64,000 nucleotides of DNA from Mesobacillus jeotgali (lineage in GTDB: Bacteria; Bacillota; Bacilli; Bacillales; Cytobacillaceae): the NCBI RefSeq assembly GCF_014856545.2, contig NZ_CP109811.1:800001-864000 (forward strand), read 5' to 3'. A program made the position numbers and the translations under genes. Shown one piece after another: positions 1-64,000 of this stretch. The number at the start of each line of letters is the position of its first letter. Position 1 is the stretch's first letter. The notes beneath the pieces were generated by a model. It worked only from the letters and a program-made list of their open reading frames with translations. It was not told the origin of the DNA and ran no database searches.

Positions 1-163
1 CGGGGCTTACTCCGATAAAGCCTATTCAAAATTCGCAGACATGGAAAACTATCTTGACCAGCTTGAGGAGAAAGTGAATAACAGCTATAATCGCAATACA
101 ATTGACAGCAGGATTGCCCAGCTCGAAAAAGAGTTCAAAAATAAAGAAACACATACTATTTAA
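1..163 (+). CDS. C-terminal fragment, probable PspA/LiaH-type protein
   Basis: An open frame enters from the left edge (codons in phase with base 2) and stops at TAA 161-163. The 53 visible residues are charged and look like a coiled coil (DMENYLDQLEEKV, then RIAQLEKEFKNK). Immediately downstream lies liaFSR. In Bacillus the gene before liaF is usually liaH/pspA, a membrane-stress protein of the PspA/IM30 family, or liaG. The PspA/LiaH assignment therefore rests on context and coiled-coil character; too little sequence is visible to prove it. Confidence 0.5.
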   Translation, partial: GAYSDKAYSKFADMENYLDQLEEKVNNSYNRNTIDSRIAQLEKEFKNKETHTI

Positions 164-187
164 TAGGCAAAACATGGTATTCTATAG

Positions 188-212
188 AGGCGCAGGCAGC
201 TGCGCCTTTTGG
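188..212 (+). terminator. Rho-independent terminator between the first gene and liaF
   Basis: Perfect 8-bp stem AGGCGCAG/CTGCGCCT with a GCAG loop, followed by TTTT. The short T-run suggests partial readthrough into liaFSR, or a separate promoter for liaF in 213-285. Confidence 0.75.
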
Positions 213-301
213 GGTATCAACCTCGAACAGACTTCATAATAAAAATCCTCTATCATGTATTCCATTTAAAATATAAATCTAGAGGAAGGGAGGAAAACAG
301 C

Positions 302-1036
302 ATGTTGAACAACATGAAGAATGATTATGTCAGCTGGATTGTGATTACTGGACTTATACTGCTTTTACTAGAAGTTTCATTTTTTAACGAAGGACTGATT
401 TTCTCCCTTCTTGCAAGCGGAGCGATGATCTATTTCGGGCGCTCCTTGATGCCGAAGAAATCTGGGAAACTGCTTTTCTGGGCAGGCTTGTTCTTTTTCC
501 TGAGCAGTGTTTTCAGCATGATGACATTCCGGTTTTTTCTATTAGCGGTACTGATCTATCTTGCCTATCAATTTGCTCAGTCGAAAAAGAAGCCGGAAGT
601 GATCACGCCAGTTTTAAAGGAGCCTGAAAAAGAAAACAGGAAGGAAATGCTGATCGAAAAACCTCCTCTTCTTAAAAATCGTTTGTTTGGCCATCAGGAA
701 ACGCCTTCCCATGTGTATGAGTGGAATGATGTCAATATCCAGACGGGGATTGGCGACAGTGTCATCGACCTGAGCCTGACGGTGCTGCCAAAGGGAGAAA
801 CTGTGGTTTTTATCCGAAACGTTATTGGCAATGTAAAAGTGTATGTGCCATATGATTTGGAAGTCACTCTCAGGCATTCGTCAGTCATTGGCTCTGCTGA
901 AGTATTCGAGCATGAGGAGGACAGGGTGCTGAACCAGAGCCTGTATGTGCAGACTCCAGGCTATGACGACGCTGAGCAGAAAGTGAAGATTTTCACCTCG
1001 ATGCTTGTTGGTAATATCGAGGTGAAACGCATATGA
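302..1036 (+). CDS. liaF: LiaF-like membrane protein, cell-envelope stress regulator
   Basis: The protein has 244 residues. The ATG at 302 is chosen because AGGAAGGGAGG lies just upstream; the longer frame to 209 starts inside the preceding terminator. The N-terminal half holds four close hydrophobic segments (from VSWIVITGLILLLLE to FFLLAVLIYLAYQFA), then a charged linker, and a soluble C-terminal domain typical of LiaF/VraT (ending GNIEV). In B. subtilis LiaF inhibits the LiaS kinase until lipid II-cycle antibiotics act at the membrane. It overlaps liaS by 4 bp (ATGA), so the two are translationally coupled. Confidence 0.88.
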   Translation: MLNNMKNDYVSWIVITGLILLLLEVSFFNEGLIFSLLASGAMIYFGRSLMPKKSGKLLFWAGLFFFLSSVFSMMTFRFFLLAVLIYLAYQFAQSKKKPEVITPVLKEPEKENRKEMLIEKPPLLKNRLFGHQETPSHVYEWNDVNIQTGIGDSVIDLSLTVLPKGETVVFIRNVIGNVKVYVPYDLEVTLRHSSVIGSAEVFEHEEDRVLNQSLYVQTPGYDDAEQKVKIFTSMLVGNIEVKRI

Positions 1037-2079
1037 CGACTGCGATGCGCCAAATTTTATGGGGATTGACTCTAGGAATTATTTTATTCATAGCCGTGAC
1101 TTTGTCTTTTGTGCTTGTTTTCCCGGTAGCAAAGCTATCTGATTTGTGGAACCGTGAGCTGATGGATATTCCTTTCATCATTTTTACCTTCAGTATTAGT
1201 GTTGTATTGGGTGTCGCTTTTGGTATGGCGTCAGGGACCTACTGGCGAAAACAGTTTGGGACGGTAGAAAACTGGCTTTTTCAGCTGGAGGAAGGACAGG
1301 AGCCTGAAATTGAATTGAATCAGGCATACGCTGAAATTTCGTCCATTTCAAAAAGGGTTAGCAAGCTTCATAAGCAAATCTCGGAAAAAGCGATGCTGTC
1401 ACAGCGGCTGGCGACTGAAAAAGCAGAGGAACAAGAGTCACGGATCCAGGAGATCATTTCACAGGAACGCAACAGGCTGGCGCGTGAACTGCATGACTCT
1501 GTCAGCCAGCAACTTTTTGCGGCTTCGATGCTGATGTCTGCGATCAACGAAACAAAGGGCCCTTCCGAAGACCGGGAAGCGAAGCAGCTGAAGATGGTCG
1601 AGGAAATGATCCATCAATCGCAGCTTGAAATGAGGGCGCTCCTTCTTCACCTGCGCCCCGTTGCCTTGAAGGGCAAATGCCTGCAAGAAGGAATCGAAGA
1701 ATTATTGATCGAATTAAGACAGAAAGTCACCATGGATATCAAGTGGAAGGTCGAGCCATTTCCGTTGGATAAGGGTGTCGAAGACCATTTATTCAGGATC
1801 CTCCAGGAGTCTGTTTCGAATACACTTCGCCATGCTAAGGCGGAAGAGCTCGAAGTATTATTGATCAAGCGCGACGATAAAGTGATCATGCGTGTTGTCG
1901 ATGATGGTGTTGGTTTTAGAGTGGAAGAAACAAAAGCAGGATCATATGGCCTCCAGAATATGCATGAACGTGCCGGGGAAATCGGCGGGACATTGAAGAT
2001 TGTCAGTGTCGAGAACAAAGGGACCAGACTTGAGGTTAAGGTTCCAATTTTAATGGTGGCGGGTGAGAAGAATGATTAA
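1033..2079 (+). CDS. liaS: LiaS-like sensor histidine kinase (HisKA_3 class)
   Basis: A 348-residue NarL-type kinase. Two N-terminal membrane helices (about residues 8-31 and 44-65) flank a very short extracellular loop, the intramembrane-sensing layout of LiaS/VraS. A HAMP-like linker follows, then the phosphoacceptor H-box [14 protein letters not shown] near residues 148-161. The ATP-binding domain has the N-box [12 protein letters not shown] and the G-box VVDDGVGF. It phosphorylates LiaR and is held back by LiaF in the known system. It overlaps liaF by 4 bp and liaR by 8 bp. Confidence 0.93.
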
Positions 2080-2704
2080 AGTTGTGTTTGTAGATGACCA
2101 TGAAATGGTGCGGATTGGGGTTTCGTCTTATTTATCGGCCCAGCCGGATATTGAGGTAATCGGCGAGGCGGATAACGGGAAGAAGGGTGTCGAGATGGCG
2201 CTCGAACTGCGTCCGGATATCATACTGATGGATCTGGTCATGAAGGAAATGGACGGAATCGAAGCGACAAAGCGAATCATCGAACACTGGCCTGAAGCAA
2301 GGATCATTATCGTAACAAGTTTCCTTGATGATGAAAAAGTATATCCCGCGCTTGAAGCCGGGGCGACGAGTTATATGCTGAAAACCTCGAAAGCCAGTGA
2401 AATTGCTAATGCGGTGAGAGTTACATACTCAGGTCAGCCAGTGCTCGAGCCAGAAGTGACGGGAAAGATGATGATGAAAATGCGCCAGAAGAACAACGTC
2501 GAACTTCACGAAGAGCTGACAGAGCGCGAAATGGAAGTCCTAAAGCTGATTGCCGAGGGAAAGACAAACCAGGAAATTGCCGATGAACTGTTTATCGCTT
2601 TGAAAACGGTGAAGACACATGTCAGCAATATCTTAAGCAAGCTGCAGGTCCAGGACAGAACCCAGGCAGTCATTTATGCATTCAGGCATTCTATCGTAAA
2701 ATAA
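2072..2704 (+). CDS. liaR: LiaR-like NarL/FixJ response regulator
   Basis: A 210-residue protein: receiver domain with acidic pocket DDH near residue 8, phosphoacceptor D in ILMDL near residue 53, T in IIVTS and K in MLKTSK. The C-terminal LuxR helix-turn-helix reads [22 protein letters not shown]. The ATG at 2072 fits the receiver start ([10 protein letters not shown]) better than the upstream GTG at 2063. It is the DNA-binding partner of LiaS and in known species activates liaIH/pspA. It ends the liaFSR operon; a small membrane gene follows after 18 bp. Confidence 0.93.
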
Positions 2705-2722
2705 CACAGGGAGGTGCTCTGG

Positions 2723-2887
2723 ATGGAGCCATTAGTTGGTTTGTTCGGGCTTTTTGGGGTATTGTTGTCAATTGGCTTGCCAATCGTTCTCATTGTGCTT
2801 TTTGTCATGCTGGTCACCAGCACAAAAAGACAGGAAGCATTGTTGACCGATATCCTCGAGGAGTTGAGAAGGAAGGATTCATTTTGA
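2723..2887 (+). CDS. Small single-pass membrane protein, 54 aa
   Basis: An ATG preceded by GGGAGGTG at good spacing opens a 54-codon frame. The N-terminal two thirds is a long hydrophobic helix (GLPIVLIVLFVMLVT), followed by a charged tail containing ILEELRRK. It lies 18 bp after liaR on the same strand and is probably cotranscribed with liaFSR. I do not recognise the family. Its position suggests an envelope-stress accessory peptide, but that is inference. Confidence 0.7.
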   Translation: MEPLVGLFGLFGVLLSIGLPIVLIVLFVMLVTSTKRQEALLTDILEELRRKDSF

Positions 2888-2944
2888 TTCATGATTCATA
2901 AATAAATGCTTCAATTAGAGCCTGATGCTGATCTTTAGCATCCT

Positions 2945-3073
2945 GTTGATTGTAGTGGAAGGCGCGAAGACTCCTGCGGGAGCATGGGTCAGGGGAGACC
3001 CCGCAGGAGTGAAACGACGAGGAGGCTCCCCAAGCCACCCGCGGAAAGCGAAGCGCCTGGAACGAAAATCAAC
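2945..3073. repeat. Interspersed Bacillaceae repeat element, about 129 bp
   Basis: A GC-rich intergenic element bounded by an imperfect inverted repeat: GTTGATTGTAGTGGAAGGCGC at the left and GCGCCTGGAACGAAAATCAAC at the right. Inside are ACTCCTGCGGGAGCA and GAGACCCCGCAGGAG. From memory, this sequence type is dispersed in many Bacillus genomes between genes. Frames crossing it on both strands (about 60 codons each) have no ribosome site and are rejected. Confidence 0.7.
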
Positions 3074-3074
3074 A

Positions 3075-3105
3075 GCCCAAATAAAAAAGAGGCCAATGGC
3101 CCCCA
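3075..3105 (-). terminator. Terminator of the 3107-3301 gene
   Basis: Read on the minus strand, a GGGGCC-ATT-GGCCTC hairpin is followed by TTTTTT, directly after the stop codon of the 64-codon minus-strand gene. Confidence 0.7.
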
Positions 3106-3106
3106 T

Positions 3107-3301
3107 CTAATTCGCTTTTTTGTCGATTACATCTAATTTCATAAGCATTTCGCTTAACGCTATGGATATGACTTCCCGTTCTTCAAACTCATTTGGATAA
3201 CGGGAAGCGCTATTTATATAGTCATGCTTTTCAGCTAACTTTTCTTTTATCTTTTTACACATCCAGAGCTGGTAATCAGAAAGTTCCAGTTGTCTAAGCA
3301 T
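3107..3301 (-). CDS. Hypothetical protein, 64 aa
   Basis: An ATG start on the minus strand with GAAGGAGTG about 8 bases upstream, followed by its own terminator. The protein is soluble and charged (N-terminal LELSDYQLWMCKKIKEKL, then helical to the end). No membrane segment or known motif is visible. Ribosome site and terminator support a real gene; the function is unknown. Confidence 0.6.
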   Translation of the reverse strand: MLRQLELSDYQLWMCKKIKEKLAEKHDYINSASRYPNEFEEREVISIALSEMLMKLDVIDKKAN

Positions 3302-3518
3302 TTGTCACCCACTCCTTCATTAGTTATCACTTACCCGTGAGCCAAGCTTGCTTAAACGCTTTATCCACAACAATATTATTTTGGGAAAAATTGAGAAAGC
3401 CCAGTTTGATAGCTTAGAAGACGAATTAGTCAAACGTTTGATTAATACTCTTTTCTTGAGCTTTGTAGCTTTCTCAAACACAAGAAATCTTACATATCAG
3501 GAACATTTCAGGAAAAAC

Positions 3519-3547
3519 TTGCTAAAATAATATGAGGATTGTAAAAT
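3519..3547 (+). promoter_or_regulatory. Sigma-A-type promoter for the ABC-F leader
   Basis: TTGCTA and TAAAAT hexamers separated by exactly 17 bp, about 35 bp before the leader ORF at 3582. Confidence 0.55.
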
Positions 3548-3581
3548 AAAACTGACTATTATTGAACGGAGGTGAGGAGAG

Positions 3582-3737
3582 ATGATCAAGACTGTTTTTG
3601 TACGCGGATTTTGGAATGAATTCCTTTATTTTTGTCGTGCAAAATTTGCTGTTGCAGCTGCCAACGGGACACGTATGCCCTTTTTTAACAGCTCAATATC
3701 AAATAAAAACGGTAGGATCATCTCTTTTCCCGCTTAG
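3582..3737 (+). CDS. Short leader ORF upstream of the ABC-F gene, 51 aa
   Basis: The ATG at 3582 sits behind the very strong ribosome site GGAGGTGAGGAG and opens 51 codons to TAG 3735-3737. The peptide (starting MIKTVFVRGFWNEFLYF) has no known domain. A terminator follows about 60 bp later, then the ABC-F gene, all on one strand. Antibiotic-inducible ABC-F genes are often controlled by ribosome stalling on such leaders, so a regulatory role is the best reading. A free small protein cannot be excluded. Confidence 0.6.
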   Translation: MIKTVFVRGFWNEFLYFCRAKFAVAAANGTRMPFFNSSISNKNGRIISFPA

Positions 3738-3795
3738 GAATATGTTTCGGTAAATGTGGAGGGCAGGCTAGTCCCTCTTTGCATTCACGGAATCT

Positions 3796-3836
3796 AAAAG
3801 CCAGGAGCAGAGCCATCTGCCCCTGGCTTTTTTGTG
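3796..3836 (+). terminator. Terminator/attenuator in the ABC-F leader
   Basis: The stem AAAAGCCAGG...CCTGGCTTTT, with an inner GCAG/CTGC stem and an AGCCAT loop, is followed by a T-run. It lies between the leader ORF and the ABC-F start (3894) with no stop-gene to terminate other than the leader, so it probably works as an attenuator. A second hairpin, GAGGG/CCCTC at about 3759-3777, could take part in switching; no full antiterminator was resolved by eye. Confidence 0.75.
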
Positions 3837-3893
3837 TTTTAAAAAAGGGCGGCAGTAGCTGAAAAGGGGGATCGTTAATAGGAGGACAAAATA

Positions 3894-5783
3894 ATGATAG
3901 CATGCAGTATTAACCATATAAGCAAAATGTTCGGAGGCAATCTGATTTTTGAAGATTTGTCATTTGAAATAAATGAAAAAGACAGGGTTGGCCTGGTTGG
4001 ACCCAACGGTTGCGGCAAGACAACCTTGATGAAGCTGATTGCGGGCATGGAAGAAGCGGACCAAGGAAAGATACATTGGAAAAAAGGCTTGAAAATCGGT
4101 TACCTTGCCCAGATTTCTGTTTATGAGGATGGAATGACCGCCAGGGGCGTCCTGGCTACAGCCTTCGACGAGTTGCTAGCTGTTCAAAAGGAAATGAAGC
4201 AGCTTGAAACCGAGATGGCAGAAGCTGGCGAAAATTCGCTTAAGCTTGAAAGGCTGCTTGCGAAATACGGAGTTATCCAGGAGAAGTTTACTCTCGGCGG
4301 CGGTTATGAAATGGAAGCAAATATTGACCGAATTGCCAACGGCTTGAAGATTGAGGGCATGCTTGATTCGAATTTTAACAGCCTTAGCGGCGGCGAGAAA
4401 ACGAAGGTCGGTCTGGGATTGAGTTTGTTGAGGAATCCAGATTTGCTTCTGCTAGATGAGCCGACAAACCATCTTGATATTATGGCTGCAGAATGGCTGG
4501 CTGAGTTTTTGAAAGAATACGATGGTACCGTTGTGATCATCTCGCATGACCGTTATTTCCTTGATGAAACAGCGACAAAAATCCTCGACCTTGAAGATGG
4601 CGAGATTGACCTCTATCATGCTAATTACTCGGGTTTCATCAAGGAAAAAGAAGCGAAATTGCTGCGGGAATTTCAGGCATTTGAAGAGCAGCAGCGAAAA
4701 ATCAAGAAAATGAAAGAGGCAATCAAGCGACTGCGTGACTGGGCTAATAGATCGAACCCTCCAAGTTCGGCACTCCATAAAAGAGCGACGAACATGGAGA
4801 GAGCGCTGGCCAGGATGGAGAAGCTGGACCGGCCGATTTTAAACAGGAAGAAAATGAATTTCGAGCTTGATACAGGTGCGCGGAGCGGGAAGGACGTGCT
4901 TGTTTTTAAAGATGTGCATAAATCATTTGGAGATCGAGACCTTTTTTCTAAGGTTAGTCTTCAGCTTCACTATCAGGACCGTGCTGCGATTGTCGGTGAA
5001 AATGGATCAGGTAAAACAACGCTGCTGAAGTTCGTCCAGGGTGATCTTGCACCTGACCATGGAGAAGTCCGAAACGGAAGCAATGTCAAAATCGGTTACC
5101 TATCACAGCATATGGAGCTCTCCAGCCAGGACGGCACTGTGCTAGATGCGTTCCGCAAAGAGGTAGTCATGAATGAGGGTGAGGCCCGGAATGTGCTCGC
5201 CGGTTTCCTGTTCTATGGTCCGGATGTCTTTAAGAAAGTATCCCAGCTGAGCGGCGGCGAACGAATGAGGCTTCGTCTCGCGCAGTTGATGCACCAGGAT
5301 CTCAACTTCCTGATTCTAGATGAGCCGACCAATCATCTGGATATCGATTCACGAGAAGTACTGGAAGAAGCACTGGCAGGGTTCGAGGGTACGCTCCTGG
5401 CCGTTTCCCATGACCGCTATTTCCTGAATAAGCTATTTGATAAGGTTTACTGGCTGGAGGGCGGAGAGCTGACAGAAATCGAAGGCAATTATGACCGGGC
5501 GAGAGTGAAAATGGCGGAGAAGAGGAAGCTGTGGGAGGCAGTGGCTCCAGCTCAATCTGTAAAACCTGCAATTTGGCAAGAACAAGTAAAAAAACCTGTA
5601 GCTGATACAAACGAGGAAGCGCTGTTCGAAGAGATTGAGATTCATGAACAATCCATCGCCGCGCTTAATCAGCAAATGTCCGCAATGACCGATCTCGCGC
5701 TGCTACAGGAGCTCCATGCGGAAAAAGAAGCTCTAGAGTCTAAGCGGAACCACCTGTATTCCAAGCTTGAGGAAATATCATAA
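3894..5783 (+). CDS. ABC-F family ATPase (ribosome-protection type candidate)
   Basis: A 629-residue protein with two ABC ATPase cassettes and no membrane domain. Cassette 1 has Walker A GPNGCGKTT, signature LSGGEKTKVGLG and Walker B LLLLDEPTNHLD. Cassette 2 has GENGSGKTT, LSGGERMRLRLAQL and FLILDEPTNHLD. The linker between them (about residues 235-320) is basic and helical, as in the P-site tRNA-interacting motif of ABC-F proteins. A C-terminal coiled coil follows. Such proteins act on the ribosome E site in translation or antibiotic protection. The start has GGAGGACAAAATA upstream. The attenuator-like leader favours an antibiotic-resistance type over a housekeeping one; the subfamily is unresolved. 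Confidence 0.88.
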   Translation: MIACSINHISKMFGGNLIFEDLSFEINEKDRVGLVGPNGCGKTTLMKLIAGMEEADQGKIHWKKGLKIGYLAQISVYEDGMTARGVLATAFDELLAVQKEMKQLETEMAEAGENSLKLERLLAKYGVIQEKFTLGGGYEMEANIDRIANGLKIEGMLDSNFNSLSGGEKTKVGLGLSLLRNPDLLLLDEPTNHLDIMAAEWLAEFLKEYDGTVVIISHDRYFLDETATKILDLEDGEIDLYHANYSGFIKEKEAKLLREFQAFEEQQRKIKKMKEAIKRLRDWANRSNPPSSALHKRATNMERALARMEKLDRPILNRKKMNFELDTGARSGKDVLVFKDVHKSFGDRDLFSKVSLQLHYQDRAAIVGENGSGKTTLLKFVQGDLAPDHGEVRNGSNVKIGYLSQHMELSSQDGTVLDAFRKEVVMNEGEARNVLAGFLFYGPDVFKKVSQLSGGERMRLRLAQLMHQDLNFLILDEPTNHLDIDSREVLEEALAGFEGTLLAVSHDRYFLNKLFDKVYWLEGGELTEIEGNYDRARVKMAEKRKLWEAVAPAQSVKPAIWQEQVKKPVADTNEEALFEEIEIHEQSIAALNQQMSAMTDLALLQELHAEKEALESKRNHLYSKLEEIS

Positions 5784-5792
5784 ATTCAAGTT

Positions 5793-5828
5793 GAAGAACT
5801 GCTTTCGGGTAGTTCTTCCTTTATTTTA
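5793..5828 (+). terminator. Terminator of the ABC-F gene
   Basis: GAAGAACT/AGTTCTTC stem around TTTCGG, then a T-rich tail (TTTATTTT). Confidence 0.75.
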
Positions 5829-5829
5829 C

Positions 5830-6115
5830 TGGAAAAAACAAGCTGGATTTTCCAATTCGCTATAAAAACGAAGAATTCGCTATAAAAACGAAAAATTCGC
5901 TATAAAAACGAAAAAATCGCTATAAAAACGAAAAAATCGCTATAAAAAGAAAATTCCTCTACACAACAATTATAAATTCAATGTAAAACTGAAAATCTCG
6001 CTATACTACGATTAGAATAACGCTATAAAATGAAAAAATCACTATAAAGAGAAAATCCCTCTTCCACAACAACTAGAATATCACTATAAATTAAGAAAAT
6101 CCCGCTTTAAAAAGT
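5830..6115 (+). repeat. Hairpin-led 20-bp tandem array (core CGCTATAAAA)
   Basis: It begins with the hairpin TGGAAAA (5830-5836) / TTTTCCA (5848-5854), directly fused to the first core. CGCTATAAAA then recurs with starts at 5858, 5878, 5898, 5918 and 5938: exactly 20 bp. Degenerate units continue in near-register at about 5999, 6021, 6040 and 6082. The bases between cores are A-rich and variable. The array follows the ABC-F terminator on the same strand. No frame runs through it. Confidence 0.85.
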
Positions 6116-6239
6116 AATTCCACTTCCCAAACGACGATGAACAGACTCACGCAGACACCTCAAAATTTACCCTTACATATTGTCCGGACTTGTCTCATAT
6201 GTTTATAGGAGTAAATGAGACGGGATTGGGAGAGAAGCT

Positions 6240-7571
6240 ATGAATACTTTTTTAAAAGGGATGTCTATCCTCGTTGTTGCTACTTTTCTTGGAGAAGTGG
6301 TGGAATTCCTCGTCAATATGATCCTCGCAAGGGAGCTTGGGGAAAGCGGGATGGGGCATTACATGACGATATTGCCGACGATTTTCCTGATCATGATGCT
6401 CGCGAGCTTTGAGCTGCCGGTGTCAATTTCAAAGATGATCGCGGAGAGGGATGAGTCTTACCATCGGAGTATGATCAAGCATGCCATCAGGCTGGCGGTG
6501 GTATTCACTGCGGTTCTGCTGATTGCGGCTGCGATTGTGCTTCCGATCATTCCTGTGTTCAAGGATTATCACCCTCTGCTTAAGTGGGTCGTCCTGTCAC
6601 TGATACCTGTTATGACAATCTCCGCTATCGCCAGGGGGTTTTTCATGGGCAAACAGGATATGGGAAAAATCGCAATTTCCCATTTTATCAGAAGAGCTGT
6701 TCAGCTACTGCTGCTTTCAGCAGTTTTTCAGTTTTTTGAGTTTGGGAGCGAAACAGCTCTCCTTGTTGCCTTCTGCACACTTGCGGGAAGCGAACTCGTT
6801 GTCTTTCTTTATCTATTACACTACTTTATTATGTCTTACCAAAAGATTAAGAGTGTTCCGGGTAAGCATGTAAGCGGGCGAGAGGTAAGGAAGAGTCTTG
6901 TGGAGGTTTCCGTACCGACGACCGGCTTGAGAATTTTTCATTCGCTGACACATGCTGTTCAGCCGTTTTTGATAAAATTTGCAATCGTAGGTGCTGGTTT
7001 ATCATCCGAAATGGCAACGGAACAATTCGGGATGATGGCGGGAATCGCCATGACGATTGGATTTTTCCCGGCGTTTATAGCCCATTCGTTCTTGATCATT
7101 CTGATTCCGACTGTATCGAAGGCCTACGCGGAAAAAGAGTTCTTCAAGCTGCAAAAACTGCTTCAGCAAGTCATGCTGCTGACATTGCTTTATGGATTGC
7201 CGGCTGTAACGGCTTTTTACTTTCTGGCAGAGCCTCTGACCAATACTTTCTTTCATTCTAAGCAGGCAGCAGTCTTTTTGCAGCTGCTGGCGCCATACTT
7301 CCTGTTCCACTACTTCACCATCCCGATGCAGGCTTATCTGATCGGACTTGGATTGGTGAAGGATGCCTTTATTCACTCTGTTTATGCTACGATTGTTACC
7401 TTTTCCCTTATTTACCTCTTGGGCTCGAGGCCGGAATGGAGGATGGAAGGAGTCATCGTCGGCATGAATGCTGGGAGTATGGTCATCTTGCTGCTGCACT
7501 ACTTGACCATTTGCAAAAAAATCGGGATTACCTGGCTGGCGAAGAGCACAATTAAAGATTCAAGATTTTAA
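6240..7571 (+). CDS. ykvU: MOP-superfamily flippase, SpoVB/YkvU-like
   Basis: A 443-residue multi-pass membrane protein with about 12 hydrophobic segments and no signal peptide. The N-terminus (GEVVEFLVNMILARELGE, then LPTIFLIMMLASFELPVSISK) matches the Wzx/MurJ/SpoVB oligosaccharide-lipid flippase pattern. The length fits B. subtilis YkvU (about 445 residues) rather than SpoVB (518). YkvU is a spore-membrane-associated SpoVB paralog; the transported lipid-linked substrate is unknown. The start is at 6240 behind GGGAGAG. It is preceded by the tandem array and followed after 60 bp by the DUF1284 gene. Confidence 0.8.
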   Translation: MNTFLKGMSILVVATFLGEVVEFLVNMILARELGESGMGHYMTILPTIFLIMMLASFELPVSISKMIAERDESYHRSMIKHAIRLAVVFTAVLLIAAAIVLPIIPVFKDYHPLLKWVVLSLIPVMTISAIARGFFMGKQDMGKIAISHFIRRAVQLLLLSAVFQFFEFGSETALLVAFCTLAGSELVVFLYLLHYFIMSYQKIKSVPGKHVSGREVRKSLVEVSVPTTGLRIFHSLTHAVQPFLIKFAIVGAGLSSEMATEQFGMMAGIAMTIGFFPAFIAHSFLIILIPTVSKAYAEKEFFKLQKLLQQVMLLTLLYGLPAVTAFYFLAEPLTNTFFHSKQAAVFLQLLAPYFLFHYFTIPMQAYLIGLGLVKDAFIHSVYATIVTFSLIYLLGSRPEWRMEGVIVGMNAGSMVILLLHYLTICKKIGITWLAKSTIKDSRF

Positions 7572-7630
7572 AAGGAAAATAAAGATTTCCGCAGAATTAG
7601 TTAAACAGCTTAATTTTCAGGAGTGATGAA

Positions 7631-8071
7631 GTGGAAAAAGTATTGAGAGGGCATCATCTCCTCTGTGTGCATGGTTTCCGGGGGATGGGCTACAGCCCCG
7701 AATTTGTGAAAAAGATGGAGAGTATCGTAAAAGATATACGCGACCCTGAGCAGGATTTTTACATAAAAGTGGTTGCTGCGTTTGATGATGCATGCATGTC
7801 CTGTCCGCATAGGGGGCTTGAGATATGTGAGGCAAGTGAGGGCTCAAATGAACATGTGCTGTCGATGGATGGGAATGTTATTCGTCACCTGGGACTGGTG
7901 CCGGGAGAGCGTTATCTGAAATCTGAGCTTGTCCACTGGACTGCGGAAAAGGTTGAGCCAGATGACCTGGATGTGCTTTGCAAGAACTGTTCATGGCTGC
8001 AATATGGAGTATGCAAGGAAGGAATTGCCGAGCTCCGTGAAAACAATAAATGCCTGACTCGCGGTGGTTAA
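7631..8071 (+). CDS. DUF1284 family protein with cysteine pairs
   Basis: A 146-residue soluble protein starting at GTG 7631, with CAGGAG upstream. It begins LRGHHLLCVHGFRGMGYSP, the hallmark of DUF1284. Cysteines lie in DDACMSCPH, LEICEAS, VLCKNCSW and GVCKEG, which suggests a metal or iron-sulfur site. No function is established. It is convergent with the TrkA-C gene and shares a bidirectional terminator with it. Confidence 0.82.
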   Translation: MEKVLRGHHLLCVHGFRGMGYSPEFVKKMESIVKDIRDPEQDFYIKVVAAFDDACMSCPHRGLEICEASEGSNEHVLSMDGNVIRHLGLVPGERYLKSELVHWTAEKVEPDDLDVLCKNCSWLQYGVCKEGIAELRENNKCLTRGG

Positions 8072-8100
8072 TCCAAACCATCGGGTCAGGCATTTTTAAA
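8049..8100. terminator. Bidirectional terminator between convergent genes
   Basis: TGCCTGAC...GTCAGGCA with inner GGTT/AACC pairing around the DUF1284 stop codon, flanked by A-run and T-run. It serves the plus gene ending at 8071 and overlaps the end of the minus gene ending at 8086. Confidence 0.8.
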
Positions 8101-8754
8101 TATTTCTTCTATTTTGGGGTTGTTGCCGTATAGAACAAGTTTGTCGCCAGGCTCAAGTTTAGTATCATATGCTTTATTGCGGATATTGATTGCGCCTCTC
8201 TTGATGAATAGAAGCATGACATCAACCTCTTTGTCCACTATTTCATCAAATGTCTTATCCGCATATTGTGAGTCTTCTTTTATAGCAATTTCCCGGACCT
8301 CATCATCATCGTCCATCAAAAGAACATCACTGATTGGCAAATCTGCTAACTCGTAATTCTCCTTCAATTCACTTTTCATCTTTTTACCCATCATTTTTTG
8401 TACGAATGGTGCTCTGAGCACAAATAAGAGTAATAAAAGTCCGCCAGCGATATAGGCAATTTCCATCGTGTAAAAATTATCCGTCAAAAGGTTGCTGATT
8501 GCGGAAATGATGACTGCCAGCGAGAATGCCCCGAATAAAATCAGGAAAGCTCCTAATCTTCTTCTGACAGGATGATCAATGATCAATTCGGATTCACCGG
8601 TTGTGAATCCGGTGCCCGTTAGCATCGAAATGACCTGGAACCGGGCGATTTTCCGGTCAAGGCCGGTCGCCACAAATATGGATGTGTTAATCTCAATCAC
8701 GGTAAAAACAATGAACAGATAGATGAAAATGAATAGAATGCCCATAACCTCCAT
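8086..8754 (-). CDS. Membrane protein with C-terminal TrkA-C (RCK_C) domain
   Basis: A 222-residue protein. An N-terminal membrane helix, a polar loop with TGTGFTTGESELI (reminiscent of a K+-channel/Trk selectivity-loop region), and two more helices precede a cytoplasmic RCK_C/TrkA-C domain at about residues 145-222 (ending LEPGDKLVLYGNNPKIEEIF). RCK_C domains bind ligands such as c-di-AMP in K+ transport proteins. The protein is short of a full transporter. It probably regulates ion homeostasis; the substrate is unknown. Confidence 0.75.
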   Translation of the reverse strand: MEVMGILFIFIYLFIVFTVIEINTSIFVATGLDRKIARFQVISMLTGTGFTTGESELIIDHPVRRRLGAFLILFGAFSLAVIISAISNLLTDNFYTMEIAYIAGGLLLLLFVLRAPFVQKMMGKKMKSELKENYELADLPISDVLLMDDDDEVREIAIKEDSQYADKTFDEIVDKEVDVMLLFIKRGAINIRNKAYDTKLEPGDKLVLYGNNPKIEEIFKNA

Positions 8755-8806
8755 CCCCCTCGCAATATCTAGTATTGATCGACGAGGTGTGAATTAAACA
8801 AAAATA

Positions 8807-8838
8807 GACCGGGGAAAGCTTTCCCCGGACATTTTTTA
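8807..8838 (-). terminator. Terminator of the 8836-9099 gene
   Basis: A 10-bp perfect self-complementary stem, CCGGGGAAAG/CTTTCCCCGG, followed on the minus strand by a T-rich stretch (TATTTTTG). Confidence 0.75.
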
Positions 8839-9099
8839 TCGTTGTTCTTGCAAGTTCTCGTTGTAATAGTTTACCCCGTACATTGCGCCTTCACTGACCA
8901 TCTTGTTGTCTTCAACGTCCATTGGATCAGGGTTCCCTGCTTTTTGTACTGGAACCACATTTGTCTTAGATGGCATGATCTTTTCTTTTACCTGTGTGGC
9001 CATCTCGGTGAGTTTTGCTTTATTTTCAGGCTTCATCGCCATCCACAAGGCTGCGGCTCCAGCACCTAACATAACTGCGTTCTTTGTTTTGGTTTGCAT
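8836..9099 (-). CDS. Small membrane-anchored hypothetical protein, 87 aa
   Basis: ATG start with GGAGGGAAAAAC upstream on the minus strand. An N-terminal short hydrophobic segment (AVMLGAGAAALWMAM) is followed by a basic stretch with TEMATQVKEKIMPSK, then an acidic tail. The layout resembles the small YtxH/DUF3918-like proteins of Bacillus, but I cannot assign a family firmly. It stands alone between a TrkA-C gene and the divergent corA. Confidence 0.65.
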   Translation of the reverse strand: MQTKTKNAVMLGAGAAALWMAMKPENKAKLTEMATQVKEKIMPSKTNVVPVQKAGNPDPMDVEDNKMVSEGAMYGVNYYNENLQEQR

Positions 9100-9266
9100 A
9101 GTTTTTCCCTCCTATTTTAATTGCGCCTTTACTATTGTCTATATTTTTATTTACCCGCTCCACGAAAATCAGAAACATTATTAATATGGAAGCACTGCCA
9201 ATCGTTTCAAAACTTCTTTTTAAGGGAAGAGTATTACTTGATTATTAAAAGAAAGGTCTGAGACCA

Positions 9267-10205
9267 TTGCGCCATACATTTAATGAGAATAAATGGATGT
9301 GGTTTGATTATGAAAATGGGGACCAGCAGGAATTAAGAGAGCTGGTATCAAATAATCCTAAATATGAAAATTGGTTTGAGAATATTAAAGATAGAAATTC
9401 AAATCTGCTTGAGCTTGACACTCAGATAAGAGGGGAAGAGTATATTTGGGGCTCCCTAATTTACCAACAGGATATTCATGATAAGAATGAGAAAAATATT
9501 TTCCACTTTTGGGTCAGCAAGGACTTTTTTGTATTGGTTGATTTTGATCTTTCTGTTCTAAATGCGAATCCGGTAGCGATCCACAAACAAATGAATCAGG
9601 CAGAGAATGCAGTAGAAGGATTTTTTATAATATTAGGAGAGATTCTTGTAAGCTATCTACAGAAGATTGATGGTTATGAAGAAAGGCTTCATGACCTTTT
9701 ATGGGAAATGAAGGAACATAACAACCGTGAAATCCTTGAAAAAATATATGAAAACCGGCATGAGTTGTTGGTTTGGAAAAACTTAGTCGTTCCTATAGTG
9801 GAATTAAGATTTGTTGCGGAGGAAGCGTATGGCCGTGAGATTCATGAAAGAACTGAATTCAGCAGGGTGGTCACTCGAGTCGAGCGGATTCGGACATTGC
9901 TTGATGAATATCAGCATGCAATCGATACGATGGTCAATCTCGAAGAAGTGGTCTCGACCCACAGAGGAAATGAAATCATGAAAACTTTGACAGTCATGAC
10001 GATTCTATTTACTCCTGTTACGGCATGGGGAGCAGTGTGGGGGATGAATTTTAAGGTCATGCCTGAGCTCGAGTGGAAATTTGGCTATGCATTTGCGGGA
10101 GTTTTAATATTAGCATCCACCGTGGGGATTTATTATTACTTGAAAAAGAAAGGCTGGATGGGAGATATTCTGAGAGTGAAAAAGAAAAACAGGTTCTTTG
10201 GATAA
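9267..10205 (+). CDS. corA: CorA-family divalent cation transporter
   Basis: A 312-residue protein with a large, mostly helical cytoplasmic N-domain and two C-terminal membrane helices. The signature YGMN appears here as WGMNF, about 50 residues from the end, followed by the loop motif MPE and a second helix (GYAFAGVLILASTVGIYYYL). CorA channels carry Mg2+, or Co2+ and Ni2+; some members of this subgroup are Zn2+ exporters. The start is TTG at 9267 behind GAAAGGTCTGAG. A bidirectional terminator follows. Confidence 0.88.
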   Translation: MRHTFNENKWMWFDYENGDQQELRELVSNNPKYENWFENIKDRNSNLLELDTQIRGEEYIWGSLIYQQDIHDKNEKNIFHFWVSKDFFVLVDFDLSVLNANPVAIHKQMNQAENAVEGFFIILGEILVSYLQKIDGYEERLHDLLWEMKEHNNREILEKIYENRHELLVWKNLVVPIVELRFVAEEAYGREIHERTEFSRVVTRVERIRTLLDEYQHAIDTMVNLEEVVSTHRGNEIMKTLTVMTILFTPVTAWGAVWGMNFKVMPELEWKFGYAFAGVLILASTVGIYYYLKKKGWMGDILRVKKKNRFFG

Positions 10206-10208
10206 GAT

Positions 10209-10237
10209 AAAAAAATCGCCCGAGGGCGATTTTTTAT
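10209..10237. terminator. Bidirectional terminator, corA / DUF3243
   Basis: AAAAAATCGCCC-GAG-GGCGATTTTTT between convergent genes. Confidence 0.85.
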
Positions 10238-10566
10238 TCTGCCAATTTCACAAGCATATGTGCAAGGGCATGCTGTTGTTCTTTTGTGCCAACCTTCCAA
10301 AGCTCCTGCAGCAGCTGTTCCTCTTTGTTTCTCGGTGTTACGTTATCAGCAAGATAATCGGCAACCTTTTCCGCCGTTTTCGCAAGCTGTTCTTCATCCA
10401 GCCCCGCTGTTTTGCCAAGCTTGATTCGTTTGCTCAGATAGGTTCTGAATTCATTGAAATCCCCTAGGATCTCATCCGCCTGTTGCGTATCCATCCGTTC
10501 AAGGGTCTCATCTACCTTGCTAGTATCGACTTCGCCATCTTTATGGATCATATGGTCTTTTTCCAT
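10234..10566 (-). CDS. DUF3243 family protein
   Basis: A 110-residue soluble helical protein. The central part (ILGDFNEFRTYLSKRIKLG through LADNVTPRNKEEQLLQELW) is the DUF3243 pattern known from B. subtilis YmfJ; here the protein is about 25 residues longer. GGAGG lies upstream of the ATG. The molecular function is unknown. It is convergent with corA. Confidence 0.78.
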   Translation of the reverse strand: MEKDHMIHKDGEVDTSKVDETLERMDTQQADEILGDFNEFRTYLSKRIKLGKTAGLDEEQLAKTAEKVADYLADNVTPRNKEEQLLQELWKVGTKEQQHALAHMLVKLAE

Positions 10567-10823
10567 GTAAAAAACCTCCTTGAGAAAGATATATATTAAA
10601 TACCCCGATGCCGGAAACTAGTAAACCTTTGGGAGCACATTCGATAGATGGGTGGATAAGGATCTTTTCGTGTGTGATGGAATAACAATGATATGAGGAA
10701 AAGAGCTTTAACCAAAAAAGGTGCTGGCCGGCTGGCCTGCACCTTTTTTGGGTCCGACATACGGACGATGGGAGGAGTAATTCTGTTGTTGCTATTCAAT
10801 TTGCGCTCTGGGGTAAATCGATG
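10567..10823. other. Intergenic region, no gene seen
   Basis: It holds only the strong terminator at 10714-10749. A 67-codon minus-strand frame here has no ribosome site and runs through the terminator. Confidence 0.7.
10714..10749. terminator. Bidirectional-looking terminator after the micro-gene pair
   Basis: AAAAAAGGTGC-T-GGCC/GGCC-T-GCACCTTTTTT, a self-complementary hairpin with T-runs in both directions. On the minus strand it closes the transcript of the two 34-codon genes. Confidence 0.85.
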
Positions 10824-10928
10824 TTAAATGTATCGATTTAAGACCAGCGTGCCTTGAGACAGCAGCGCGAATCTTCCTCCGCTTGCATAGCCAATGACGT
10901 ATTCCGAAGTCGCCGTAAAGTCTTTCAA
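10824..10928 (-). CDS. 34-aa micro-protein, copy B
   Basis: A minus-strand frame of 34 codons with start TTG at 10928, behind AAGGAAGGGA at 9-base spacing. The peptide reads LKDFTATSEYVIG, then YASGGRFALLSQG, then TLVLNRYI. It is the same length as copy A (11035-11139) and 25 of 34 residues are identical. Most base differences in the C-terminal half are synonymous (TTC/TTT, CTG/TTG, CTG/CTA, GGC/GGA, TTA/TTG), which is strong evidence of translation. An inverted repeat (AAATCGAT/ATCGATTT) covers the stop codon. Family unknown. Confidence 0.72.
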   Translation of the reverse strand: MKDFTATSEYVIGYASGGRFALLSQGTLVLNRYI

Positions 10929-11034
10929 CTTAACCAGTCCCTTCCTTACCAGTATTGGCCTTGCTCCTATCCTGCGGACTAACTTAGAGGAGTGTCCTGC
11001 TCAAGCTATTCAAAAACAATGGTGTCAATCGATG

Positions 11035-11139
11035 TTAAGTCCATCGATTCAAGACCAGCGTTCCTTGAGATAGCAACGCAAATCTTCCTCCATGTGCTAA
11101 GCCAATGACATTTTCTGAAGTCGCCGTAAAGTTTTGCAC
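11035..11139 (-). CDS. 34-aa micro-protein, copy A
   Basis: GTG start at 11139 behind AGAAGGGA, with the same spacing as copy B; stop TAA at 11035. The peptide reads VQNFTATSENVIG, then LAHGGRFALLSQG, then TLVLNRWT. The frame cannot extend upstream: a TAG interrupts it, and indels break the frame relative to copy B there. The ribosome site lies in the loop of a potential stem formed by AAGGCCAAT upstream and ATTGGCTTA inside the gene, conserved in both copies. AATCGATG/CATCGATT flanks the stop. It lies downstream of mscL on the same strand. Confidence 0.72.
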   Translation of the reverse strand: MQNFTATSENVIGLAHGGRFALLSQGTLVLNRWT

Positions 11140-11257
11140 TTTAACCAGTCCCTTCTAGGTTTTGTATTGGCCTTGCACTATACATATACCCGCGTGAAAT
11201 CACAGAAAACTTAATAAACTTAATTAAAAGTTGGCATTTAATCCATTTTTAGGAAAA

Positions 11258-11626
11258 CTAGATTTGCTTTTGTTCCTTAAGTAGATCGCGGATCTCTTTC
11301 AAAAGCTCTTCTTTTACATCAGGTGTTGGTGCTGCGGGCTTGGCTTCTTCTTTTTTACGATAGCGGTTAATAATTCTAATGAAGAAAAATATAGCTAATG
11401 CCGTAAGGAAAAAATCCATGACAGACTGTAAGAATGCCCCGTATTTAATCGTGTTGTAGGTCAGTTCTGAAAAATCAGCTCCAAAAGTAGCGAACCCTAT
11501 AATCGGCATAATGATGTCATCGACAAGCGAAGATACGATTTTTCCGAACGCGGCCCCGATGATGACTCCGACTGCGAGATCCAGCACATTGCCTTTAAAT
11601 GCGAATTTCTTGAATTCATTCCACAT
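11258..11626 (-). CDS. mscL: Large-conductance mechanosensitive channel
   Basis: 122 residues, the usual MscL length. It starts [20 protein letters not shown] (amphipathic N-helix and pore-lining TM1, with the tension-sensing glycines in GVIIGAAFG). TM2 is near residues 70-90 ([16 protein letters not shown]) and a C-terminal helical bundle ends [12 protein letters not shown]. The homopentamer opens under hypo-osmotic stress and releases solutes. GGGGGACATTAAG lies upstream of the ATG. The two micro-genes lie downstream on the same strand. Confidence 0.97.
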
Positions 11627-11688
11627 CTTAATGTCCCCCTAAGAATTATATCTCTTATATTCTGCGAGATTGTGAGGCAAAAAGCAAT

Positions 11689-11725
11689 AGGGCCTGCACC
11701 ATTTGAAGGAGCAGGCCCTAATTTA
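11689..11725. terminator. Terminator after the LuxR-type gene
   Basis: AGGGCCTGC/GCAGGCCCT stem. The minus-strand reading ends the regulator gene at 11723; its T-tail is short. Confidence 0.65.
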
Positions 11726-13222
11726 CTGAATCAGCCTCATTTTCAACGCTTTGACGGCTGCATCGGTCCGGTTTTTCGCATCGAGCTTTTGGATGATGGC
11801 TGAAATATAGTCACGTACGGTGTAGGAACTGAGGTGGAGCGCGTCAGCAGCTTCATTGATAGAAGCACCTTCCGCAATCAGCTTGAGCACCTCTCGCTCA
11901 CGGATAGTCAGGACGGCACGCTGGACACCGAAAAGCTGAACGGCATCCTCATAGTACTGATTCAACAATTCGCCGCCATATTGTCCGAATTTTATCAGAG
12001 CGGTCAGAGTCTGGTTATTGACGGTAAATGATTTATTTTCTCCGCGGTCAAGCAGTGCAAGACCAATCAGTTTATTTTCAGCAGGCACATAGATTGGCAG
12101 GACAACCAATGATTTCAGGCAGTAATCATGGACGTATTTAACAGGCAAAATCTCAGCTGCATCTTCAATAAAAATCGGTTTGGAATGGCTGAAATGCTTC
12201 AGGTATTTTGTCAGCAGTGGAAATTCAGCAATGCTCTCCTTGATGTGCTGCACAGAGCCTGTATGGACGTTATGGGCATGGACGCCGACTCCGCTATGCT
12301 CCCCAGGGGAATAGATGAACAGGGCGCAGCGTGAAAATGGCAGGTAATCAACCAGGCCCTGGGTAATCATTTTAACAGCTTCAGAAGCGCTCTGGGAACG
12401 GATCAGCCGCTGCTGGAACAGAAGGGTAGCATCCTTCCACTCAAGCTCACTTTCCAGGTGATTCAGCTTCATTTGTTTCAGGTACATTTTCCGGAAAGTT
12501 TCTTTTTGCGCCTCTGTCACGGTCTCCGCTTTATCCTTCACGCAGATTAACAGTGTCTCCGTCAGGCATGGTATCGTGATAATTTGAGGATGTTCCTCGC
12601 CTGGTGACAACAATCTGGAAAGCGCCACTGACAGGTCTGATGCATGCTCAGCTTGCAGCCCCTCACATATGGTGACCAGCTGTTTATTTACCACAAGGTC
12701 ATCCGCGCAAACAATTTTGTTTACTTTGCATGTGGATTTCTCATTGCGGATGACCGCAAGCCAGTTACTAGGAACTGCACGCAGGCTCAACATCATCTTC
12801 AGCCATTTATCATCCTGGTATTCCAGCTGCTGCGTACGCAGGACCTTGTCGAGGATTCTCGTAAAAAAGACCTGTACCGCCTGGTGCTCTAGGAATCCAG
12901 CATTCCTTTTCTTTAAAACTTTATGAAATAAGTTCTCAACTGCGCTGATCAGAAAGATAGCGTCAAAGTCATCGACGAATTCAAGATGGCGTTTTTGCCA
13001 CCTAAGGACTAATAAATGGATGAAATCATTTGAAGATTCAAAGGTGGTTCGTGAAAGGTTATTGAAGCCATAAACAATCATGCTCTCAAATTCAGATACA
13101 AGATCGTTTTGCCATGCTTTCATGTCCTTCTTTAAATGTAACCATTCTTTAAGAAACGGTTTCTCGCATTCTTTTAAAAGAAATAAACCTCTAATGGCCA
13201 AATCCTCAATCTTATGTTCCAT
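11723..13222 (-). CDS. LuxR-type transcriptional regulator with GAF-like domain
   Basis: A 499-residue protein. The first about 260 residues are helical without a recognised domain. A GAF-like domain spans about 270-410 (LFQQRLIRSQSASEAVKMI through LALLDRGENKSFTV). The C-terminal LuxR helix-turn-helix reads [22 protein letters not shown], then LHLSSYTVRDYISAIIQKL. No receiver domain is present, so it probably senses a small molecule. It is divergent from the DUF6230-DUF6114-repeat operon, with a perfect 7-bp-arm inverted repeat between them. I infer that it controls that operon. Confidence 0.8.
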   Translation of the reverse strand: MEHKIEDLAIRGLFLLKECEKPFLKEWLHLKKDMKAWQNDLVSEFESMIVYGFNNLSRTTFESSNDFIHLLVLRWQKRHLEFVDDFDAIFLISAVENLFHKVLKKRNAGFLEHQAVQVFFTRILDKVLRTQQLEYQDDKWLKMMLSLRAVPSNWLAVIRNEKSTCKVNKIVCADDLVVNKQLVTICEGLQAEHASDLSVALSRLLSPGEEHPQIITIPCLTETLLICVKDKAETVTEAQKETFRKMYLKQMKLNHLESELEWKDATLLFQQRLIRSQSASEAVKMITQGLVDYLPFSRCALFIYSPGEHSGVGVHAHNVHTGSVQHIKESIAEFPLLTKYLKHFSHSKPIFIEDAAEILPVKYVHDYCLKSLVVLPIYVPAENKLIGLALLDRGENKSFTVNNQTLTALIKFGQYGGELLNQYYEDAVQLFGVQRAVLTIREREVLKLIAEGASINEAADALHLSSYTVRDYISAIIQKLDAKNRTDAAVKALKMRLIQ

Positions 13223-13316
13223 CAGACAACCTCACTCTCAAATTCTGGTAAAATACCATTCGTTTAAAAATTCAGATTTTTGTCCGTCCCTTCTGTAGAC
13301 CCCGACATTTAACGGG

Positions 13317-13333
13317 GTTAACACGTTGTTAAC
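13317..13333. promoter_or_regulatory. Candidate operator between regulator and envelope operon
   Basis: Perfect inverted repeat GTTAACA-CGT-TGTTAAC in the divergent intergenic region. A dimeric LuxR-type protein would bind such a site. A CCCCG/CGGGG hairpin overlaps its left side (13301-13317). Confidence 0.5.
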
Positions 13334-13429
13334 GATTTTTTTCGGAGTTGTAGGCTTGATTTTTCGGGGATATGTTATAAGCAAGAATTAATTTTGAATT
13401 TTAAAAATATTTAAATGGGGGTGGCTTCC

Positions 13430-14002
13430 TTGAACGGAGCTGTCGTAATGGAAAGCAAGACGAATAAGAAGGCTTTTTGGGGTGCGCTGGCAGCTGGACT
13501 TCTTGGGCTTGGAATTTTACTGGTGTCGTTCGGTGTATCAGGTGTAGCATATGCAGTTCCGATTGCCGGTGTAGGAGATTTTTATGTTGAGTTCGATAAG
13601 CTTGAAGGTGAAGGCTACAAATTCTACCCGAAACTGGGTGAAACGAGCAGTTCAGATGCAGCGCCGCAAGGAACGAATATCATTGAAAAGCTGACAATCG
13701 ACAATCTTCAGCTATACAAGGATTTTCAGGTGGGCAGCGAATGGATCCGCGTCAAAATCCAGGCTTCAAAACCTGTACAGATTTCCGGTCTGCAGCATGA
13801 TGCTGGCCTGATTGAGGCGAACGCCAAGTTCCAGAACCTGGCACTTGAAGAAAACAACAGCACAGACTGGACGAAGCAGTTCCAGCAAACATCGAGCACC
13901 ATTATCCTTGAAAATGCTAAATTGAAAACTCATTACTTATTCCAGGAAACGATCAATATGGCCGGAATGAAATTGACGGTGGAAAAAATCGATAAGAAAT
14001 AG
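13430..14002 (+). CDS. DUF6230 family exported/membrane protein
   Basis: About 190 residues. One N-terminal hydrophobic segment (WGALAAGLLGLGILLVSFGV) acts as signal or anchor and is followed by an extracytoplasmic beta-rich domain. The start is uncertain: TTG 13430 has GGGGGTGG at good spacing, ATG 13448 has CGGAG, and ATG 13415 has no ribosome site. It is the first gene of a three-gene operon. The DUF6230-DUF6114 pairing is known mainly from actinomycetes and some Bacillus. Its domain resembles the N-domain of the third gene (SKPVQISGLQHDAG here, NGPVHIKGMQVDAS there). Confidence 0.78.
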   Translation: MNGAVVMESKTNKKAFWGALAAGLLGLGILLVSFGVSGVAYAVPIAGVGDFYVEFDKLEGEGYKFYPKLGETSSSDAAPQGTNIIEKLTIDNLQLYKDFQVGSEWIRVKIQASKPVQISGLQHDAGLIEANAKFQNLALEENNSTDWTKQFQQTSSTIILENAKLKTHYLFQETINMAGMKLTVEKIDKK

Positions 14003-14016
14003 TAGAGGTGACAAGC

Positions 14017-14409
14017 ATGGTTTTTAAAAAGTGGAGGCATACGAGGCCTTTCTTTGGATCGATTTTAACTGTTTTGAGCGGCCTGATGATTTTATGGGTG
14101 CCTTTGAACCTTTATCTAAGCACCTTTCTCCCCGGATCAGTCGCCGTAATCGGATTGTTGTTTGGCGGGCTGATTACACTGATGGGACTGATGTCCTTCT
14201 TTTTGCCAAGTGCCTCTAAAGCCTTGGGCATCATCGTCATCTTTTTATCCGTTCTATCGGTCATCGGCGCTCTCGGCGGGTTCCTGTTTGGAACAATATT
14301 CGGGATCATCGGCGGGGCTTTGCTGACAGCATGGCGGATGGTGCCAGCACAAGAGTCGGCAGGAGCACCAGTCGCTGATGCCGCTGCACAGCCAGCCAAA
14401 ACAGGATAA
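14017..14409 (+). CDS. DUF6114 family membrane protein
   Basis: 130 residues with four membrane helices (from FFGSILTVLSGLMILWVPL to GTIFGIIGGALLTAW) and an Ala/Pro-rich tail. The ATG at 14017 follows GAGGTG; an upstream GTG at 14008 is less likely. It sits 14 bp after the DUF6230 gene and 12 bp before the repeat-protein gene, so the three are cotranscribed. It probably forms a membrane complex with the two exported partners; the function is unknown. Confidence 0.8.
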   Translation: MVFKKWRHTRPFFGSILTVLSGLMILWVPLNLYLSTFLPGSVAVIGLLFGGLITLMGLMSFFLPSASKALGIIVIFLSVLSVIGALGGFLFGTIFGIIGGALLTAWRMVPAQESAGAPVADAAAQPAKTG

Positions 14410-14421
14410 AGGGGAGAAAAA

Positions 14422-15738
14422 ATGAAGAATCGAATCTTTTTAGTAGTGATGTGCTTTCAGCTAGCTGCATTGTCCTTTTTCCCTTTTATTGAAAAAGCGA
14501 ATGGAGCCGGAAATGATGCAGAGGGATTCATTATCCAGGCTGACCGGGTGGTTGGTGAAAATATGAAAGCAATGGTTGTCTCCGGCGAGACATCTGGCTC
14601 GAATGCCAAGCCAATGCTGCGGATCACCTACGACTCAGCTATGATTTACGGCATGAGGCTGACAAAACAGTTCCAGACTTCAGGAGGTACGGTTAGCCTC
14701 ACGATGAAAGCAAACGGCCCTGTTCATATAAAAGGGATGCAGGTCGATGCCAGCGCGATTTCATTCCAGGGGGCATGCGTGCACGCGGCAAAAATCATTC
14801 CGAATGCTGCTCTCGAAGGCGTGACGATGGTCGCCCATTCAATGAATGCAGCCAACAGCAGCCTTGACCAGTTAAAGCTTCAGACAGTAAATGGTGATGG
14901 AGGAGTACAGAAGCCAGGCACCTTGGAAATTTTACAGGAGCTTGGGGCAATGCCATTTGGACAGATGAAAAAGGAAATTGAGAAAATCACCAGCGGCCAG
15001 CTGCCGCTAACTTGCGAAGGCGCTGCTGAGGAGGAAGTGGAAGAAATAGTAGGGGGAGTGATCCAGCCAGTCGATGACTTGCTGGATGAAGTAACAGACC
15101 CGCTCGATGGAACAATCGGGAAAGTAACGGACCCGCTTGATGGAATAATTGGCAAAGTGACGGATCCGCTGGATGACACAATCGGAAAAGTGACCGATCC
15201 CCTCAAGGATACAATCGGAAAGGTGACAGACCCTCTCAAGGATACAGTCGAAAAAGTGACGGATCCACTGAAAGACACAGTTGGCAAGGTCACCGGCCCT
15301 GTCAAAGATACGGTCGATAAGGTGGTTACTCCTGTTGAAGAGACAGTCGGAAAAGTGACACAACCTGTAAAAGAGGTCGTCAAGGAAACGACGGACAGTG
15401 CAAAAACAGTCACAGAGCCTGTGGCTGAGCCGGTTAAGGAAATCGTGGATGAAACAGCCAAGACAGCGTGTGAAAAGCTGGAGGCGGTAAATGGCGAGAT
15501 GACCAAAGAGCTGGCGCTGGAATTGATCGACAAGGCACTGGCCGAAAACAAAATGCTAGATGAATTATGCCCGACAGACGCCACATTGACAGCTCAGCTT
15601 GAAAAATGGACAGAAGGGCTTCTCGATTCTCTCGGACTTCTGTCACTTCTCGGATTGAAGCCAAGCGAGGAAGAACAGCTGAAGAAGATGAGAGAGGTTA
15701 TTTTAAAAGAGCCTGATGGATCTATAATTGACTTCTAA
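14422..15738 (+). CDS. Exported protein with DUF6230-like domain and 11-residue repeats
   Basis: 438 residues. Signal peptide at 1-29 (hydrophobic core VVMCFQLAALSFFPFI, cleavage near ANGAG). A beta-rich domain at about 33-150 is homologous to the first gene of the operon. Then come at least eight tandem 11-residue repeats of type KVTDPLKDTIG (about residues 220-310), predicted as a long amphipathic helix or coiled coil, and a helical C-terminus with three cysteines. The repeats are also a 33-bp DNA repeat. No sorting motif or membrane anchor ends the protein. Probably a cell-surface stalk or linker protein; function unknown. Confidence 0.8.
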   Translation: MKNRIFLVVMCFQLAALSFFPFIEKANGAGNDAEGFIIQADRVVGENMKAMVVSGETSGSNAKPMLRITYDSAMIYGMRLTKQFQTSGGTVSLTMKANGPVHIKGMQVDASAISFQGACVHAAKIIPNAALEGVTMVAHSMNAANSSLDQLKLQTVNGDGGVQKPGTLEILQELGAMPFGQMKKEIEKITSGQLPLTCEGAAEEEVEEIVGGVIQPVDDLLDEVTDPLDGTIGKVTDPLDGIIGKVTDPLDDTIGKVTDPLKDTIGKVTDPLKDTVEKVTDPLKDTVGKVTGPVKDTVDKVVTPVEETVGKVTQPVKEVVKETTDSAKTVTEPVAEPVKEIVDETAKTACEKLEAVNGEMTKELALELIDKALAENKMLDELCPTDATLTAQLEKWTEGLLDSLGLLSLLGLKPSEEEQLKKMREVILKEPDGSIIDF

Positions 15739-15750
15739 CTTTTACACAGC

Positions 15751-15790
15751 AAAGGCAGAGGATGGCTCCTCTGCCTTTAATATTTTATTG
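15751..15790. terminator. Bidirectional terminator, repeat-protein operon / acyP
   Basis: AAAGGCAGAGGA-TGGC-TCCTCTGCCTTT, a 12-bp perfect stem between convergent genes. Confidence 0.85.
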
Positions 15791-16049
15791 CGAATGACTT
15801 ATAGGTTTCAGTTTTCTCTGTTTCGTTCACTTCAATATGGTCAACAGTGGAGAAAGGATTGCCCCTCCGTACTTCATCGATGAACTTTTCAAGGTCAGGC
15901 CTGGAACCAGAAGCAAGGATTTCAACGCCGCCCTCCTGCAGGTTCTTCACCCAGCCCGTAATGCCAAACTGAATCGCCTTCATTTGAGTATAATACCGAT
16001 ACCCCACACCCTGAACCTCACCCGTCACAATAATTTGCAATTGGATCAA
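15777..16049 (-). CDS. acyP: Acylphosphatase
   Basis: 90 residues, the normal size. The signature GEVQGVGYRYYTQMKA holds the catalytic Arg (in GYRYY). The second signature GITGWVKNLQEGGVEILASG holds the catalytic Asn (in VKNL). It hydrolyses acyl phosphates such as carbamoyl phosphate. It is a single gene convergent with the envelope operon. Upstream on the minus strand is a TATAAT-like hexamer near 16125. Confidence 0.95.
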   Translation of the reverse strand: MIQLQIIVTGEVQGVGYRYYTQMKAIQFGITGWVKNLQEGGVEILASGSRPDLEKFIDEVRRGNPFSTVDHIEVNETEKTETYKSFAIKY

Positions 16050-16208
16050 GACGTCGCCCCCAGATAAACGAATAGGTTAACAATATATCTAATGTTATAT
16101 GTAATGATTGCTTGGTAACTTCATTATAACACAGTGATTTCGGGTGCATAAGGAAAAAGGAAGTTTATATTTTGATTAATGTAGTTTCAAAAAGGAGGAG
16201 GAACAGCA

Positions 16209-16241
16209 GAAAAAACAGCCGAACACAATGTCCGGCTGTTT
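16209..16241 (-). terminator. Terminator of ampS
   Basis: On the minus strand, AACAGCCG/CGGCTGTT followed by TTTTTT. Confidence 0.8.
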
Positions 16242-16264
16242 GCTTATACATTTCTAATCCAATC

Positions 16265-17497
16265 TTACAATGCCCAGTCTCCATTGCGGAACACTGGCTC
16301 AGCATTTCCATCAGCAGTAATGCCGTCGATGTCCATTTTATCGGAGCCGATCATGAAGTCGACGTGCGTGATGCTTTCGTTCAGGCCGTTTTTAGCCAGT
16401 TCTTCTGAAGACATCGTCTTGCCGCCTTCCACGCAGAATGCGTAAGCACTTCCGATTGCGAAGTGGTTTGACGCGTTTTCATCAAATAATGTGTTGAAGA
16501 ATAATACATTTGATTGTGAAATCGGTGAGTTGAATGGTACAAGGGCAACTTCGCCAAGATAGTGTGAGCCTTCATCAGTCGCCACAAGCTGCTTCAGGAT
16601 TTCTTCGCCTTCTTCAGCTTCCACGCCGACGATTTTTCCATTTTCAAAAGTTAGCTTGAAGTTGTCGATGATGTTACCGCCGTAGCTGAGCGGCTTTGTG
16701 CTTGATACATAACCGTTTACACCAGTTTTCAACGGTACAGAGAAAACCTCTTCAGTCGGCATATTTGCCATGAACTCGTAGCCTTGCTCGTTCACGCTGC
16801 CGGCTCCAACCCAGATATGCTTTTCTGGAAGCTCGACTGTCAGGTCTGTGCCTGGTGCTTTATAGTGAAGCTTATTGTAACGCTTGCTGTTCAGGTAATC
16901 GACTTTTTCATGAAGGGAAGCGTCATGATCTTTCCATGCTGCGACCGGATCTTCAGTATTGACGCGGACTGCCTTGAAGATTGCATCCCAAAGCTTCTGA
17001 ACAGCTGTTTCAGCTGTGTCCTCAGGGAACACCATTTTCGCCCATCCTTCAGAAGGAACGGCAATTACAGTCCAGCTAACTTTATCGGATTGTATGTATT
17101 TGCGATATTTAGAAAGAGCCGTTCCAGCAGCTTTCTGGAAGTTTGCAATACGCTCAGACTTTACACCTTTTAACAGGTCAGGACTTGAAGAAACGATTGA
17201 CATGAATGCTGCACCATTTTCCGCAAGCTCTTCCACTTCGCGCGCACGCCATTCAGGATACTCGTTGAAAGCCTCATCAGGTGCAAGGTCATATTTTGTT
17301 CTGTTAACATTGTCATCATTCCAGTTCACAACGACGTTTTTCGCGCCAGCTTCGTATGCCTTTTTCACAACAACACGCACAAACTCAGCGGAATCAAGCA
17401 TTGTATTGATGACAAGCGTCTGGTCCTTCTGGATGTTAACGCCAACCTTGACAGCAAGGTCTGCATATTTCTCTAAATTCGTTTTGAAATCACTCAT
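16265..17497 (-). CDS. ampS: Aminopeptidase, M29 family (AmpS/thermophilic type)
   Basis: A 410-residue soluble protein, the usual M29 length. It begins FKTNLEKYADLAVKVGVNIQ and contains VELPEKHIWVGAG, LGEVALVPFNSPISQ and LFDENASNHFAIG. The His/Glu/Asp residues in these motifs supply the two-metal site of the family. It releases N-terminal amino acids from peptides. AAAAGGGGCGAAATAG lies upstream of the ATG. It is monocistronic with its own terminator. Confidence 0.93.
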   Translation of the reverse strand: MSDFKTNLEKYADLAVKVGVNIQKDQTLVINTMLDSAEFVRVVVKKAYEAGAKNVVVNWNDDNVNRTKYDLAPDEAFNEYPEWRAREVEELAENGAAFMSIVSSSPDLLKGVKSERIANFQKAAGTALSKYRKYIQSDKVSWTVIAVPSEGWAKMVFPEDTAETAVQKLWDAIFKAVRVNTEDPVAAWKDHDASLHEKVDYLNSKRYNKLHYKAPGTDLTVELPEKHIWVGAGSVNEQGYEFMANMPTEEVFSVPLKTGVNGYVSSTKPLSYGGNIIDNFKLTFENGKIVGVEAEEGEEILKQLVATDEGSHYLGEVALVPFNSPISQSNVLFFNTLFDENASNHFAIGSAYAFCVEGGKTMSSEELAKNGLNESITHVDFMIGSDKMDIDGITADGNAEPVFRNGDWAL

Positions 17498-17697
17498 CTA
17501 TTTCGCCCCTTTTCTGAATCTTCTTTTATATTGTAACGATTTTATAGGAAAAAAGAAACTTAAGACATTCGACTTAACTAGACATTGGAAAGGCTTCCTC
17601 TCTGTCTAAAATTGCTAGCCTATCAGACTGGCATCATAATAGCAGCCTAGGGTAAAATAGAGCGGTATACAAAAGGGGTATAGGAGGCTTTTTTTAC

Positions 17698-18093
17698 ATG
17701 AAATTCGATGTTGTCTTGTTGCGGCTATCCGCGATTTACGCTTTCGTTGGCGCGTTCATGGGCTCGCATATGGCAGGTGCCGGGGACTATGCAATCCGCC
17801 CGGTCCATGCGCATATTTTGGTTGTTGGCTGGCTGAGTCTATTTGCATTCTCCAGTTACTACCGTTCCTACGCGGTGCCGAAAACTTCAAAACTAGCATT
17901 ATTCCATGTTTGGACGGCCATCCTTGGAAGCTTCGGATTGACTCTGGGCATGTGGCTTTATAACGTGAAGCCGTTCCCACTGCCAGAAACATTTACAATG
18001 GTGTTCTATATAGTCGGAGGATCCACTTTGCTGCTAAGCTTCCTGCTATTTGTGTTCATGACATTCAAGTATAGCGATGCAAAGGTAAAATAA
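17698..18093 (+). CDS. Four-helix membrane protein, heme-copper-oxidase subunit I-like fragment fold
   Basis: 131 residues with four membrane helices. Histidines in MGSHMAGAG and VHAHILVVGWLSLFA recall the N-terminal helices of cytochrome oxidase subunit I/NnrS-like proteins. It is far too short to be an oxidase and has no second His cluster. The start is ATG 17698 behind ATAGGAGG. Possibly a heme- or quinone-associated membrane protein; the function is unassigned. A strong terminator follows. Confidence 0.65.
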   Translation: MKFDVVLLRLSAIYAFVGAFMGSHMAGAGDYAIRPVHAHILVVGWLSLFAFSSYYRSYAVPKTSKLALFHVWTAILGSFGLTLGMWLYNVKPFPLPETFTMVFYIVGGSTLLLSFLLFVFMTFKYSDAKVK

Positions 18094-18100
18094 TTGAGAA

Positions 18101-18136
18101 AAATCCATGCAGAGTTAGTTTCTGCATGGATTTTTT
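18101..18136 (+). terminator. Terminator of the 17698-18093 gene
   Basis: AATCCATGCAGA/TCTGCATGGATT stem with TTTTTT tail. Confidence 0.85.
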
Positions 18137-18226
18137 GTCCGCTGGGATCAATTTCATCAATAGATGGACCGCTTTTAGCATCCTATCAGCGTTCTTTGCT
18201 TAATATATTGGCGAAAATACAAAAAA

Positions 18227-18355
18227 TTCGACCACTTTTTCAATTAATTCGACCACTTTTTCCAATAATTCGACCACATTCTCGAATAATTCGACCACAT
18301 TTCAAATTAATTCGACCAACTTCATATTTTCCACCCATATCCAAGCTGTCAACTT
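18227..18355 (-). repeat. 21-bp tandem array (core GTGGTCGAATTA, minus sense)
   Basis: Plus-strand TTCGACCA begins at 18227, 18248, 18269, 18290 and 18311: a strict 21-bp period with variable A/T-rich bases between. In minus sense it starts about 40 bp after the stop of the MFS gene at 18367. It is preceded by a weaker hairpin, CAGCTT/AAGTTG (about 18321-18353). An 88-codon plus frame through it is an artefact of the period being a multiple of three. Confidence 0.8.
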
Positions 18356-18366
18356 CATAAGTCGAC

Positions 18367-19635
18367 TTAAACCCCGGCTGCCTTCCTATTTTCATACATT
18401 CGGAACATCACCCAGAACAGCACCGCGCTCAAAACGGCGAGAATGCTGAGGATGGTGAACGTCCAGCCGTAGCCAATCCAGACAGTGAGCGGAATGCTGA
18501 TTGGTGCAATCGTCCTGCCTATCGTATAACGCAATGAAGCGGCCGCAAAATACTGGCCGCGCATTTGTTCTGGTGCCAAGTTGGAAATGAAGGTTTGCTG
18601 CAGTCCGGCTGTCATCAGCTCAGCCAATGTGAACACAGCCATTGCTGCAATTAAGCCCCAAATCCAATTGGTCGCACCAAACATCAAAATCGCCACAGCA
18701 TAAATGAGCGAGGACAATACAAACACGTTTCGTTCGCGGAAACGGGTCACCCATCTGGTTACAACGACAGTAAAGAGGGCAACCAGCAAGCCATTTTCAG
18801 ATAGAATCAACCCAAAAGCCTGCTCGCCATTCACGGTGAAAACCTTGCTGCCGAGTTCGAGCACGGTTTGATTATGCACCGTATCCTTTGTATAAACAGG
18901 GAATAACAAATCAAGCTGCATGAATGTTTGAGCTGCTAAAATCCCTGCTATGATGAACATGAGAAAAATTTTATCCTGGACAATGACCTTATAATCGGCA
19001 ATTTGATCCTTAAGGAAATCATACCATTTCCCATTTTCCGCCCGTGCCTGCCTGGCTGAAGCAGGGACCGTTTCGCGCGTCCATTTTGCGAGGACAAGCG
19101 CAAGCAGGATGGAGATAATCGCTACTACGATCATCAATTCAAACCGATATTTGACATAAAAAATGGCTCCGAGAATCGGGCCGACAACGACAGCGATATT
19201 GATCTGCGTATAAAAAATCGCGAATACACTGCTGCGGTCTTTTTCCGGGACCACGTCCGCAACCATCGCCTGGCTGGCCGGCCAGTAAATGGAACCGAAC
19301 ATCCCGACGAGTGTAAAGCAGATGAATCCGAGCAGCGGTGAGGTGAACCATGGTGAAACGGCATAGGCAAAAACAAGGAAGGCAATTCCTTGGCCAAAAG
19401 CGGATATCACCATCATCCGCTTGCGCCCGAACCGGTCGGCGGTATATCCGCCCATCAAATTGGCGAATACCGAAAAGACCTGGGATAAGACGAGCAGGAA
19501 TCCAGCGTTGCCCTTCCCGAAACTTTCAGCAAAATAAATCGTCAAAAACGGGAAAAACATCCAAAATGTTATATTCATTAAAGCTTCGCCAAACAGGCGA
19601 ATCTTCAAGTTTCGATCCCAATCCCTAATCCTCAT
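18367..19635 (-). CDS. MFS drug/metabolite exporter
   Basis: 422 residues from the ATG at 19635, which has AAAGGAGT at 6-base spacing; the frame extends further upstream without support. Twelve predicted helices. The MFS motif in loop 2-3 reads GGYTADRFGRKRMM, with the conserved D and R/K. An extended extracellular segment near residues 240-275 follows the seventh helix. The substrate cannot be told. It is followed by the 21-bp array and convergent with the 17698 gene. Confidence 0.85.
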   Translation of the reverse strand: MRIRDWDRNLKIRLFGEALMNITFWMFFPFLTIYFAESFGKGNAGFLLVLSQVFSVFANLMGGYTADRFGRKRMMVISAFGQGIAFLVFAYAVSPWFTSPLLGFICFTLVGMFGSIYWPASQAMVADVVPEKDRSSVFAIFYTQINIAVVVGPILGAIFYVKYRFELMIVVAIISILLALVLAKWTRETVPASARQARAENGKWYDFLKDQIADYKVIVQDKIFLMFIIAGILAAQTFMQLDLLFPVYTKDTVHNQTVLELGSKVFTVNGEQAFGLILSENGLLVALFTVVVTRWVTRFRERNVFVLSSLIYAVAILMFGATNWIWGLIAAMAVFTLAELMTAGLQQTFISNLAPEQMRGQYFAAASLRYTIGRTIAPISIPLTVWIGYGWTFTILSILAVLSAVLFWVMFRMYENRKAAGV

Positions 19636-19740
19636 GATGTTACTCCTTTTATATCGAATGACAACCAACGAATATCATACTACTCCCAACGAATTTTTTA
19701 CAAGTTAATTCATTCTACATATTCCATCCTTAATAAAAAT

Positions 19741-19768
19741 AAAAAAGCGGCACGAGGCCGCTTTTTTG
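19741..19768. terminator. Terminator downstream of topB
   Basis: AAAAAAGCGGC-ACGAG-GCCGCTTTTTT. On the minus strand it ends topB. Confidence 0.85.
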
Positions 19769-19777
19769 TAACTAGTC

Positions 19778-21874
19778 CTAATCTTTATCTTCCATCGCAG
19801 CTTTCAGCAAGTCTCCAAGGCTTGTGCCGAAGTTCTCCTGAGATGGCGAGTATTTTTCCTTCAGCTTGCGCTCCTCACGTTTGGAAACGCCTTTTTTCTT
19901 CTTATCTTCGGCCTTTTCAACGACATTGCAGCGGCGACACTGGAAGTAGGCGCCAGCTTTACCGTTGTGGATTTCCATTCGCTTATGGCATTGAGGGCAG
20001 CGTCTGTGCGAAAGCTTTGGATCCTTATGCTTGCGGAAGCTGCACTCAGGGCTGGAGCAGACGAGGATGCGCCCTTCCTTTGTTTTGCGTTCTTTCATGA
20101 ACTCACCGCATTCAGGGCATTTTGAGCCTGTCAGGTTATGGGCGCGGTAGGTTTTGTCGCTCGTCTTGATTTCGGATACAAGGCGGGCCGTCTGTTCACG
20201 GATCCGTTTCTTGAAAGCTTTCGGATCCCCTTTGCCGCGTGCGATTTCTTCTAGCTCTTTTTCCCATTTTGCAGTCAGCTCTGGGGAAGTCAGTTCATCA
20301 TTAACCAGGTCGATGAGCTGCTTGCCCTTTTTCGTCGGGTACAGGCGGCCATTCTGCCGTTCCACGACCTCCGACGATATGATGCGCTCAATGATTTCCG
20401 CACGCGTTGCCGGAGTGCCGAGCCCGAATTTCTCCATTTTTGCCAGGATATCCGATTCAGACAAACGAAGCGGAGGCTCGGTCATTTTTTTATTCATTGT
20501 AATCTGGCCAACTGAGTAGCTTTTGCCTTTTTCAAGGTGGCCCAAAGATTGTGTGCCTGCGTCATCATCGTCTTTTCCGAGAACCTTTTTAAAACCAAGC
20601 TCAAGGATATTTGTTTCCCGTGCTGACAGTGATTCTCCTTCGACATCGAAGTTAGCATGAATCACTTCGTACTGATATGCCGGGTAAAATAAAGCCAGGA
20701 ACCGGCGGACGATTAAATCGTACAGCTTCCGTTCATCTGGTGATAAATCGGCAAGGTGAAGCCGCTCTTCTGTCGGGATGATCGCGTGGTGGTCAGTGAC
20801 TTTTTCATTATTGAATACGCGGCGGGCCTGGACTTTGCCTTTCTGGGCAAGCGCAGGCTTTGCTTCATCACGGTAGCCTGACATGATTCCCTGTAGGCGG
20901 TCCGCCATCGTTGCTTCCATATCGGTCGTCAAATACCGCGAGTCCGTACGCGGATAGGTGACAAGCTTATGCTGTTCATACAATCCCTGCAGGACATTGG
21001 ATGTTTTCTTTGCCGAGAAGCCGAAACGCTTATTGGCGTCACGCTGCAGTTCTGTCAGGTCATAAGGAAGCGGCTGCGGTTCCGACTTTTGCTTGCGGTC
21101 CAGCGATTTCAGAATAGCTTTCTTATTGGAAAGCTTCTTTTGAATTTGTTCTGCTTTTTCTTTTGAAAAAATTCGTTTTTCTCCTTTATGCTCCCATTCA
21201 GCATTCAAAGAGCTCACCTTCGCCTGGATGGTCCAGTATTCCTTCGGCACGAACTTATTTATTTCATCCTCGCGTTCCAGGACCATCGCGAGTGTTGGTG
21301 TCTGGACACGGCCGGCAGATAAAGGATCCTTGAATTTCGTTGTCAACGCCCTCGAAACATTTAAACCGATCAGCCAGTCAGCCTCGGCTCGGCAGACAGC
21401 AGATTCATACAGATCCTCAAACTGCTTGCCAGGCTTAAGGTTTTTAAAACCGTCCTTGATGGCACGGTCCGTCTGGGAGGAAATCCACAGTCGCTTGATT
21501 GGTTTTTTCCAGTTGATGCGCTGGAGAATCCATCTAGCGACCAGCTCGCCCTCACGTCCGGCGTCGGTCGCAATGATGAATTCACCGACATCCTTGCGCT
21601 CAGCGAGATGCTCGATTGCCTTGAACTGGTGACTCGTCTGCTTGATGACCTTCAACCCCATTTTATCAGGGATGATCGGCAGCTCCTCAAGCTTCCATAC
21701 TTTATATTTTGGGTCATAATTCTCTGGCATCTTCAATTCAATCAAGTGGCCGAGCGCCCAGGTGACGATATATTGATTTCCTTCAAAATAACTTTTATGA
21801 GTTTTATTGCAGCCAAGTACACGCGCAAGTTCGCGGGCAACACTTGGTTTTTCTGCAAGTACTAATGATTTCAT
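19778..21874 (-). CDS. topB: DNA topoisomerase III (type IA)
   Basis: 698 residues from the ATG at 21874, with AAAGGAGC upstream. The TOPRIM domain starts KSLVLAEKPSVARELARVLG and holds ATDAGREGE. The active-site tyrosine lies in LVTYPRTDSRYL near residue 312. SAGRVQTPTLAMV and GLGTPATRAEIIERII are type IA signatures. The C-terminus carries a zinc-finger-like CPECGEF...CSSPECSF and a second CPQC/CRRC pair. It decatenates and relaxes negatively supercoiled DNA. It is divergent from the Nudix-GNAT gene. Confidence 0.97.
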   Translation of the reverse strand: MKSLVLAEKPSVARELARVLGCNKTHKSYFEGNQYIVTWALGHLIELKMPENYDPKYKVWKLEELPIIPDKMGLKVIKQTSHQFKAIEHLAERKDVGEFIIATDAGREGELVARWILQRINWKKPIKRLWISSQTDRAIKDGFKNLKPGKQFEDLYESAVCRAEADWLIGLNVSRALTTKFKDPLSAGRVQTPTLAMVLEREDEINKFVPKEYWTIQAKVSSLNAEWEHKGEKRIFSKEKAEQIQKKLSNKKAILKSLDRKQKSEPQPLPYDLTELQRDANKRFGFSAKKTSNVLQGLYEQHKLVTYPRTDSRYLTTDMEATMADRLQGIMSGYRDEAKPALAQKGKVQARRVFNNEKVTDHHAIIPTEERLHLADLSPDERKLYDLIVRRFLALFYPAYQYEVIHANFDVEGESLSARETNILELGFKKVLGKDDDDAGTQSLGHLEKGKSYSVGQITMNKKMTEPPLRLSESDILAKMEKFGLGTPATRAEIIERIISSEVVERQNGRLYPTKKGKQLIDLVNDELTSPELTAKWEKELEEIARGKGDPKAFKKRIREQTARLVSEIKTSDKTYRAHNLTGSKCPECGEFMKERKTKEGRILVCSSPECSFRKHKDPKLSHRRCPQCHKRMEIHNGKAGAYFQCRRCNVVEKAEDKKKKGVSKREERKLKEKYSPSQENFGTSLGDLLKAAMEDKD

Positions 21875-22029
21875 GTTTGCTCCTTTCAAAAAACAACAGT
21901 TTTACGTATGCTTTACTTATAATATCAGATTTATATAATTCCGGCTTCGGAAAGCTAAAGTGCCAAAGTAGGGCCCTGCGCTTATCTAAGTATAATGGAA
22001 ACAACGGAATTTTTGTAATGGGGGAGAGC

Positions 22030-22935
22030 ATGAGCGATTATATTAAAGAAATCCGTGAACTTATTGGGAGCAGGCCATTCATTCTGGTGGGTTCTGCTGT
22101 GCTTGTTTTTAACAGGGATTATGAAGTGCTGCTGCAGCTAAGAACTGATACTGGCAGGTGGGGGATTCCCGGAGGAGCGATGGAGCCGGGCGAAAGCTTT
22201 GAGGAAACAGCTCGCAGGGAATTGTTCGAGGAAACAGGGCTTCATCTTAAGACTCTGAAATTTTTGGATGTGGTTGCCGGTGAAGAGTATTATTTCCGAT
22301 ATCCAAATGGCGATGAAATCTATAACGCGATTGCCCTCTATGCTTGTGAGGAGTGGGATGGAAAGCTGCAGATGCTTGATTGTGAAAGCAAGGAGCTTCG
22401 TTTTTTTCCATTAAACAATCTGCCTTCGTTAACAGAGAGGCAAGAGCTGATTATAAAAAAGGTTAATGACAGCAGGTATCTGCCTGAATTCAGAGAAATC
22501 CATCTTAATGTGATTTTGGAGTGTGCCGAAGTGCTGGATCTGCAGAGAAAATCATACAAAATAGAAGCAGAGCTTATCGGTACAGATGAAATCCCTCCAT
22601 TAAAAGAAACATTCGAGCAGCTTCAGGAGTGTGGCGAAACCTTTATTGGTTGTTATATAGAAGGCAGGCTCGCTGGGGCGGTCTCTTTTAAAAAAGAAGG
22701 AGAAGTAATCGATATCCATCGCATGATGGTTCACCCTGATTTTTTCCGCAGGGGAATTGCGCGAAAGCTAATTGCTAAATTAGAACAGATTGGCTGCTCT
22801 GAAATGATTGTTTCAACCGGGGCAGCGAACACACCAGCACTGAATCTATATCAAAAGCTGGGTTTTGAGCGCAAGCATGATTCAGTAGTGGGTAACGGAC
22901 TGGTGATTGCCAATTTTAAAAAAGAGCGAATATGA
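22030..22935 (+). CDS. Nudix hydrolase - GNAT acetyltransferase fusion
   Basis: 301 residues. The N-terminal Nudix domain (about 1-155) carries a complete Nudix box, GAMEPGESFEETARRELFEETGL in two halves: GAMEPGESFE then ETARRELFEETGL. The C-terminal GNAT domain (about 175-300) holds MMVHPDFFRRGIARKLI, the acetyl-CoA loop, and NLYQKLGFERK. Both domains keep their key residues. ATG 22030 is behind GGGGGAG; ATG 22018 has no ribosome site. It may sanitise or modify a nucleotide-linked substrate; the true substrate is unknown. Confidence 0.88.
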   Translation: MSDYIKEIRELIGSRPFILVGSAVLVFNRDYEVLLQLRTDTGRWGIPGGAMEPGESFEETARRELFEETGLHLKTLKFLDVVAGEEYYFRYPNGDEIYNAIALYACEEWDGKLQMLDCESKELRFFPLNNLPSLTERQELIIKKVNDSRYLPEFREIHLNVILECAEVLDLQRKSYKIEAELIGTDEIPPLKETFEQLQECGETFIGCYIEGRLAGAVSFKKEGEVIDIHRMMVHPDFFRRGIARKLIAKLEQIGCSEMIVSTGAANTPALNLYQKLGFERKHDSVVGNGLVIANFKKERI

Positions 22936-22945
22936 TTACTCTAAA

Positions 22946-22978
22946 CAAAAGGACCCGGCAGCAGGCCTGGTCCTTTCA
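22946..22978. terminator. Terminator between convergent genes
   Basis: AAAGGACC...GGTCCTTT stem just after the Nudix-GNAT stop and just before the stop of the minus-strand UPF0145 gene. Confidence 0.75.
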
Positions 22979-22981
22979 GCT

Positions 22982-23299
22982 TTACTCTTTAATTTTTACT
23001 GCGGTACCCGTAGCGATGCACATCATCATGCCTTCTCTTAATGTTTCAAAATCAAGGTCGACACCTATTACGGCATTCGCACCCAAACGGCGGGCTTTAT
23101 CCTCCATCTCGCGAATGGCAATTTCCCGGCCTTCGGCGAGTTTGTTCTCATATGCCGAACTTCTGCCGCCAATCACATCGGTGACACTTGCCAGAAAGTC
23201 GCGCACCACATTGGCGCCCATGATAGCTTCCCCGGAAACAATACCCAGATAGTTCTCGACTTCTTTGCCTTGCAATGTTGAAGTTGTTGTTACGATCAT
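22982..23299 (-). CDS. YbjQ/UPF0145 family protein
   Basis: 105 residues. The ATG at 23299 follows GAGGAGGAATATAAAC; the frame extends upstream without support. It begins [20 protein letters not shown] and has [15 protein letters not shown] and [16 protein letters not shown], all signatures of UPF0145/YbjQ. The family forms pentameric rings. Its biochemical function is unknown. Confidence 0.92.
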
Positions 23300-23388
23300 G
23301 TTTATATTCCTCCTCAATTTTTTGTAGCCGGCTGTTAAAAAGCTGTGAATAACTACATATACGATTCCCTTTGAAAAAAGTTTCAATC

Positions 23389-23421
23389 AAAAAAAGAACC
23401 CAGCGATTATGCGCCAGGTCC
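23389..23421 (-). terminator. Terminator of the 54-aa gene
   Basis: On the minus strand GGACCTGGCG-CATAAT-CGCTGGGTTC pairs over 10 bp with three G-U pairs, then TTTTTTT. Confidence 0.75.
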
Positions 23422-23430
23422 TGCGATCAT

Positions 23431-23595
23431 TTACACTTCATCTTCCTCTACGCGATTTTTGAATGCCTCCTGGACGACGAGGAATTCCTCATCTTCCTGT
23501 GCTTCGGTCTCAGGCCGCTTTGGTTTCAGTGCACCTGACGGCAGGTCGCCAGGATGGCCTTTTTTCTTGTGATTGAACTCTTTGCCTCTGCTCAT
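23431..23595 (-). CDS. Small acidic hypothetical protein, 54 aa
   Basis: The ATG at 23595 has GGAGGG 8 bases upstream and its own terminator downstream. The sequence is hydrophilic: a basic N-terminus (SRGKEFNHKKKGHPGDLP), a middle with KPKRPE and an acidic tail (EEDEV). No domain is recognised; probably intrinsically disordered. Small hydrophilic proteins of this kind are common in Bacillus spores, but that link is only a guess. Confidence 0.65.
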   Translation of the reverse strand: MSRGKEFNHKKKGHPGDLPSGALKPKRPETEAQEDEEFLVVQEAFKNRVEEDEV

Positions 23596-23646
23596 TCATG
23601 AACCCTCCTTTCTTTGATAAAGCATAAGCTTCTGACACTTAGATTA

Positions 23647-23700
23647 GTGTCCAGCTCCAGCGCTTGTCGGAGCTGACCAAGGCGCTTTCGCTTTTCTTAT
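23647..23700. repeat. Interspersed short repeat (GTGTCCAGCTCCAGCGC type)
   Basis: It contains GTGTCCAGCTCCAGCGCTT and GGCGCTTTCGCTTTTCTTA around a GTCGGAGCTGAC core. Sequences of this type are, from memory, scattered between genes in many Bacillaceae genomes. Only one clear copy is in this window. Confidence 0.55.
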
Positions 23701-23794
23701 CCAAAGTAGTTTTTCCTGTTGGAAGCTGAAATATAAAAAATCAATTGCATATGATTGTATAGAGATAAATTTTACTAAAGAAAGGGCGACTGAA

Positions 23795-24406
23795 ATGGAC
23801 GAAAAATTGTACGCTCAAGAGTTGGTTGAGTGCCCGACTGTTTTTTGCGCAAACCGGGATGACCAGGCTCCGCTTTTTACAGCAGATGCGTTGATAAATG
23901 GTGATATAAAAAAGATTAACCTTGAGGATTATCGCGGGAAGTGGGTTATTTTATTTTTCTACCCAAGCGATTTCACCTTTGTCTGACCGACAGAACTGGC
24001 GGCGGTCGCCGCTGTTTATCCTTATATTCAAGCTCTTGGTGCTGAATTGCTGGCCATCAGCACAGACAGTGTATATTCGCACAAGGTGTTTAAGGAAACT
24101 TCTCCATCATTGAAGAATGTTACGTATCCTATGGTAAGCGACAGGACACAGGTCATCAGCCGTGCTTACCGTGTTCTGGATGCAACGACCGGGGCCTGCT
24201 TCAGGACATCGGTTTTCATTGATCCAGAGGGCATTATCAGGGCAAAGCTCACATATCCAGGAAATGTCGGCCGAAACCTTCCTGAGCACGTAAGGATGCT
24301 GCAGGCTTTCGCGTATGCCAAACAAACAGGGAAGGGTGTACCGGCGAACTGGGTGCCCGGCCAGCAAGGAGTCAGTACAGACCCATCAAATATAGGGAAT
24401 ATTTAA
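23795..24406 (+). CDS. Peroxiredoxin (AhpC/Prx1-like) with in-frame UGA at the catalytic Cys: candidate selenoprotein
   Basis: One frame of 203 residues if TGA 23984-23986 (codon 64) is read through. The motif PSDFTFV-U-PTELAAV matches the peroxiredoxin site P-x3-T-x2-C, with UGA exactly where the peroxidatic Cys stands. The frame continues cleanly for 139 codons ([32 protein letters not shown]), including the conserved active-site Arg. A hairpin with a GGUC loop lies 17 bases after the UGA. The usual C-terminal resolving Cys is absent (GKGVPANW, where the family has VCPAxW); other Cys lie at 13, 18 and in TGACF. It reduces peroxides. A recent nonsense mutation is the alternative. Confidence 0.75.
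23984..24017 (+). promoter_or_regulatory. Candidate bacterial SECIS element
   Basis: UGA at 23984-23986, then 11 bases, then the stem GGCGGC (23998-24003), loop GGTC (24004-24007), stem GCCGCT (24008-24013), extended by a U-G pair and A-U pairs below a mismatch. The loop sequence and the UGA-to-loop distance resemble the E. coli fdhF SECIS, whose apical loop is also GGUC. The hairpin lies inside the coding frame, as bacterial SECIS elements do. Confidence 0.65.
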
Positions 24407-24412
24407 GGCTTG

Positions 24413-24440
24413 CAGGTCCGGTTAAAGGGACCTGTTTTTT
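24413..24440 (+). terminator. Terminator of the peroxiredoxin gene
   Basis: CAGGTCC/GGACCTG stem with a TTTTTT tail. Confidence 0.85.
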
Positions 24441-24599
24441 GTTATATAAAATTTGGATTATTAAAGACCAACTCAACAGTGGAGCATGTGCTTTTCTTGT
24501 CTGTGACCAGCATCACACTCAGTGGATAAAAATGTCACAAATTCTCTACAAAAATCTTCGATATCACTCACAAAGTTTTTTTAAAATAGAATTGAGATT

Positions 24600-24617
24600 A
24601 TGTTAAAAATTTCACAA
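24600..24617 (+). promoter_or_regulatory. Candidate Rex operator before cydA
   Basis: ATGTTAAAAATTTCACAA matches the Rex box TTGTGAA-N4-TTCACAA with two mismatches in the left half. It lies 25 bp before the cydA start. Rex represses cydABCD in B. subtilis when NADH is low. Confidence 0.6.
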
Positions 24618-24641
24618 ACATTAAATAGGGAGGTACCAAAG

Positions 24642-25994
24642 ATGGATGAGGTCCTGATATTAAGCCGGATCCAGTTTGCTGTAACTGTGTTTTATCACTT
24701 TTTATTTGTCCCATTAACAATTGGTTTAGTTATTCTCGTTGCCATCATGGAGACAAAGTATGCGCGCACCCTGGACCAGAACTATAAGCGAATGGCCGAT
24801 TATTGGGGAAAACTGTTCGCTATCAACTTTGTGCTTGGTGTGATTACCGGCATCACGATGGAATTCCAGTTTGGCACGAACTGGTCTGAGTACTCAAAAT
24901 ATATGGGGGATATTTTCGGATCACCACTTGCCATTGAAGCTTTGGTCGCATTTTTTCTTGAATCAACCTTCATGGGGATTTGGCTTTTCGGCAAGGATAA
25001 GTTTTCACCGAAGCTGCGGGCTTTTTCAATCTGGATGGTCGCTCTTGGCACGAATATTTCTGCGCTCTGGATCATTACCGCCAATGGTTTCATGCAAAAT
25101 CCGGTCGGCTATGTCCTGAAGAACGGACGTGTCGAGTTGAACAGCTTCTCGGAGCTCGTCACCAATCCGTATGCCTGGTATATGTTTGTACATACAGTTG
25201 TGAGTGCCTATATTGTCGGGGCGTTCTTCATGATGGCCATCAGTGCCTACCACCTGCTCAGGAAAAACGAAACGGCATTTTATAAAAAGTCATTCAAATA
25301 CGGTCTGGCAATGGCGTTGTTTTCTGCCACTCTGACGCCATTTATCGGCCACCAGTCGGGGGTGTTCGCGGCTAAAATGCAACCGGCAAAAGGAGCGGCT
25401 ATGGAGGCAGTCTGGGAGACGCAAAAGGACATGCCATTCCATCTCATCCAGATTCCCGATCAGGAAAACGAGCGTAATGCATTTGAGGCAATCAGCATAC
25501 CGAAATTGGGCAGCTTCTTCTACACCAACTCCTTTGGTGGGGAAGTCACTGGTTTGAAAGACATTCCCAAGGATGAACGACCGAACGTGGAACTGGTCTT
25601 TTACGCGTTCAGGGTCATGGTCGCTCTCGGAGTCTTTTTCCTTGTTGTTTCCTGGTACGGCTTGTACCTTTATCGGAAAAACAAACTGGAGAACTCACCA
25701 AAATACTTGAAGCTGGTCCTATATTCTGTACTGCTTCCATACCTGGCGATCAATGCCGGCTGGATGGTAGCAGAGGCGGGACGACAGCCATGGGTTGTGT
25801 ACGGATTGATGAAAACATCGGAGGGTGTGTCGCCAATCGCAATGTCTCAGGTGGTATTCTCTTTGGCGGCTCTCGTCATTTTCTATACGGTTCTTCTGAT
25901 AGCAGATGTTTATTTGATCATTAAATACGCGAAAAAAGGTCCGGAATCAGAAGTTAAATATGGCCTTAAAGGAGGCGTGAAGCATGTCTCATGA
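24642..25994 (+). CDS. cydA: Cytochrome bd-type quinol oxidase subunit I
   Basis: 450 residues from the ATG at 24642 behind AGGGAGG. It begins LILSRIQFAVTVFYHFLFVPLT, with the axial His of the high-spin heme. GRQPWVVYGLMKT in the C-terminal part is the CydA signature, and the Q-loop is short, as in Gram-positive enzymes. It oxidises menaquinol and reduces O2 with high affinity in the membrane. It overlaps cydB by 11 bp. No cydCD genes follow here. Confidence 0.96.
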   Translation: MDEVLILSRIQFAVTVFYHFLFVPLTIGLVILVAIMETKYARTLDQNYKRMADYWGKLFAINFVLGVITGITMEFQFGTNWSEYSKYMGDIFGSPLAIEALVAFFLESTFMGIWLFGKDKFSPKLRAFSIWMVALGTNISALWIITANGFMQNPVGYVLKNGRVELNSFSELVTNPYAWYMFVHTVVSAYIVGAFFMMAISAYHLLRKNETAFYKKSFKYGLAMALFSATLTPFIGHQSGVFAAKMQPAKGAAMEAVWETQKDMPFHLIQIPDQENERNAFEAISIPKLGSFFYTNSFGGEVTGLKDIPKDERPNVELVFYAFRVMVALGVFFLVVSWYGLYLYRKNKLENSPKYLKLVLYSVLLPYLAINAGWMVAEAGRQPWVVYGLMKTSEGVSPIAMSQVVFSLAALVIFYTVLLIADVYLIIKYAKKGPESEVKYGLKGGVKHVS

Positions 25995-27012
25995 TACACT
26001 GGCAATCATTTGGTTCGGTTTGTGGGGATTGATTTGGACGGTTTATTTTATCCTCGATGGTTACACGCTTGGTACTGGGATGCTGTTCCCGTTCATTGCT
26101 AAAAACCGCCAGGAGCGTAACCAGCTCCAGGAGGCTGTCGGACCGTTCTGGGGCGGGAATGAGGTCTGGCTGATAACAGCTGGAGGAGCGACATTTGCGG
26201 CCTTCCCGGCTGTCTATGCGGACATGTTCAGCTTTTTGTATACGCCATTGTTCCTGGTGCTGATTGCTTTGTTCATTCGGGCAATCGGACTTGAATTCAT
26301 GCATAAGGACGACAACCCGCTATGGCAGGCAGCGTGCAAATGGGGCTTCTTCACCGGAAGCTTTTTGATCGCTTTCTTATTCGGCGTCACCTTTGCCAAC
26401 CTGTACCGTGGTTTATTGATCGGCGCAAATGGTTATGAAGGGAATTTGTTCAGCCTGTTGAACGGTTACGGCATTTTGGGAGGACTGTTGTTTGTCTCCT
26501 TGTTCCTTCTATCTGGATCTCTATGGATACAGCTTAAGACAGCAGGACAAACTGCGGTCCGGGCTTACAGATTATCCCGGATTTTGGCTGGTGTGGCTCC
26601 AGCGATGCTGTCACTTTTCTTTCTGGCAACAGTGAACAGGACGCCCTTGCTGGATAATTACTCGCAGCAACCGGTCCTCTGGGTTGTGCCGGTAATCGCA
26701 CTGGCTGCGATGCTCGCGGCAGTCTACTTTATTTTTAAAAAGAAAATCGGCTATGCTTTTACCGCTGTCTGCGTGACGATTTTTACCAAAATGGCCTTCG
26801 GCTTCGTCGGGATGTTCCCGAACATGCTGCCATCGAAGATAGACAATGCCTACAGCGTGACACTTTTTGATGCTGCAGGCAGCAAGCTCAACTTGACTAT
26901 CATGTTCGTCGTTGCAGTCATTTTCGTGCCAATTATCATTGCTTACCAGTCATGGAGCTACACACTTTTCAAGGATAAAATCTTAAAGGAAAGTGCAAAA
27001 GGATATCAATAA
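25984..27012 (+). CDS. cydB: Cytochrome bd-type quinol oxidase subunit II
   Basis: 342 residues, eight to nine membrane helices. It contains LDGYTLGTGMLFPFI, FWGGNEVWLITAGGATFAAFP and RAIGLEFMHK, typical CydB signatures. GGAGGCGTGAAGC precedes the ATG inside the end of cydA. It forms the heterodimeric oxidase with CydA. A modest hairpin and then the 52-bp array follow. Confidence 0.96.
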   Translation: MSHDTLAIIWFGLWGLIWTVYFILDGYTLGTGMLFPFIAKNRQERNQLQEAVGPFWGGNEVWLITAGGATFAAFPAVYADMFSFLYTPLFLVLIALFIRAIGLEFMHKDDNPLWQAACKWGFFTGSFLIAFLFGVTFANLYRGLLIGANGYEGNLFSLLNGYGILGGLLFVSLFLLSGSLWIQLKTAGQTAVRAYRLSRILAGVAPAMLSLFFLATVNRTPLLDNYSQQPVLWVVPVIALAAMLAAVYFIFKKKIGYAFTAVCVTIFTKMAFGFVGMFPNMLPSKIDNAYSVTLFDAAGSKLNLTIMFVVAVIFVPIIIAYQSWSYTLFKDKILKESAKGYQ

Positions 27013-27016
27013 GGAA

Positions 27017-27050
27017 AGGCGTCTGGGTGACCAGACGCTTATTAAATTTT
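27017..27050 (+). terminator. Terminator of cydAB
   Basis: GCGTCTGG-GTGA-CCAGACGC with a broken T-rich tail. Confidence 0.6.
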
Positions 27051-27103
27051 GTGGAACGGGTTTCCAGCGGGGAGAGTTTCAAGATGGCTGATAGAAAGTG
27101 GAT

Positions 27104-27455
27104 AATAGACATTTCCGGAGCATCGAGATCTTAAAATGTCTATTGGAAAGGATTTACTAGACATTTCCAGCAAAGAGCTGCCTCAAAATGTCTAATAAAA
27201 GGGGTTTAATGGACATTTCCAGCAAAGAGCAGCAGCAAAATGTCTAATAAAAGGGGATTAATGGACATTTCCAGCAAAGAGCAGCAGCAAAATGTCTAAT
27301 AAAAGGGGTTTAATGGACATTTTCGGCAAGGAGCAGTCTCAAAATGTCTAATAAAAGGGGTTTAATGGACATTTCCAGCAAGGATCAGTCTCAAAATGTC
27401 TAATAAAAGAGATTTAATAGACATTTCTGGCAAGGACAGGCTACGAAATGTCTAT
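27104..27455 (+). repeat. 52-bp tandem array, seven copies, with internal palindromes
   Basis: GACATTT begins at 27108, 27160, 27212, 27264, 27316, 27368 and 27420: exactly 52 bp each. Every unit pairs GACATTT with a downstream AAATGTC, and AATGTCTA with the next TGGACATT, so a chain of alternating hairpins can form. The middle units are nearly identical; the outer ones have decayed. It lies between convergent cydB and the SSS gene. No frame runs through it. Confidence 0.9.
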
Positions 27456-27497
27456 TAACTATTCTCCTCGGGTTTAGTACGAATTCACCTGCATAAA

Positions 27498-27535
27498 TAA
27501 ATGAGACCTACCAGCACAATGATAGGTCTCAAAAT
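27498..27535 (-). terminator. Terminator of the SSS symporter gene
   Basis: GAGACCTA/TAGGTCTC stem, with ATTTATTT after it on the minus strand. Confidence 0.7.
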
Positions 27536-27539
27536 ACAA

Positions 27540-29354
27540 TCAATATTCTGTTATGGTTGGTTTAAGTTTGGGTCTATCCAAGTTTTTTTCCTTGTGTGCT
27601 TTAACAGGATTTTCTGTCAAGAGATAACCAGCATAAGCTTTGTTCCACTTTTTGATTGCCAGATAAGATAGTAAGGCTGTTATCCCAAGTATACCTGCGA
27701 TGATTGGCCAAAATGCTGAAGAAACATAACCCCCATCGTAGGCTAATCCAATTGGCGAGAAGACGATATACAAGATCGCTACAAGCGCTAGCAGGACAAC
27801 AGATACAGGCAAGGAGTATTTCCATGGTACCATGTCGACTGCTGCCTCGGAGCGGAACGTATATGGCTTTGCTGTTGGTTTCCACAATCCGATAGCGATC
27901 ATGATTGCCACTTCAACGACAAACAAGATTGCGTAAATGTGGATAAAATGAATTGGTATAGCAAAATCGAACAGATGCTGCGTACCCCAAACGAGCATAT
28001 AGTAAGTGATCACGTGGAAGATGATCACGACTTTGGCTGCAAGCGCGGGTACTCGTTTTGTGAAAATCCCGACGAGCAGGATGACGATGATTGGAATATT
28101 GAAAAAGCCTGTGAACCTTCTGATCAAATCCCATAATCCTTCTGGTGCGTTCATCAGCAGCGGGGCGATACATAAAGATACGACAGCCAACAGTGTCCCA
28201 GCAATTTTACTTATCGAGATTAATTTACGGTCATCTGCTTCAGGGTTGAAACGTGCTTTATAAATATCAAGCGCAAACATCGTTGCTGCACTGTTTAATA
28301 ATGAGTTGAATGAACTTAATACTGCGCCAAGCAGGACAGCCAGGAAGAAGCCGGACATCCAGGTTGGCAATACATCGGAAATCAACGCGGGATAAGCCAG
28401 GTCAACTGACTTCAGCCCATCTCCGTACATATGGAAGGCAATGACGCCGGGAATCATCATCGTCAGCGGCACTAGCAGTTTGTAGAATCCGGAAATCAAA
28501 ACGCCTTTTTGGCCTTCTGCCAGGTTTTTCGCCCCAAGTGTACGCTGGATGACATATTGGTTTGAAGCCCAGTAGAATAAGTTAGCAAAAATCATTCCGG
28601 TAAAAATGGTGCCGAATGGAACGGAATCTTGCTTTGTTCCAATCGAGTTCATTTTTTCTGGGTTCGTAGTAGCGATTTGCTTCATCCCATCCCCGAAGTT
28701 TCCATCGCCAAGTGCAATCAGGCCTAGTATTGGGACAAGAAGGCCAATGATGATCAAGCCAATCCCATTCAATGTATCCGAAATCGCAACAGCCTTCAGT
28801 CCGCCAAAAATCGCATAGATGGCCCCGATGATCCCGATGATCCAGATGACAATCCAGACAGAGGCTTCATACGAGATGCCGAACAGCTCTGGAAAGTTGA
28901 AAAGCTGCAATACGGCAAGTGCACCTGAATAGAGCATCGAAGGAGCGGTAACAAGAATGTATCCAAGCATGAATAGAAGAACGGTATACTGTCTGACACC
29001 TTCATCATATCGCTTGCTCAGAAACTCAGGCAGTGTTGTGAAATTGCCGTGAAGATACTTTGGCAGCAAATAGATGGCCATGATGATGATGGCAAAAGCA
29101 GCTGTCACTTCCCAAGCCATGTTGGAAAGATTGGTACGGTAGGCTTGTCCATTCAGTCCTACCAACTGTTCTGCGGAAAGGTTGGTGAGCAGGAGAGAGC
29201 CTGCAATAAAGCCGCCGGTCAACCCGCGTCCGGCTAGAAAATATCCAGCTGAATCGCTGACTTCTCCTTTTGTCTTTACATACGAATACCATGCGACCAG
29301 CCCCATGAAAAAAGCGGCAGAAATCAGAGTAAATCCAATACCCCCAAAAATCAT
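27540..29354 (-). CDS. Sodium/solute symporter (SSS/SLC5 family)
   Basis: 604 residues with about 14 membrane helices. SAGYFLAGRGLTGGFIAGSLL and LSAEQLVGLNGQAYR in the first helices match the sugar-type SSS transporters (vSGLT-like). SSFNSLLNSAATMFALDIYK in TM8 carries the sodium-site serines. It imports a solute with Na+; sugar or related compounds are most likely but not proven. The start ATG at 29354 is preceded by AAGGGGTGTCGAC. Monocistronic. Confidence 0.88.
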   Translation of the reverse strand: MIFGGIGFTLISAAFFMGLVAWYSYVKTKGEVSDSAGYFLAGRGLTGGFIAGSLLLTNLSAEQLVGLNGQAYRTNLSNMAWEVTAAFAIIIMAIYLLPKYLHGNFTTLPEFLSKRYDEGVRQYTVLLFMLGYILVTAPSMLYSGALAVLQLFNFPELFGISYEASVWIVIWIIGIIGAIYAIFGGLKAVAISDTLNGIGLIIIGLLVPILGLIALGDGNFGDGMKQIATTNPEKMNSIGTKQDSVPFGTIFTGMIFANLFYWASNQYVIQRTLGAKNLAEGQKGVLISGFYKLLVPLTMMIPGVIAFHMYGDGLKSVDLAYPALISDVLPTWMSGFFLAVLLGAVLSSFNSLLNSAATMFALDIYKARFNPEADDRKLISISKIAGTLLAVVSLCIAPLLMNAPEGLWDLIRRFTGFFNIPIIVILLVGIFTKRVPALAAKVVIIFHVITYYMLVWGTQHLFDFAIPIHFIHIYAILFVVEVAIMIAIGLWKPTAKPYTFRSEAAVDMVPWKYSLPVSVVLLALVAILYIVFSPIGLAYDGGYVSSAFWPIIAGILGITALLSYLAIKKWNKAYAGYLLTENPVKAHKEKNLDRPKLKPTITEY

Positions 29355-29529
29355 CTTGTCGACACCCCTTGATGTGTAATTATTTTACATACTAAATAAC
29401 CTGCTTGCTAACTCTTTAAACCTTTAGTGTGTTAAAATAATATTTTCATATATTTAAATTAGAAATAATTGGATGAAAGTAATATACTAATAGTAGAAAT
29501 GATGAATTTAATGGACGGGAGTGGTTCAG

Positions 29530-29904
29530 ATGGATTTTTCCATGGTGGTGTCGGAGGATCGAATCAAGCGTGCATATAAGGACGGAGAGTTTGAAAACTT
29601 GCCTGGCTACGGGAAGCCTTTGAATTTGGAAGATATGTCAGCCGTGCCAGAGGACCTGAGAATGGCCTACAAGATGCTGAAAAATGCCGGTTTTTCTCCA
29701 GAAGAACAGAGGCTCAGGCAAGAAGTGATGTCCATCGAGGACCTGATCCGCACATGTGAAAATCCAGAAGAAAAAGACCGGCTGAACCAGGAGCTTAGTC
29801 AGAAGCTTCTAAGGTACAATAAAATCATGTCCAGCAGGGGAGCTAAAACAAACTCCTCTCTATTTAAAAATTACGAGCGAAAGATTGAAAAGAAGCTGTT
29901 ATAA
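29530..29904 (+). CDS. DUF1992 / DnaJ-homologue C28-like protein
   Basis: 124 residues from the ATG at 29530 (GGGAGTGG upstream; a GTG at 29521 is inside the ribosome site). It contains EDRIKRAYKDGEFENLPGYG and KPLNLED, the DUF1992 signature, then a helical tail with EDLIRTCENPEEK. No J domain is present. Function unknown. Confidence 0.85.
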   Translation: MDFSMVVSEDRIKRAYKDGEFENLPGYGKPLNLEDMSAVPEDLRMAYKMLKNAGFSPEEQRLRQEVMSIEDLIRTCENPEEKDRLNQELSQKLLRYNKIMSSRGAKTNSSLFKNYERKIEKKLL

Positions 29905-29907
29905 AAT

Positions 29908-29945
29908 AAAGGGCCAGGCGGAGAAAACTCCAGCCTGGCCCTTCT
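29908..29945. terminator. Bidirectional terminator, DUF1992 / chemoreceptor
   Basis: AAGGGCCAGGC...GCCTGGCCCTT with an inner GAG/CTC stem. Confidence 0.85.
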
Positions 29946-29979
29946 GTTATTAAGATGTATCAATCAACCACGGATTTGC

Positions 29980-31461
29980 TTACGCTCCGAGCGTTTTGAT
30001 TTTTTCAGCAGCGGCTGCTGTTTGGCTGACATAAGCTGCGATTGTCTGATTATCGTCGTTCAATGTTTCAATTGTTGCGTTCATTTCTTCCAGGCCTGCT
30101 GTTGCCTGCTCGATGATGGCCGCCAGCTCACGTGTTGAGGCTTCAACATCGCCTGTCTGATTTTTTACATCACTGACAGTCAATTCGAATTGGCTGAATT
30201 GGTTCGTCAATTCACGAAGGGTGCTGCCGACTTCTGTGAAGAAACCGGAAACCTCTCCGACTGCGGAACGGCTCTCTGCCAGCTTTTCACTGCTGTCGTT
30301 CATTTTTTCCAGAGCGGCTGAGTTTGTTTCATTAACAGAGGTAAGGTTCTCGGTAATCTGGATAGCTGTTTCTTTCGTCATTTCCGCCAGCTTGCGTATT
30401 TCATTTGCTACAACCGAAAAGCCTTTGCCAGCTTCACCGGCGCGTGCAGCTTCAATTGAGGCATTGAGCGCTAGCAGATTCGTTTGCTCTGTGATGTTGC
30501 GGATGTTGACGATGAAGCCGTTCGTTTCTTCGATCTTCTTCGTGAGCATGGAGAATGTCTGGCTGAGTTCGGAGATTGAAGCAGCCAGCTCTTTCATGTC
30601 GCCTTGGAGCTCGGTGAGTTTCACGGAGCCGCTCTCGGAAGCTTTTGCAGCCTGCAAAGTATTGTCAGAGAGCAGGACGGACATATCGGACATTTCATCC
30701 ATTCTTTGCTTTGTCATTTCTGCATTTTCGGAAATTTGGTTGATCTGTTCCGTCTGAACCTGGCTTCCGGCAGAAATTTCATTTACAGCGATTTTCATTT
30801 CTGTTTGCGAAGACAGATGGGTCTGGATTTGTTCATTAATCTTACCAAGACTTTCAGTAACGACAAGAAGTTCACCATGGAGCAAAGCGCTGTGCTGTTC
30901 TTTACGGACCTTTTCGGTTTCTGAATCCGCAAGGAAGGTCTCCAGCGATTTAAAGGCATTCCTGTTCAAGCGGATCAAGACGAACAGCACGACGCCGATC
31001 AGAATATAACAAAGCAAGATTGCCGTGAAGGTGCTGCTTAAAAAATCCTGGTTTTCTGTAGCGAGCATGGTATTCATTACAACTGCAACAAGGCCGAGGC
31101 TGAATCCGGTAACAAAGATTTTTATATCGAAATGGATGGCTGAAAAGACCGCCAGGAACAGCAGGACGAGCAAAAATGCACCGTTGCCTCCAAACATTCC
31201 GATATAAAAGAAGTGATGGATGAAGATAGCTGCAAAAGCGGCATAAGGGAACAAGGACTCCTTCTTAAGCCATAGCTGGAATATCAGGAAAAACAAGACG
31301 AAAAATGCTAATTCACTTACATAAACCGCTGTTTTTAAAAATATTTCTTTTTCGATGATGGTGTATGCTGCGGTCGCAATCAAGGATACCGAATAGGTAC
31401 TGAGCATCAAGACGTTTTTCTTTTTCGTATCCTGCCTGCGGAGAGTTTGAATAGCCTCCAC
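29980..31461 (-). CDS. Methyl-accepting chemotaxis protein, membrane-sensor type
   Basis: 493 residues from a GTG start at 31461 behind AAGGAGGC. Six close membrane helices (about residues 18-165) replace the usual periplasmic sensor, so the stimulus is probably sensed in or through the membrane. No HAMP domain is evident. A long cytoplasmic coiled coil has the hairpin tip [20 protein letters not shown], the CheA/CheW contact. A SigD-type promoter lies upstream. It is divergent from motAB. Confidence 0.92.
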
Positions 31462-31501
31462 GTAAAAGCCTCCTTAGATGTTCTTAGTTCTTTCTTATAC
31501 T

Positions 31502-31529
31502 ATATCGGCATAAGAAATCTGAATCTTTA
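31502..31529 (-). promoter_or_regulatory. SigD-type promoter of the chemoreceptor gene
   Basis: On the minus strand TAAA, 16 bases, then GCCGATAT: the flagellar sigma-D consensus, about 40 bp before the start codon. Confidence 0.8.
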
Positions 31530-31658
31530 TTGTTCATGAAAATTTATTTTTACCGGCCATCGCTTAAGATTTTTAAAAATATGTCGAAATAAAAAGAGAT
31601 ATTATGAAGTTAAAATCTAAAGACACAAATAGAAGTAAAGCAGACAGGGGAGTCGTAC

Positions 31659-32453
31659 ATGGATAAGTCGTCGATCATTGGTGTCATATTAGCGATCATT
31701 GCGGTAGGAGTCGGGATGGTGTTTAAAGGCGTAAGTGTGAGCGCGCTTGCCAATCCAGCAGCGATCTTAATTATAATAGTGGGTACTGTCGCAGCGGTGA
31801 CAATTGCTTTTCCTGCAAAAGAGTTGAAGAAAGTGCCCAAGCTTTTCAAGATCTTATTCAAGGAACAGGAAAGTGCCGACTTACCATCCTTGATTCGTTT
31901 ATTTTCTGAATGGGCTCAGCTGGCACGGAAAGAAGGTTTGCTTGCACTAGAAGCGAAAACAAGTGAAATTGATGATGAATTTCTCAAGAATGGACTTTCG
32001 CTTGCGGTAGACGGCCAGAGCGCTGATTATATCAGGGACGTATTAACAGAAGAAGTGGAAGCGATGGAGGAACGCCACCTTTCAGGAGCGGCTATTTTTA
32101 CCCAGGCTGGCACATATGCCCCGACACTGGGTGTTCTTGGTGCGGTAGTTGGTTTGATTGCAGCGCTGAGTCATATGGACAATACAGATGAGTTAGGTAA
32201 AGCGATCAGTGCAGCTTTCGTTGCAACATTATTGGGGATTTTCACTGGTTATGTTTTATGGCATCCATTTGCCAATAAATTGAAGAGAAAATCAAAGCAA
32301 GAAGCACAAGTAAAATACATGATGATAGAGGGAATCCTCTCAATCCTTGAAGGGGAAGCACCAAGAGTGATTGAACAAAAACTTGCTTCTTATTTGCCAG
32401 CAGGCGAACGGAAACTGATCCTTGAGGAAAGCGGCGTGGCGAAGGATGAGTAG
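31659..32453 (+). CDS. motA: Flagellar motor stator protein MotA
   Basis: 264 residues with four membrane helices. The large cytoplasmic loop (about 55-150) carries the charged segment that contacts FliG. TM3-4 contain AGTYAPTLGVLGAVVGLIAAL, with the conserved prolines and glycines. It forms the proton stator with MotB. The start ATG at 31659 follows CAGGGGAG. It overlaps motB by 8 bp. Confidence 0.96.
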   Translation: MDKSSIIGVILAIIAVGVGMVFKGVSVSALANPAAILIIIVGTVAAVTIAFPAKELKKVPKLFKILFKEQESADLPSLIRLFSEWAQLARKEGLLALEAKTSEIDDEFLKNGLSLAVDGQSADYIRDVLTEEVEAMEERHLSGAAIFTQAGTYAPTLGVLGAVVGLIAALSHMDNTDELGKAISAAFVATLLGIFTGYVLWHPFANKLKRKSKQEAQVKYMMIEGILSILEGEAPRVIEQKLASYLPAGERKLILEESGVAKDE

Positions 32454-33213
32454 GAAAAGGAAGAAGAAACATCACGAAGAGCATATGGACGAGTCCTGGC
32501 TGATTCCGTATGCGGATTTGCTCACCCTCCTTCTGGCACTATTCATCGTTTTGTTTGCGATGAGCTCGGTTGATGCCGTCAAATTCCAGCAGCTATCAAA
32601 GGCATTCAACGATGTATTCGCCGGGGGGACAGGGGTATTCGAGTTCCAGAGTCCGATGCCTGAAGGTCAGATGGAATCGCCGGACGTGCGCAAGGAAGAT
32701 GTCGAAAAGAATGATCAGGATGAAATCGCCAAGGATCAAATGGAGCTTCTGGCCATCCAGCAGAAGGTCAACTCTTATATAAAAGAGAAAAGGCTGACAG
32801 ATAAATTGGATACGAAGCTGACAGATGAGGGACTGCTGCTGACGATCCGTGACAATGTCCTGTTTGAATCGGGACGGGCAGAGGTCCGTACTACCGACAT
32901 AAATATCGCCAACGAAATCGCGGACTTGCTGGTCATGGAGCCTCCGCGCAATATCATTATCAGTGGTCACACGGATAATGTACCAATCAGGACAGCCAGA
33001 TATGAATCGAACTGGGAACTCAGCGTCATGCGTGCTGTCGAATTCATGAAGATCATTTTGAAAAATGAACAGCTTGACCCACGCTGGTTCAGCGCCAAGG
33101 GTTTCGGTGAGTTCCAGCCAGTCGCCACGAATGATACTGTCGAAGGCAAAGCAAGGAACAGACGGGTAGAAATTTTAATCCTTCCGCGGACTAGCAATAA
33201 TCCGGGACAATAA
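32446..33213 (+). CDS. motB: Flagellar motor stator protein MotB
   Basis: 255 residues from the ATG at 32446. A basic N-terminus, then one membrane helix starting SWLIPYADLLTLLLALF with the proton-carrying Asp (in YADL), a plug/linker, and an OmpA-like peptidoglycan-binding domain (NIIISGHTDNVPIR, VMRAVEFM, GKARNRRVEI). It closely follows B. subtilis MotB in sequence, which favours H+ over Na+ coupling. It is translationally coupled to motA. Confidence 0.96.
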   Translation: MSRKRKKKHHEEHMDESWLIPYADLLTLLLALFIVLFAMSSVDAVKFQQLSKAFNDVFAGGTGVFEFQSPMPEGQMESPDVRKEDVEKNDQDEIAKDQMELLAIQQKVNSYIKEKRLTDKLDTKLTDEGLLLTIRDNVLFESGRAEVRTTDINIANEIADLLVMEPPRNIIISGHTDNVPIRTARYESNWELSVMRAVEFMKIILKNEQLDPRWFSAKGFGEFQPVATNDTVEGKARNRRVEILILPRTSNNPGQ

Positions 33214-33220
33214 GACGAAC

Positions 33221-33258
33221 AACCGCTGCCATGTTACTTGGCGGCGGTTTTTATTTTT
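33221..33258 (+). terminator. Terminator of motAB
   Basis: AACCGCTGCC/GGCGGCGGTT stem, then TTTATTTTT. Confidence 0.8.
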
Positions 33259-33327
33259 CAAAAGGTATTTTCATAAATTTGGATATTTGCTATGATTTAG
33301 GAATCCAAATTTACGAGGTAAAAAGAG

Positions 33328-34545
33328 ATGAATAAACTTAATAACTATTACCGGCAATTCCACCCGATTGTCTGGGTGCTGCTGAGCGGGACTGTTCTCG
33401 CAAGAGGTTCAGCGTTTGCTACACTGCCGTTCCTTGCTATCTACCTTTCAAGGAATCTTGATTTGCACCCTGTTTTGATCGGGATCACGATTGGTATCAG
33501 TCCGTTATCAGGTGTAATTGGCGGCTTTCTGGGCGGCCAATTATCAGACAGATACGGCCGCAAGCCAGTCATGATAGGTTCCTTGTTTTCAATGTCGCTA
33601 GTCTATTTTGGCTTCATGGTTGCTGATACACCAGGCTGGTTCATTATCCTTAATGCATTGAATGGTTTGAGCGGGTCATTTTTCGAACCAACGAGCCAGG
33701 CGCTGATTGCCGATTTGACGGAAAAGAGCAAGCGAATGAGAGCCTTCTCTCTAAGGTATACAGCGATCAATATCGGAGCATCGGTCGGTCCGCTGCTCGG
33801 TGCCTATCTTGCAGTGGTTTCAGCTAAATCAGCTTTCATGGTGACAGGGATCATGTATTTCATCTATGTACTGATTCTGGCGCTGATGATGAAAAAATAC
33901 CAGCTGGGAAATCCGGCAGGTGAAATGGCCTCTAAAGTCACGATTGCCAGCTCCCTGAAGATCATTAGCAAAGATAAGGCGTTAAGGTATTTAATATTAG
34001 GAACCATCATCATTAACTTTGGATACTCCCAGATGGAATCGAATGTTCCTCAATATCTTGAGTCTTCGATTGCGAACGGAGTATTCGTTTATTCCGTGAT
34101 GTTGTCCATCAATGCAATTATGGTCGTGTTGCTGCAGATGCCGATCAGCCACTTTGCAGAAAAATTCAAGACGATGCAGGTGATGATGGCAGGAGCAGTC
34201 TTCCTGTCGGCGGGCATGCTGGCATTCGGGTTTGTAACGGGTTGGTATACTGGCATACTGGCAATCGTCTTCATCACAATAGGGGAAATCTTGATCTTCC
34301 CCTCTAGCAGCTATCTTGTCGACCAGCTCGCAACAGATGAACTTCGGGGAACCTATTTCGGGGCAGCTCAGTTCCGGAGAATCGGCCATTTTCTCGGTCC
34401 GATTGCGGGAGGATATTTATTGAATGAAGCAGGAGGAACTGTTTTATTCTCGTTCATCGCCCTTGCAGTACTCGGTAGTATCATCTTTTTCAATCAGGGG
34501 AACAAGATATTTGTGAAAACAGCTGCAACAGTCGTTAAAGGATGA
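33328..34545 (+). CDS. MFS transporter
   Basis: 405 residues, twelve membrane helices. The loop 2-3 motif reads GGQLSDRYGRKPVM, a textbook MFS motif A, and LRYTAINIGASVGPLLGA in TM5 is the drug:H+ antiporter-type motif C region. It is probably a proton-driven exporter; the substrate is unknown. GAGGTAAAAAGAG is upstream of the ATG. Monocistronic with a strong terminator. Confidence 0.86.
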   Translation: MNKLNNYYRQFHPIVWVLLSGTVLARGSAFATLPFLAIYLSRNLDLHPVLIGITIGISPLSGVIGGFLGGQLSDRYGRKPVMIGSLFSMSLVYFGFMVADTPGWFIILNALNGLSGSFFEPTSQALIADLTEKSKRMRAFSLRYTAINIGASVGPLLGAYLAVVSAKSAFMVTGIMYFIYVLILALMMKKYQLGNPAGEMASKVTIASSLKIISKDKALRYLILGTIIINFGYSQMESNVPQYLESSIANGVFVYSVMLSINAIMVVLLQMPISHFAEKFKTMQVMMAGAVFLSAGMLAFGFVTGWYTGILAIVFITIGEILIFPSSSYLVDQLATDELRGTYFGAAQFRRIGHFLGPIAGGYLLNEAGGTVLFSFIALAVLGSIIFFNQGNKIFVKTAATVVKG

Positions 34546-34547
34546 TA

Positions 34548-34586
34548 AAAAAGCAAGATTCCTTGTGGAATCTTGCCTTTTTTTTG
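34548..34586 (+). terminator. Terminator of the MFS gene
   Basis: GCAAGATTCC/GGAATCTTGC stem with an eight-base T-run. Confidence 0.9.
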
Positions 34587-34642
34587 CAGTCTCGCTGTAT
34601 ATCAGGCATTAGTGCCTCGAAAAGTTAGGTTGAAAGGGCAGT

Positions 34643-34800
34643 TTTTTTAGCGGGGGAACCTTTATATATCGAAAATTTAATTTATATAGCGACTTTTTTA
34701 TTTATATAGCGAAAAACTCCATTTTATAGCGAATTTTTCAATATTATAGCGAAAAATTCTTTTTTATAGCGAAATGGTAATTGTATGTCTTAATTACCAT
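34643..34800 (-). repeat. Hairpin-led 20-bp tandem array (core TCGCTATA, minus sense)
   Basis: Plus-strand TATAGCG starts at 34685, 34705, 34725, 34745 and 34765: a strict 20-bp period, with two decayed units to the left. Read on the minus strand, a hairpin of nine perfect pairs (AATTACCAT 34792-34800 with ATGGTAATT 34774-34782) is followed directly by the units. It lies just beyond the terminator of the minus-strand 37-codon gene. The hairpin sequence differs from that of the other arrays but the layout is the same. Confidence 0.85.
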
Positions 34801-34808
34801 CTTTCTGT

Positions 34809-34833
34809 AAAAAAGCCGCCGTCATTCGGCTTC
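34809..34833 (-). terminator. Terminator of the 37-aa gene
   Basis: AAGCCG/CGGCTT stem with TTTT on the minus strand, overlapping the stop codon. Confidence 0.65.
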
Positions 34834-34935
34834 CTGTTCCGGTGTATCCGGCTGGCACATTTTATCGATACCGACACCGATCACGAGCATCATAGCAATC
34901 GGAATGGAGAAGTTTAAAATATGAACAATAGTCAT
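34822..34935 (-). CDS. Small single-helix membrane peptide, 37 aa
   Basis: The ATG at 34935 has AAGGGAGGACTT upstream. Residues 3-22 form one hydrophobic helix (ILNFSIPIAMMLVIGVGI), then DKMCQPDTPEQEAE. Terminator and tandem array follow. In size it resembles small respiratory-complex peptides such as CydS or CydX, but the sequence does not match one I know. Confidence 0.6.
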   Translation of the reverse strand: MTIVHILNFSIPIAMMLVIGVGIDKMCQPDTPEQEAE

Positions 34936-35176
34936 GTCCAAGTCCTCCCTTAACCTTAAAAAGGTTTACATATTAATAACATTATATTGCATTTGTCACA
35001 GAATAGACACATTTACTTTTGATTATTCTGAAAACTTCGCAATTCTACCGAGTTAACTTCTATTTTCACTATAATTCTCATTTTTAACTTCAACGATTCC
35101 CAACAAATATTTCAAGGTTTCATCACATTTATTTGCTAGTTTTAAAAAGAGAATAATGCCGGGAGGAGGCAGCTGT

Positions 35177-36523
35177 ATGTGGAGGCTGAAAAAGCCATTT
35201 GCAATCTATATCTTTTTGCTTCTTTTGCTCGTCCCTGTTAATGCCTTTGCCGAAGAGTTCAGAGTGGAGAGCGGCCGATCGATCCAGAGTGCCGTCGAAG
35301 ATGCTGGAAATGGGGATACCATCCTGGTCTCTCCTGGAGTATATAAAGAAAATGTGATGATCGATAAGGAAATCACCATAAAAGGAGAAGAAGGAGCGAT
35401 AATTGATGGCGGCGGAAAAGGAAATGTCATCATCGTCACAGCTTCAAATGTGGTTCTTGAAGGACTCACGATCCAGAATGGCGGTACTGGTCAGGAAGAC
35501 AGCGGGATCTTCATTAAAAAAGCCCATCATAATGTGATCAAGAACAATACATTGAAAAATGTCCAGAATGGAATTTATATAGCGAACAGCAATGAAAACA
35601 AGCTGCTTGGCAATCGCATTGCAAGCAATGAATCTCATTTCTCTGAGCGTGGGAACGGAATCCATATGTTTAAGGGAGAGGGCCATTTGCTGAAAGAGAA
35701 TGAAATTGCCAAGGTTCAGGATGGAATTTATTTTGATTTTACGAAAGGCATCAAGCTGCAAGGGAATCACATCAGTGAATCCCGCTATGGCATGCATTTT
35801 ATGTTCAGTGAAGGCATACTGGCGGAAAGAAACCATGTAGAAAAAAATGTGACCGGCCTCATGGTGATGGACTCAGCACGCATTGATTTTATTGAAAACA
35901 AGGTGACCGACCACTTTCACTTCCGCGGCTATGGAATCCTGATTTATGAAACAAAAGAGGTCCTCGTTGAGGGCAATGAAATACTTCGGAACAGCACAGG
36001 ACTGTCCCTGGAATATGGGGTCGATACCCTGATCAACAGGAATCAGATTGCCGCCAATCAAGTTGGCCTTGAATTCATGGGAAAGAATGAAAATAACACT
36101 TTTTCCAAAAACAATTTTATTGGAAATGTCGTCCAATCAAAGATATCAGGGGAAGATATGAGGCTCGATGATGGAGTGAAGGGAAATTACTGGGATGACT
36201 ACAGCAGTTTTGACCTTTCAGGTGATGGTGTGGGAGAAGAAGCATACAAGGCAGGGTCTCTGTACGATCGCCTTTTGCGCAAACAGCCTTACTGGCAATT
36301 CTTTTTTGAAAGTCCATCGATCAAGCTGTGGACCAAGGCGGAAGCGTTGTTTCCATCGTTTGGATCAGCAGATGTGTATGATGCCCGCCCGCTCATCGAA
36401 CCAGTTATCATGCTTCAGGAAACCGAACAGCTCAGTAAAGACCGCGGAATCCCCGGAATTATAGGCATATTGTTTATTTTGTTCTCGATACTTGTCATTG
36501 TGAAAGGAAGGAAACTGCGATGA
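35177..36523 (+). CDS. nosD: NosD-like copper-maturation protein of nitrous oxide reductase
   Basis: 448 residues from the ATG at 35177 (GGGAGGAGG upstream). Signal peptide with core FAIYIFLLLLLVPVNAFA, then a right-handed beta-helix with repeated motifs such as NGIYIANSNENKLLGNRI and GNEILRNSTGLSLEYG (CASH/NosD repeats). A C-terminal membrane helix follows. NosD works with the NosFY ABC transporter to mature the copper site of NosZ. It is the first gene of nosDLYF, with overlaps throughout. No nosZ lies beside it. Confidence 0.9.
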   Translation: MWRLKKPFAIYIFLLLLLVPVNAFAEEFRVESGRSIQSAVEDAGNGDTILVSPGVYKENVMIDKEITIKGEEGAIIDGGGKGNVIIVTASNVVLEGLTIQNGGTGQEDSGIFIKKAHHNVIKNNTLKNVQNGIYIANSNENKLLGNRIASNESHFSERGNGIHMFKGEGHLLKENEIAKVQDGIYFDFTKGIKLQGNHISESRYGMHFMFSEGILAERNHVEKNVTGLMVMDSARIDFIENKVTDHFHFRGYGILIYETKEVLVEGNEILRNSTGLSLEYGVDTLINRNQIAANQVGLEFMGKNENNTFSKNNFIGNVVQSKISGEDMRLDDGVKGNYWDDYSSFDLSGDGVGEEAYKAGSLYDRLLRKQPYWQFFFESPSIKLWTKAEALFPSFGSADVYDARPLIEPVIMLQETEQLSKDRGIPGIIGILFILFSILVIVKGRKLR

Positions 36524-36984
36524 TCAAAAAGCTTGGAGTTTTATTGATAATGTCAGCAGCGGTAATATCGGGCTGCAATAACAGCACGATGGAACCGGAG
36601 GAAATCAACCCGGAAATTGATGTGTGTGAGGTGTGCAATATGGGTCTTGCACATGAGCACTATGCTACTGAGGTCGTCACTGCTGATGGGGAAGTGTATA
36701 AATTTGATGATATAGGATGTATGGATGAATTCATGGAGATGGAGGCACATCTCAAGGAAGAAAATGCTTCAAAAAAATATGTGCGTGATGTGGACACAGG
36801 GGAATGGGTCGAGCTTGAAGAAGCCTTCCATGCGTACCACCCTGATTTCTGGACGCCAATGGCGAATGGTGTTGTCAGTTTCAAGGATAAAGAGAGCGCT
36901 GAAAACTATGTTAATGAACAGGGAATGGGCGAAGTGCTGGATTATGAGTCATTAGAGAATCATGAGTGGAGTTGGGAGCAATGA
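36520..36984 (+). CDS. nosL: NosL-like copper-binding lipoprotein
   Basis: 154 residues. A lipoprotein signal peptide ends at the lipobox VISGC. The NosL Cu(I)-binding motif CEVCNMGL follows, then KFDDIGCMDEF. NosL delivers Cu(I) to apo-NosZ outside the membrane. The start overlaps nosD by 4 bp and the end overlaps nosY by 4 bp (ATGA). Confidence 0.9.
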   Translation: MIKKLGVLLIMSAAVISGCNNSTMEPEEINPEIDVCEVCNMGLAHEHYATEVVTADGEVYKFDDIGCMDEFMEMEAHLKEENASKKYVRDVDTGEWVELEEAFHAYHPDFWTPMANGVVSFKDKESAENYVNEQGMGEVLDYESLENHEWSWEQ

Positions 36985-37799
36985 GGTACATCGCGAGGCA
37001 GCAAATGACCTTGATGATGAGAAGCCATTGGCTTGCCGGCTTTGGCTTATTGTTCTCATCCCTGGCTGTGATGGTCGCGTTCCTAGGCAATACCGGCGGG
37101 ACTGGATTTGATGGTTTTAACCGGATGACGGCCAGCTTGCTGAATATCAACTTACTGCTGATTCCCTTGCTGTCTTTGCTGATCGGCAGCCTGTTTCTGT
37201 CAGGCGAAAAGGAAGACCGTGGGCTGCTACTGCTGCTGACCTATCCGATCTCGCCGTGGTCGGTTATCCTTGGAAAGTATGCAGGACTATTCGTTTCCGT
37301 CTGGTCTGTTTTGACGTTTGGATATGGTGCAGCCTTGCTCGTCATTTTCTTCGCCGGCGGAGGAGTCTCTGTTTCCTTGCTGATATTATTTTATCTATAT
37401 TCAATCCTGCTCGCGGCTATCTTCCTGTCGCTGGCAATGATGATTGGCATAATCGCTAAAACGCGATTCCAGGCACTGGGGATAAGCCTGATTGTCTGGG
37501 CTTTCCTTGTGCTTTTCTATGAATTTATCATTATGGGATTAAGCATGTTCTTGATGAAGCAATGGCTGCTGACAATGCTGACTGTGTCCATCTTTCTGAA
37601 TCCGGTGGAGTTGATCCGTGTCCAGTCAATTTTGTCGCTGGACGGAGCATCAGTATTCGGTCCGCGCTTATATGATCTAACTATCTGGGCAGATGGATGG
37701 ATTGGGAAAACGTTGTTTGTACTTGCCGTTTTGCTCTGGACGGTACTGCCTGTCCTATACACAGTGTACAGGACGAAACGGGGGGTTAGTGATGAATAG
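36981..37799 (+). CDS. nosY: NosY-like ABC transporter permease
   Basis: 272 residues with six membrane helices and ABC-2-type motifs (FLSGEKEDRGLLLLLTYPIS, then WSVILGKYAGLF). The ATG at 36981 overlaps the nosL stop. It pairs with NosF, supplies a sulfur species or energy for copper-site assembly in the known systems, and is coupled to nosF by an 8-bp overlap. Confidence 0.9.
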   Translation: MRYIARQQMTLMMRSHWLAGFGLLFSSLAVMVAFLGNTGGTGFDGFNRMTASLLNINLLLIPLLSLLIGSLFLSGEKEDRGLLLLLTYPISPWSVILGKYAGLFVSVWSVLTFGYGAALLVIFFAGGGVSVSLLILFYLYSILLAAIFLSLAMMIGIIAKTRFQALGISLIVWAFLVLFYEFIIMGLSMFLMKQWLLTMLTVSIFLNPVELIRVQSILSLDGASVFGPRLYDLTIWADGWIGKTLFVLAVLLWTVLPVLYTVYRTKRGVSDE

Positions 37800-38502
37800 C
37801 AGCGAATGGATCAGGATTGAAGGACTGGCAAAACATTATAGTGAGACGAAAAAGATTACCGACATTAACTTGACCATCAACAAGCCTGAAGTCTTTGCGT
37901 TATGCGGCGGAAACGGCGCGGGCAAGAGTACGTTGATTAAGATGCTTACAGGGATGATGAAACCAACTGCCGGAAAAATTCTGATGGACGGTAAGGTAAT
38001 CGACCCGCAAAAACAAGGATTCAAAAAATTATTTTCCTATATGCCGGATGAAATGCTCTTTCCCCGCCAGCTGACAGGTTTGGAGATTTTGACCTTTTTT
38101 GCAAGGTTAAGAGGAATAACTGATGAAAAAGTTATGGAAGCTCTTAAGCAGGTTGGGTTATTTGAAGTACGAAATATGCAGATTAAACAATACTCTAAAG
38201 GAATGCAGCAACGTCTCTCACTGGCGCAAGCGCTATTGCCGGATGTCCCTCTTCGGATCCTTGATGAACCTACCAATGGGCTGGATCCATTGTGGGTGTT
38301 CCGCTTCAAGGAAATTATCCTGGAAGAGAAAAAGCAGGGCAGGACGATTCTTTTTACTACTCACATCCTTAGTCTCGTTGAGGAATTGGCAGACAGGGCT
38401 GCGTTCATGCAGGAGGGGCAGCTGCAGTATTGTGATTCAGTAACATCACTTGTAGAAAATAACGGTGTCTATACGCCGCTTGAAAAAGTCTTCTTTCATT
38501 AA
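37792..38502 (+). CDS. nosF: NosF-like ABC transporter ATPase
   Basis: 236 residues from the ATG at 37792. Walker A reads GGNGAGKST, the signature is YSKGMQQRLSLAQAL and Walker B is RILDEPTNGLDP, with H in FTTHILS. It is the ATPase of the NosFY complex. It ends the operon; the shared terminator region at 38553 follows. Confidence 0.92.
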   Translation: MNSSEWIRIEGLAKHYSETKKITDINLTINKPEVFALCGGNGAGKSTLIKMLTGMMKPTAGKILMDGKVIDPQKQGFKKLFSYMPDEMLFPRQLTGLEILTFFARLRGITDEKVMEALKQVGLFEVRNMQIKQYSKGMQQRLSLAQALLPDVPLRILDEPTNGLDPLWVFRFKEIILEEKKQGRTILFTTHILSLVEELADRAAFMQEGQLQYCDSVTSLVENNGVYTPLEKVFFH

Positions 38503-38552
38503 TTCTTGATTGTTTCCGGAGTTCGAGTGAAAATCGATCCTACATGCAATGC

Positions 38553-38592
38553 AAAAAAATCCCGGCGCTGATTTCGGCACCGGGATTTATTA
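38553..38592. terminator. Terminator between nosF and the second NosL gene
   Basis: AAATCCCGG...CCGGGATTT. The minus-strand side has a seven-base T-run and is the stronger one. Confidence 0.75.
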
Positions 38593-38624
38593 AAGTGTTC
38601 ATGGCCTTTCGAGACTCCACTAAC

Positions 38625-39257
38625 TTAATGGCCGCTTTCCTCTTCGCCTTCGCCATCCATATCATTTTCCTGATCCTTATCCATATCCATGCTATCGCTG
38701 TTCATCTTCATTTTTTTCATGTAGCGTTCTTTAGAGATTTGGTCAATCTGTTCCCATGATGCCATTGCGGGATTCTTGCCGTTGTTTTCTGAAATGAATT
38801 TCTCGGCGCTTTCATTATCCTTGAAGAAAGCATAGCCATATTTCATAGGTGTTTTCAGATCTGCTTTCACAGGAATCGAGGAATTGGCATCGATCCATTC
38901 AGATGTAATGTAATCGCGTACCCACTTTTCTTCAAATTCGACATCATCACGCCGTGTGATATTCAACAGACATCCGGAGTCGTCAAAGAATACATACTCT
39001 CCGTCTTTCGTTTTGGCCTGAGCTGTAAAAACACCCATTGGGTCAGCTTCCTCGTATACCTTCATATTGCAGAAGGCACAAACATCATCAGCGCCGGGTT
39101 CATGAGGACCATCTCCATGATCATCCTCCTCGTGTTTCACTTCCGTTGCCGCAGTCTCCTGACCGTCTTTCTGCTCCTTTTCAGCTGCTTCATCTCCGCA
39201 GGCAGAAACAATTATCATTAAAAAGAATGCCATCATGACAGCAGATAATTTCTTCAT
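38625..39257 (-). CDS. Second NosL-family lipoprotein with His/Asp-rich linker
   Basis: 210 residues. A lipoprotein signal ends IIVSAC. An acidic, His-containing linker (HEEDDHGDGPHEPGADD) precedes the NosL motif CAFCNMKVYEE and FFDDSGCLLNIT. The tail is Met/Asp/Glu-rich (MKMNSDSMDMDKDQEND), which may bind metal. It faces the nosDLYF operon convergently. It could serve copper delivery to another cuproenzyme or duplicate NosL. AAGGAGGAGAATAAA precedes the ATG. Confidence 0.85.
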   Translation of the reverse strand: MKKLSAVMMAFFLMIIVSACGDEAAEKEQKDGQETAATEVKHEEDDHGDGPHEPGADDVCAFCNMKVYEEADPMGVFTAQAKTKDGEYVFFDDSGCLLNITRRDDVEFEEKWVRDYITSEWIDANSSIPVKADLKTPMKYGYAFFKDNESAEKFISENNGKNPAMASWEQIDQISKERYMKKMKMNSDSMDMDKDQENDMDGEGEEESGH

Positions 39258-39531
39258 TTTATTCTCCTCCTTTGATCGATTTATATCCTATCAAGGAGTT
39301 GTGATTAAAATGCGAAAAATCAATGGTGAAAACGTGATAAGCTCACTGTTTTTATGAATATTTTGTGACAATTATTCCACCATCGTATATGGTTTGCCAG
39401 ATTGCAGTGGCTGAACGACTAATTATGTACTTTATTAGTTCAAACTATATCCTTTTGTGTTCCTGAAGCACAATGAATGTGAAAATAGATGGTCTAAAGA
39501 GCGAGCTTGCATTGTAATTTATATAAAAGCT
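39258..39531. other. Intergenic region upstream of the second NosL gene
   Basis: No gene seen. It holds the promoter region of the minus-strand lipoprotein gene. GTGATAAGCTCAC at about 39334-39346 is a 4-bp-arm palindrome with one base less spacing than an FNR/CRP box, so an FNR site is not claimed. Confidence 0.5.
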
Positions 39532-39861
39532 TTACTGTTTATCCTGTTTATTCATGCTTTTAAACTTCATGAAATCCAGATAGTAAGCAAAGTCTTCCTT
39601 GCTGATTCCATTTTTTATTGCCTCATCAACGAGTCCAGCCCATTCCTCATCAACAGGTATCATTTGCTGTCCCATTAAATACTCAACCGTTGTATCAAGA
39701 TTGTCTGCTAGTCTGGAAAGCACCTGTAGAGAGGGGTTTCCCTGGATCCCCCTTTCGATGTAACTGAGATAGGATTTGGACACATTCGCTTTTTCTGAGA
39801 GTTCGCTAATAGAATACTTTTTTTCAAGCCTTAAGCTTTTAATTTTCTCGCCTACGCTCAT
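39532..39861 (-). CDS. SinR/SlrR-like repressor (XRE HTH plus SinR C-terminal domain)
   Basis: 109 residues. The helix-turn-helix (about 6-60) contains YSISELSEKANVSKSYLSYI and ERGIQGNPSLQVLSRLA. The C-terminal domain (EEWAGLVDEAIKNGISKEDF) is the SinI/SinR heterodimerisation helix pair. It is less close to B. subtilis SinR than the second copy at 40851, so it is a paralog, perhaps with an SlrR-like role. A 41-bp palindrome with GTTCTTT boxes lies upstream. Confidence 0.85.
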   Translation of the reverse strand: MSVGEKIKSLRLEKKYSISELSEKANVSKSYLSYIERGIQGNPSLQVLSRLADNLDTTVEYLMGQQMIPVDEEWAGLVDEAIKNGISKEDFAYYLDFMKFKSMNKQDKQ

Positions 39862-39949
39862 ATGGGAAGCTCCTTTAATTCACTATTAATTCATTATAAC
39901 GAACAAAACAGTTCTTTTAAAAATACAAGAAACTGAGATAAACGGAGTA

Positions 39950-39990
39950 TTTTCTTAAAAAAGAACGATTTTTGTTCTTTTTTAAGAAAA
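39950..39990. promoter_or_regulatory. Large palindromic operator with SinR-type boxes
   Basis: A perfect 17-bp inverted repeat, TTTTCTTAAAAAAGAAC and its complement, separated by GATTTTT. The inner arms AAAGAAC/GTTCTTT match the SinR box GTTCTYT. A further GTTCTTTT lies at 39911. The site sits between the divergent sinR-like gene and the zinc-ribbon gene, so it may control both. Confidence 0.7.
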
Positions 39991-40080
39991 TTAGCCATAT
40001 TTTAGACTTTTTCAGAATTGGTACAAATGAACTATACTTCAATGGAATAATGCAGCAAGTCACTTAAAAAAGGGGGCTGG

Positions 40081-40275
40081 ATGGCCGTGTACAGAAAAAA
40101 TTGTGATCGATGCAATCGTCCTTCGTTTAGCAGCAGCGAGGTTGGGGAGTGGCTGTGCCCGATTTGCGGAAATGATTTAACAAGGTATCCTTTCTTTAAT
40201 GCCGTCAGCCTTGAAAAAGTGGCCATTTTATCAAACTGGAAAAAGCAAAGGTATAAGAAATCTACCCACCCATAA
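40081..40275 (+). CDS. Small zinc-ribbon protein, 64 aa
   Basis: The ATG at 40081 is behind AAAAAGGGGG. Two CxxC knuckles, NCDRCNRP and WLCPICGND, spaced 17 residues apart, form a zinc ribbon, followed by a basic tail (WKKQRYKKS). It is divergent from the SinR paralog across the palindromic operator. The role is unknown; a link to biofilm or motility control is suggested only by position. Confidence 0.7.
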   Translation: MAVYRKNCDRCNRPSFSSSEVGEWLCPICGNDLTRYPFFNAVSLEKVAILSNWKKQRYKKSTHP

Positions 40276-40511
40276 GTTTATGGGGGTAAATAAATAAAAA
40301 GAGTTCAACAATTAAAGATATTATTTGACAAAATATAGTGTTTAAATGGTTGTAATTTTCAGAAAAATACTATTTCTAGCTGTGATTTTGTAATTGTTTG
40401 GAAGAAAAAAGAAAAAAACCTTCTAATGCTGGCGACAAATAGTTACATGTTAAATATATAGAACAAGGTACAATGACATTGGGAGTTAAGAAGTGAGTAA
40501 AAAGATACAGA
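40276..40511. other. Intergenic region before the riboswitch
   Basis: No gene seen. It is A/T-rich, with a TACAAT hexamer at about 40471 that may be the -10 of the sinI transcript. Confidence 0.5.
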
Positions 40512-40592
40512 AAAAGGCAAACTTGTTGAAAAACTAGGACGCAAAGTCACGGATCTAAGGTGCAATCGACTATGATGGCCGGACTGCCTGGA
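40512..40592 (+). promoter_or_regulatory. Cyclic di-GMP-I (GEMM) riboswitch upstream of sinI
   Basis: Read in order: GGCAAAC, a stem capped by GAAA, GGACGCAAAGTCAC, GGATCTAAGG, a variable hairpin, then ATGGCCGGACTGCC. These are the conserved blocks of the GEMM class I aptamer, including GACGCAAAG and CTAAGG. No terminator lies between the aptamer and the TTG start 28 bases on; a GGGGGGAAG ribosome site does. Control is therefore probably at translation initiation. Confidence 0.9.
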
Positions 40593-40620
40593 ATACTAAC
40601 TGTATTTTGGGGGGAAGAAC

Positions 40621-40749
40621 TTGATTAAAGAGCAGGTAGTTTTCGAAGAACTGGATACAGAATGGATGCAGCTTATAATGGAAGCATTAGAAATGGGAAT
40701 TAACAAAGAAGAAATCAGGGAATTTTTAATGAAGACAAAAAATAGCTAA
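40621..40749 (+). CDS. sinI: SinI-like antirepressor, 42 aa
   Basis: TTG start at 40621 behind GGGGGGAAG. The 42-residue peptide carries EWMQLIMEALEMGINKEEIREFL, given here in two parts: EWMQLIMEALEMG and INKEEIREFL. This matches the SinI helix that sequesters SinR. SinI relieves SinR repression of biofilm matrix genes. It is preceded by a c-di-GMP riboswitch and is convergent with sinR, unlike the B. subtilis sinI-sinR operon. Confidence 0.88.
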   Translation: MIKEQVVFEELDTEWMQLIMEALEMGINKEEIREFLMKTKNS

Positions 40750-40777
40750 GTGATTTATACATAGACAGTTTAAGTGA

Positions 40778-40815
40778 AATCGAGCAGCTCTTATGGAGGT
40801 GCTTTTATTTTTTGC
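40778..40815 (+). terminator. Terminator of sinI
   Basis: AGCAGCTC-TTAT-GGAGGTGCT with one bulge, then TTTATTTTTT. Confidence 0.65.
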
Positions 40816-40819
40816 ATGA

Positions 40820-40848
40820 AAAAGGACAGCCATTAAAGCTGTCCTTAA
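40820..40848 (-). terminator. Terminator of sinR
   Basis: AAGGACAGC/GCTGTCCTT stem, TTTTT on the minus strand. Confidence 0.8.
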
Positions 40849-40850
40849 AA

Positions 40851-41171
40851 TTATTTATTGTTGAGTCTCCATTTATTGAATTCCAGGAACTCACGGAATT
40901 GGTCTTTTGTGATTCCTGAATCCATTGCATCTTTTACAAGATTGACCCAGTCTGAATCCATGTTCTCTTTATCGGGCTGCTCATGAATGAGATGGTCCAC
41001 CGGTACATTCAGTACTCCAGCTATCTTTTCTAAAAATTGGATTGAAGGATTTGTTTGAAGATTTCGCTCCAGGGAACTCAAATATGATTTGGCCACGCCA
41101 GCTTGTTCTGCCAATTCGGATAGGGACATTCTTTTCTCTTGTCGAAGTTTTTTGACGCGTTCACCGATCAA
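40851..41171 (-). CDS. sinR: SinR, biofilm/sporulation master repressor
   Basis: 106 residues from a TTG at 41171, which has AAGGTG at 8-base spacing and gives the SinR N-terminus LIGERVKKLRQEK. MSLSELAEQAGVAKSYLSSL and ERNLQTNPSIQFLEKIAGVL closely match B. subtilis SinR. The C-terminal domain (SDWVNLVKDAMDSGITKDQF) is the SinI-binding and dimerisation part. It represses matrix genes at GTTCTYT boxes. GAAC half-sites at 41233-41264 upstream suggest autoregulation. Confidence 0.92.
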   Translation of the reverse strand: MIGERVKKLRQEKRMSLSELAEQAGVAKSYLSSLERNLQTNPSIQFLEKIAGVLNVPVDHLIHEQPDKENMDSDWVNLVKDAMDSGITKDQFREFLEFNKWRLNNK

Positions 41172-41232
41172 TGTTATCCACACCTTATCAATTTATAGTT
41201 ATATCATAACAAATCTGATAAAATAGTTCCAT

Positions 41233-41264
41233 ATTGAGAACAACTTATAGAACAATTATAACCA
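41233..41264. promoter_or_regulatory. Candidate SinR-type half-sites upstream of sinR
   Basis: AGTTCC, TGAGAACA and TAGAACA follow each other within about 35 bp upstream of sinR. GAAC/GTTC cores resemble SinR boxes but lack the full GTTCTYT. Confidence 0.4.
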
Positions 41265-41465
41265 AACACAAACTATTTTTCGTCTGCTTTTATTAAAAAA
41301 CATGTTGGGAAAAAACTCGTTGCTTTTATATCGGCCATTGAAGTGGTCAGTTGTACATCATTTTATGGATTGTTTATGAAAAATCCATACACAGTTGTCC
41401 ATTGTATTCAAACGGACATAAAAAAGGTAAAATGGTAGCAATCAGACAAGGTACGGTGATGTTTT

Positions 41466-42191
41466 ATGCAGAAAAAGTATTTATTGATCTATGAAGAAAT
41501 TTCGAAACAGATCCAGGAAGGAGCTTATCCTCCTAAAACAATTTTGCCATCCGAAAACGAATTCGCGGATATGTACCAAACTTCGAGGGAAACCATCCGC
41601 AAAGCACTGAATCTGCTTGCTCAAAATGGATTCATCCAAAAAATTCGCGGCAAAGGTTCGCTTGTACTGGATTTGAAAAGACATCAGTTTCCGATAACCG
41701 GATTAATCAGTTTCAAAGAACTGGCGAAGAACATGGGCGGAAAAGCGAAAACGACTGTGGAAGAATTCACTCTCGAGCTCGCAGGCCGGGAAATTGCCAG
41801 GGAATTGAATATAGCTGATGATGAAAAGGTTTGGAAGGTAAAAAGAGTCCGGCATATTGATGAAGAACGAGTGATTCTCGATAAGGATTATCTCGTAGAA
41901 AGGCATGTGCCAGGACTGTCGAGCGAGAAATGCGAAAACTCGATATTTGAGTACATTGAAGGTCAGCTTGAGAAGAAAATCAGCTTTGCGAAGAAAGAAT
42001 TCACGGTGGAGGAACCCAGTGGGGAAGACCGGAAGCTTCTTGATATGGAAGGATTTCATGCAATCGTCATCGTGAAAAACTATATTTATTTTGATGACGC
42101 GACCCTGTTCCAATATACAGAATCAAGGCACCGTCCCGACAAGTTCCGGTTCGTTGATTTTGCCAGACGGATGGATACACAGACTCTATGA
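41466..42191 (+). CDS. treR: TreR-like GntR-family trehalose operon repressor
   Basis: 241 residues. The winged helix at 1-70 has LPSENEFADMYQTSRETIRKAL and GFIQKIRGKGSLVL. The UTRA effector domain follows (VILDKDYLVERHVPGL and YTESRHRPDKFRFVDFARR), matching B. subtilis TreR along its length. TreR releases DNA on binding trehalose-6-phosphate. No treP or treA gene lies in this window, so the repressor is separated from its usual operon. Confidence 0.9.
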   Translation: MQKKYLLIYEEISKQIQEGAYPPKTILPSENEFADMYQTSRETIRKALNLLAQNGFIQKIRGKGSLVLDLKRHQFPITGLISFKELAKNMGGKAKTTVEEFTLELAGREIARELNIADDEKVWKVKRVRHIDEERVILDKDYLVERHVPGLSSEKCENSIFEYIEGQLEKKISFAKKEFTVEEPSGEDRKLLDMEGFHAIVIVKNYIYFDDATLFQYTESRHRPDKFRFVDFARRMDTQTL

Positions 42192-42195
42192 AAAA

Positions 42196-42252
42196 AAGAA
42201 GCTGCCATTGATGCCGGATTAACCAGGCAATCAAATGGCAGCTTTTATTTTT
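42196..42252 (+). terminator. Terminator of treR
   Basis: AGAAGCTGCCATTtg-type long stem: GAAGCTGCCATT pairs with AATGGCAGCTTTT across a 22-base loop, then TTTATTTTT. Confidence 0.7.
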
Positions 42253-42309
42253 AGTAAAGAAAATAGATATTTCACTTAGAGGCGTTCCCTGCTCCATGCA
42301 TTCTTCTGA

Positions 42310-42585
42310 TTAATGTTTCGGGTACTTCCCGACAAGATGGATGGCGCTTATGATTCTCTTATTGATCCAGGTCCTGTTTTCCTGGGTATTAAGCTGTTCA
42401 TAGACCATCTTCCGGCCGTCTTCTGTAGTGACATAGTGACTTGGAAGAGTGTTCAGGCTGATGGCGATGATATCGTTCCGGCATTTCTGGCAATTGCAGA
42501 AAGTCTGGTAATCCGGGCTCATCATCAGCACATTGACAAGAGTCGAAACGACCTCTTCCATTACATTGATATAACTAAATTTCAT
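42310..42585 (-). CDS. comFB: ComFB-family protein
   Basis: 91 residues. INVMEEVVSTLVNVLMM, then CNCQKCRNDIIAISLNTLPSHYV with the Cys cluster, identifies the late-competence ComFB domain. Recent work describes ComFB proteins as cyclic di-nucleotide receptors; I recall this from memory. It lies close to the c-di-GMP riboswitch and sinI/sinR, which fits a second-messenger theme. GGGAGAGAGGCATC precedes the ATG. Confidence 0.88.
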   Translation of the reverse strand: MKFSYINVMEEVVSTLVNVLMMSPDYQTFCNCQKCRNDIIAISLNTLPSHYVTTEDGRKMVYEQLNTQENRTWINKRIISAIHLVGKYPKH

Positions 42586-42720
42586 GATGCCTCTCTCCCT
42601 ATTGATGTCCTAAGTTAAATTATAGTTGAATGACAGAAATATAAAATCTTTTTTTTATCTTTGCTATAAGATAGGTCGAATTACACTGAATTATATAAAA
42701 AAATGGAAATACAGCTGGAT

Positions 42721-42745
42721 GTTTCATAGTTGGAGGACAGGGAAT
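42721..42745 (+). promoter_or_regulatory. SigB-type promoter of the DJ-1/PfpI gene
   Basis: GTTTCA, 13 bases, GGGAAT: close to the general-stress sigma-B consensus GTTTAA/GGGWAW. It lies about 40 bp before the start codon. The B. subtilis homologue YfkM is a known general stress protein. Confidence 0.65.
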
Positions 42746-42786
42746 TTTAGATAGTGGAGAATTTTTAAAAAGGAGATGTTGAAACT

Positions 42787-43305
42787 ATGGGTAAAAAAAT
42801 TGCCTGTGTAATAACAGATTTATTTGAAGATGTAGAATATCTTGAGCCTTCACGAGCTTTTACCGAAGCAGGGCATGAAGTTGTAACAATCGAAAAAGAA
42901 AAAGGGAAGACCGTAAAAGGCAAGCAGGGTAAAGCCGAGGTCAAGATTGACGAGAGCATTGACAACGTCAAGCCGGAAGATTTCGATGCATTATTCATTC
43001 CTGGCGGCTTCTCTCCGGACCAGCTGCGTGAGGATGAGCGATTCGTGGAATTCGCCAAGTACTTCATGGATGAGAAGAAGCCAGTCTTCGCGATCTGCCA
43101 TGGACCTCAGCTGCTGTTGACAGCCAAGACACTCGAAGGCAGAGGCGCGACAGGCTACAAGTCCATCCGCGTCGACATGGAATATGCCGGAGCGAAATAC
43201 ATGGATAAAGAAGTCGTCGTATGCTGCAATCAGCTGGTAACAAGCAGGGAGCCGAAGGATATCCCGGCGTTCAATCGCGAAGCACTAAAAGTGCTGGAAA
43301 GATAA
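42787..43305 (+). CDS. yfkM: DJ-1/PfpI family protein, YfkM-like general stress protein
   Basis: 172 residues. KKIACVITDLFEDVEYLEP opens the fold, LFIPGGFSPDQLR follows, and the nucleophile elbow FAICHGPQLLLTA carries the reactive Cys near residue 105 with the adjacent His. Such proteins act as deglycase/chaperone or peptidase; the substrate is unsettled. AAAGGAG precedes the ATG. The terminator that follows is the insertion site of a group II intron. Confidence 0.92.
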   Translation: MGKKIACVITDLFEDVEYLEPSRAFTEAGHEVVTIEKEKGKTVKGKQGKAEVKIDESIDNVKPEDFDALFIPGGFSPDQLREDERFVEFAKYFMDEKKPVFAICHGPQLLLTAKTLEGRGATGYKSIRVDMEYAGAKYMDKEVVVCCNQLVTSREPKDIPAFNREALKVLER

Positions 43306-43310
43306 TATTA

Positions 43311-43343
43311 AGAACCCTTTTGCTGAAGCAGAAGGGTTTTTTA
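43311..43343 (+). terminator. Terminator of yfkM, upstream exon of the intron
   Basis: AGAACCCTTTTGC-TGAA-GCAGAAGGGTT with a TTTTTT tail. The group II intron begins about 5 bases after the T-run. Confidence 0.9.
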
Positions 43344-43347
43344 CTGC

Positions 43348-45325
43348 GTGCGTGCCCAGGTAAGCCGTTAATTGCTAGTTGGTGAAAGTCCAATCTGAGT
43401 AAGTGCCAAGACGCTCAGTAGCTGACAGGCAGCTGGTGGAGAAATCCTAAGGTTGAAGCCCTGTGACAAAGTAACTCCCTCCGCGGAGTGCGAGCGACCT
43501 GACAGGTTGTAACATAAAGTGAATCCTGCCGTCTCGTCAAAAGAACCTGCTCTCGGGCAGCCAAAGAGATGTCGAGCCTTGATGTAGTAGGCGAAGACCA
43601 TGGAAGGTGTGAGGAACTTGGAAACAACACCGAAGAATCTCTCGGGGTAAGGGGAGCGACATGTCAGGAAAGTAATTAACGGAACTGGGGATACCCTCCT
43701 CGTCACTTTCTTATGAAAGTAAAGCTGAAACCTATAAGTGAAAACGAAGTGGTGAAGGGATGAGAGGGAGTCGGAAGGGGTCATAGTACCAATGATGACA
43801 ATGACAACACAACATTGTCTAGGGAAGGACGGCGAATGCCAGTACCCTACTTCGTTCATATGTCCAAAGGAGGTAAGAGTCAGTGAATGCCAGGAAAATG
43901 GCTAACTACACCAATAATGATAAAGCTCAAGAACTCTGGAAGACGTTATATCTTTGTGCTAAGGAAAGTTCATCTCGAAGATTTCACGCACTATATGACA
44001 AGATTCATCGGCCTGACATCTTATGGGAAGCATGGCAGAATGTGAAACGGAAGAAAGGAAGTGGCGGTGTCGACGGACAGACGATTGAACAAATCGTCCT
44101 GGATTACGGGGAAAGGAAGTTCATGAATGAAATCTTCCTTGAACTGAAAGAGAAACGTTACCATCCTAGTCCGGTGCTCCGTACCTTTATTCCGAAGGAA
44201 GACGGAAAACAGCGTCCACTGGGAATTCCAACAATTAAAGACCGGGTAGTCCAGACGGCAACGAAAATGGTCATTGAACCGATATTCGAGGCTGATTTCC
44301 ATGACTGCTCATTTGGATTCCGTCCGAAAAAGAATGCCCATCAAGCCATGGCGAAAATCAGGAAAGCGAGTAAGAACTGCTTTTGGGTAGTCGACGTCGA
44401 TATCCAAGGGTACTTCGACAATATCAATCAAGGAAAACTGATGAAACTTCTGGAACAACGCATAAGTGACAGAAGGGTATTGAAACTGATTCGCAAATGG
44501 CTGGAAGCCGGCATCATGGAGGAAGGAAACATCAGGAATCCGACAACAGGAACCCCTCAAGGTGGTGTCATCTCTCCATTACTCGCCAATATCTATTTAA
44601 ATGTCATGGATAAATTATGGCAGGAGAGATTTGGAGAACTCGGAGAATTGATCCGGTATGCGGACGACTTCGTCATCATGTGTAAAACGAAGAAACAAGC
44701 AATGGAAACCATCCGAGTCATCCAGGCGATCATGGGGAAGCTGGATTTGACCATCAATCGGGATAAATCCAGACTGGTCAATATTTGGAATGACACAGAC
44801 GGATTCGATTTCCTTGGCTTCCATAATCGAAAATTCCCTATCCGCCGTAAAGGCGGCAACACGTTCTATGTCATGAACCACATACCGAAAAGGAATGCCC
44901 TGAAGAAAATGCGAGCGAAAATAAAAGCATACACGGAACCGAGAAACAAACTTTACTTGGATATCTGTGACTTGGTCAAAGGCTTGAACAGGAAGTTACA
45001 AGGGTTCAAGAACTATTACCAACTTTCACCGCAAGGAAAGAAATGGCTGAATCGCATTGACTGGTATGTTCTTGAGAGATTGGTCTTGTTTTACAACAAA
45101 AAAGAAGAACAATCCCAAGAAGCACGGGAACCTGAAAGATGTAAGGAAAGAAGTTGAACATATATTAGTGAAATTGGCGAGTTAGACCAGTACGTACTGC
45201 CAAAGAAAGAAGAACGTCGGAAAGCCGTATGAGGGAAAACCTCACGTACGGTTTGATGAGGAGGAGCTGAAAGTAAAAGAAGAAGCCAGGAAGGCTCCCT
45301 CTTTGAAATCAGTTTCTTACTCTAC
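43348..45325 (+). mobile_element. Group II intron, bacterial class C
   Basis: The 5' end GTGCGTGCCC fits the GUGYG rule. About 530 bases of structured RNA precede the encoded protein. Domain V is at 45222-45254 (AAGCCGTATGAGGG-AAAA-CCTCACGTACGGTT) with the catalytic AGC. A domain VI-like hairpin (GAGGAGGAGC/GCTCCCTC) follows. The 3' end is placed near TTACTCTAC (about 45325) and is approximate. Class C introns insert just behind terminator hairpins, as here after yfkM. About 1.98 kb; it looks intact. Confidence 0.88.
43883..45157 (+). CDS. ltrA: Group II intron-encoded reverse transcriptase/maturase
   Basis: 424 residues. The RT domain has KRKKGSGGVDGQTIEQIV, FGFRPKKNAHQAM, VVDVDIQGYFDNI, GTPQGGVISPLLANIYLN and the catalytic RYADDFVI. 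The maturase (X) domain follows (KLQGFKNYYQLSPQGKKWL). There is no endonuclease domain, as expected for class C. AAAGGAGGTAAGAG precedes the ATG. It helps splicing and reverse-splices the intron RNA into DNA. Confidence 0.95.
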   Translation: MNARKMANYTNNDKAQELWKTLYLCAKESSSRRFHALYDKIHRPDILWEAWQNVKRKKGSGGVDGQTIEQIVLDYGERKFMNEIFLELKEKRYHPSPVLRTFIPKEDGKQRPLGIPTIKDRVVQTATKMVIEPIFEADFHDCSFGFRPKKNAHQAMAKIRKASKNCFWVVDVDIQGYFDNINQGKLMKLLEQRISDRRVLKLIRKWLEAGIMEEGNIRNPTTGTPQGGVISPLLANIYLNVMDKLWQERFGELGELIRYADDFVIMCKTKKQAMETIRVIQAIMGKLDLTINRDKSRLVNIWNDTDGFDFLGFHNRKFPIRRKGGNTFYVMNHIPKRNALKKMRAKIKAYTEPRNKLYLDICDLVKGLNRKLQGFKNYYQLSPQGKKWLNRIDWYVLERLVLFYNKKEEQSQEAREPERCKERS

Positions 45326-45326
45326 T

Positions 45327-45455
45327 TGGAAACTGGAAAAAACGCGTGGAATTTCCAATTCGCTATAAAAACTAAAATTTCGCTATAAAAATGAAAAAGT
45401 CGCTATAAAAAAGAAATTTTCGCTATAAAAACGTGAAACTCGCTATAAAAGATTA
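45327..45455 (+). repeat. Hairpin-led 20-bp tandem array (core CGCTATAAAA), second copy
   Basis: The leader hairpin AACTGGAAA (45331-45339) / TTTCCAATT (45352-45360) is fused to CGCTATAAAA at 45361, 45381, 45401, 45421 and 45441: exactly 20 bp. The core and leader are nearly those of the array at 5830, 39 kb away, but the bases between cores differ. The intron has separated it from the yfkM terminator. Confidence 0.88.
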
Positions 45456-45621
45456 TTTCAGAGATTTGTTTAGGCTGATTTACCAAGAAAAGTGGGTACC
45501 ACATGACTTTATTCAGTAAACTAAGGCTATTTTCATTTTACACATCGATGAACTGGTTCATTTTGCGAAATTATACGTATAAGATAATATAGAAGATGAA
45601 ATGAATCAGGGAGATGAAGGA

Positions 45622-46371
45622 ATGATTGTTTTAAAATCAGCACGTGAGATTGAAAATATGAAGGCAGCGGGCAGGCTGCTCGCTTCCGTACATAAAGAAT
45701 TGCGCAAACTCATCAAGCCGGGGATAACCACTTGGGAAATCGACCAGTTTGTTGAGGATTACTTGAAAAAGCATGGAGCCACTCCTCAGCAGAAGGGCTA
45801 CCGTAACTATCAATATGCAACGTGTGCCAGCATCAATGATGAGGTTTGCCATGGCTTTCCTCGGAGAGAGGCGTTGAACGATGGCGATATCGTCACGATC
45901 GACATGGTCGTCAACTTGAATGGCGCCCTCGCCGATTCAGCCTGGAGCTATGCAGTCGGCAATATCAGCGAACAATCGCAAAGGCTGCTGGAGGTAACAA
46001 AAGAGGCATTATATCGTGGCATTGCTGCATCCGTACCAGGCAACCGGGTCGGCGATATCGGCCATGCGATCCAGTCCTATGTGGAGGGTGAAGGCTTTTC
46101 TGTTGTGCGCGAATTCATCGGCCACGGCATTGGCTCCGTGATCCATGAAAAGCCTGATATTCCGCACTATGGCCTTCCAGGCAAGGGGCCGAGGCTAAAG
46201 GAAGGCATGGTGTTCACGATCGAGCCGATGGTCAATGTCGGTGAGTGGAAAACAAAGATGGACGATAATGGCTGGACAGCAAGAACAGTGGACGGAAAGC
46301 TGTCTGCCCAGTATGAGCACACCATTGCGATCACGAAGGATGGGCCTGTCATTTTGACAGAACAGGATTAA
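45622..46371 (+). CDS. map: Methionine aminopeptidase, type I
   Basis: 249 residues from the ATG at 45622 (GGGAG 8 bases upstream; ATG 45601 has no site). The pita-bread fold has NDEVCHGFP, the metal ligands in TIDMVVNLNGALADSAW (the second Asp of the family lies in LADSAW), GHGIGSVIHEKPDIPHYG, FTIEPMVN and QYEHTIAIT. It removes the initiator Met. It is probably an additional MetAP, since the housekeeping map usually sits in the ribosomal operon. Confidence 0.9.
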   Translation: MIVLKSAREIENMKAAGRLLASVHKELRKLIKPGITTWEIDQFVEDYLKKHGATPQQKGYRNYQYATCASINDEVCHGFPRREALNDGDIVTIDMVVNLNGALADSAWSYAVGNISEQSQRLLEVTKEALYRGIAASVPGNRVGDIGHAIQSYVEGEGFSVVREFIGHGIGSVIHEKPDIPHYGLPGKGPRLKEGMVFTIEPMVNVGEWKTKMDDNGWTARTVDGKLSAQYEHTIAITKDGPVILTEQD

Positions 46372-46470
46372 AAATGCTTCGGGCTAAATCGTAGTTTGGT
46401 CCGGTCATTTTAACAGAACAAGATTAACTATTTCATCGGGCTGAACCAAAGTTTGGCCCGATCATTTTAT
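46348..46470 (+). repeat. Tandem duplication of the map 3' end
   Basis: GTCATTTTGACAGAACAGGA at 46348 recurs as GTCATTTTAACAGAACAAGA at 46404 and in part (ATCATTTTATC) at 46461. Each copy is followed by CGGGCT...AGTTTGGYCCG, a possible hairpin/terminator. The copy therefore includes the last codons of map and its downstream hairpin. Confidence 0.75.
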
Positions 46471-46477
46471 CTTTTTG

Positions 46478-46492
46478 TGAAAAAAATTTTCA
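46478..46492. promoter_or_regulatory. Candidate RpiR-type operator 1
   Basis: TGAAAA-AAA-TTTTCA, a perfect inverted repeat 62 bp before the regulator start; the same palindrome recurs at 47419. Confidence 0.65.
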
Positions 46493-46554
46493 TTACCCGT
46501 AAATAATGATGAAAATTCTTTGGTAAAATAAAGTGGTCAGAAAGGGGCGGAAAT

Positions 46555-47415
46555 ATGGCCAGTGAACTGAATGGACAAAATGTCATCGTAAAAATAAATG
46601 CGATCTACTCATCTCTTTCCTCAAAGGAAAAAACGGTCGCAGATTATATATTAAATAATACTCAGGAAATCATCCATCTATCGATCACCGAATTTGCGGA
46701 GCAAGCCTCTGTTGCCGAAGCAACGATTTTCCGCTTTTGCAAAAGGCTTGGATTCAGAGGGTATCAAGCTTTCAAAATCGCCCTTGCGAGTGAGCTAGTG
46801 GAACCGATTAAGAATATCCATGAAGAAATAAAGGAAGAAGATGAGGTCGTAACCCTTGCGCAAAAAGTTTTCGCGGGGCATATCGAAGCAATGAAGGAAA
46901 CGCTGAATCTATTGGATGCCAAAGTACTTGAAAGTATCATTGATGTTCTTGGCAAAGCCTCGAGAATCGATTTTTACGGATCAGGAGGGTCATCGGCCAT
47001 TGCGCTTGATGCCTACCATAAATTTCTCCGGACAGGCATTCATTGCAATGCCCACAGTGATGGCCACCAGCAAATTATTTCTGCAGCGCTGCTCGGGCCC
47101 GGGCAGGCGGCGATCGGCATTTCGCATAGCGGCAGCAATAGAGATGTCATAGAAGCATTGAAGATAGCAAAAGCTAACGGGGCAGCGACCATCGCGATCA
47201 CAGGCCATTACAAGTCGCTTTTGTCGAAAGAAGCGGACTATGTACTGTATACCACATCACGAGAAACACTTTTCAGGTCTGAAGCCTTGTCGTCAAGACT
47301 GGTTCAGCTAAGCCTGATTGATGTGCTTCACGTCGCCGTATCTGTCCGCAGGCAGGAACAAACTCTTGGCAACCTGCAAAAAATCAGGGAAGCGATATCG
47401 ATTAAGAGATATTGA
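46555..47415 (+). CDS. RpiR/MurR-family transcriptional regulator
   Basis: 286 residues. The N-terminal HTH_6 domain has LSITEFAEQASVAEATIFRFC and KRLGFRGYQAFKIALA. The C-terminal SIS sugar-phosphate-binding domain has FYGSGGSSAIALDAYHKF and GISHSGSNRDVIEALKIAK. It likely senses a phosphosugar, here 6-phosphogluconate or related, because gnd follows. GAAAGGGGCGGAAAT precedes the ATG. Palindromes in front of this gene and gnd suggest autoregulation and control of gnd. Confidence 0.9.
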   Translation: MASELNGQNVIVKINAIYSSLSSKEKTVADYILNNTQEIIHLSITEFAEQASVAEATIFRFCKRLGFRGYQAFKIALASELVEPIKNIHEEIKEEDEVVTLAQKVFAGHIEAMKETLNLLDAKVLESIIDVLGKASRIDFYGSGGSSAIALDAYHKFLRTGIHCNAHSDGHQQIISAALLGPGQAAIGISHSGSNRDVIEALKIAKANGAATIAITGHYKSLLSKEADYVLYTTSRETLFRSEALSSRLVQLSLIDVLHVAVSVRRQEQTLGNLQKIREAISIKRY

Positions 47416-47418
47416 TGA

Positions 47419-47433
47419 TGAAAAATATTTTCA
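47419..47433. promoter_or_regulatory. Candidate RpiR-type operator 2, before gnd
   Basis: TGAAAA-ATA-TTTTCA, identical arms to the site at 46478, located just after the regulator stop and 128 bp before the gnd start. Confidence 0.65.
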
Positions 47434-47560
47434 TAAAATAGATATACATACGAAAAAATATTTGATACTATCAGATTATAACGAAGCTCTTTTCGGAATC
47501 ACAGAGATTAGTCGGGAAATTCAATCGAAAAAGAGCACTGACGAAAAGGAGTGCATCACA

Positions 47561-48463
47561 GTGAAGCTAGGAATGGTTGGCCTTGGAAAAATGGGTTATA
47601 ACTTGGTATTGAATTTAATGGAAAATGGCCATGAGGTTGTGGCGAATGATATAAATGAGGAAGCAATGCAGAAAATCAAAGCAGAAGGTGCTGAGATTGC
47701 TGCTGATTATAAGACAATGGCTGAGATGCTGCCAAAGCCGCGCGTGATCTGGCTGATGATTCCTGCCGGTGAATTGATCGACCAGGTGATCGAGAAGTTC
47801 ACGCCATACTTAGAGGAAGGCGACATCCTGATTGATGGCGGTAACTCAAACTATAAGGATACGTTAAGGCGTGCTGAAAAGCTTTCTGCTTCAGGAATCC
47901 AGTTTATGGACGTAGGAACAAGCGGCGGAATGGAAGGCGCGCGCAATGGTGCCTGCACAATGATCGGCGGCGACGCAGAAGTTTTTGCCCATGTTGAGCC
48001 AATCTTCAAGGACATTTCGATTGAAAAAGGCTACCTTTACACTGGAAAGGTCGGAAGCGGCCACTTCCTGAAAATGGTGCATAACGGAATCGAGTACGGA
48101 ATGATGCAGGCAATCGCTGAAGGTTTTGAGATTCTTGAAAAAAGCCCATTCGATTACGACTATAAGGAAGTTTCACGTGTATGGAACCATGGTTCCGTCA
48201 TCCGCAGCTGGCTGATGGAGTTAATGGAAAACGCATTCGATAAAGAACCGAAGCTTGAAAGCATCAAAGGTGTCATGCATTCATCAGGCGAAGGAAAGTG
48301 GACGGTCGAAACTGCACTCGATCTTCAAACCGCTGCTCCGGTCATCGCACTGTCATTAATGATGAGATATCGCTCTCTGGAAGAAGATACTTTTACAGGT
48401 AAAGTAGTTGCTGCGCTAAGAAATGAGTTTGGCGGGCATGCTGTTGAAAGAAAAGAAAACTAA
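47561..48463 (+). CDS. gnd: 6-phosphogluconate dehydrogenase, decarboxylating (short form)
   Basis: 300 residues from a GTG at 47561 with AAAAGGAG at 8-base spacing; longer frames overlap rpiR without support. The Rossmann start LGMVGLGKMGYNLVLNL is followed by the NADP/NAD loop region. The catalytic motif is IDGGNSNYKDT, with Lys/Asn in GSGHFLKMVHNGIEYGM. The short length (about 300 against 470) is the YqeC-type, often NAD-preferring, enzyme. It converts 6-phosphogluconate to ribulose-5-phosphate and CO2. A terminator follows. Confidence 0.9.
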   Translation: MKLGMVGLGKMGYNLVLNLMENGHEVVANDINEEAMQKIKAEGAEIAADYKTMAEMLPKPRVIWLMIPAGELIDQVIEKFTPYLEEGDILIDGGNSNYKDTLRRAEKLSASGIQFMDVGTSGGMEGARNGACTMIGGDAEVFAHVEPIFKDISIEKGYLYTGKVGSGHFLKMVHNGIEYGMMQAIAEGFEILEKSPFDYDYKEVSRVWNHGSVIRSWLMELMENAFDKEPKLESIKGVMHSSGEGKWTVETALDLQTAAPVIALSLMMRYRSLEEDTFTGKVVAALRNEFGGHAVERKEN

Positions 48464-48465
48464 AA

Positions 48466-48500
48466 ACCAGGTTCTCCTCTATATGAGGGGAACCTTTTTT
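48466..48500 (+). terminator. Terminator of rpiR-gnd
   Basis: AGGTTCTCCTC/GAGGGGAACCT stem, TTTTTT tail. Confidence 0.88.
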
Positions 48501-48589
48501 ATGTTCATAAAATTATCCTTTTTATCAAGATGGCTACGTTGCTTTTTCCGTTATAGTGGAAGTGAATACTGGAAATGGGGGCGCAGGCT

Positions 48590-49594
48590 GTGAAAACAAA
48601 GTGGTATTTCTTCTTTCTGACAACGATAGCCATTTCGGCTCTTTTATATGCTTTTCTTGGAATCAGGGGGGATAAACCGACAGAAGTTGGCGTCTTGATG
48701 ATCGGCGAAAACCGTTATGAGAAATTCACCGGTCTGGAAGCGGGATTGAAGGATCTGGGATATAGCGCCAAGGAAGTCCATTTTACGGTGAAAAATGCAC
48801 ATGATGATGAAGAGCTGATTGACAAGCAAATTGATCAGCTTCTAGAAGAAGATCCCGACCTGATCGTTACGCTCGGCGGAATTGAAACCCTTAGGCTAAA
48901 GGAAAAAATGGATGAGGCCAATATCGAGATTCCGGTTGTTTTTGCAGGACTTGCGGCGCCGAAGGAACTTGGTTTGATCAAAGATTACAAGTCGCCAGGT
49001 GGCCTTTTTACAGGAATTAATAACTACCATGCCAGCATCTCTGGCAAGCGTCTCGAGATGCTGACTTCACTCGTGCCCGCTATTAGCAGGGTGCATGTGA
49101 TTTATGACAGCAAGATTGATGTCAGCAAATTAAGCCTTGAGGAAACGAGGCATGCAGCCAGTGAGTTGGGGGTGGCCATCGCCCCATGTGATGCTTCAAA
49201 ACAATGTCTGGATACTCTATGGAAATCGGTTGGTGAAGGAGAGGCAATCCTTGTCCTACCCAGTTTCAGGATCGAATCTCTGACAGAAGAGATTGTGAAA
49301 CTGACCGAGGAGAAAAAAATACCGGCTATGGGATTGTATGATTTTGAAGCAGAGAAGGGGCTGCTGGCAAGCTATGGGTCTAGCTTTTATTCACAGGGCT
49401 ACCAGGCTTCAAGGTTCGTCAGCCTGATACTTCAGGGGAACAAGCCGGGGGAATTGCCTGTCGAACTGCCAGATGGGATTCGCTTTGTAGTCAACCAGCA
49501 GACGAAGGACGCGCTTGGAGTCGCCATTAATCAGGATTTGCTGCATATCGCCGAACTGATCCATCCTGAAGTTCAAGGAGGCAGGGAGCGATGA
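48590..49594 (+). CDS. ABC-type substrate-binding protein (PF04392-like), sensory partner candidate
   Basis: 334 residues from a GTG at 48590 (GGGGGCG upstream; ATG 48575 is possible). An N-terminal hydrophobic anchor (FFFLTTIAISALLYAFLGI) has no lipobox Cys. The binding-protein fold follows: VGVLMIGENRYEKFTGLEAG, DPDLIVTLGGIETL and TGINNYHASISGKRLEML. No ABC permease or ATPase accompanies it. It overlaps the sensor kinase gene by 4 bp, so it probably presents a ligand to that kinase, as periplasmic AioX does for AioS. Confidence 0.8.
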   Translation: MKTKWYFFFLTTIAISALLYAFLGIRGDKPTEVGVLMIGENRYEKFTGLEAGLKDLGYSAKEVHFTVKNAHDDEELIDKQIDQLLEEDPDLIVTLGGIETLRLKEKMDEANIEIPVVFAGLAAPKELGLIKDYKSPGGLFTGINNYHASISGKRLEMLTSLVPAISRVHVIYDSKIDVSKLSLEETRHAASELGVAIAPCDASKQCLDTLWKSVGEGEAILVLPSFRIESLTEEIVKLTEEKKIPAMGLYDFEAEKGLLASYGSSFYSQGYQASRFVSLILQGNKPGELPVELPDGIRFVVNQQTKDALGVAINQDLLHIAELIHPEVQGGRER

Positions 49595-51864
49595 GAGTTC
49601 TGATTGATTTCATGCACTCGCAGACAATTCGCAACAAGGTCCTTGTATTTGGAGTAGTGATGTCGACGATTCCGCTGCTGCTAATCAGTTTATATTACTA
49701 TTCTTTTGTAAAAGCGGATTTGGAAACAAGAATCGTCGAAAAACAGCATTTGGTGCTCGAGAATCTGTCTCGTGAAATCGAGTATGAATTCAGCCAGACC
49801 TTCCAGCGGATCCATGTCCTTGCATCTCTTAATCTTTTGGATGAAAAACAAAGCGCGTTATATGAACTCCTGCAGCAAAGCGAATCAATCGAGGAGGTCA
49901 TCATTGCGGATGATCAGGGCTTTGTGGAAAAAAGGGTGTCCCGCTACGAACTCAATATTGCAGGGAATAACGAGCGCTGGTTCACGGATGATATGTGGTT
50001 CCAACTGCAAACTCGTGACAGGGTGTATGGCCAGGTAGAGTTCAACCAATATGGCCAGCCTGTCATGAAACTGGCGATTCCTTTTTACGAAGATGAGTCG
50101 AAAAAAGCGATTGGGGTCGTTGTCCAGCTCCAGAAGATCATCGGGAAAATTTCCTCGATGCGGCAGGACCATTCCTCATATATTTATTTAGTCGATGATA
50201 AAGAACGGGTCATTGCCCACCAGGATTACAGCAAGCTCTGGCAAAAACAGGCATCTGGAAGCCAGGACGAGATTGGTGTAACAGCAGAAATTGCTGACTT
50301 GAACTGGGTGCTGGTGATGGAGCAGCCGAAAACAACGGCTTTTGCCCCAATCAACAGGATGCTGCAAAGCGGCATAGGCGCAGTCGCCCTGCTGATTTTA
50401 ACCGTCAGCTTGATCAGCGTTTGGGCAGGGCTTTATTTTACAAGGCCAATCGTTTCAATTGACAGGGAAATGAACAATTTGAAGAAAGGCCGCAAAATTG
50501 AGCCGGTTAAGATGAAACGGACCGATGAGCTGGGTAAGCTTGCTGATTCGTTCAATGATATGAGCAAGGAGTTGCTTGAAAAATCAAGGCTGCTCGAGCA
50601 GGAGAAGGAAAGGCTCGATGTGGTTGTCAACGGGATTGGTGCCGGGTTGGCGCTCGTGACGAAGGAATACCGAATCACCTGGATGAATCCGATTTTAAAA
50701 GGGTGGCTGAAGGAGGACCGGTTGACCCTGCCTTGTTACGCGGTGATTGGCGGGGAGAATATGCCTTGCCTGAATTGTCCGATTACTTGTCCGGACCTTG
50801 ATAAAATCGCCGACGAAGTCATGAAGTTCAAGGACGGTGCAAATGGCGAGCGGATTTTCAGGCACAGAGTTTTTCCGCTTAACCACGCGATCGAAGAAGA
50901 GGGGGAGTTCCTCGTCGTGCTTGAGGATATCACCGAGCAAAAACAAATGGAAGAAACGATGATCCAGACAGATAAACTAAGCGCGCTTGGAATCATGGCT
51001 TCGAGCTTCGCGCATGAAGTCAATAATCCGCTGGCGACAATCAATGTATACGCAGAAGATTTGATCGACAGAATCCAGGGTGGTGACGAGGACCTTGATG
51101 AAGAAGAAATGGAACATTATCTTCGTAAAATCAAGGAAAATACCGAGCGCTGCAAACGGATTACAGGTAACCTGCTTAATTTTTCCCGGAAGAATGATTG
51201 GACAGATGACCGAATTCGAGTGAAGGAAATCATTGGAAATAGTGTCAGCCTGGTTGAGCATCAGCTGAAAAAGCAGCGAATCCAGCTTGAAATTCATGTT
51301 GATGAAGGGCTCCCAGCCGTGAATGGGGATGGCCTTAAGCTGATGCAGGTCATCGTCAACCTGATCAATAACGCGGTGGATGCAATGGAAAGCGAAGGAA
51401 AACTGATCGTTTCCGCGTCAGTATGCAGTGGGGAAGCAGTTTCAATAAGAGTGACCGACAGCGGTCACGGAATCCCTGCCGAAGCGATGGATAAACTGTT
51501 TGACCCATTCTTTACGACAAAGCCAGTCGGCAAAGGAACCGGCCTTGGTTTGTCAGTATGCTACGGAATCATCCAGCAATTCGGCGGGAGCATCACCATT
51601 GACAGCAAACCATCAGAAGGAACGACGGTAGAAATCCAACTGCCTGCAGGGCGTTCCATGAGTGCAGCAGGGGATGTGGAAAATCAGCCAATAGAGATGG
51701 ATAATAGTATCGGCAGTCGTGAAGAATTTGCAGTGGACCACGGTATCAGCAGTCGTGTCCCAGGAGAAAGAATAGCAGTGGACCGCGAAGAGAACGGCGA
51801 GCCGTCGGAACAAGAAACAGTGGAGGTGGGCTGTGATGTCAGCAACGAGATTGCTAGTCGTTGA
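49591..51864 (+). CDS. Membrane sensor histidine kinase with Cys-rich PAS region
   Basis: 757 residues. TM1 at about 15-37, an extracytoplasmic Cache-like sensor (40-255), TM2 at about 260-285 and a HAMP domain (TRPIVSIDREMNNLKKG). A PAS domain (about 340-450) holds four cysteines, LPCYAV and MPCLNCPITCPDL. HisKA H-box SSFAHEVNNPLATI, N-box QVIVNLINNAVDAM, G1/G2 boxes VTDSGHGI and GKGTGLGLSV. The C-terminal 80 residues are an acidic disordered tail. NtrB-type core. The cysteines could form a redox or metal site. It is coupled to the SBP and to the regulator. Confidence 0.9.
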   Translation: MRVLIDFMHSQTIRNKVLVFGVVMSTIPLLLISLYYYSFVKADLETRIVEKQHLVLENLSREIEYEFSQTFQRIHVLASLNLLDEKQSALYELLQQSESIEEVIIADDQGFVEKRVSRYELNIAGNNERWFTDDMWFQLQTRDRVYGQVEFNQYGQPVMKLAIPFYEDESKKAIGVVVQLQKIIGKISSMRQDHSSYIYLVDDKERVIAHQDYSKLWQKQASGSQDEIGVTAEIADLNWVLVMEQPKTTAFAPINRMLQSGIGAVALLILTVSLISVWAGLYFTRPIVSIDREMNNLKKGRKIEPVKMKRTDELGKLADSFNDMSKELLEKSRLLEQEKERLDVVVNGIGAGLALVTKEYRITWMNPILKGWLKEDRLTLPCYAVIGGENMPCLNCPITCPDLDKIADEVMKFKDGANGERIFRHRVFPLNHAIEEEGEFLVVLEDITEQKQMEETMIQTDKLSALGIMASSFAHEVNNPLATINVYAEDLIDRIQGGDEDLDEEEMEHYLRKIKENTERCKRITGNLLNFSRKNDWTDDRIRVKEIIGNSVSLVEHQLKKQRIQLEIHVDEGLPAVNGDGLKLMQVIVNLINNAVDAMESEGKLIVSASVCSGEAVSIRVTDSGHGIPAEAMDKLFDPFFTTKPVGKGTGLGLSVCYGIIQQFGGSITIDSKPSEGTTVEIQLPAGRSMSAAGDVENQPIEMDNSIGSREEFAVDHGISSRVPGERIAVDREENGEPSEQETVEVGCDVSNEIASR

Positions 51865-53176
51865 CGATGAACAGGATTTGCTTGATCTTTTGGTAAGAAG
51901 GCTGAAGCGTAAAGGATTTGACGTGGACAGCGCTGGCACGGCCGAGGATGCCCTTGAACTCATGAAGAAGAATGAATACGACATTGGCGTCTATGATATC
52001 AGGCTGCCGAACATGGACGGCATCGAGCTTTTAAAAGAAACAAAGAAAATCCAGCCTGATGTGGAAGTGTTGATCCTGACGGGGCACGGGACGATTGATA
52101 CCGCGATTGAAGCGATGAAGGTGGGCGCCTTCGATTATATCACCAAGCCTTACAATCTATCAGAATTGGAATTGACGATTGGCAAGGCTGCGGAAAATAA
52201 GGCGCTCAAAGAGAAGAATGCTTCGATGAAAAAGATCATCGCCCAGCATAATGAGTTCAACATCATCGGTGACAGTGGCAATTTTAAAGAAGTGCTTGAG
52301 ATGACGCGGCGGATTGCCGACAGTGATGTGCCTGTCCTGATTGAGGGCGAAAGCGGCACCGGGAAGGAGCTGTTCGCGAAGGCCCTCCATTACTGGAGCA
52401 GCCGTGCTGATGAACCTTTCGTGCCGGTGAACTCCGGTGCGCTTCCAGAGCATCTGCTGGAAAGTGAATTGTTCGGGCATGCCCGCGGTGCTTTTACTGG
52501 AGCGAGCCAGGATAAGAAAGGCTTGGTTGAAGCAGCGAAGGGCGGCACGCTGTTTTTGGATGAACTCGGTGAAATGCCGCTGGCGCTTCAGGTAAAATTG
52601 CTGCGATTCCTAGAAACGGGAGAATTCCGCCGGGTCGGCGATGTCAGGGAGAGGCATGTTACTGTCCGCGTCGTCGCTGCCACGAACCGCGACATGGAAA
52701 AAGAAGTTGCTGAAGGGCGTTTCCGCGAAGATTTGTATTACCGTTTGAATGTTGTGAAGCTGACGATCCCGCCGCTGCGTGAACGGAAGAGTGACCTGCC
52801 TGCGCTGATTGACCATTTCATCGGGAAAACCAAAGATCCATCGAAGCGGCTGTCGGCAGAAGCACTGGCAGCGCTTGAAGAGTACGATTTTCCGGGGAAT
52901 GTCCGGGAGCTCAGCCATCTGATTGAACGCGGTGTGCTTCTATCGAAAGGAAGCATGATCCAAGGTGATGACTTGCTTTTGCCTCATTCTGCAAAAATAA
53001 AGGCTGAGATAGAAGTTCAGCTTTCTCCGCTATGCTCCTTGGAAGAAGTCGAAAAAGTGCACATCGAAAACGCTTTGAAACAGATGAACTGGAACAAAAC
53101 GAAGGCTGCGGATGTGCTGGGGATCAGTGTGCGGAATCTTTATCGGAAGATTGATCAATATGGGTTGAAAGAGTAG
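51836..53176 (+). CDS. NtrC-family sigma-54-dependent response regulator
   Basis: 446 residues from the ATG at 51836 (GGAGGTGG upstream). Receiver domain with DDEQD, phosphoacceptor in GVYDIRLPNMDG, T in LILTGHG and K in YITKPY. AAA+ domain with Walker A GESGTGKE, the sigma-54 contact loop GAFTGA and Walker B GGTLFLDELGE. A Fis-type helix-turn-helix ends the protein (MNWNKTKAADVLGISVRNLY). It overlaps the kinase by 29 bp. The perfect sigma-54 promoter at 54703 is its obvious target. Confidence 0.95.
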   Translation: MSATRLLVVDDEQDLLDLLVRRLKRKGFDVDSAGTAEDALELMKKNEYDIGVYDIRLPNMDGIELLKETKKIQPDVEVLILTGHGTIDTAIEAMKVGAFDYITKPYNLSELELTIGKAAENKALKEKNASMKKIIAQHNEFNIIGDSGNFKEVLEMTRRIADSDVPVLIEGESGTGKELFAKALHYWSSRADEPFVPVNSGALPEHLLESELFGHARGAFTGASQDKKGLVEAAKGGTLFLDELGEMPLALQVKLLRFLETGEFRRVGDVRERHVTVRVVAATNRDMEKEVAEGRFREDLYYRLNVVKLTIPPLRERKSDLPALIDHFIGKTKDPSKRLSAEALAALEEYDFPGNVRELSHLIERGVLLSKGSMIQGDDLLLPHSAKIKAEIEVQLSPLCSLEEVEKVHIENALKQMNWNKTKAADVLGISVRNLYRKIDQYGLKE

Positions 53177-53189
53177 CTTTGAGGTGGGC

Positions 53190-53340
53190 GGCGAACTGGA
53201 AAAAATCGCTCAAAATTTCCAGTTCGCCAATATAATTTGATTTTCGCCAATAAATAGGGTCAAATCGCCAATAAAATCATTTTTTCGCCAATAAAACGAA
53301 ATTATCGCCAATAAAGTTGTGAACATCGCCAATAAAAATT
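53190..53340 (+). repeat. Hairpin-led 20-21 bp tandem array (core TCGCCAATAAA)
   Basis: A perfect 13-bp hairpin, GGCGAACTGGAAA (53190-53202) / TTTCCAGTTCGCC (53216-53228), includes the first core. TCGCC then begins at 53224, 53244, 53265, 53285, 53305 and 53326. The layout equals that of the CGCTATAAAA arrays, and part of the hairpin (CTGGAAA/TTTCCA) is shared, but the core has changed from GCTATAAAA to GCCAATAAA. It starts 14 bp after the regulator stop. Confidence 0.87.
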
Positions 53341-53415
53341 GTCACAATTAAATAAGAGGTAATTTAAGCACAAATATCGAATGATTAGGAGAATTATATA
53401 GAAGGAGTGAAGCTT

Positions 53416-54375
53416 TTGATAGCGAAAAATCGATCCATTCCAAAAGAAATAGAGATGTATGAGGCCATAATAAGGCGATTACCGGCAAATCATCCACGAA
53501 AAGCAGAATTTGAAAACAAGTTATCCCGAAAAAAGGCAGGCTACAAAGGTGAAAAAGAATTAGATTACCACATCTCTCAAATCAACCACTCTAGTTTTAC
53601 CATCCTGCATGATATCAGAATCCCCTACAATGATACTCACTTCCAAATAGACACCTTATTCATCTCCAATTCCTTAATGATACCGATTGATTCCAAGTAT
53701 TATGCCGGGACGCTCGAATTTTACCCTGAGTTCAATCAAATGATCCAATATTTAAACGGAAACGAAAAAGTATACCCTGATCCTATCCTCCAGACTAAAA
53801 TACAAGGCCGACAACTCGAAGCATTTCTACGAAGTCATCAATTTTCTCCGCCTCCGTTTGAACCGCTCGTTGCCATCACCAATTCACAAGCCCTGATCAA
53901 AAACCCAACCCAAAATAAGGAGGTCAGCTCAAGAGTTTTCAAGTCCCCAGGCATCTTGTATAAAATCAGACCGTATCTTGAAAAATATCAAGAAGAAGTA
54001 CTTACGGATCAAGATATAAAGAAAATAGTCAAACTTTTGTTGAGGAAACATTCACCTTATCTTCCGGACTTAACAGAACTTCCTTATAGTGATTTTCAGA
54101 AAGGAGTGGAGTGCCCAGCCTGCAATACAATTGGCATGGAAAAGTTTCATAGCCTATGGGGATGCAAGAAATGTGGACATACTTCAAAGGATGCCCATGT
54201 TGCTGCCTTAAAAGATTACTTTCTCATTAATGGACAGTCGATTACTAACAGGCAATTCAGGGATTTTCTTGGAATTCCCTCCATCCACCAGGCTAGGAGA
54301 CTGCTGTCCCAGCTGGACCTGATAATTACCGGCGAGAAGAAAGGAAGAGTCTATACCCCAGGTAAAAACTTCTAA
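53416..54375 (+). CDS. NERD domain protein with zinc-ribbon
   Basis: 319 residues from a TTG at 53416, with AAGGAG at 8-base spacing (a GTG at 53407 lies inside the ribosome site). NERD nuclease-related domain at about 40-150: KKAGYKGEKELDYHIS, then FQIDTLFISNSLMIPIDSKYY, with the Asp and D-x-K of the PD-(D/E)xK fold. A zinc ribbon (VECPACNTIG ... WGCKKCGHT) is near residues 235-265 and a winged-helix-like C-terminus follows. Not evidently linked to the reductase cluster it interrupts; its lower GC suggests a separate history. Confidence 0.85.
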   Translation: MIAKNRSIPKEIEMYEAIIRRLPANHPRKAEFENKLSRKKAGYKGEKELDYHISQINHSSFTILHDIRIPYNDTHFQIDTLFISNSLMIPIDSKYYAGTLEFYPEFNQMIQYLNGNEKVYPDPILQTKIQGRQLEAFLRSHQFSPPPFEPLVAITNSQALIKNPTQNKEVSSRVFKSPGILYKIRPYLEKYQEEVLTDQDIKKIVKLLLRKHSPYLPDLTELPYSDFQKGVECPACNTIGMEKFHSLWGCKKCGHTSKDAHVAALKDYFLINGQSITNRQFRDFLGIPSIHQARRLLSQLDLIITGEKKGRVYTPGKNF

Positions 54376-54398
54376 GCATTCAAGCTCATTCCGTGCCC

Positions 54399-54560
54399 GT
54401 GCAGGATACCACGCCTTCCTGCACGCCATGCCAAAGTGCAGTACCAAGCAAAAATGTAATATGCCAAGCTAGCAGTACCAAGCTATAATGTACCCTGCCA
54501 TTCCTACACACCATGCCAAAATGTCACATGCCAAAATTGCAGTACCATGCCAAAATGTCA
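54399..54560 (+). repeat. Hairpin-led short array (core CATGCCAAAATG, about 17-bp period)
   Basis: Hairpin GTGCAGGA (54399-54406) / TCCTGCAC (54417-54424), then eight units with CCAWGC at roughly 16-18 bp spacing (about 54426, 54444, 54461, 54478, 54495, 54512, 54528, 54546). Units include ATGCCAAAATGTCAC twice and GCAGTACCAAGC twice. It lies between the NERD gene and that gene's likely terminator. It also lies 150-280 bp upstream of the sigma-54 promoter. Confidence 0.75.
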
Positions 54561-54567
54561 CATAACC

Positions 54568-54613
54568 AGCGGATGAGATCGAATCAAAAATTCGATTTCA
54601 TCCGCTTTTTCTC
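54568..54613 (+). terminator. Strong terminator after the array
   Basis: AGCGGATGA-ATCGAAT/ATTCGAT-TCATCCGCT, about 16 bp with one mismatch, then TTTTT. It isolates the reductase operon from upstream transcription. Confidence 0.9.
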
Positions 54614-54702
54614 GTTCACAAAAGTGTCACGATTTCCCCGCGCCTTACTCCCTCAAGCACTCCACCAGTCCGAACCCCTAATAATCCACCATGCCAAAAA
54701 AG

Positions 54703-54720
54703 TTGGCACGCAGCTTGCAT
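54703..54720 (+). promoter_or_regulatory. Sigma-54 (-24/-12) promoter of tatA-srdBCA
   Basis: TTGGCACGCAGCTTGCAT: TGGCAC, five bases, TTGCAT, with GG at 54705-54706 and GC at 54717-54718 separated by exactly 10 bases. This is a consensus sigma-54 promoter, 45 bp before the tatA start. A TGCCAA-AAAAG-TTGGCA palindrome (54692-54708) overlaps the -24 element. Confidence 0.9.
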
Positions 54721-54763
54721 TATAAATAAGCAAAGAAAAAAATAAAAAAAAGGATGTGGCATT

Positions 54764-54964
54764 ATGCTATCCAATATTGGGATTCCTGGTTTGATTTTAA
54801 TCCTTACTCTGGCGCTGATCATCTTCGGTCCGAAAAAGCTGCCTGAAATAGGCAGGGCGTTCGGACAGACGCTGAAGGAATTCAAGAAATCGACTCGTGA
54901 GCTGACAAGTGATATTACCGATGATATCGCGGATGACCTTAAGGAAATCAAAAAAGAAATCTAA
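54764..54964 (+). CDS. tatA: TatA-like twin-arginine translocase subunit
   Basis: 66 residues: one membrane helix ([22 protein letters not shown] with the FGPKKLPE hinge), then an amphipathic helix and acidic tail ([16 protein letters not shown]). The FGP motif is diagnostic of TatA/E. It is the first gene behind the sigma-54 promoter, 24 bp before the FeS subunit. It likely provides dedicated pore subunits for export of the Tat-signal-bearing catalytic subunit encoded in the same operon. Confidence 0.95.
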
Positions 54965-54988
54965 ACGCATAAAAAGAGGTGATTGGAA

Positions 54989-55876
54989 ATGGGTCTTTTT
55001 TCAAATGAGAAAAAGGTAGATTACGATAAAATCGTCGACAAGATGCTTCCAGATGCTAAGAAGGAAATGGATGAATCACAGTATGACACAGAGCTCGGCC
55101 TGAACATGGCGCGCGATGCTAGGAAGGTCATCAGCGGTAAACTGAAAATCGAAGACTTCCATAAAGTCTATTCTTCATCACTGACAAAGGAATTCGGCAA
55201 CTACTACGCTTCAGCTGATGGACCGGATATCAGGAAGGGTGACGGGCCGAAATGGGCGATGGTCATCGACCTGAAAAAATGCGTTGGCTGTGATACATGT
55301 ACTGTCAGCTGTAAGGCTGAGAACAGGACGCCGCCGGGGATTTCCTACAATGTCGTCATGGAATCACTTGAAGGAGAATTCCCGAACATCAAGGCAGTCA
55401 ACCTGCCAAGACCGTGCATGCAGTGTGACAAACCGGCTTGTGCCCAGGTTTGTCCGACAAGAGCGACTTATAAAATGGAAAACGGAATTGTCGCAATCGA
55501 CAATGACCGCTGCATCGGCTGCCGCTACTGCATCGTTGCCTGCCCTTATGGCGCGCGCTCCTTCGATTTCGGCGAAAGCTATGAACAGGAAATGCAAGGC
55601 GCGAATGATGTCACAAGCCCAGAATACGGCGTTGAACGCGGAACTCGCGAAAAAGGCAAGACGCCGATCGGCACAGTCCGCAAGTGCAGCTTCTGCTTCC
55701 ACCGCCTGGAAAGAGGCGAAGAGCCGGCATGCGTGGAAACGTGCATTGGCGATGCCCGCTTCTTCGGTGACATCAGTGACCCGAACAGTGTGGTATCGAA
55801 GCTTGCTGCAAGTCCAAGAGCATTCCGCCTGAAGGAAGAGCTTGGAACACATCCGAATGTCATTTATCTAAGATAG
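54989..55876 (+). CDS. srdB: Four-cluster iron-sulfur subunit of a molybdoenzyme (SrdB-like)
   Basis: 295 residues from the ATG at 54989 behind AAGAGGTG. Four Cys clusters: CVGCDTCTVSC, CMQCDKPACAQVCP, CIGCRYCIVACPYG and the pair CSFC...CVETC. This is the DmsB/PsrB/NrfC electron-transfer layout. An N-terminal extension of about 80 residues precedes the first cluster. It carries electrons from the NrfD subunit to the catalytic subunit. The B-C-A order equals that of srdBCA, but the substrate is inferred. Confidence 0.88.
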   Translation: MGLFSNEKKVDYDKIVDKMLPDAKKEMDESQYDTELGLNMARDARKVISGKLKIEDFHKVYSSSLTKEFGNYYASADGPDIRKGDGPKWAMVIDLKKCVGCDTCTVSCKAENRTPPGISYNVVMESLEGEFPNIKAVNLPRPCMQCDKPACAQVCPTRATYKMENGIVAIDNDRCIGCRYCIVACPYGARSFDFGESYEQEMQGANDVTSPEYGVERGTREKGKTPIGTVRKCSFCFHRLERGEEPACVETCIGDARFFGDISDPNSVVSKLAASPRAFRLKEELGTHPNVIYLR

Positions 55877-55888
55877 GAGGGACTGGCG

Positions 55889-57181
55889 ATGGCCAATCTT
55901 GCTGTTGATTTAAAAGAGAAAAGCACATCAAAATCAAAAGTCAATGTGACCGTATCGAAAGCTTTTAAAATATGGATTTCAGCCCTAACTGTTGCCTTTT
56001 TGATCGGTGGTTACTTTATCGTCGAGCGCTTCATCACCGGGCTGGCGGCTACGAATCTATCAAGCATCACCCCTTGGGGTGCATGGATTGCTTTTTACAT
56101 CTTCTTCGTTGGTTTGAGTGCGGGATCGTTCCTGCTATCAACCTTGATTTACGTTTTCGGGATGGAAGAGTACGAGAGAGTCGGTAAGGCGGCGCTTTTC
56201 ACCGCGATTGTCTGTATGATCGTCGCGCTGACCTTCGTGCTGATGGACCTTGGACGTCCGGAGCGGATGCTCAATGCGATCATCTATTGGAATGTCACTT
56301 CACCACTTGCCTGGGAGGTCCACTTTTATCTAGTCTATATCGGACTTCTGGCAGTTGAGCTTTACATCGCGATGAGGGAAGACCTCGTCCGCGCTGCAAA
56401 AACGAATTCATTAAAAGGCTTTGTCGCAAAATTGATTACGTTCAAAAACGCAACCATCAATGCAGCGACGAAAAAGCGTGATCATATGTGGATGAAAATC
56501 CTCGGTACCATCGGGATTCCGCTGGCCATCCTCGGGGTGCACGGCGGAACAGGAACCATCTTCGCTGTTGTAAAAGCAAGACCAGCATGGCATACAGCTC
56601 TTTTCCCGATCATCTTCGTCGTATCAGCAATGGTTTCGGGAACGGCTCTTCTTTTAGCCATGTATATCATCAAGAAAAAAGTGCAGAAACAGCCGATTGA
56701 CCAGGGCATGGTTGTATCACTGGCAAAACTGATGGTCGGCTTCCTGATCATCGACCTTGGTCTTCAATTCTATGAATATCTGATTGGCTGGTACGGCCTT
56801 GAGGCAGAACACCTTGATACGCTGGCAACGATGATGGCCAGTGAAAAAGCCTGGTCGTTCTGGATAGTCCAAATGTTCCTTGGAGCCGTCATCCCGATCA
56901 CAATTGTCTTCTGGAAAAAAACAAGCCAGAACGTCAATGCACTGCTTGCAGCCGCGGTACTGATAGTTATCGGAATCATCGGCGTCCGCTTCAACATTGT
57001 TCTGCCGCCGCTTGTGGTGCCAGTGTTCCACGAACTGCCATGGGGCAATTACGCGCCGACAATAAAGGAATGGATGGTCAGCGTCGGTGTTGTCGCGATG
57101 GGGCTATTAATCTACTCATTCGGTGAGCTGCTGCTGCCAATCGAAGAAACTTCTGACGAGGTGAGCCATAATGGAAAATAA
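55889..57181 (+). CDS. srdC: NrfD-family membrane quinol dehydrogenase subunit (SrdC-like)
   Basis: 430 residues with about ten membrane helices. GAWIAFYIFFVGLSAGSFLL and VLMDLGRPERMLNAIIYW are NrfD/PsrC signatures. It anchors the complex and oxidises menaquinol at the outer face. GGAGGGACTGGCG precedes the ATG; it overlaps the catalytic gene by 11 bp. Confidence 0.9.
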   Translation: MANLAVDLKEKSTSKSKVNVTVSKAFKIWISALTVAFLIGGYFIVERFITGLAATNLSSITPWGAWIAFYIFFVGLSAGSFLLSTLIYVFGMEEYERVGKAALFTAIVCMIVALTFVLMDLGRPERMLNAIIYWNVTSPLAWEVHFYLVYIGLLAVELYIAMREDLVRAAKTNSLKGFVAKLITFKNATINAATKKRDHMWMKILGTIGIPLAILGVHGGTGTIFAVVKARPAWHTALFPIIFVVSAMVSGTALLLAMYIIKKKVQKQPIDQGMVVSLAKLMVGFLIIDLGLQFYEYLIGWYGLEAEHLDTLATMMASEKAWSFWIVQMFLGAVIPITIVFWKKTSQNVNALLAAAVLIVIGIIGVRFNIVLPPLVVPVFHELPWGNYAPTIKEWMVSVGVVAMGLLIYSFGELLLPIEETSDEVSHNGK

Positions 57182-60100
57182 ACCAATGAAACGCCGTGGG
57201 TTTTTAAAAGCGCTCGGAACGCTCGGAGCGGTCGCATTCGTCGGACCGGCATTCGTCGGGCCAATCAAGCAGGTCATGGGCGACGTCTGGATCGATACAC
57301 CGCACGGAACCGGTACGGATTATCAAGATTACACGGCCGAAAACGTTATTTTCACGTCATGCCAGCAGTGTAATGCGACATGTACGATCAAAACCTATAT
57401 CACAGCCGGAGCGGCAGGAGGGGCATACTCCTCCATCGTCCGCAAGATTGCCGGAAACCAGTACAGCCCGATCAATATGGTGCAAATCGGCCATATCAAC
57501 TACGACACACCAGTATCGCAAGCGGTAAAAGGAACCGGGGATGTTGCCAAGATGGGTCGCGGACTACGCGGCGGACGCACCTGCTTGAAAGGGCAGGCTG
57601 GCATCCAGACAAACTATGATGCGTTCAGGATCCAAAAGCCATTGAAGCGTGTAGGCGAACGCGGCAGCGGCGTGTGGAAAACAGTCAGCTGGGAAGAGGC
57701 CTACAAGGAAATCCTCGAGGGCAGCAAGGACCTTCGCACTCCTGGGTTAAAAGAAATGTGGAAATACGCACCGGAAGCTGCCGTCATGGCGGATTGGGAT
57801 AAATTGAAGGCTGGCGAAATGACCAAAGCTGATTTTGATAAAAAATATAAGGATGTCCTAATTGATACGAATCATCCTGATTTTGGACCAAAGGCGAACC
57901 AGATCGCCGTCATGTCAGGACATAGACGTGAATTCATCGAGCGTCTTGCAGCCAACAGCCTTGGTACAGCGAACTATTATGATCACGGCGGCTACTGCGG
58001 CATCACGAGCGTAATGGGAAATGTCCGCTCACATGATGCTGAAAAGGCGAAGAAGCGGATGATTCCGGATTATGACAATGCGGAAATGGTCATCGTCTGG
58101 GGAACAAACCCGATGGTCGCAAACCGCGGGCCAACCACATTCGCGCCGCAAATCACAAATGCGATCGACCGCGGCATGAAAATGGTCGTCATCGATCCAC
58201 GCTATAGCAAGACAGCAGAGAAAGCCCATGTCTGGGTTCCGGTAAAACCGGGTGGCGACGGAGCACTAGCGATGGCAATGTCCCGCTGGATCATTGAAAA
58301 CAACCGATATGACGATATTTACCTTCGCAATCCGAACCAGGAAGCAGCGAATGAGGATGGCGAAACAACATGGAGTGATGCCTCTTTCCTTGTCAATGTC
58401 GGCGAAAAGAAGCGTCCGTTCGTCCGTGCCCAGGACCTTGGAATCGGTGGCGAGGAGTTTGTGGTCATCGAAAATGGCAAGCCAGTTTCCCATGCGAAGG
58501 CAAGAAACGGCGAGCTTGATGTGGATACGACCATAAATGGCATCAAAGTGAAATCTGTCTTCCGTATTTTTAAGGAAAGAGTCATGGAAAAATCGATGGA
58601 AGAATACGCAAAGCAGGCCGATGTGCCAGTGGACCAGATTGTCCAGATTGCCCGTGAATTCACATCCCATGGCAAAAAGGTCGGCATCCATTCTTACCGT
58701 GGACCGGCGATGCATACGAATGGCTACTATAGTGTACGCGCCATCAATATGCTGAACCACCTTGTCGGCAACCATGACTGGAAGGGCGGCGACACTGTCC
58801 TCGGCGCCAAGTACAAAGCAACCGAAGGACGATACGATCTTGTAACGGTGCCAAACGCTAACAAAGGCTGGGGCATCCCGGTCACAAGACATAAAGTACC
58901 TTATGAAAAAACATCATTATTCGAAAAAGATGGCTATCCGGCAAAACGGCCTTGGTATCCATTCGGCAATAAACTGATCCATGATGTCCTTCCAAGCTCG
59001 GCTGAAGGCTATCCATACAAAATCAGGGCATTGCTCATCAACAGGACATCACCGGTAATGGCTGGTCCAAGGTCAGAGATGCAGGCGAAATTCATCAGGG
59101 ATCCTAAAGTGGTTGAACTGGTAGTGGCATCAGATGTCATCATTGGCGAGACTTCCAAATATGCAGACTTCATTTTACCGGATCTTGCGTATCTTGAAAG
59201 CTGGAATGCGGAGGATATCTTCCCAATCCTGAAACATAAGTTCGCAGGCGTCATCCAGCCGGTAACGAGAGTTGTACCTGACGCACGGCCAACGGAGCAA
59301 GTTTATATCGATTTACTAAAAGGTTTGGGCCTTCCAGGTGTCGGCGACAAGGCTCTTGCTGATGGCTCGGCGATACACACACCGGAAGATTATTACTTAA
59401 AACGAATTGCGAATATCGCCTTTGACGGCAAGAAGCCGGTCAAGGACGCAAACGCTGAAGAGCTGGCGATTTTTGAAAAAGCAAGGCAGAAAGCGCTCGG
59501 CAAATATTTTGACATCCAGAAACTGAAAAGTGCTGTCAAACCGGAAGAGTGGAAGAAAGTCGTCTACGTATTGAACCGTGGCGGACGCTTTGAGGCAGCA
59601 GGAGATGAATATATCGGCAACAAGCTCAAGTATCAATGGGCAAAACAGGTTTATTTTTACGATGAAAAAGCAGCAGGCTTCAAGAGTGCCTACACAGGAA
59701 AATTCTTTGAAGGTCTGCCGGTAGCAGAGGAAATCAAGACTTATGACGGCGAAGTTTATAAGCCAAACAAACCGCTGCAGTTCATCAACTGGAAATCAAG
59801 AAATATGGCAACGCACCGTACTGAAGGAAATGCCTGGCTCCGTGAAGTGAAGCCGGAAAACTATCTGTGGATCAACCCGATCGACGCGAAGAAAAAAGGC
59901 ATCAAAACGGATGATGAAATCTACATTACATCCAATAACTCAAGAGTAAAAGGCCGCGCGCTCGTAACACCAGGAATCAAGCCAGGTGTCGTCGGAGCAA
60001 ACTTCAGCTTCGGCCATGATGCTTATGGCTCTAAGGCAGTCAAAGTAGACGGCAAAACAATCGAGCCAGCCGGAAAATACGGCCACACAGGCTATGAATT

Positions 60101-60269
60101 CAATAAACCGCTTCATGAAGAATCAGGCTACGCGAAACCGCGCGGACTGGGCTTCTCGGTCAATGCCTTATCAGACCGCGATGGCAGCTATTTCGAAGGC
60201 TATCTCGCAGACTTGCTGATCGGCGGACCGGCACAGCAGGACGTATTCGTGGACGTGGACAGAGTGTAA
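57171..60269 (+). CDS. srdA: Molybdopterin oxidoreductase catalytic subunit, selenate-reductase-like (SrdA)
   Basis: 1032 residues. A Tat signal peptide starts MKRRGFLKALGTLGAVAFVG. The FS0 cluster is CQQCNATC with a distant fourth Cys in GGRTCLKGQAG. The molybdenum-proximal segment YYDHGGYCGITSVMGN offers a Cys ligand. MGD-binding segments include VIVWGTNPMVANRGP, MVVIDPRYSKTAEKA and KIRALLINRTSPVM. DMSO-reductase family, larger than typical PhsA/PsrA. By gene order and size I favour a selenate or related oxyanion reductase; polysulfide, thiosulfate or arsenate reduction is possible. Overlaps srdC by 11 bp. Confidence 0.85.
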   Translation: MENKPMKRRGFLKALGTLGAVAFVGPAFVGPIKQVMGDVWIDTPHGTGTDYQDYTAENVIFTSCQQCNATCTIKTYITAGAAGGAYSSIVRKIAGNQYSPINMVQIGHINYDTPVSQAVKGTGDVAKMGRGLRGGRTCLKGQAGIQTNYDAFRIQKPLKRVGERGSGVWKTVSWEEAYKEILEGSKDLRTPGLKEMWKYAPEAAVMADWDKLKAGEMTKADFDKKYKDVLIDTNHPDFGPKANQIAVMSGHRREFIERLAANSLGTANYYDHGGYCGITSVMGNVRSHDAEKAKKRMIPDYDNAEMVIVWGTNPMVANRGPTTFAPQITNAIDRGMKMVVIDPRYSKTAEKAHVWVPVKPGGDGALAMAMSRWIIENNRYDDIYLRNPNQEAANEDGETTWSDASFLVNVGEKKRPFVRAQDLGIGGEEFVVIENGKPVSHAKARNGELDVDTTINGIKVKSVFRIFKERVMEKSMEEYAKQADVPVDQIVQIAREFTSHGKKVGIHSYRGPAMHTNGYYSVRAINMLNHLVGNHDWKGGDTVLGAKYKATEGRYDLVTVPNANKGWGIPVTRHKVPYEKTSLFEKDGYPAKRPWYPFGNKLIHDVLPSSAEGYPYKIRALLINRTSPVMAGPRSEMQAKFIRDPKVVELVVASDVIIGETSKYADFILPDLAYLESWNAEDIFPILKHKFAGVIQPVTRVVPDARPTEQVYIDLLKGLGLPGVGDKALADGSAIHTPEDYYLKRIANIAFDGKKPVKDANAEELAIFEKARQKALGKYFDIQKLKSAVKPEEWKKVVYVLNRGGRFEAAGDEYIGNKLKYQWAKQVYFYDEKAAGFKSAYTGKFFEGLPVAEEIKTYDGEVYKPNKPLQFINWKSRNMATHRTEGNAWLREVKPENYLWINPIDAKKKGIKTDDEIYITSNNSRVKGRALVTPGIKPGVVGANFSFGHDAYGSKAVKVDGKTIEPAGKYGHTGYEFNKPLHEESGYAKPRGLGFSVNALSDRDGSYFEGYLADLLIGGPAQQDVFVDVDRV

Positions 60270-60335
60270 AACAACATCGGGGGATGCCTGGTGGGCACCC
60301 CTGAAAACTTGTTGAAAATGAAGGTGGAGACAATG

Positions 60336-60917
60336 ATGGAAGAACGATATGGAAAGCTGGCGATTGCGAATATCATGACAAGCATCTGGCTGGGGGACTG
60401 GGACACCTATGAAGCATTCATGAATGATGTCCCTGAAGGAATGCGTAAGGAGCTCTCGTTTCATTCCTTATACAATCGGGATGAAGTGCAGCTCTGGTAT
60501 GACAATCACTTCTTCATACCGGGAGATCATTTTGTCTCCCCTTACTTTTCTTCTTATACGAAAAATAATGAAGATGAAGAAGCCCGCCGGCATGAATTGC
60601 TTTGCCTGATCGGCCTTTATGAAAAAACAGCCTTTTACTTCCCGCTCCAGCAAGATCGGCTGCCAGACCACTTCGGCAGCATGACAGCGTTCATGAGCTC
60701 GATTTTACAGGGAGAGATCAAAGCGGAACAAGAGGGCGGCCGCGAACACCTCCAGCAGCTCGAAGAAATAGAGGCAGAGATGCTTACAAGGTTCATCAGG
60801 CCGGTCCTGAAACCATTGCTCGAAAATGCAGAGTTGAAAATCAAACATCCATTCTTTATAGAGTTCCTCGGCTTTTACGCGGAAATGATGAGTGAAGAGT
60901 GGAAAGTGGCAGCGTAA
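60336..60917 (+). CDS. TorD/DmsD-type molybdoenzyme chaperone
   Basis: About 193 residues, all helical. NIMTSIWLGDWDTYEAFMND, VSPYFSSYTKNNEDEEARRHEL and FIEFLGFYAEMMSEEW fit the TorD family (the usual DHxxxELxFM motif is replaced by HELLCLIGLY). The start is uncertain: ATG 60336 or 60333 (GGTGGAG close by), or GTG 60291 behind CGGGGG. It would bind the Tat signal and guide cofactor insertion of the catalytic subunit encoded just upstream. Confidence 0.78.
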   Translation: MEERYGKLAIANIMTSIWLGDWDTYEAFMNDVPEGMRKELSFHSLYNRDEVQLWYDNHFFIPGDHFVSPYFSSYTKNNEDEEARRHELLCLIGLYEKTAFYFPLQQDRLPDHFGSMTAFMSSILQGEIKAEQEGGREHLQQLEEIEAEMLTRFIRPVLKPLLENAELKIKHPFFIEFLGFYAEMMSEEWKVAA

Positions 60918-60919
60918 AT

Positions 60920-60957
60920 GAAGAAACGGTCCTTAAAATGGGACCGTTTCATTTTTA
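60920..60957 (+). terminator. Terminator of the tatA-srdBCA-torD operon
   Basis: GAAACGGTCC/GGACCGTTTC stem, then ATTTTT. Confidence 0.85.
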
Positions 60958-60992
60958 TGCCTGATAGCACACCGCAGTCTGAGTCTGACCGC

Positions 60993-61021
60993 AAAAAAAC
61001 AGGCACATTAATGTGTGCCTG
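60993..61021 (-). terminator. Terminator of the DUF1128 gene
   Basis: CAGGCACA/TGTGCCTG stem with TTTTTTT on the minus strand. Confidence 0.85.
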
Positions 61022-61027
61022 CTCCAA

Positions 61028-61252
61028 TTACTGCTTTCTTAAGTTACCAAGCTCTTCAGCGATCGCTTGCATTTCATTCGGGCTGAAGGTATTTTTTCGC
61101 ATGATCATATCATAGATTTCTTTCAGTTCTTCATACATCTCGCCGTCAAAATGTGTCGATTTAATCGCGCCAAGGTTCATGACATTCAATTTTTCCTTGA
61201 TTTTTTCGATCATGAAATCAACGTTTTCAGGGGAATTTTTAGTTAAGTCCAC
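61028..61252 (-). CDS. yfkK: DUF1128 family protein (YfkK-like)
   Basis: 74 residues from a GTG at 61252 (AAAGGA upstream); the frame extends further but without support. It begins VDLTKNSPENVDFMIEKIK and contains EELKEIYDMIMRKNTFSPNE and MQAIAEELGNLRK, the DUF1128 pattern of B. subtilis YfkK. A small helical cytoplasmic protein of unknown function. Confidence 0.85.
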   Translation of the reverse strand: MDLTKNSPENVDFMIEKIKEKLNVMNLGAIKSTHFDGEMYEELKEIYDMIMRKNTFSPNEMQAIAEELGNLRKQ

Positions 61253-61312
61253 TCCGTTCAATCCTTTCAATGGTTGTACAACCATCTTTCCACGTCCGTC
61301 AAAAAAAGTCAA

Positions 61313-61348
61313 TTACAAATCCGGCGTCTTTCGGACACCGGATTGTGA
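61313..61348 (-). terminator. Terminator of the AGCS symporter gene
   Basis: AATCCGG-GTC/GAC-CCGGATT stem with one mismatch; the T-tail is short. Confidence 0.65.
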
Positions 61349-62704
61349 TCAGGCACTATATGTGTTTGCTTCGTTCTTTTCTTCTTTAATCGCATTCAGG
61401 ATATTCCTGGTTTCAACAACCACCACACCGGATAACCCGAGAAGACCAATCAGGTTCGGGAAGGCCATCAACCCGTTCATGACATCGGCAATGCCCCATA
61501 CAATTTCTAGCTGGGAAATTGCTCCGATGAATACAGCTGCGACAAACGCGATTCGATAGTAAAACACGACCTTTTTGCTGAATAGATACGAGAAACACTT
61601 TTCCCCGTAATAAGACCAGCCGATGATTGTCGATGATGCGAAGAACAACAATCCGACCGCAACGATTACAGAGCCGGTCTGGCCAAGGAACTTGCCGAAG
61701 GTCGCTGAAGTAAGGTCGGCTGCTGTTGTATCTCCTGTGTACAGTCCGCCCATGACAATGGTAATTCCCGTAATTGAACAGATGACGATGGTATCAATGA
61801 ACACCTGGGTCATCGATACAAGTGCCTGTCGTCCAGGTAAGTCTGTCTTGGCTGCCGCAGCAGCAATCGGTGCGGAACCAAGTCCTGCTTCGTTTGAGAA
61901 GACACCACGGGCAACACCCATCCGGATGACTGTACCGAGCGCACCGCCTGCCACAGCCTCTCCAGTGAAGGCATCTGTAAAAATAAGTGCAACGGCAGCT
62001 GGCACAAGGTCAAAGTTCATGATCATGACCACAAGGCCAGCAAGAAGGTAAAATGCTGCCATCACTGGTACGAAAAGAGCAGTGACTTTTCCGATGCTTT
62101 TGATTCCGCCAATCAAGGCAAGTGCAGTGAAGATCGTCAGTACAAGACCAGTTACCCAGGCAGGCACTGAAAATGTTGATTGTACGACGCTTGCAACCGA
62201 ATTTGATTGAACAAGGTTGCCAATCCCAAAAGCAGCTATTGCGCCAAATAATGCGAATAACACACCAAGCCATTTTTGGCCAAGTCCGCGTTCCAAATAA
62301 TACATTGGACCGCCAGACATCTCGCCATCCTTGTCCTCGACCCGGTATTTAACGGCTAAAACAGCTTCCGCGTATTTCGTCGCCATTCCGAAGAATGCAG
62401 TAATCCACATCCAGAATACAGATCCAGGTCCGCCTGTGAAAATCGCTGTTGCGACCCCGGCGATATTTCCGGTGCCTACTGTCGCAGCAAGTGCGGTCAT
62501 TAATGCCTGGAAATGAGAAATATCTCCTTCCGATTTTTTGTCCTGTTTCTTAGTAAATGCCAGCTTGAGTGAGTAAGGCAGCAGCCTCATTTGCAAGAAG
62601 CCAATGCGGAAGGTAAGATAGATCCCCGTCCCAACAAGCAGGATTAATAGAGGTGGGCCCCAAACCCAGCCGCTTATTTTTCCAACCCATTCTTCAAATG
62701 TCAT
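61349..62704 (-). CDS. Alanine/glycine:cation symporter (AGCS family)
   Basis: 451 residues, about 11 membrane helices. VGTGNIAGVATAIFTGGPG, FFGMATKYAEAVLAVKYR and GVFSNEAGLGSAPIAAAAA are AGCS (DagA/AlsT/GlyP) signatures. It imports alanine or glycine with Na+ or H+. GGGGGAGCACT precedes the ATG. Monocistronic; an imperfect inverted repeat CAGAATATTCT/AGAACATTTTCTG lies about 30 bp upstream. Confidence 0.95.
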   Translation of the reverse strand: MTFEEWVGKISGWVWGPPLLILLVGTGIYLTFRIGFLQMRLLPYSLKLAFTKKQDKKSEGDISHFQALMTALAATVGTGNIAGVATAIFTGGPGSVFWMWITAFFGMATKYAEAVLAVKYRVEDKDGEMSGGPMYYLERGLGQKWLGVLFALFGAIAAFGIGNLVQSNSVASVVQSTFSVPAWVTGLVLTIFTALALIGGIKSIGKVTALFVPVMAAFYLLAGLVVMIMNFDLVPAAVALIFTDAFTGEAVAGGALGTVIRMGVARGVFSNEAGLGSAPIAAAAAKTDLPGRQALVSMTQVFIDTIVICSITGITIVMGGLYTGDTTAADLTSATFGKFLGQTGSVIVAVGLLFFASSTIIGWSYYGEKCFSYLFSKKVVFYYRIAFVAAVFIGAISQLEIVWGIADVMNGLMAFPNLIGLLGLSGVVVVETRNILNAIKEEKNEANTYSA

Positions 62705-63032
62705 AGTGCTCCCCCTTAAAAATTATATTCAGAAAATGTTCTTCAACAAGAATATTCTGATAATTAGGGTTAAGTCAAGCGATATCCATTAGGTAAAACT
62801 TAGAAGGGCAGGTGAAATCATACGTGAGCAGCCGTCACTAAGGGATTTTTCCTTTTAAAATATTATTCAACTTTTAAAATTTTTATAGAGTAACTTAATT
62901 ATGATTTTAATTGGATATTTAAAAAAGTTTTCACAACACTTGCATTAAGTGTTGGCAATCGTGGAAAATGTTAGTTAGGAGGCAGGCAAACAGACCTGCA
63001 ATACGAAAAGGAAGACTTTAGGAGGAGAAAAA
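62705..63032. other. Divergent intergenic region, no gene seen
   Basis: It contains the imperfect palindrome at about 62731-62760 near the AGCS gene and A/T-rich promoter sequence for the YtxH-like gene (TTTTCACAAC, CTTGCATTAAG). No riboswitch pattern was recognised. Confidence 0.5.
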
Positions 63033-63395
63033 ATGGGCAGTTCGAAAAAATTCTGGATGGGCATGGTTTTAGGCGCGATGGCCGGCGGAGCGGTTACTCT
63101 TTTGGAAAAATCGACCCGGCAGGCAGTAAAAGAGGATTTCAGCAAGGTATCGAATGGTGTTATGTATGTTGTCAAAAATCCAAATGAATTTATTGAAGAC
63201 CTGAGGGAAACAGCGAATAAAGTGCGGACTACCGTGGAACAAGTAACAGAGGACGTGGCTTTTATCACCGAGAAGGTCGAAGAAATAAAGGATGTACCGC
63301 CTCAGGTTACTGAGCTTGTAAAAGATACAAAAGAAACGCTGAGGAAGATTGCCGCATCTGGGCAAACACAGCAGCATATAGATGAAAAAGAATAA
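63033..63395 (+). CDS. YtxH-like general stress/membrane-associated protein
   Basis: 120 residues. A short N-terminal hydrophobic glycine-rich segment (FWMGMVLGAMAGGAVTLLE) precedes a long amphipathic helical region (SNGVMYVVKNPNEFIEDLRE, then VEQVTEDVAFITEKVEEIK). The layout is that of YtxH/YtxG-type proteins. AGGAGGAG precedes the ATG. It lies 50 bp before the YihY-family gene and is probably cotranscribed. Confidence 0.75.
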   Translation: MGSSKKFWMGMVLGAMAGGAVTLLEKSTRQAVKEDFSKVSNGVMYVVKNPNEFIEDLRETANKVRTTVEQVTEDVAFITEKVEEIKDVPPQVTELVKDTKETLRKIAASGQTQQHIDEKE

Positions 63396-63445
63396 TGATT
63401 GACAAGCCCATGACAGGACAAGGAAAGCATAAATGAGGTGAATCA

Positions 63446-64000
63446 ATGGTTGATATATCATTTTTCAGGCATATGTGGCAGAGGATACAGGAGGACGATG
63501 TTCCGGCACTTGCCGCGCAGCTTGCATATTTCTTTTTGCTCTCCTTGTTTCCGCTGTTGATCTTTTTGGTCACATTGGTCCCTTATTTGCCCATTTCAGA
63601 AGTGGATATCCTCGGTTTTTTTGATGATTATGCTCCAGGTGAATCGATGGAACTGATTAAGAAAAGTCTGGAGGATATCATGAAAAAAGACGGGAAATTG
63701 CTGAGCTTTGGTTTATTGGCGACAATTTGGTCAGCCTCGAATGGGATCAATGCAATTGTCAGGGCATTTAACCGTGCATACCGGGTAGAAGAGACCAGGT
63801 CGTTTATCGTGAGCAGATTTATGGCGATCTTTTTGACATTTGCGATGATTTTTGTGTTTCTGGTCGCTTTGATCCTGCCGGTGTTCGGAAAAGAAATCGG
63901 CAGCTGGCTTTTTGCGAATTTCGGACTGAAAGAAGAATTCCTTTACGTCTGGAATATGCTTCGCTGGGTGATCAGTATTTTGATTTTATTCATTGTTTTT
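63446..64000 (+). CDS. YihY/virulence factor BrkB family membrane protein (5' part)
   Basis: 185 residues are visible; the gene runs off the window. The ATG at 63446 is behind AATGAGGTG. It contains DDVPALAAQLAYFFLLSLFP and FGLLATIWSASNGINAIVRAF, signatures of the YihY/BrkB family (formerly called RNase BN, without nuclease activity). Multi-pass membrane protein; B. subtilis YfkH is the likely ortholog. Confidence 0.92.
   Translation, partial: MVDISFFRHMWQRIQEDDVPALAAQLAYFFLLSLFPLLIFLVTLVPYLPISEVDILGFFDDYAPGESMELIKKSLEDIMKKDGKLLSFGLLATIWSASNGINAIVRAFNRAYRVEETRSFIVSRFMAIFLTFAMIFVFLVALILPVFGKEIGSWLFANFGLKEEFLYVWNMLRWVISILILFIVF

Follow-up and report, generated by a model that had tools for sequence, protein, structure and literature searches.

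The window, a stretch of 64,000 nucleotides from the genome of Mesobacillus jeotgali, contains on its forward strand a gene (23795..24406) that almost certainly encodes a selenoprotein, as judged from comparative sequence analysis. The predicted product is a peroxiredoxin of 203 residues with selenocysteine (Sec, U64) in place of the peroxidatic cysteine. The best explanation as a whole, a Sec peroxiredoxin with UGA decoding via SelB and a hairpin and most likely with reduction by an external thiol, is given a probability of about 0.96. The protein is assigned to a second family of Sec peroxiredoxins besides PrxU, present in Bacillales and other Bacillota.

Peroxiredoxin gene and in-frame UGA codon

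The reading frame extends from ATG to TAA and comprises 63 codons, a single internal TGA (23984..23986) and 139 further codons. The read-through product is an AhpC/TSA peroxiredoxin (Pfam PF00578, 125.6 bits, cut-off 26) with the threonine, glutamate and arginine of the active site, and ortholog alignments cover the same frame. An alignment with solved thioredoxin peroxidases places the TGA at the peroxidatic cysteine of the motif DFTFVCPTE. A preliminary description of the DNA had placed a single TGA at this cysteine codon, followed by 139 open codons; frame reading and alignment confirmed it. A ribosome-binding-site-like sequence, GAAAGGG (23780..23786, forward strand), was read upstream of the start codon, and GGAGG-like motifs are located close to the same place in many orthologs. 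Pattern matching yielded a candidate intrinsic terminator directly past the stop codon (24412..24435, forward strand), an eight-pair stem followed by a T run. With the ribosome-binding-site-like sequence and the terminator-like hairpin, the peroxiredoxin gene looks monocistronic.

The gene neighbourhood was dropped as a clue to function. The fetched flanks contain cydA at nine of nine loci of the genus (L010-L018), whereas outside the genus it was found at just 2 of 27 loci (L142 and L147). At least one of five tested neighbour genes is present at 5 of the 27 loci outside the genus, most of which have only 3 kb of flank. Elsewhere on the forward strand of the window, a c-di-GMP-I-GGC riboswitch aptamer (40507-40592, 67.1 bits) and two Rfam matches to group II introns (43376-43517 and 45220-45325), perhaps one intron in two parts, have been located. 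A 438-residue protein (14422-15738) carries a run of VTDPLKDTIGK-type repeats.

Conservation of the UGA codon and co-occurrence with selA

In a sample of 101 related genomes, 53 contain listed matches with an identity of 55% or more, 54 in total; the next listed matches have 38-45% identity. The codon is TGA in all 54 orthologs (L075-L104 and L137-L160, each checked at the codon) and also at eleven loci from a species collection (L010-L020), nine of which (L010-L018) are taken as the same places as loci among the 54, given contigs of equal length. Within the genus, frame and TGA are kept in 21 of 21 genomes sampled. Distant loci (L021-L074, n = 54, at most 44% identity) have TGC or TGT at the site throughout. 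The earlier proposals that the TGA is no random hit and that homologues have cysteine at the site were both borne out by these alignments, which support the Sec reading of the codon. Of 53 matches in a second sample, 52 have TGA and one has cysteine (L213); 9 of the 52 TGA genomes were counted without a check at the codon itself. The alignment set comprised 84 TGA loci, excluding L213; as five had been fetched twice, 79 places and 71 distinct 42-nucleotide sequences were left. Substitution rates past the UGA were 0.335, 0.187 and 0.613 by codon position (33 sequences below 85% identity), indicating a protein under selection downstream of the UGA.

In both samples, the TGA gene is restricted to genomes with selA. 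All 53 TGA-gene genomes among the 101 relatives fall within the group of 76 in which selA scores above cut-off, and the remaining 25 contribute none. A tRNA-Sec match at E 1e-8 exists in 51 of the 53, the exceptions being G010, which is 66% complete, and G092, which has selA. In a sample of 397 genomes of the order, overlapping with that of the relatives, the gene occurs in 52 of 181 genomes with selA and in 0 of 216 without (Fisher 1.8e-20, a statistic that ignores relatedness). The 52 genomes span 20 genera; 21 genera were matched, one of them that of genome G628. Here, the protein P0014 from Alteribacter keqinensis (51% identical) is encoded with TGT and is the sole Cys ortholog found at its identity level. 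No selA match was obtained in G628, and its Cys ortholog lacks the hairpin. In this single case, which serves as an illustration and not as a statistic, a genome devoid of selA combines a Cys codon at the Sec site with a lost SECIS. In three genomes of the window's genus (G004, G010 and G016), the selA frame is interrupted or split while the TGA gene is kept, reflecting either decay of selA or faulty assembly. G020, G038, G053 and G057 each gave two tRNA-Sec matches above cut-off.

One stop in an otherwise open frame would formally fit a nonsense mutation or a sequencing error in a Cys peroxiredoxin as well, the gene being a pseudogene or an artefact. However, a sequencing error would not recur across so many genomes, the TGA is common to all 54 orthologs from independently sequenced genomes, purifying selection acts on both sides of it, and among 397 genomes the gene is confined to those with selA; this explanation has a negligible probability. 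The same holds for a decoding of UGA as tryptophan or a different standard amino acid, whether through suppression or through a changed genetic code. Tryptophan occupies the site in 17 of the best 120 database hits, which is attributed to gene callers that apply other genetic codes. Yet TGA serves as the terminal stop in several orthologs of the same set, including L084, L092 and L104, the site is a Cys codon in 54 distant loci and one changed ortholog, and the co-occurrence with selA would have no place. Less remote, though still improbable, is a UGA acting mainly as a selenium-dependent switch, at which low selenium would lead to a 63-residue stub or, after a downstream restart, to a C-terminal protein. 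According to the abstract of PMC4513850, Sec insertion in another system has to compete with termination. Databases list C-terminal products of 111-137 residues. These fragments are probably choices of gene callers, however: in the 136-residue forms examined, the first residue is L68, at the hairpin's edge, and the active site is missing. Sec insertion at U64 is the reading favored by this evidence.

SECIS hairpin

A hairpin past the UGA (23998..24013, forward strand), recognized by pairing, covariation and synonymous constraint, is the predicted SECIS element. The first and last base of its apical loop GGUC (24004..24007, forward strand) can pair, leaving GU as apex. The seven apical pairs are formed in 98.8% of the cells of alignment A1 (71 distinct sequences). 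Changes on both sides of a pair amount to 34 cells (shuffles: 8.3), with a covariation score of 0.260 (shuffles: 0.162); in either measure, 0 of 500 shuffles were as high. Three pairs have changes on both sides, a number reached by 20 of 500 shuffles, and the count of pair types is a weak indicator (253 of 500 shuffles as high). Partners slid by three columns still pair in 91.3% and 86.7%, since alanine codons repeat. In an 11-pair version with a bulged U (23993-24017, forward strand), pairing reaches 94.4%; pair 13-31 is not formed in 24 of the 71 sequences, so the lower stem is less sure.

The apex GU is invariant in 110 of 110 distinct sequences of the window's family and PrxU, which comprise the 71 sequences, 10 loci from other Bacillota and 29 distinct PrxU sequences. 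The pair closing the loop varies among these between G-C (70), A-U (34) and C-G (6). In the 10 sequences from other Bacillota, exceptions occur at three pairs of the lower stem (in 1, 3 and 2 sequences), and in the 29 PrxU hairpins at two pairs (in 1 and 2 sequences). Synonymous sites are constrained in addition: fourfold-degenerate codons have a mean entropy of 0.60 bits in the five hairpin codons compared with 1.79 in 29 elsewhere, and all five values lie under the minimum of the 29. A further two codons, situated between UGA and hairpin (1.36 and 1.59 bits), were excluded from both groups. Single-sequence folding energy was dropped as evidence, as the window hairpin is no more stable than its own shuffles (z -0.32, 61-nucleotide fold), and the case for the SECIS rests on comparison.

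The features of bacterial SECIS elements named in the legend of Fig. 2A of PMC13188914 are present. For a loop of 3-9 nucleotides and an upper stem of 4-16 bp, the hairpin has GGUC and 6-7 bp. At least one G is expected in the first two loop positions, and both are G. A pair flanking the G-[G/U] core, found in most elements, is possible in 110 of 110 sequences. The distance of 16-37 nucleotides from UGA to apical loop is represented by 17 nucleotides (23987-24003). The minimum free energy, expected at -7.5 kcal/mol or lower, is -13.0 for the 42 nucleotides past the UGA, although the 61-nucleotide fold is no better than its shuffles. A search for the UGA-SECIS pattern in viral contigs gave 0 matches.

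Selenocysteine machinery of the host genome

The host genome, one contig of 4.84 Mb, harbors the four genes of a Sec-decoding organism. Among named matches, the nearest come from Bacillus sp. ISL-37 (97%) and Mesobacillus boroniphilus (96%), in keeping with a Mesobacillus host. The tRNA-Sec gene selC (C1:1994299-1994391, 67.1 bits, cut-off 47) has the anticodon UCA; selA is located at 2597243-2598625, selD, with an in-frame TGA of its own, at 2599159-2600085, and selB at 2820741-2822603. The candidate selenoprotein of the preliminary description had been made dependent on these genes and on an intact frame in close relatives; both tests turned out in its favor. The SECIS hairpin, the lack of a resolving cysteine, the difference from PrxU and the Cys ortholog go beyond that description. 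Three formate dehydrogenase alpha genes or parts of genes contain one in-frame TGA each. In all three, GGUC occurs in the predicted loop 18 nucleotides past the UGA, compared with 17 in the peroxiredoxin gene. The hairpin past the TGA of selD has a different loop without GGUC.

A selenate-reductase-like operon had also been cited in support of selenium metabolism. This argument is weak, because dissimilatory chemistry says little on Sec insertion. The selenate- or tetrathionate-reductase-like operon (54983-60917, forward strand) encodes an iron-sulfur protein, an NrfD-like membrane subunit, a 1032-residue molybdopterin oxidoreductase and a 208-residue protein. Its best NCBIfam match is TtrA with 490 bits (cut-off 1750). 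Among the matches listed for the four proteins (for one protein, 25 of 49), none reaches its cut-off, and the 208-residue protein has no NCBIfam match.

Relation to PrxU and other peroxiredoxins

Sec at the peroxidatic position of some bacterial peroxiredoxins, mentioned in the preliminary description, is established. PrxU is the Sec peroxiredoxin of Eubacterium acidaminophilum (Sohling 2001, as referenced in passages of PMC13188914 and PMC9312934), and survey passages (PMC13188914, PMC1794560, PMC5029168) define a family 'Peroxiredoxin (Prx), TxxU', with 91 proteins from 78 organisms in PMC5029168. The window protein shares with this family the TxxU at the active site. In contrast, the survey passages name no peroxiredoxin from Bacillales; Table 2 of PMC1794560 counts three selenoproteins of three families for Bacillales, whose names are not given there. 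The gene may thus have been sighted before. A literature search for a named Sec peroxiredoxin from Bacillales found none among the listings and passages covered.

Typical 2-Cys peroxiredoxins (Prx1/AhpC, e.g. 5jly and 3zvj) align with the window protein over most of the length (146 bits), and the active-site threonine, glutamate and arginine as well as the C-terminal PxNW are retained. Unlike these, it has Sec instead of the peroxidatic cysteine, and V, T, I, L or A takes the place of the resolving cysteine in its family. With PrxU, it has in common the affiliation to AhpC/TSA, Sec as the peroxidatic residue of DFTFVU, the lack of the resolving cysteine (no cysteine at that place in 30 of 30 PrxU loci) and a hairpin at equal distance with a GU apex. 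The motif is UPTE in the window protein compared with UATE in 25 of the 30 PrxU loci.

PrxU (NF040737) is the best NCBIfam match of the window protein, which scores 170.6 bits at a cut-off of 270 and so falls outside the curated family. Above this cut-off, PrxU is present in 48 of 398 Bacillota genomes. At least 20 rows with TGA were listed below it outside the window's genus, of which 19 were fetched (G386 was left out). They yielded 10 TGA genes of the window's type from outside the order (43-55% identity), four Prx6-like TGA genes and five with cysteine. The Prx6-like genes (L263, L264, L265 and L267), from other Bacillota, represent a third type of TGA peroxiredoxin with the motif UTTEF, a C-terminal extension and a different hairpin loop. 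In a tree of 82 rows, the window's family lies on one side of a branch with an SH-aLRT of 92, below the 95 mark; its 43 rows consist of 28 of the Bacillales type, 10 from other Bacillota, four database proteins with tryptophan and the Alteribacter protein. PrxU is located on another branch (SH-aLRT 99).

The window protein might still be a drifted member of PrxU, as its best NCBIfam match, the position of the hairpin and the GU apex would suggest. A common clade of both groups is not rejected and scores above the free tree (p-AU 0.84; 0.66 in an earlier test). A score far under the curated cut-off and the separate branches (92, below the 95 mark, and 99) argue against drift. So does the genome G048, from the window's own family, which harbors a separate TGA gene of apparent PrxU type (L161, C16:682465-683022). 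The product of L161 shares 38% identity with the window protein and as much as 80% with copies from other Bacillota, which might reflect horizontal transfer. Membership in PrxU is therefore judged unlikely, and a separate second family remains the preferred assignment. A common origin of Sec in both families is compatible with the two p-AU values.

Active site and proposed mechanism

T61, E67 and R137 are identical in 58 of 58 rows, and P57 of the classical PxxxTxxC motif is proline in 49 of the 58. The column of the C-terminal resolving cysteine, which defines typical 2-Cys peroxiredoxins, contains V, T, I, L or A and cysteine in 0 of 59 rows, although the surrounding PxNW is kept in nearly all of them; the window protein has valine. 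The 59 rows include L010 and L017, which repeat a genome, and the PrxU-type L161. Cys18 is found in 43 and Cys13 in 34 of 58 rows, and C18 may help or resolve in some orthologs. No cysteine at all occurs in 12 of the 59 rows, given the start codons chosen by script. An internal selenenylsulfide is impossible there, so that reduction of the selenenic acid should fall to an external thiol.

In the proposed mechanism, SelB would carry Sec-tRNA-Sec with its UCA anticodon to the UGA, aided by the hairpin, which begins 11 nucleotides downstream of the UGA and would present its apical loop 17 nucleotides after the codon. The selenolate of Sec64, positioned by T61, E67 and R137, would attack the peroxide to form a selenenic acid. 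In a subsequent step, an external thiol would reduce the latter, supplied by a thioredoxin-like protein or by a low-molecular-weight thiol such as bacillithiol. Because the resolving cysteine is missing, such a thiol is the most likely reductant of the family. In Bacillales, bacillithiol is the predominant thiol of low molecular weight. Comparison establishes the UGA, the SECIS, the Sec machinery, the family and the lack of a resolving cysteine, from which Sec insertion itself, peroxidase activity and the reductant are inferred. A more specific and tentative proposal, for which the odds are rather against, regards the family as a '1-Sec' peroxidase of Bacillota that does without a thiol partner of its own, its reductant being a low-molecular-weight thiol, in Bacillales bacillithiol.

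Database annotation and significance

A search of 5.8 billion proteins, in which proteins under about 0.55 of the query length were left out, gave 2012 hits. The best 120 comprise 56 proteins without the active site, 30 of them with 136 residues, besides 17 with tryptophan and 47 with cysteine at the site. Only P0014 exceeds 50% identity among these 47 Cys proteins. Most hits are nameless; the names seen are of the types 'peroxiredoxin', 'alkyl hydroperoxide reductase' and 'redoxin domain-containing protein'. The family is often entered in databases as fragments, and in view of the 56 fragments and 17 tryptophan forms, a profile model for it would repair annotations.

Sec peroxiredoxins are a known kind of protein, within which the window's family is new, well supported and poorly recorded publicly, rather than a new principle. 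The gene is part of 52 of the 181 selA-bearing genomes of the order sample, and the Alteribacter ortholog is the one natural case found in which the genome lacks selA, Sec is replaced by Cys and the SECIS is gone. The absent resolving cysteine and the 12 rows free of cysteine make the reductant of a Sec peroxiredoxin directly testable. If the '1-Sec' proposal were true, bacteria would possess in this family an equivalent of glutathione peroxidase built on the AhpC fold.
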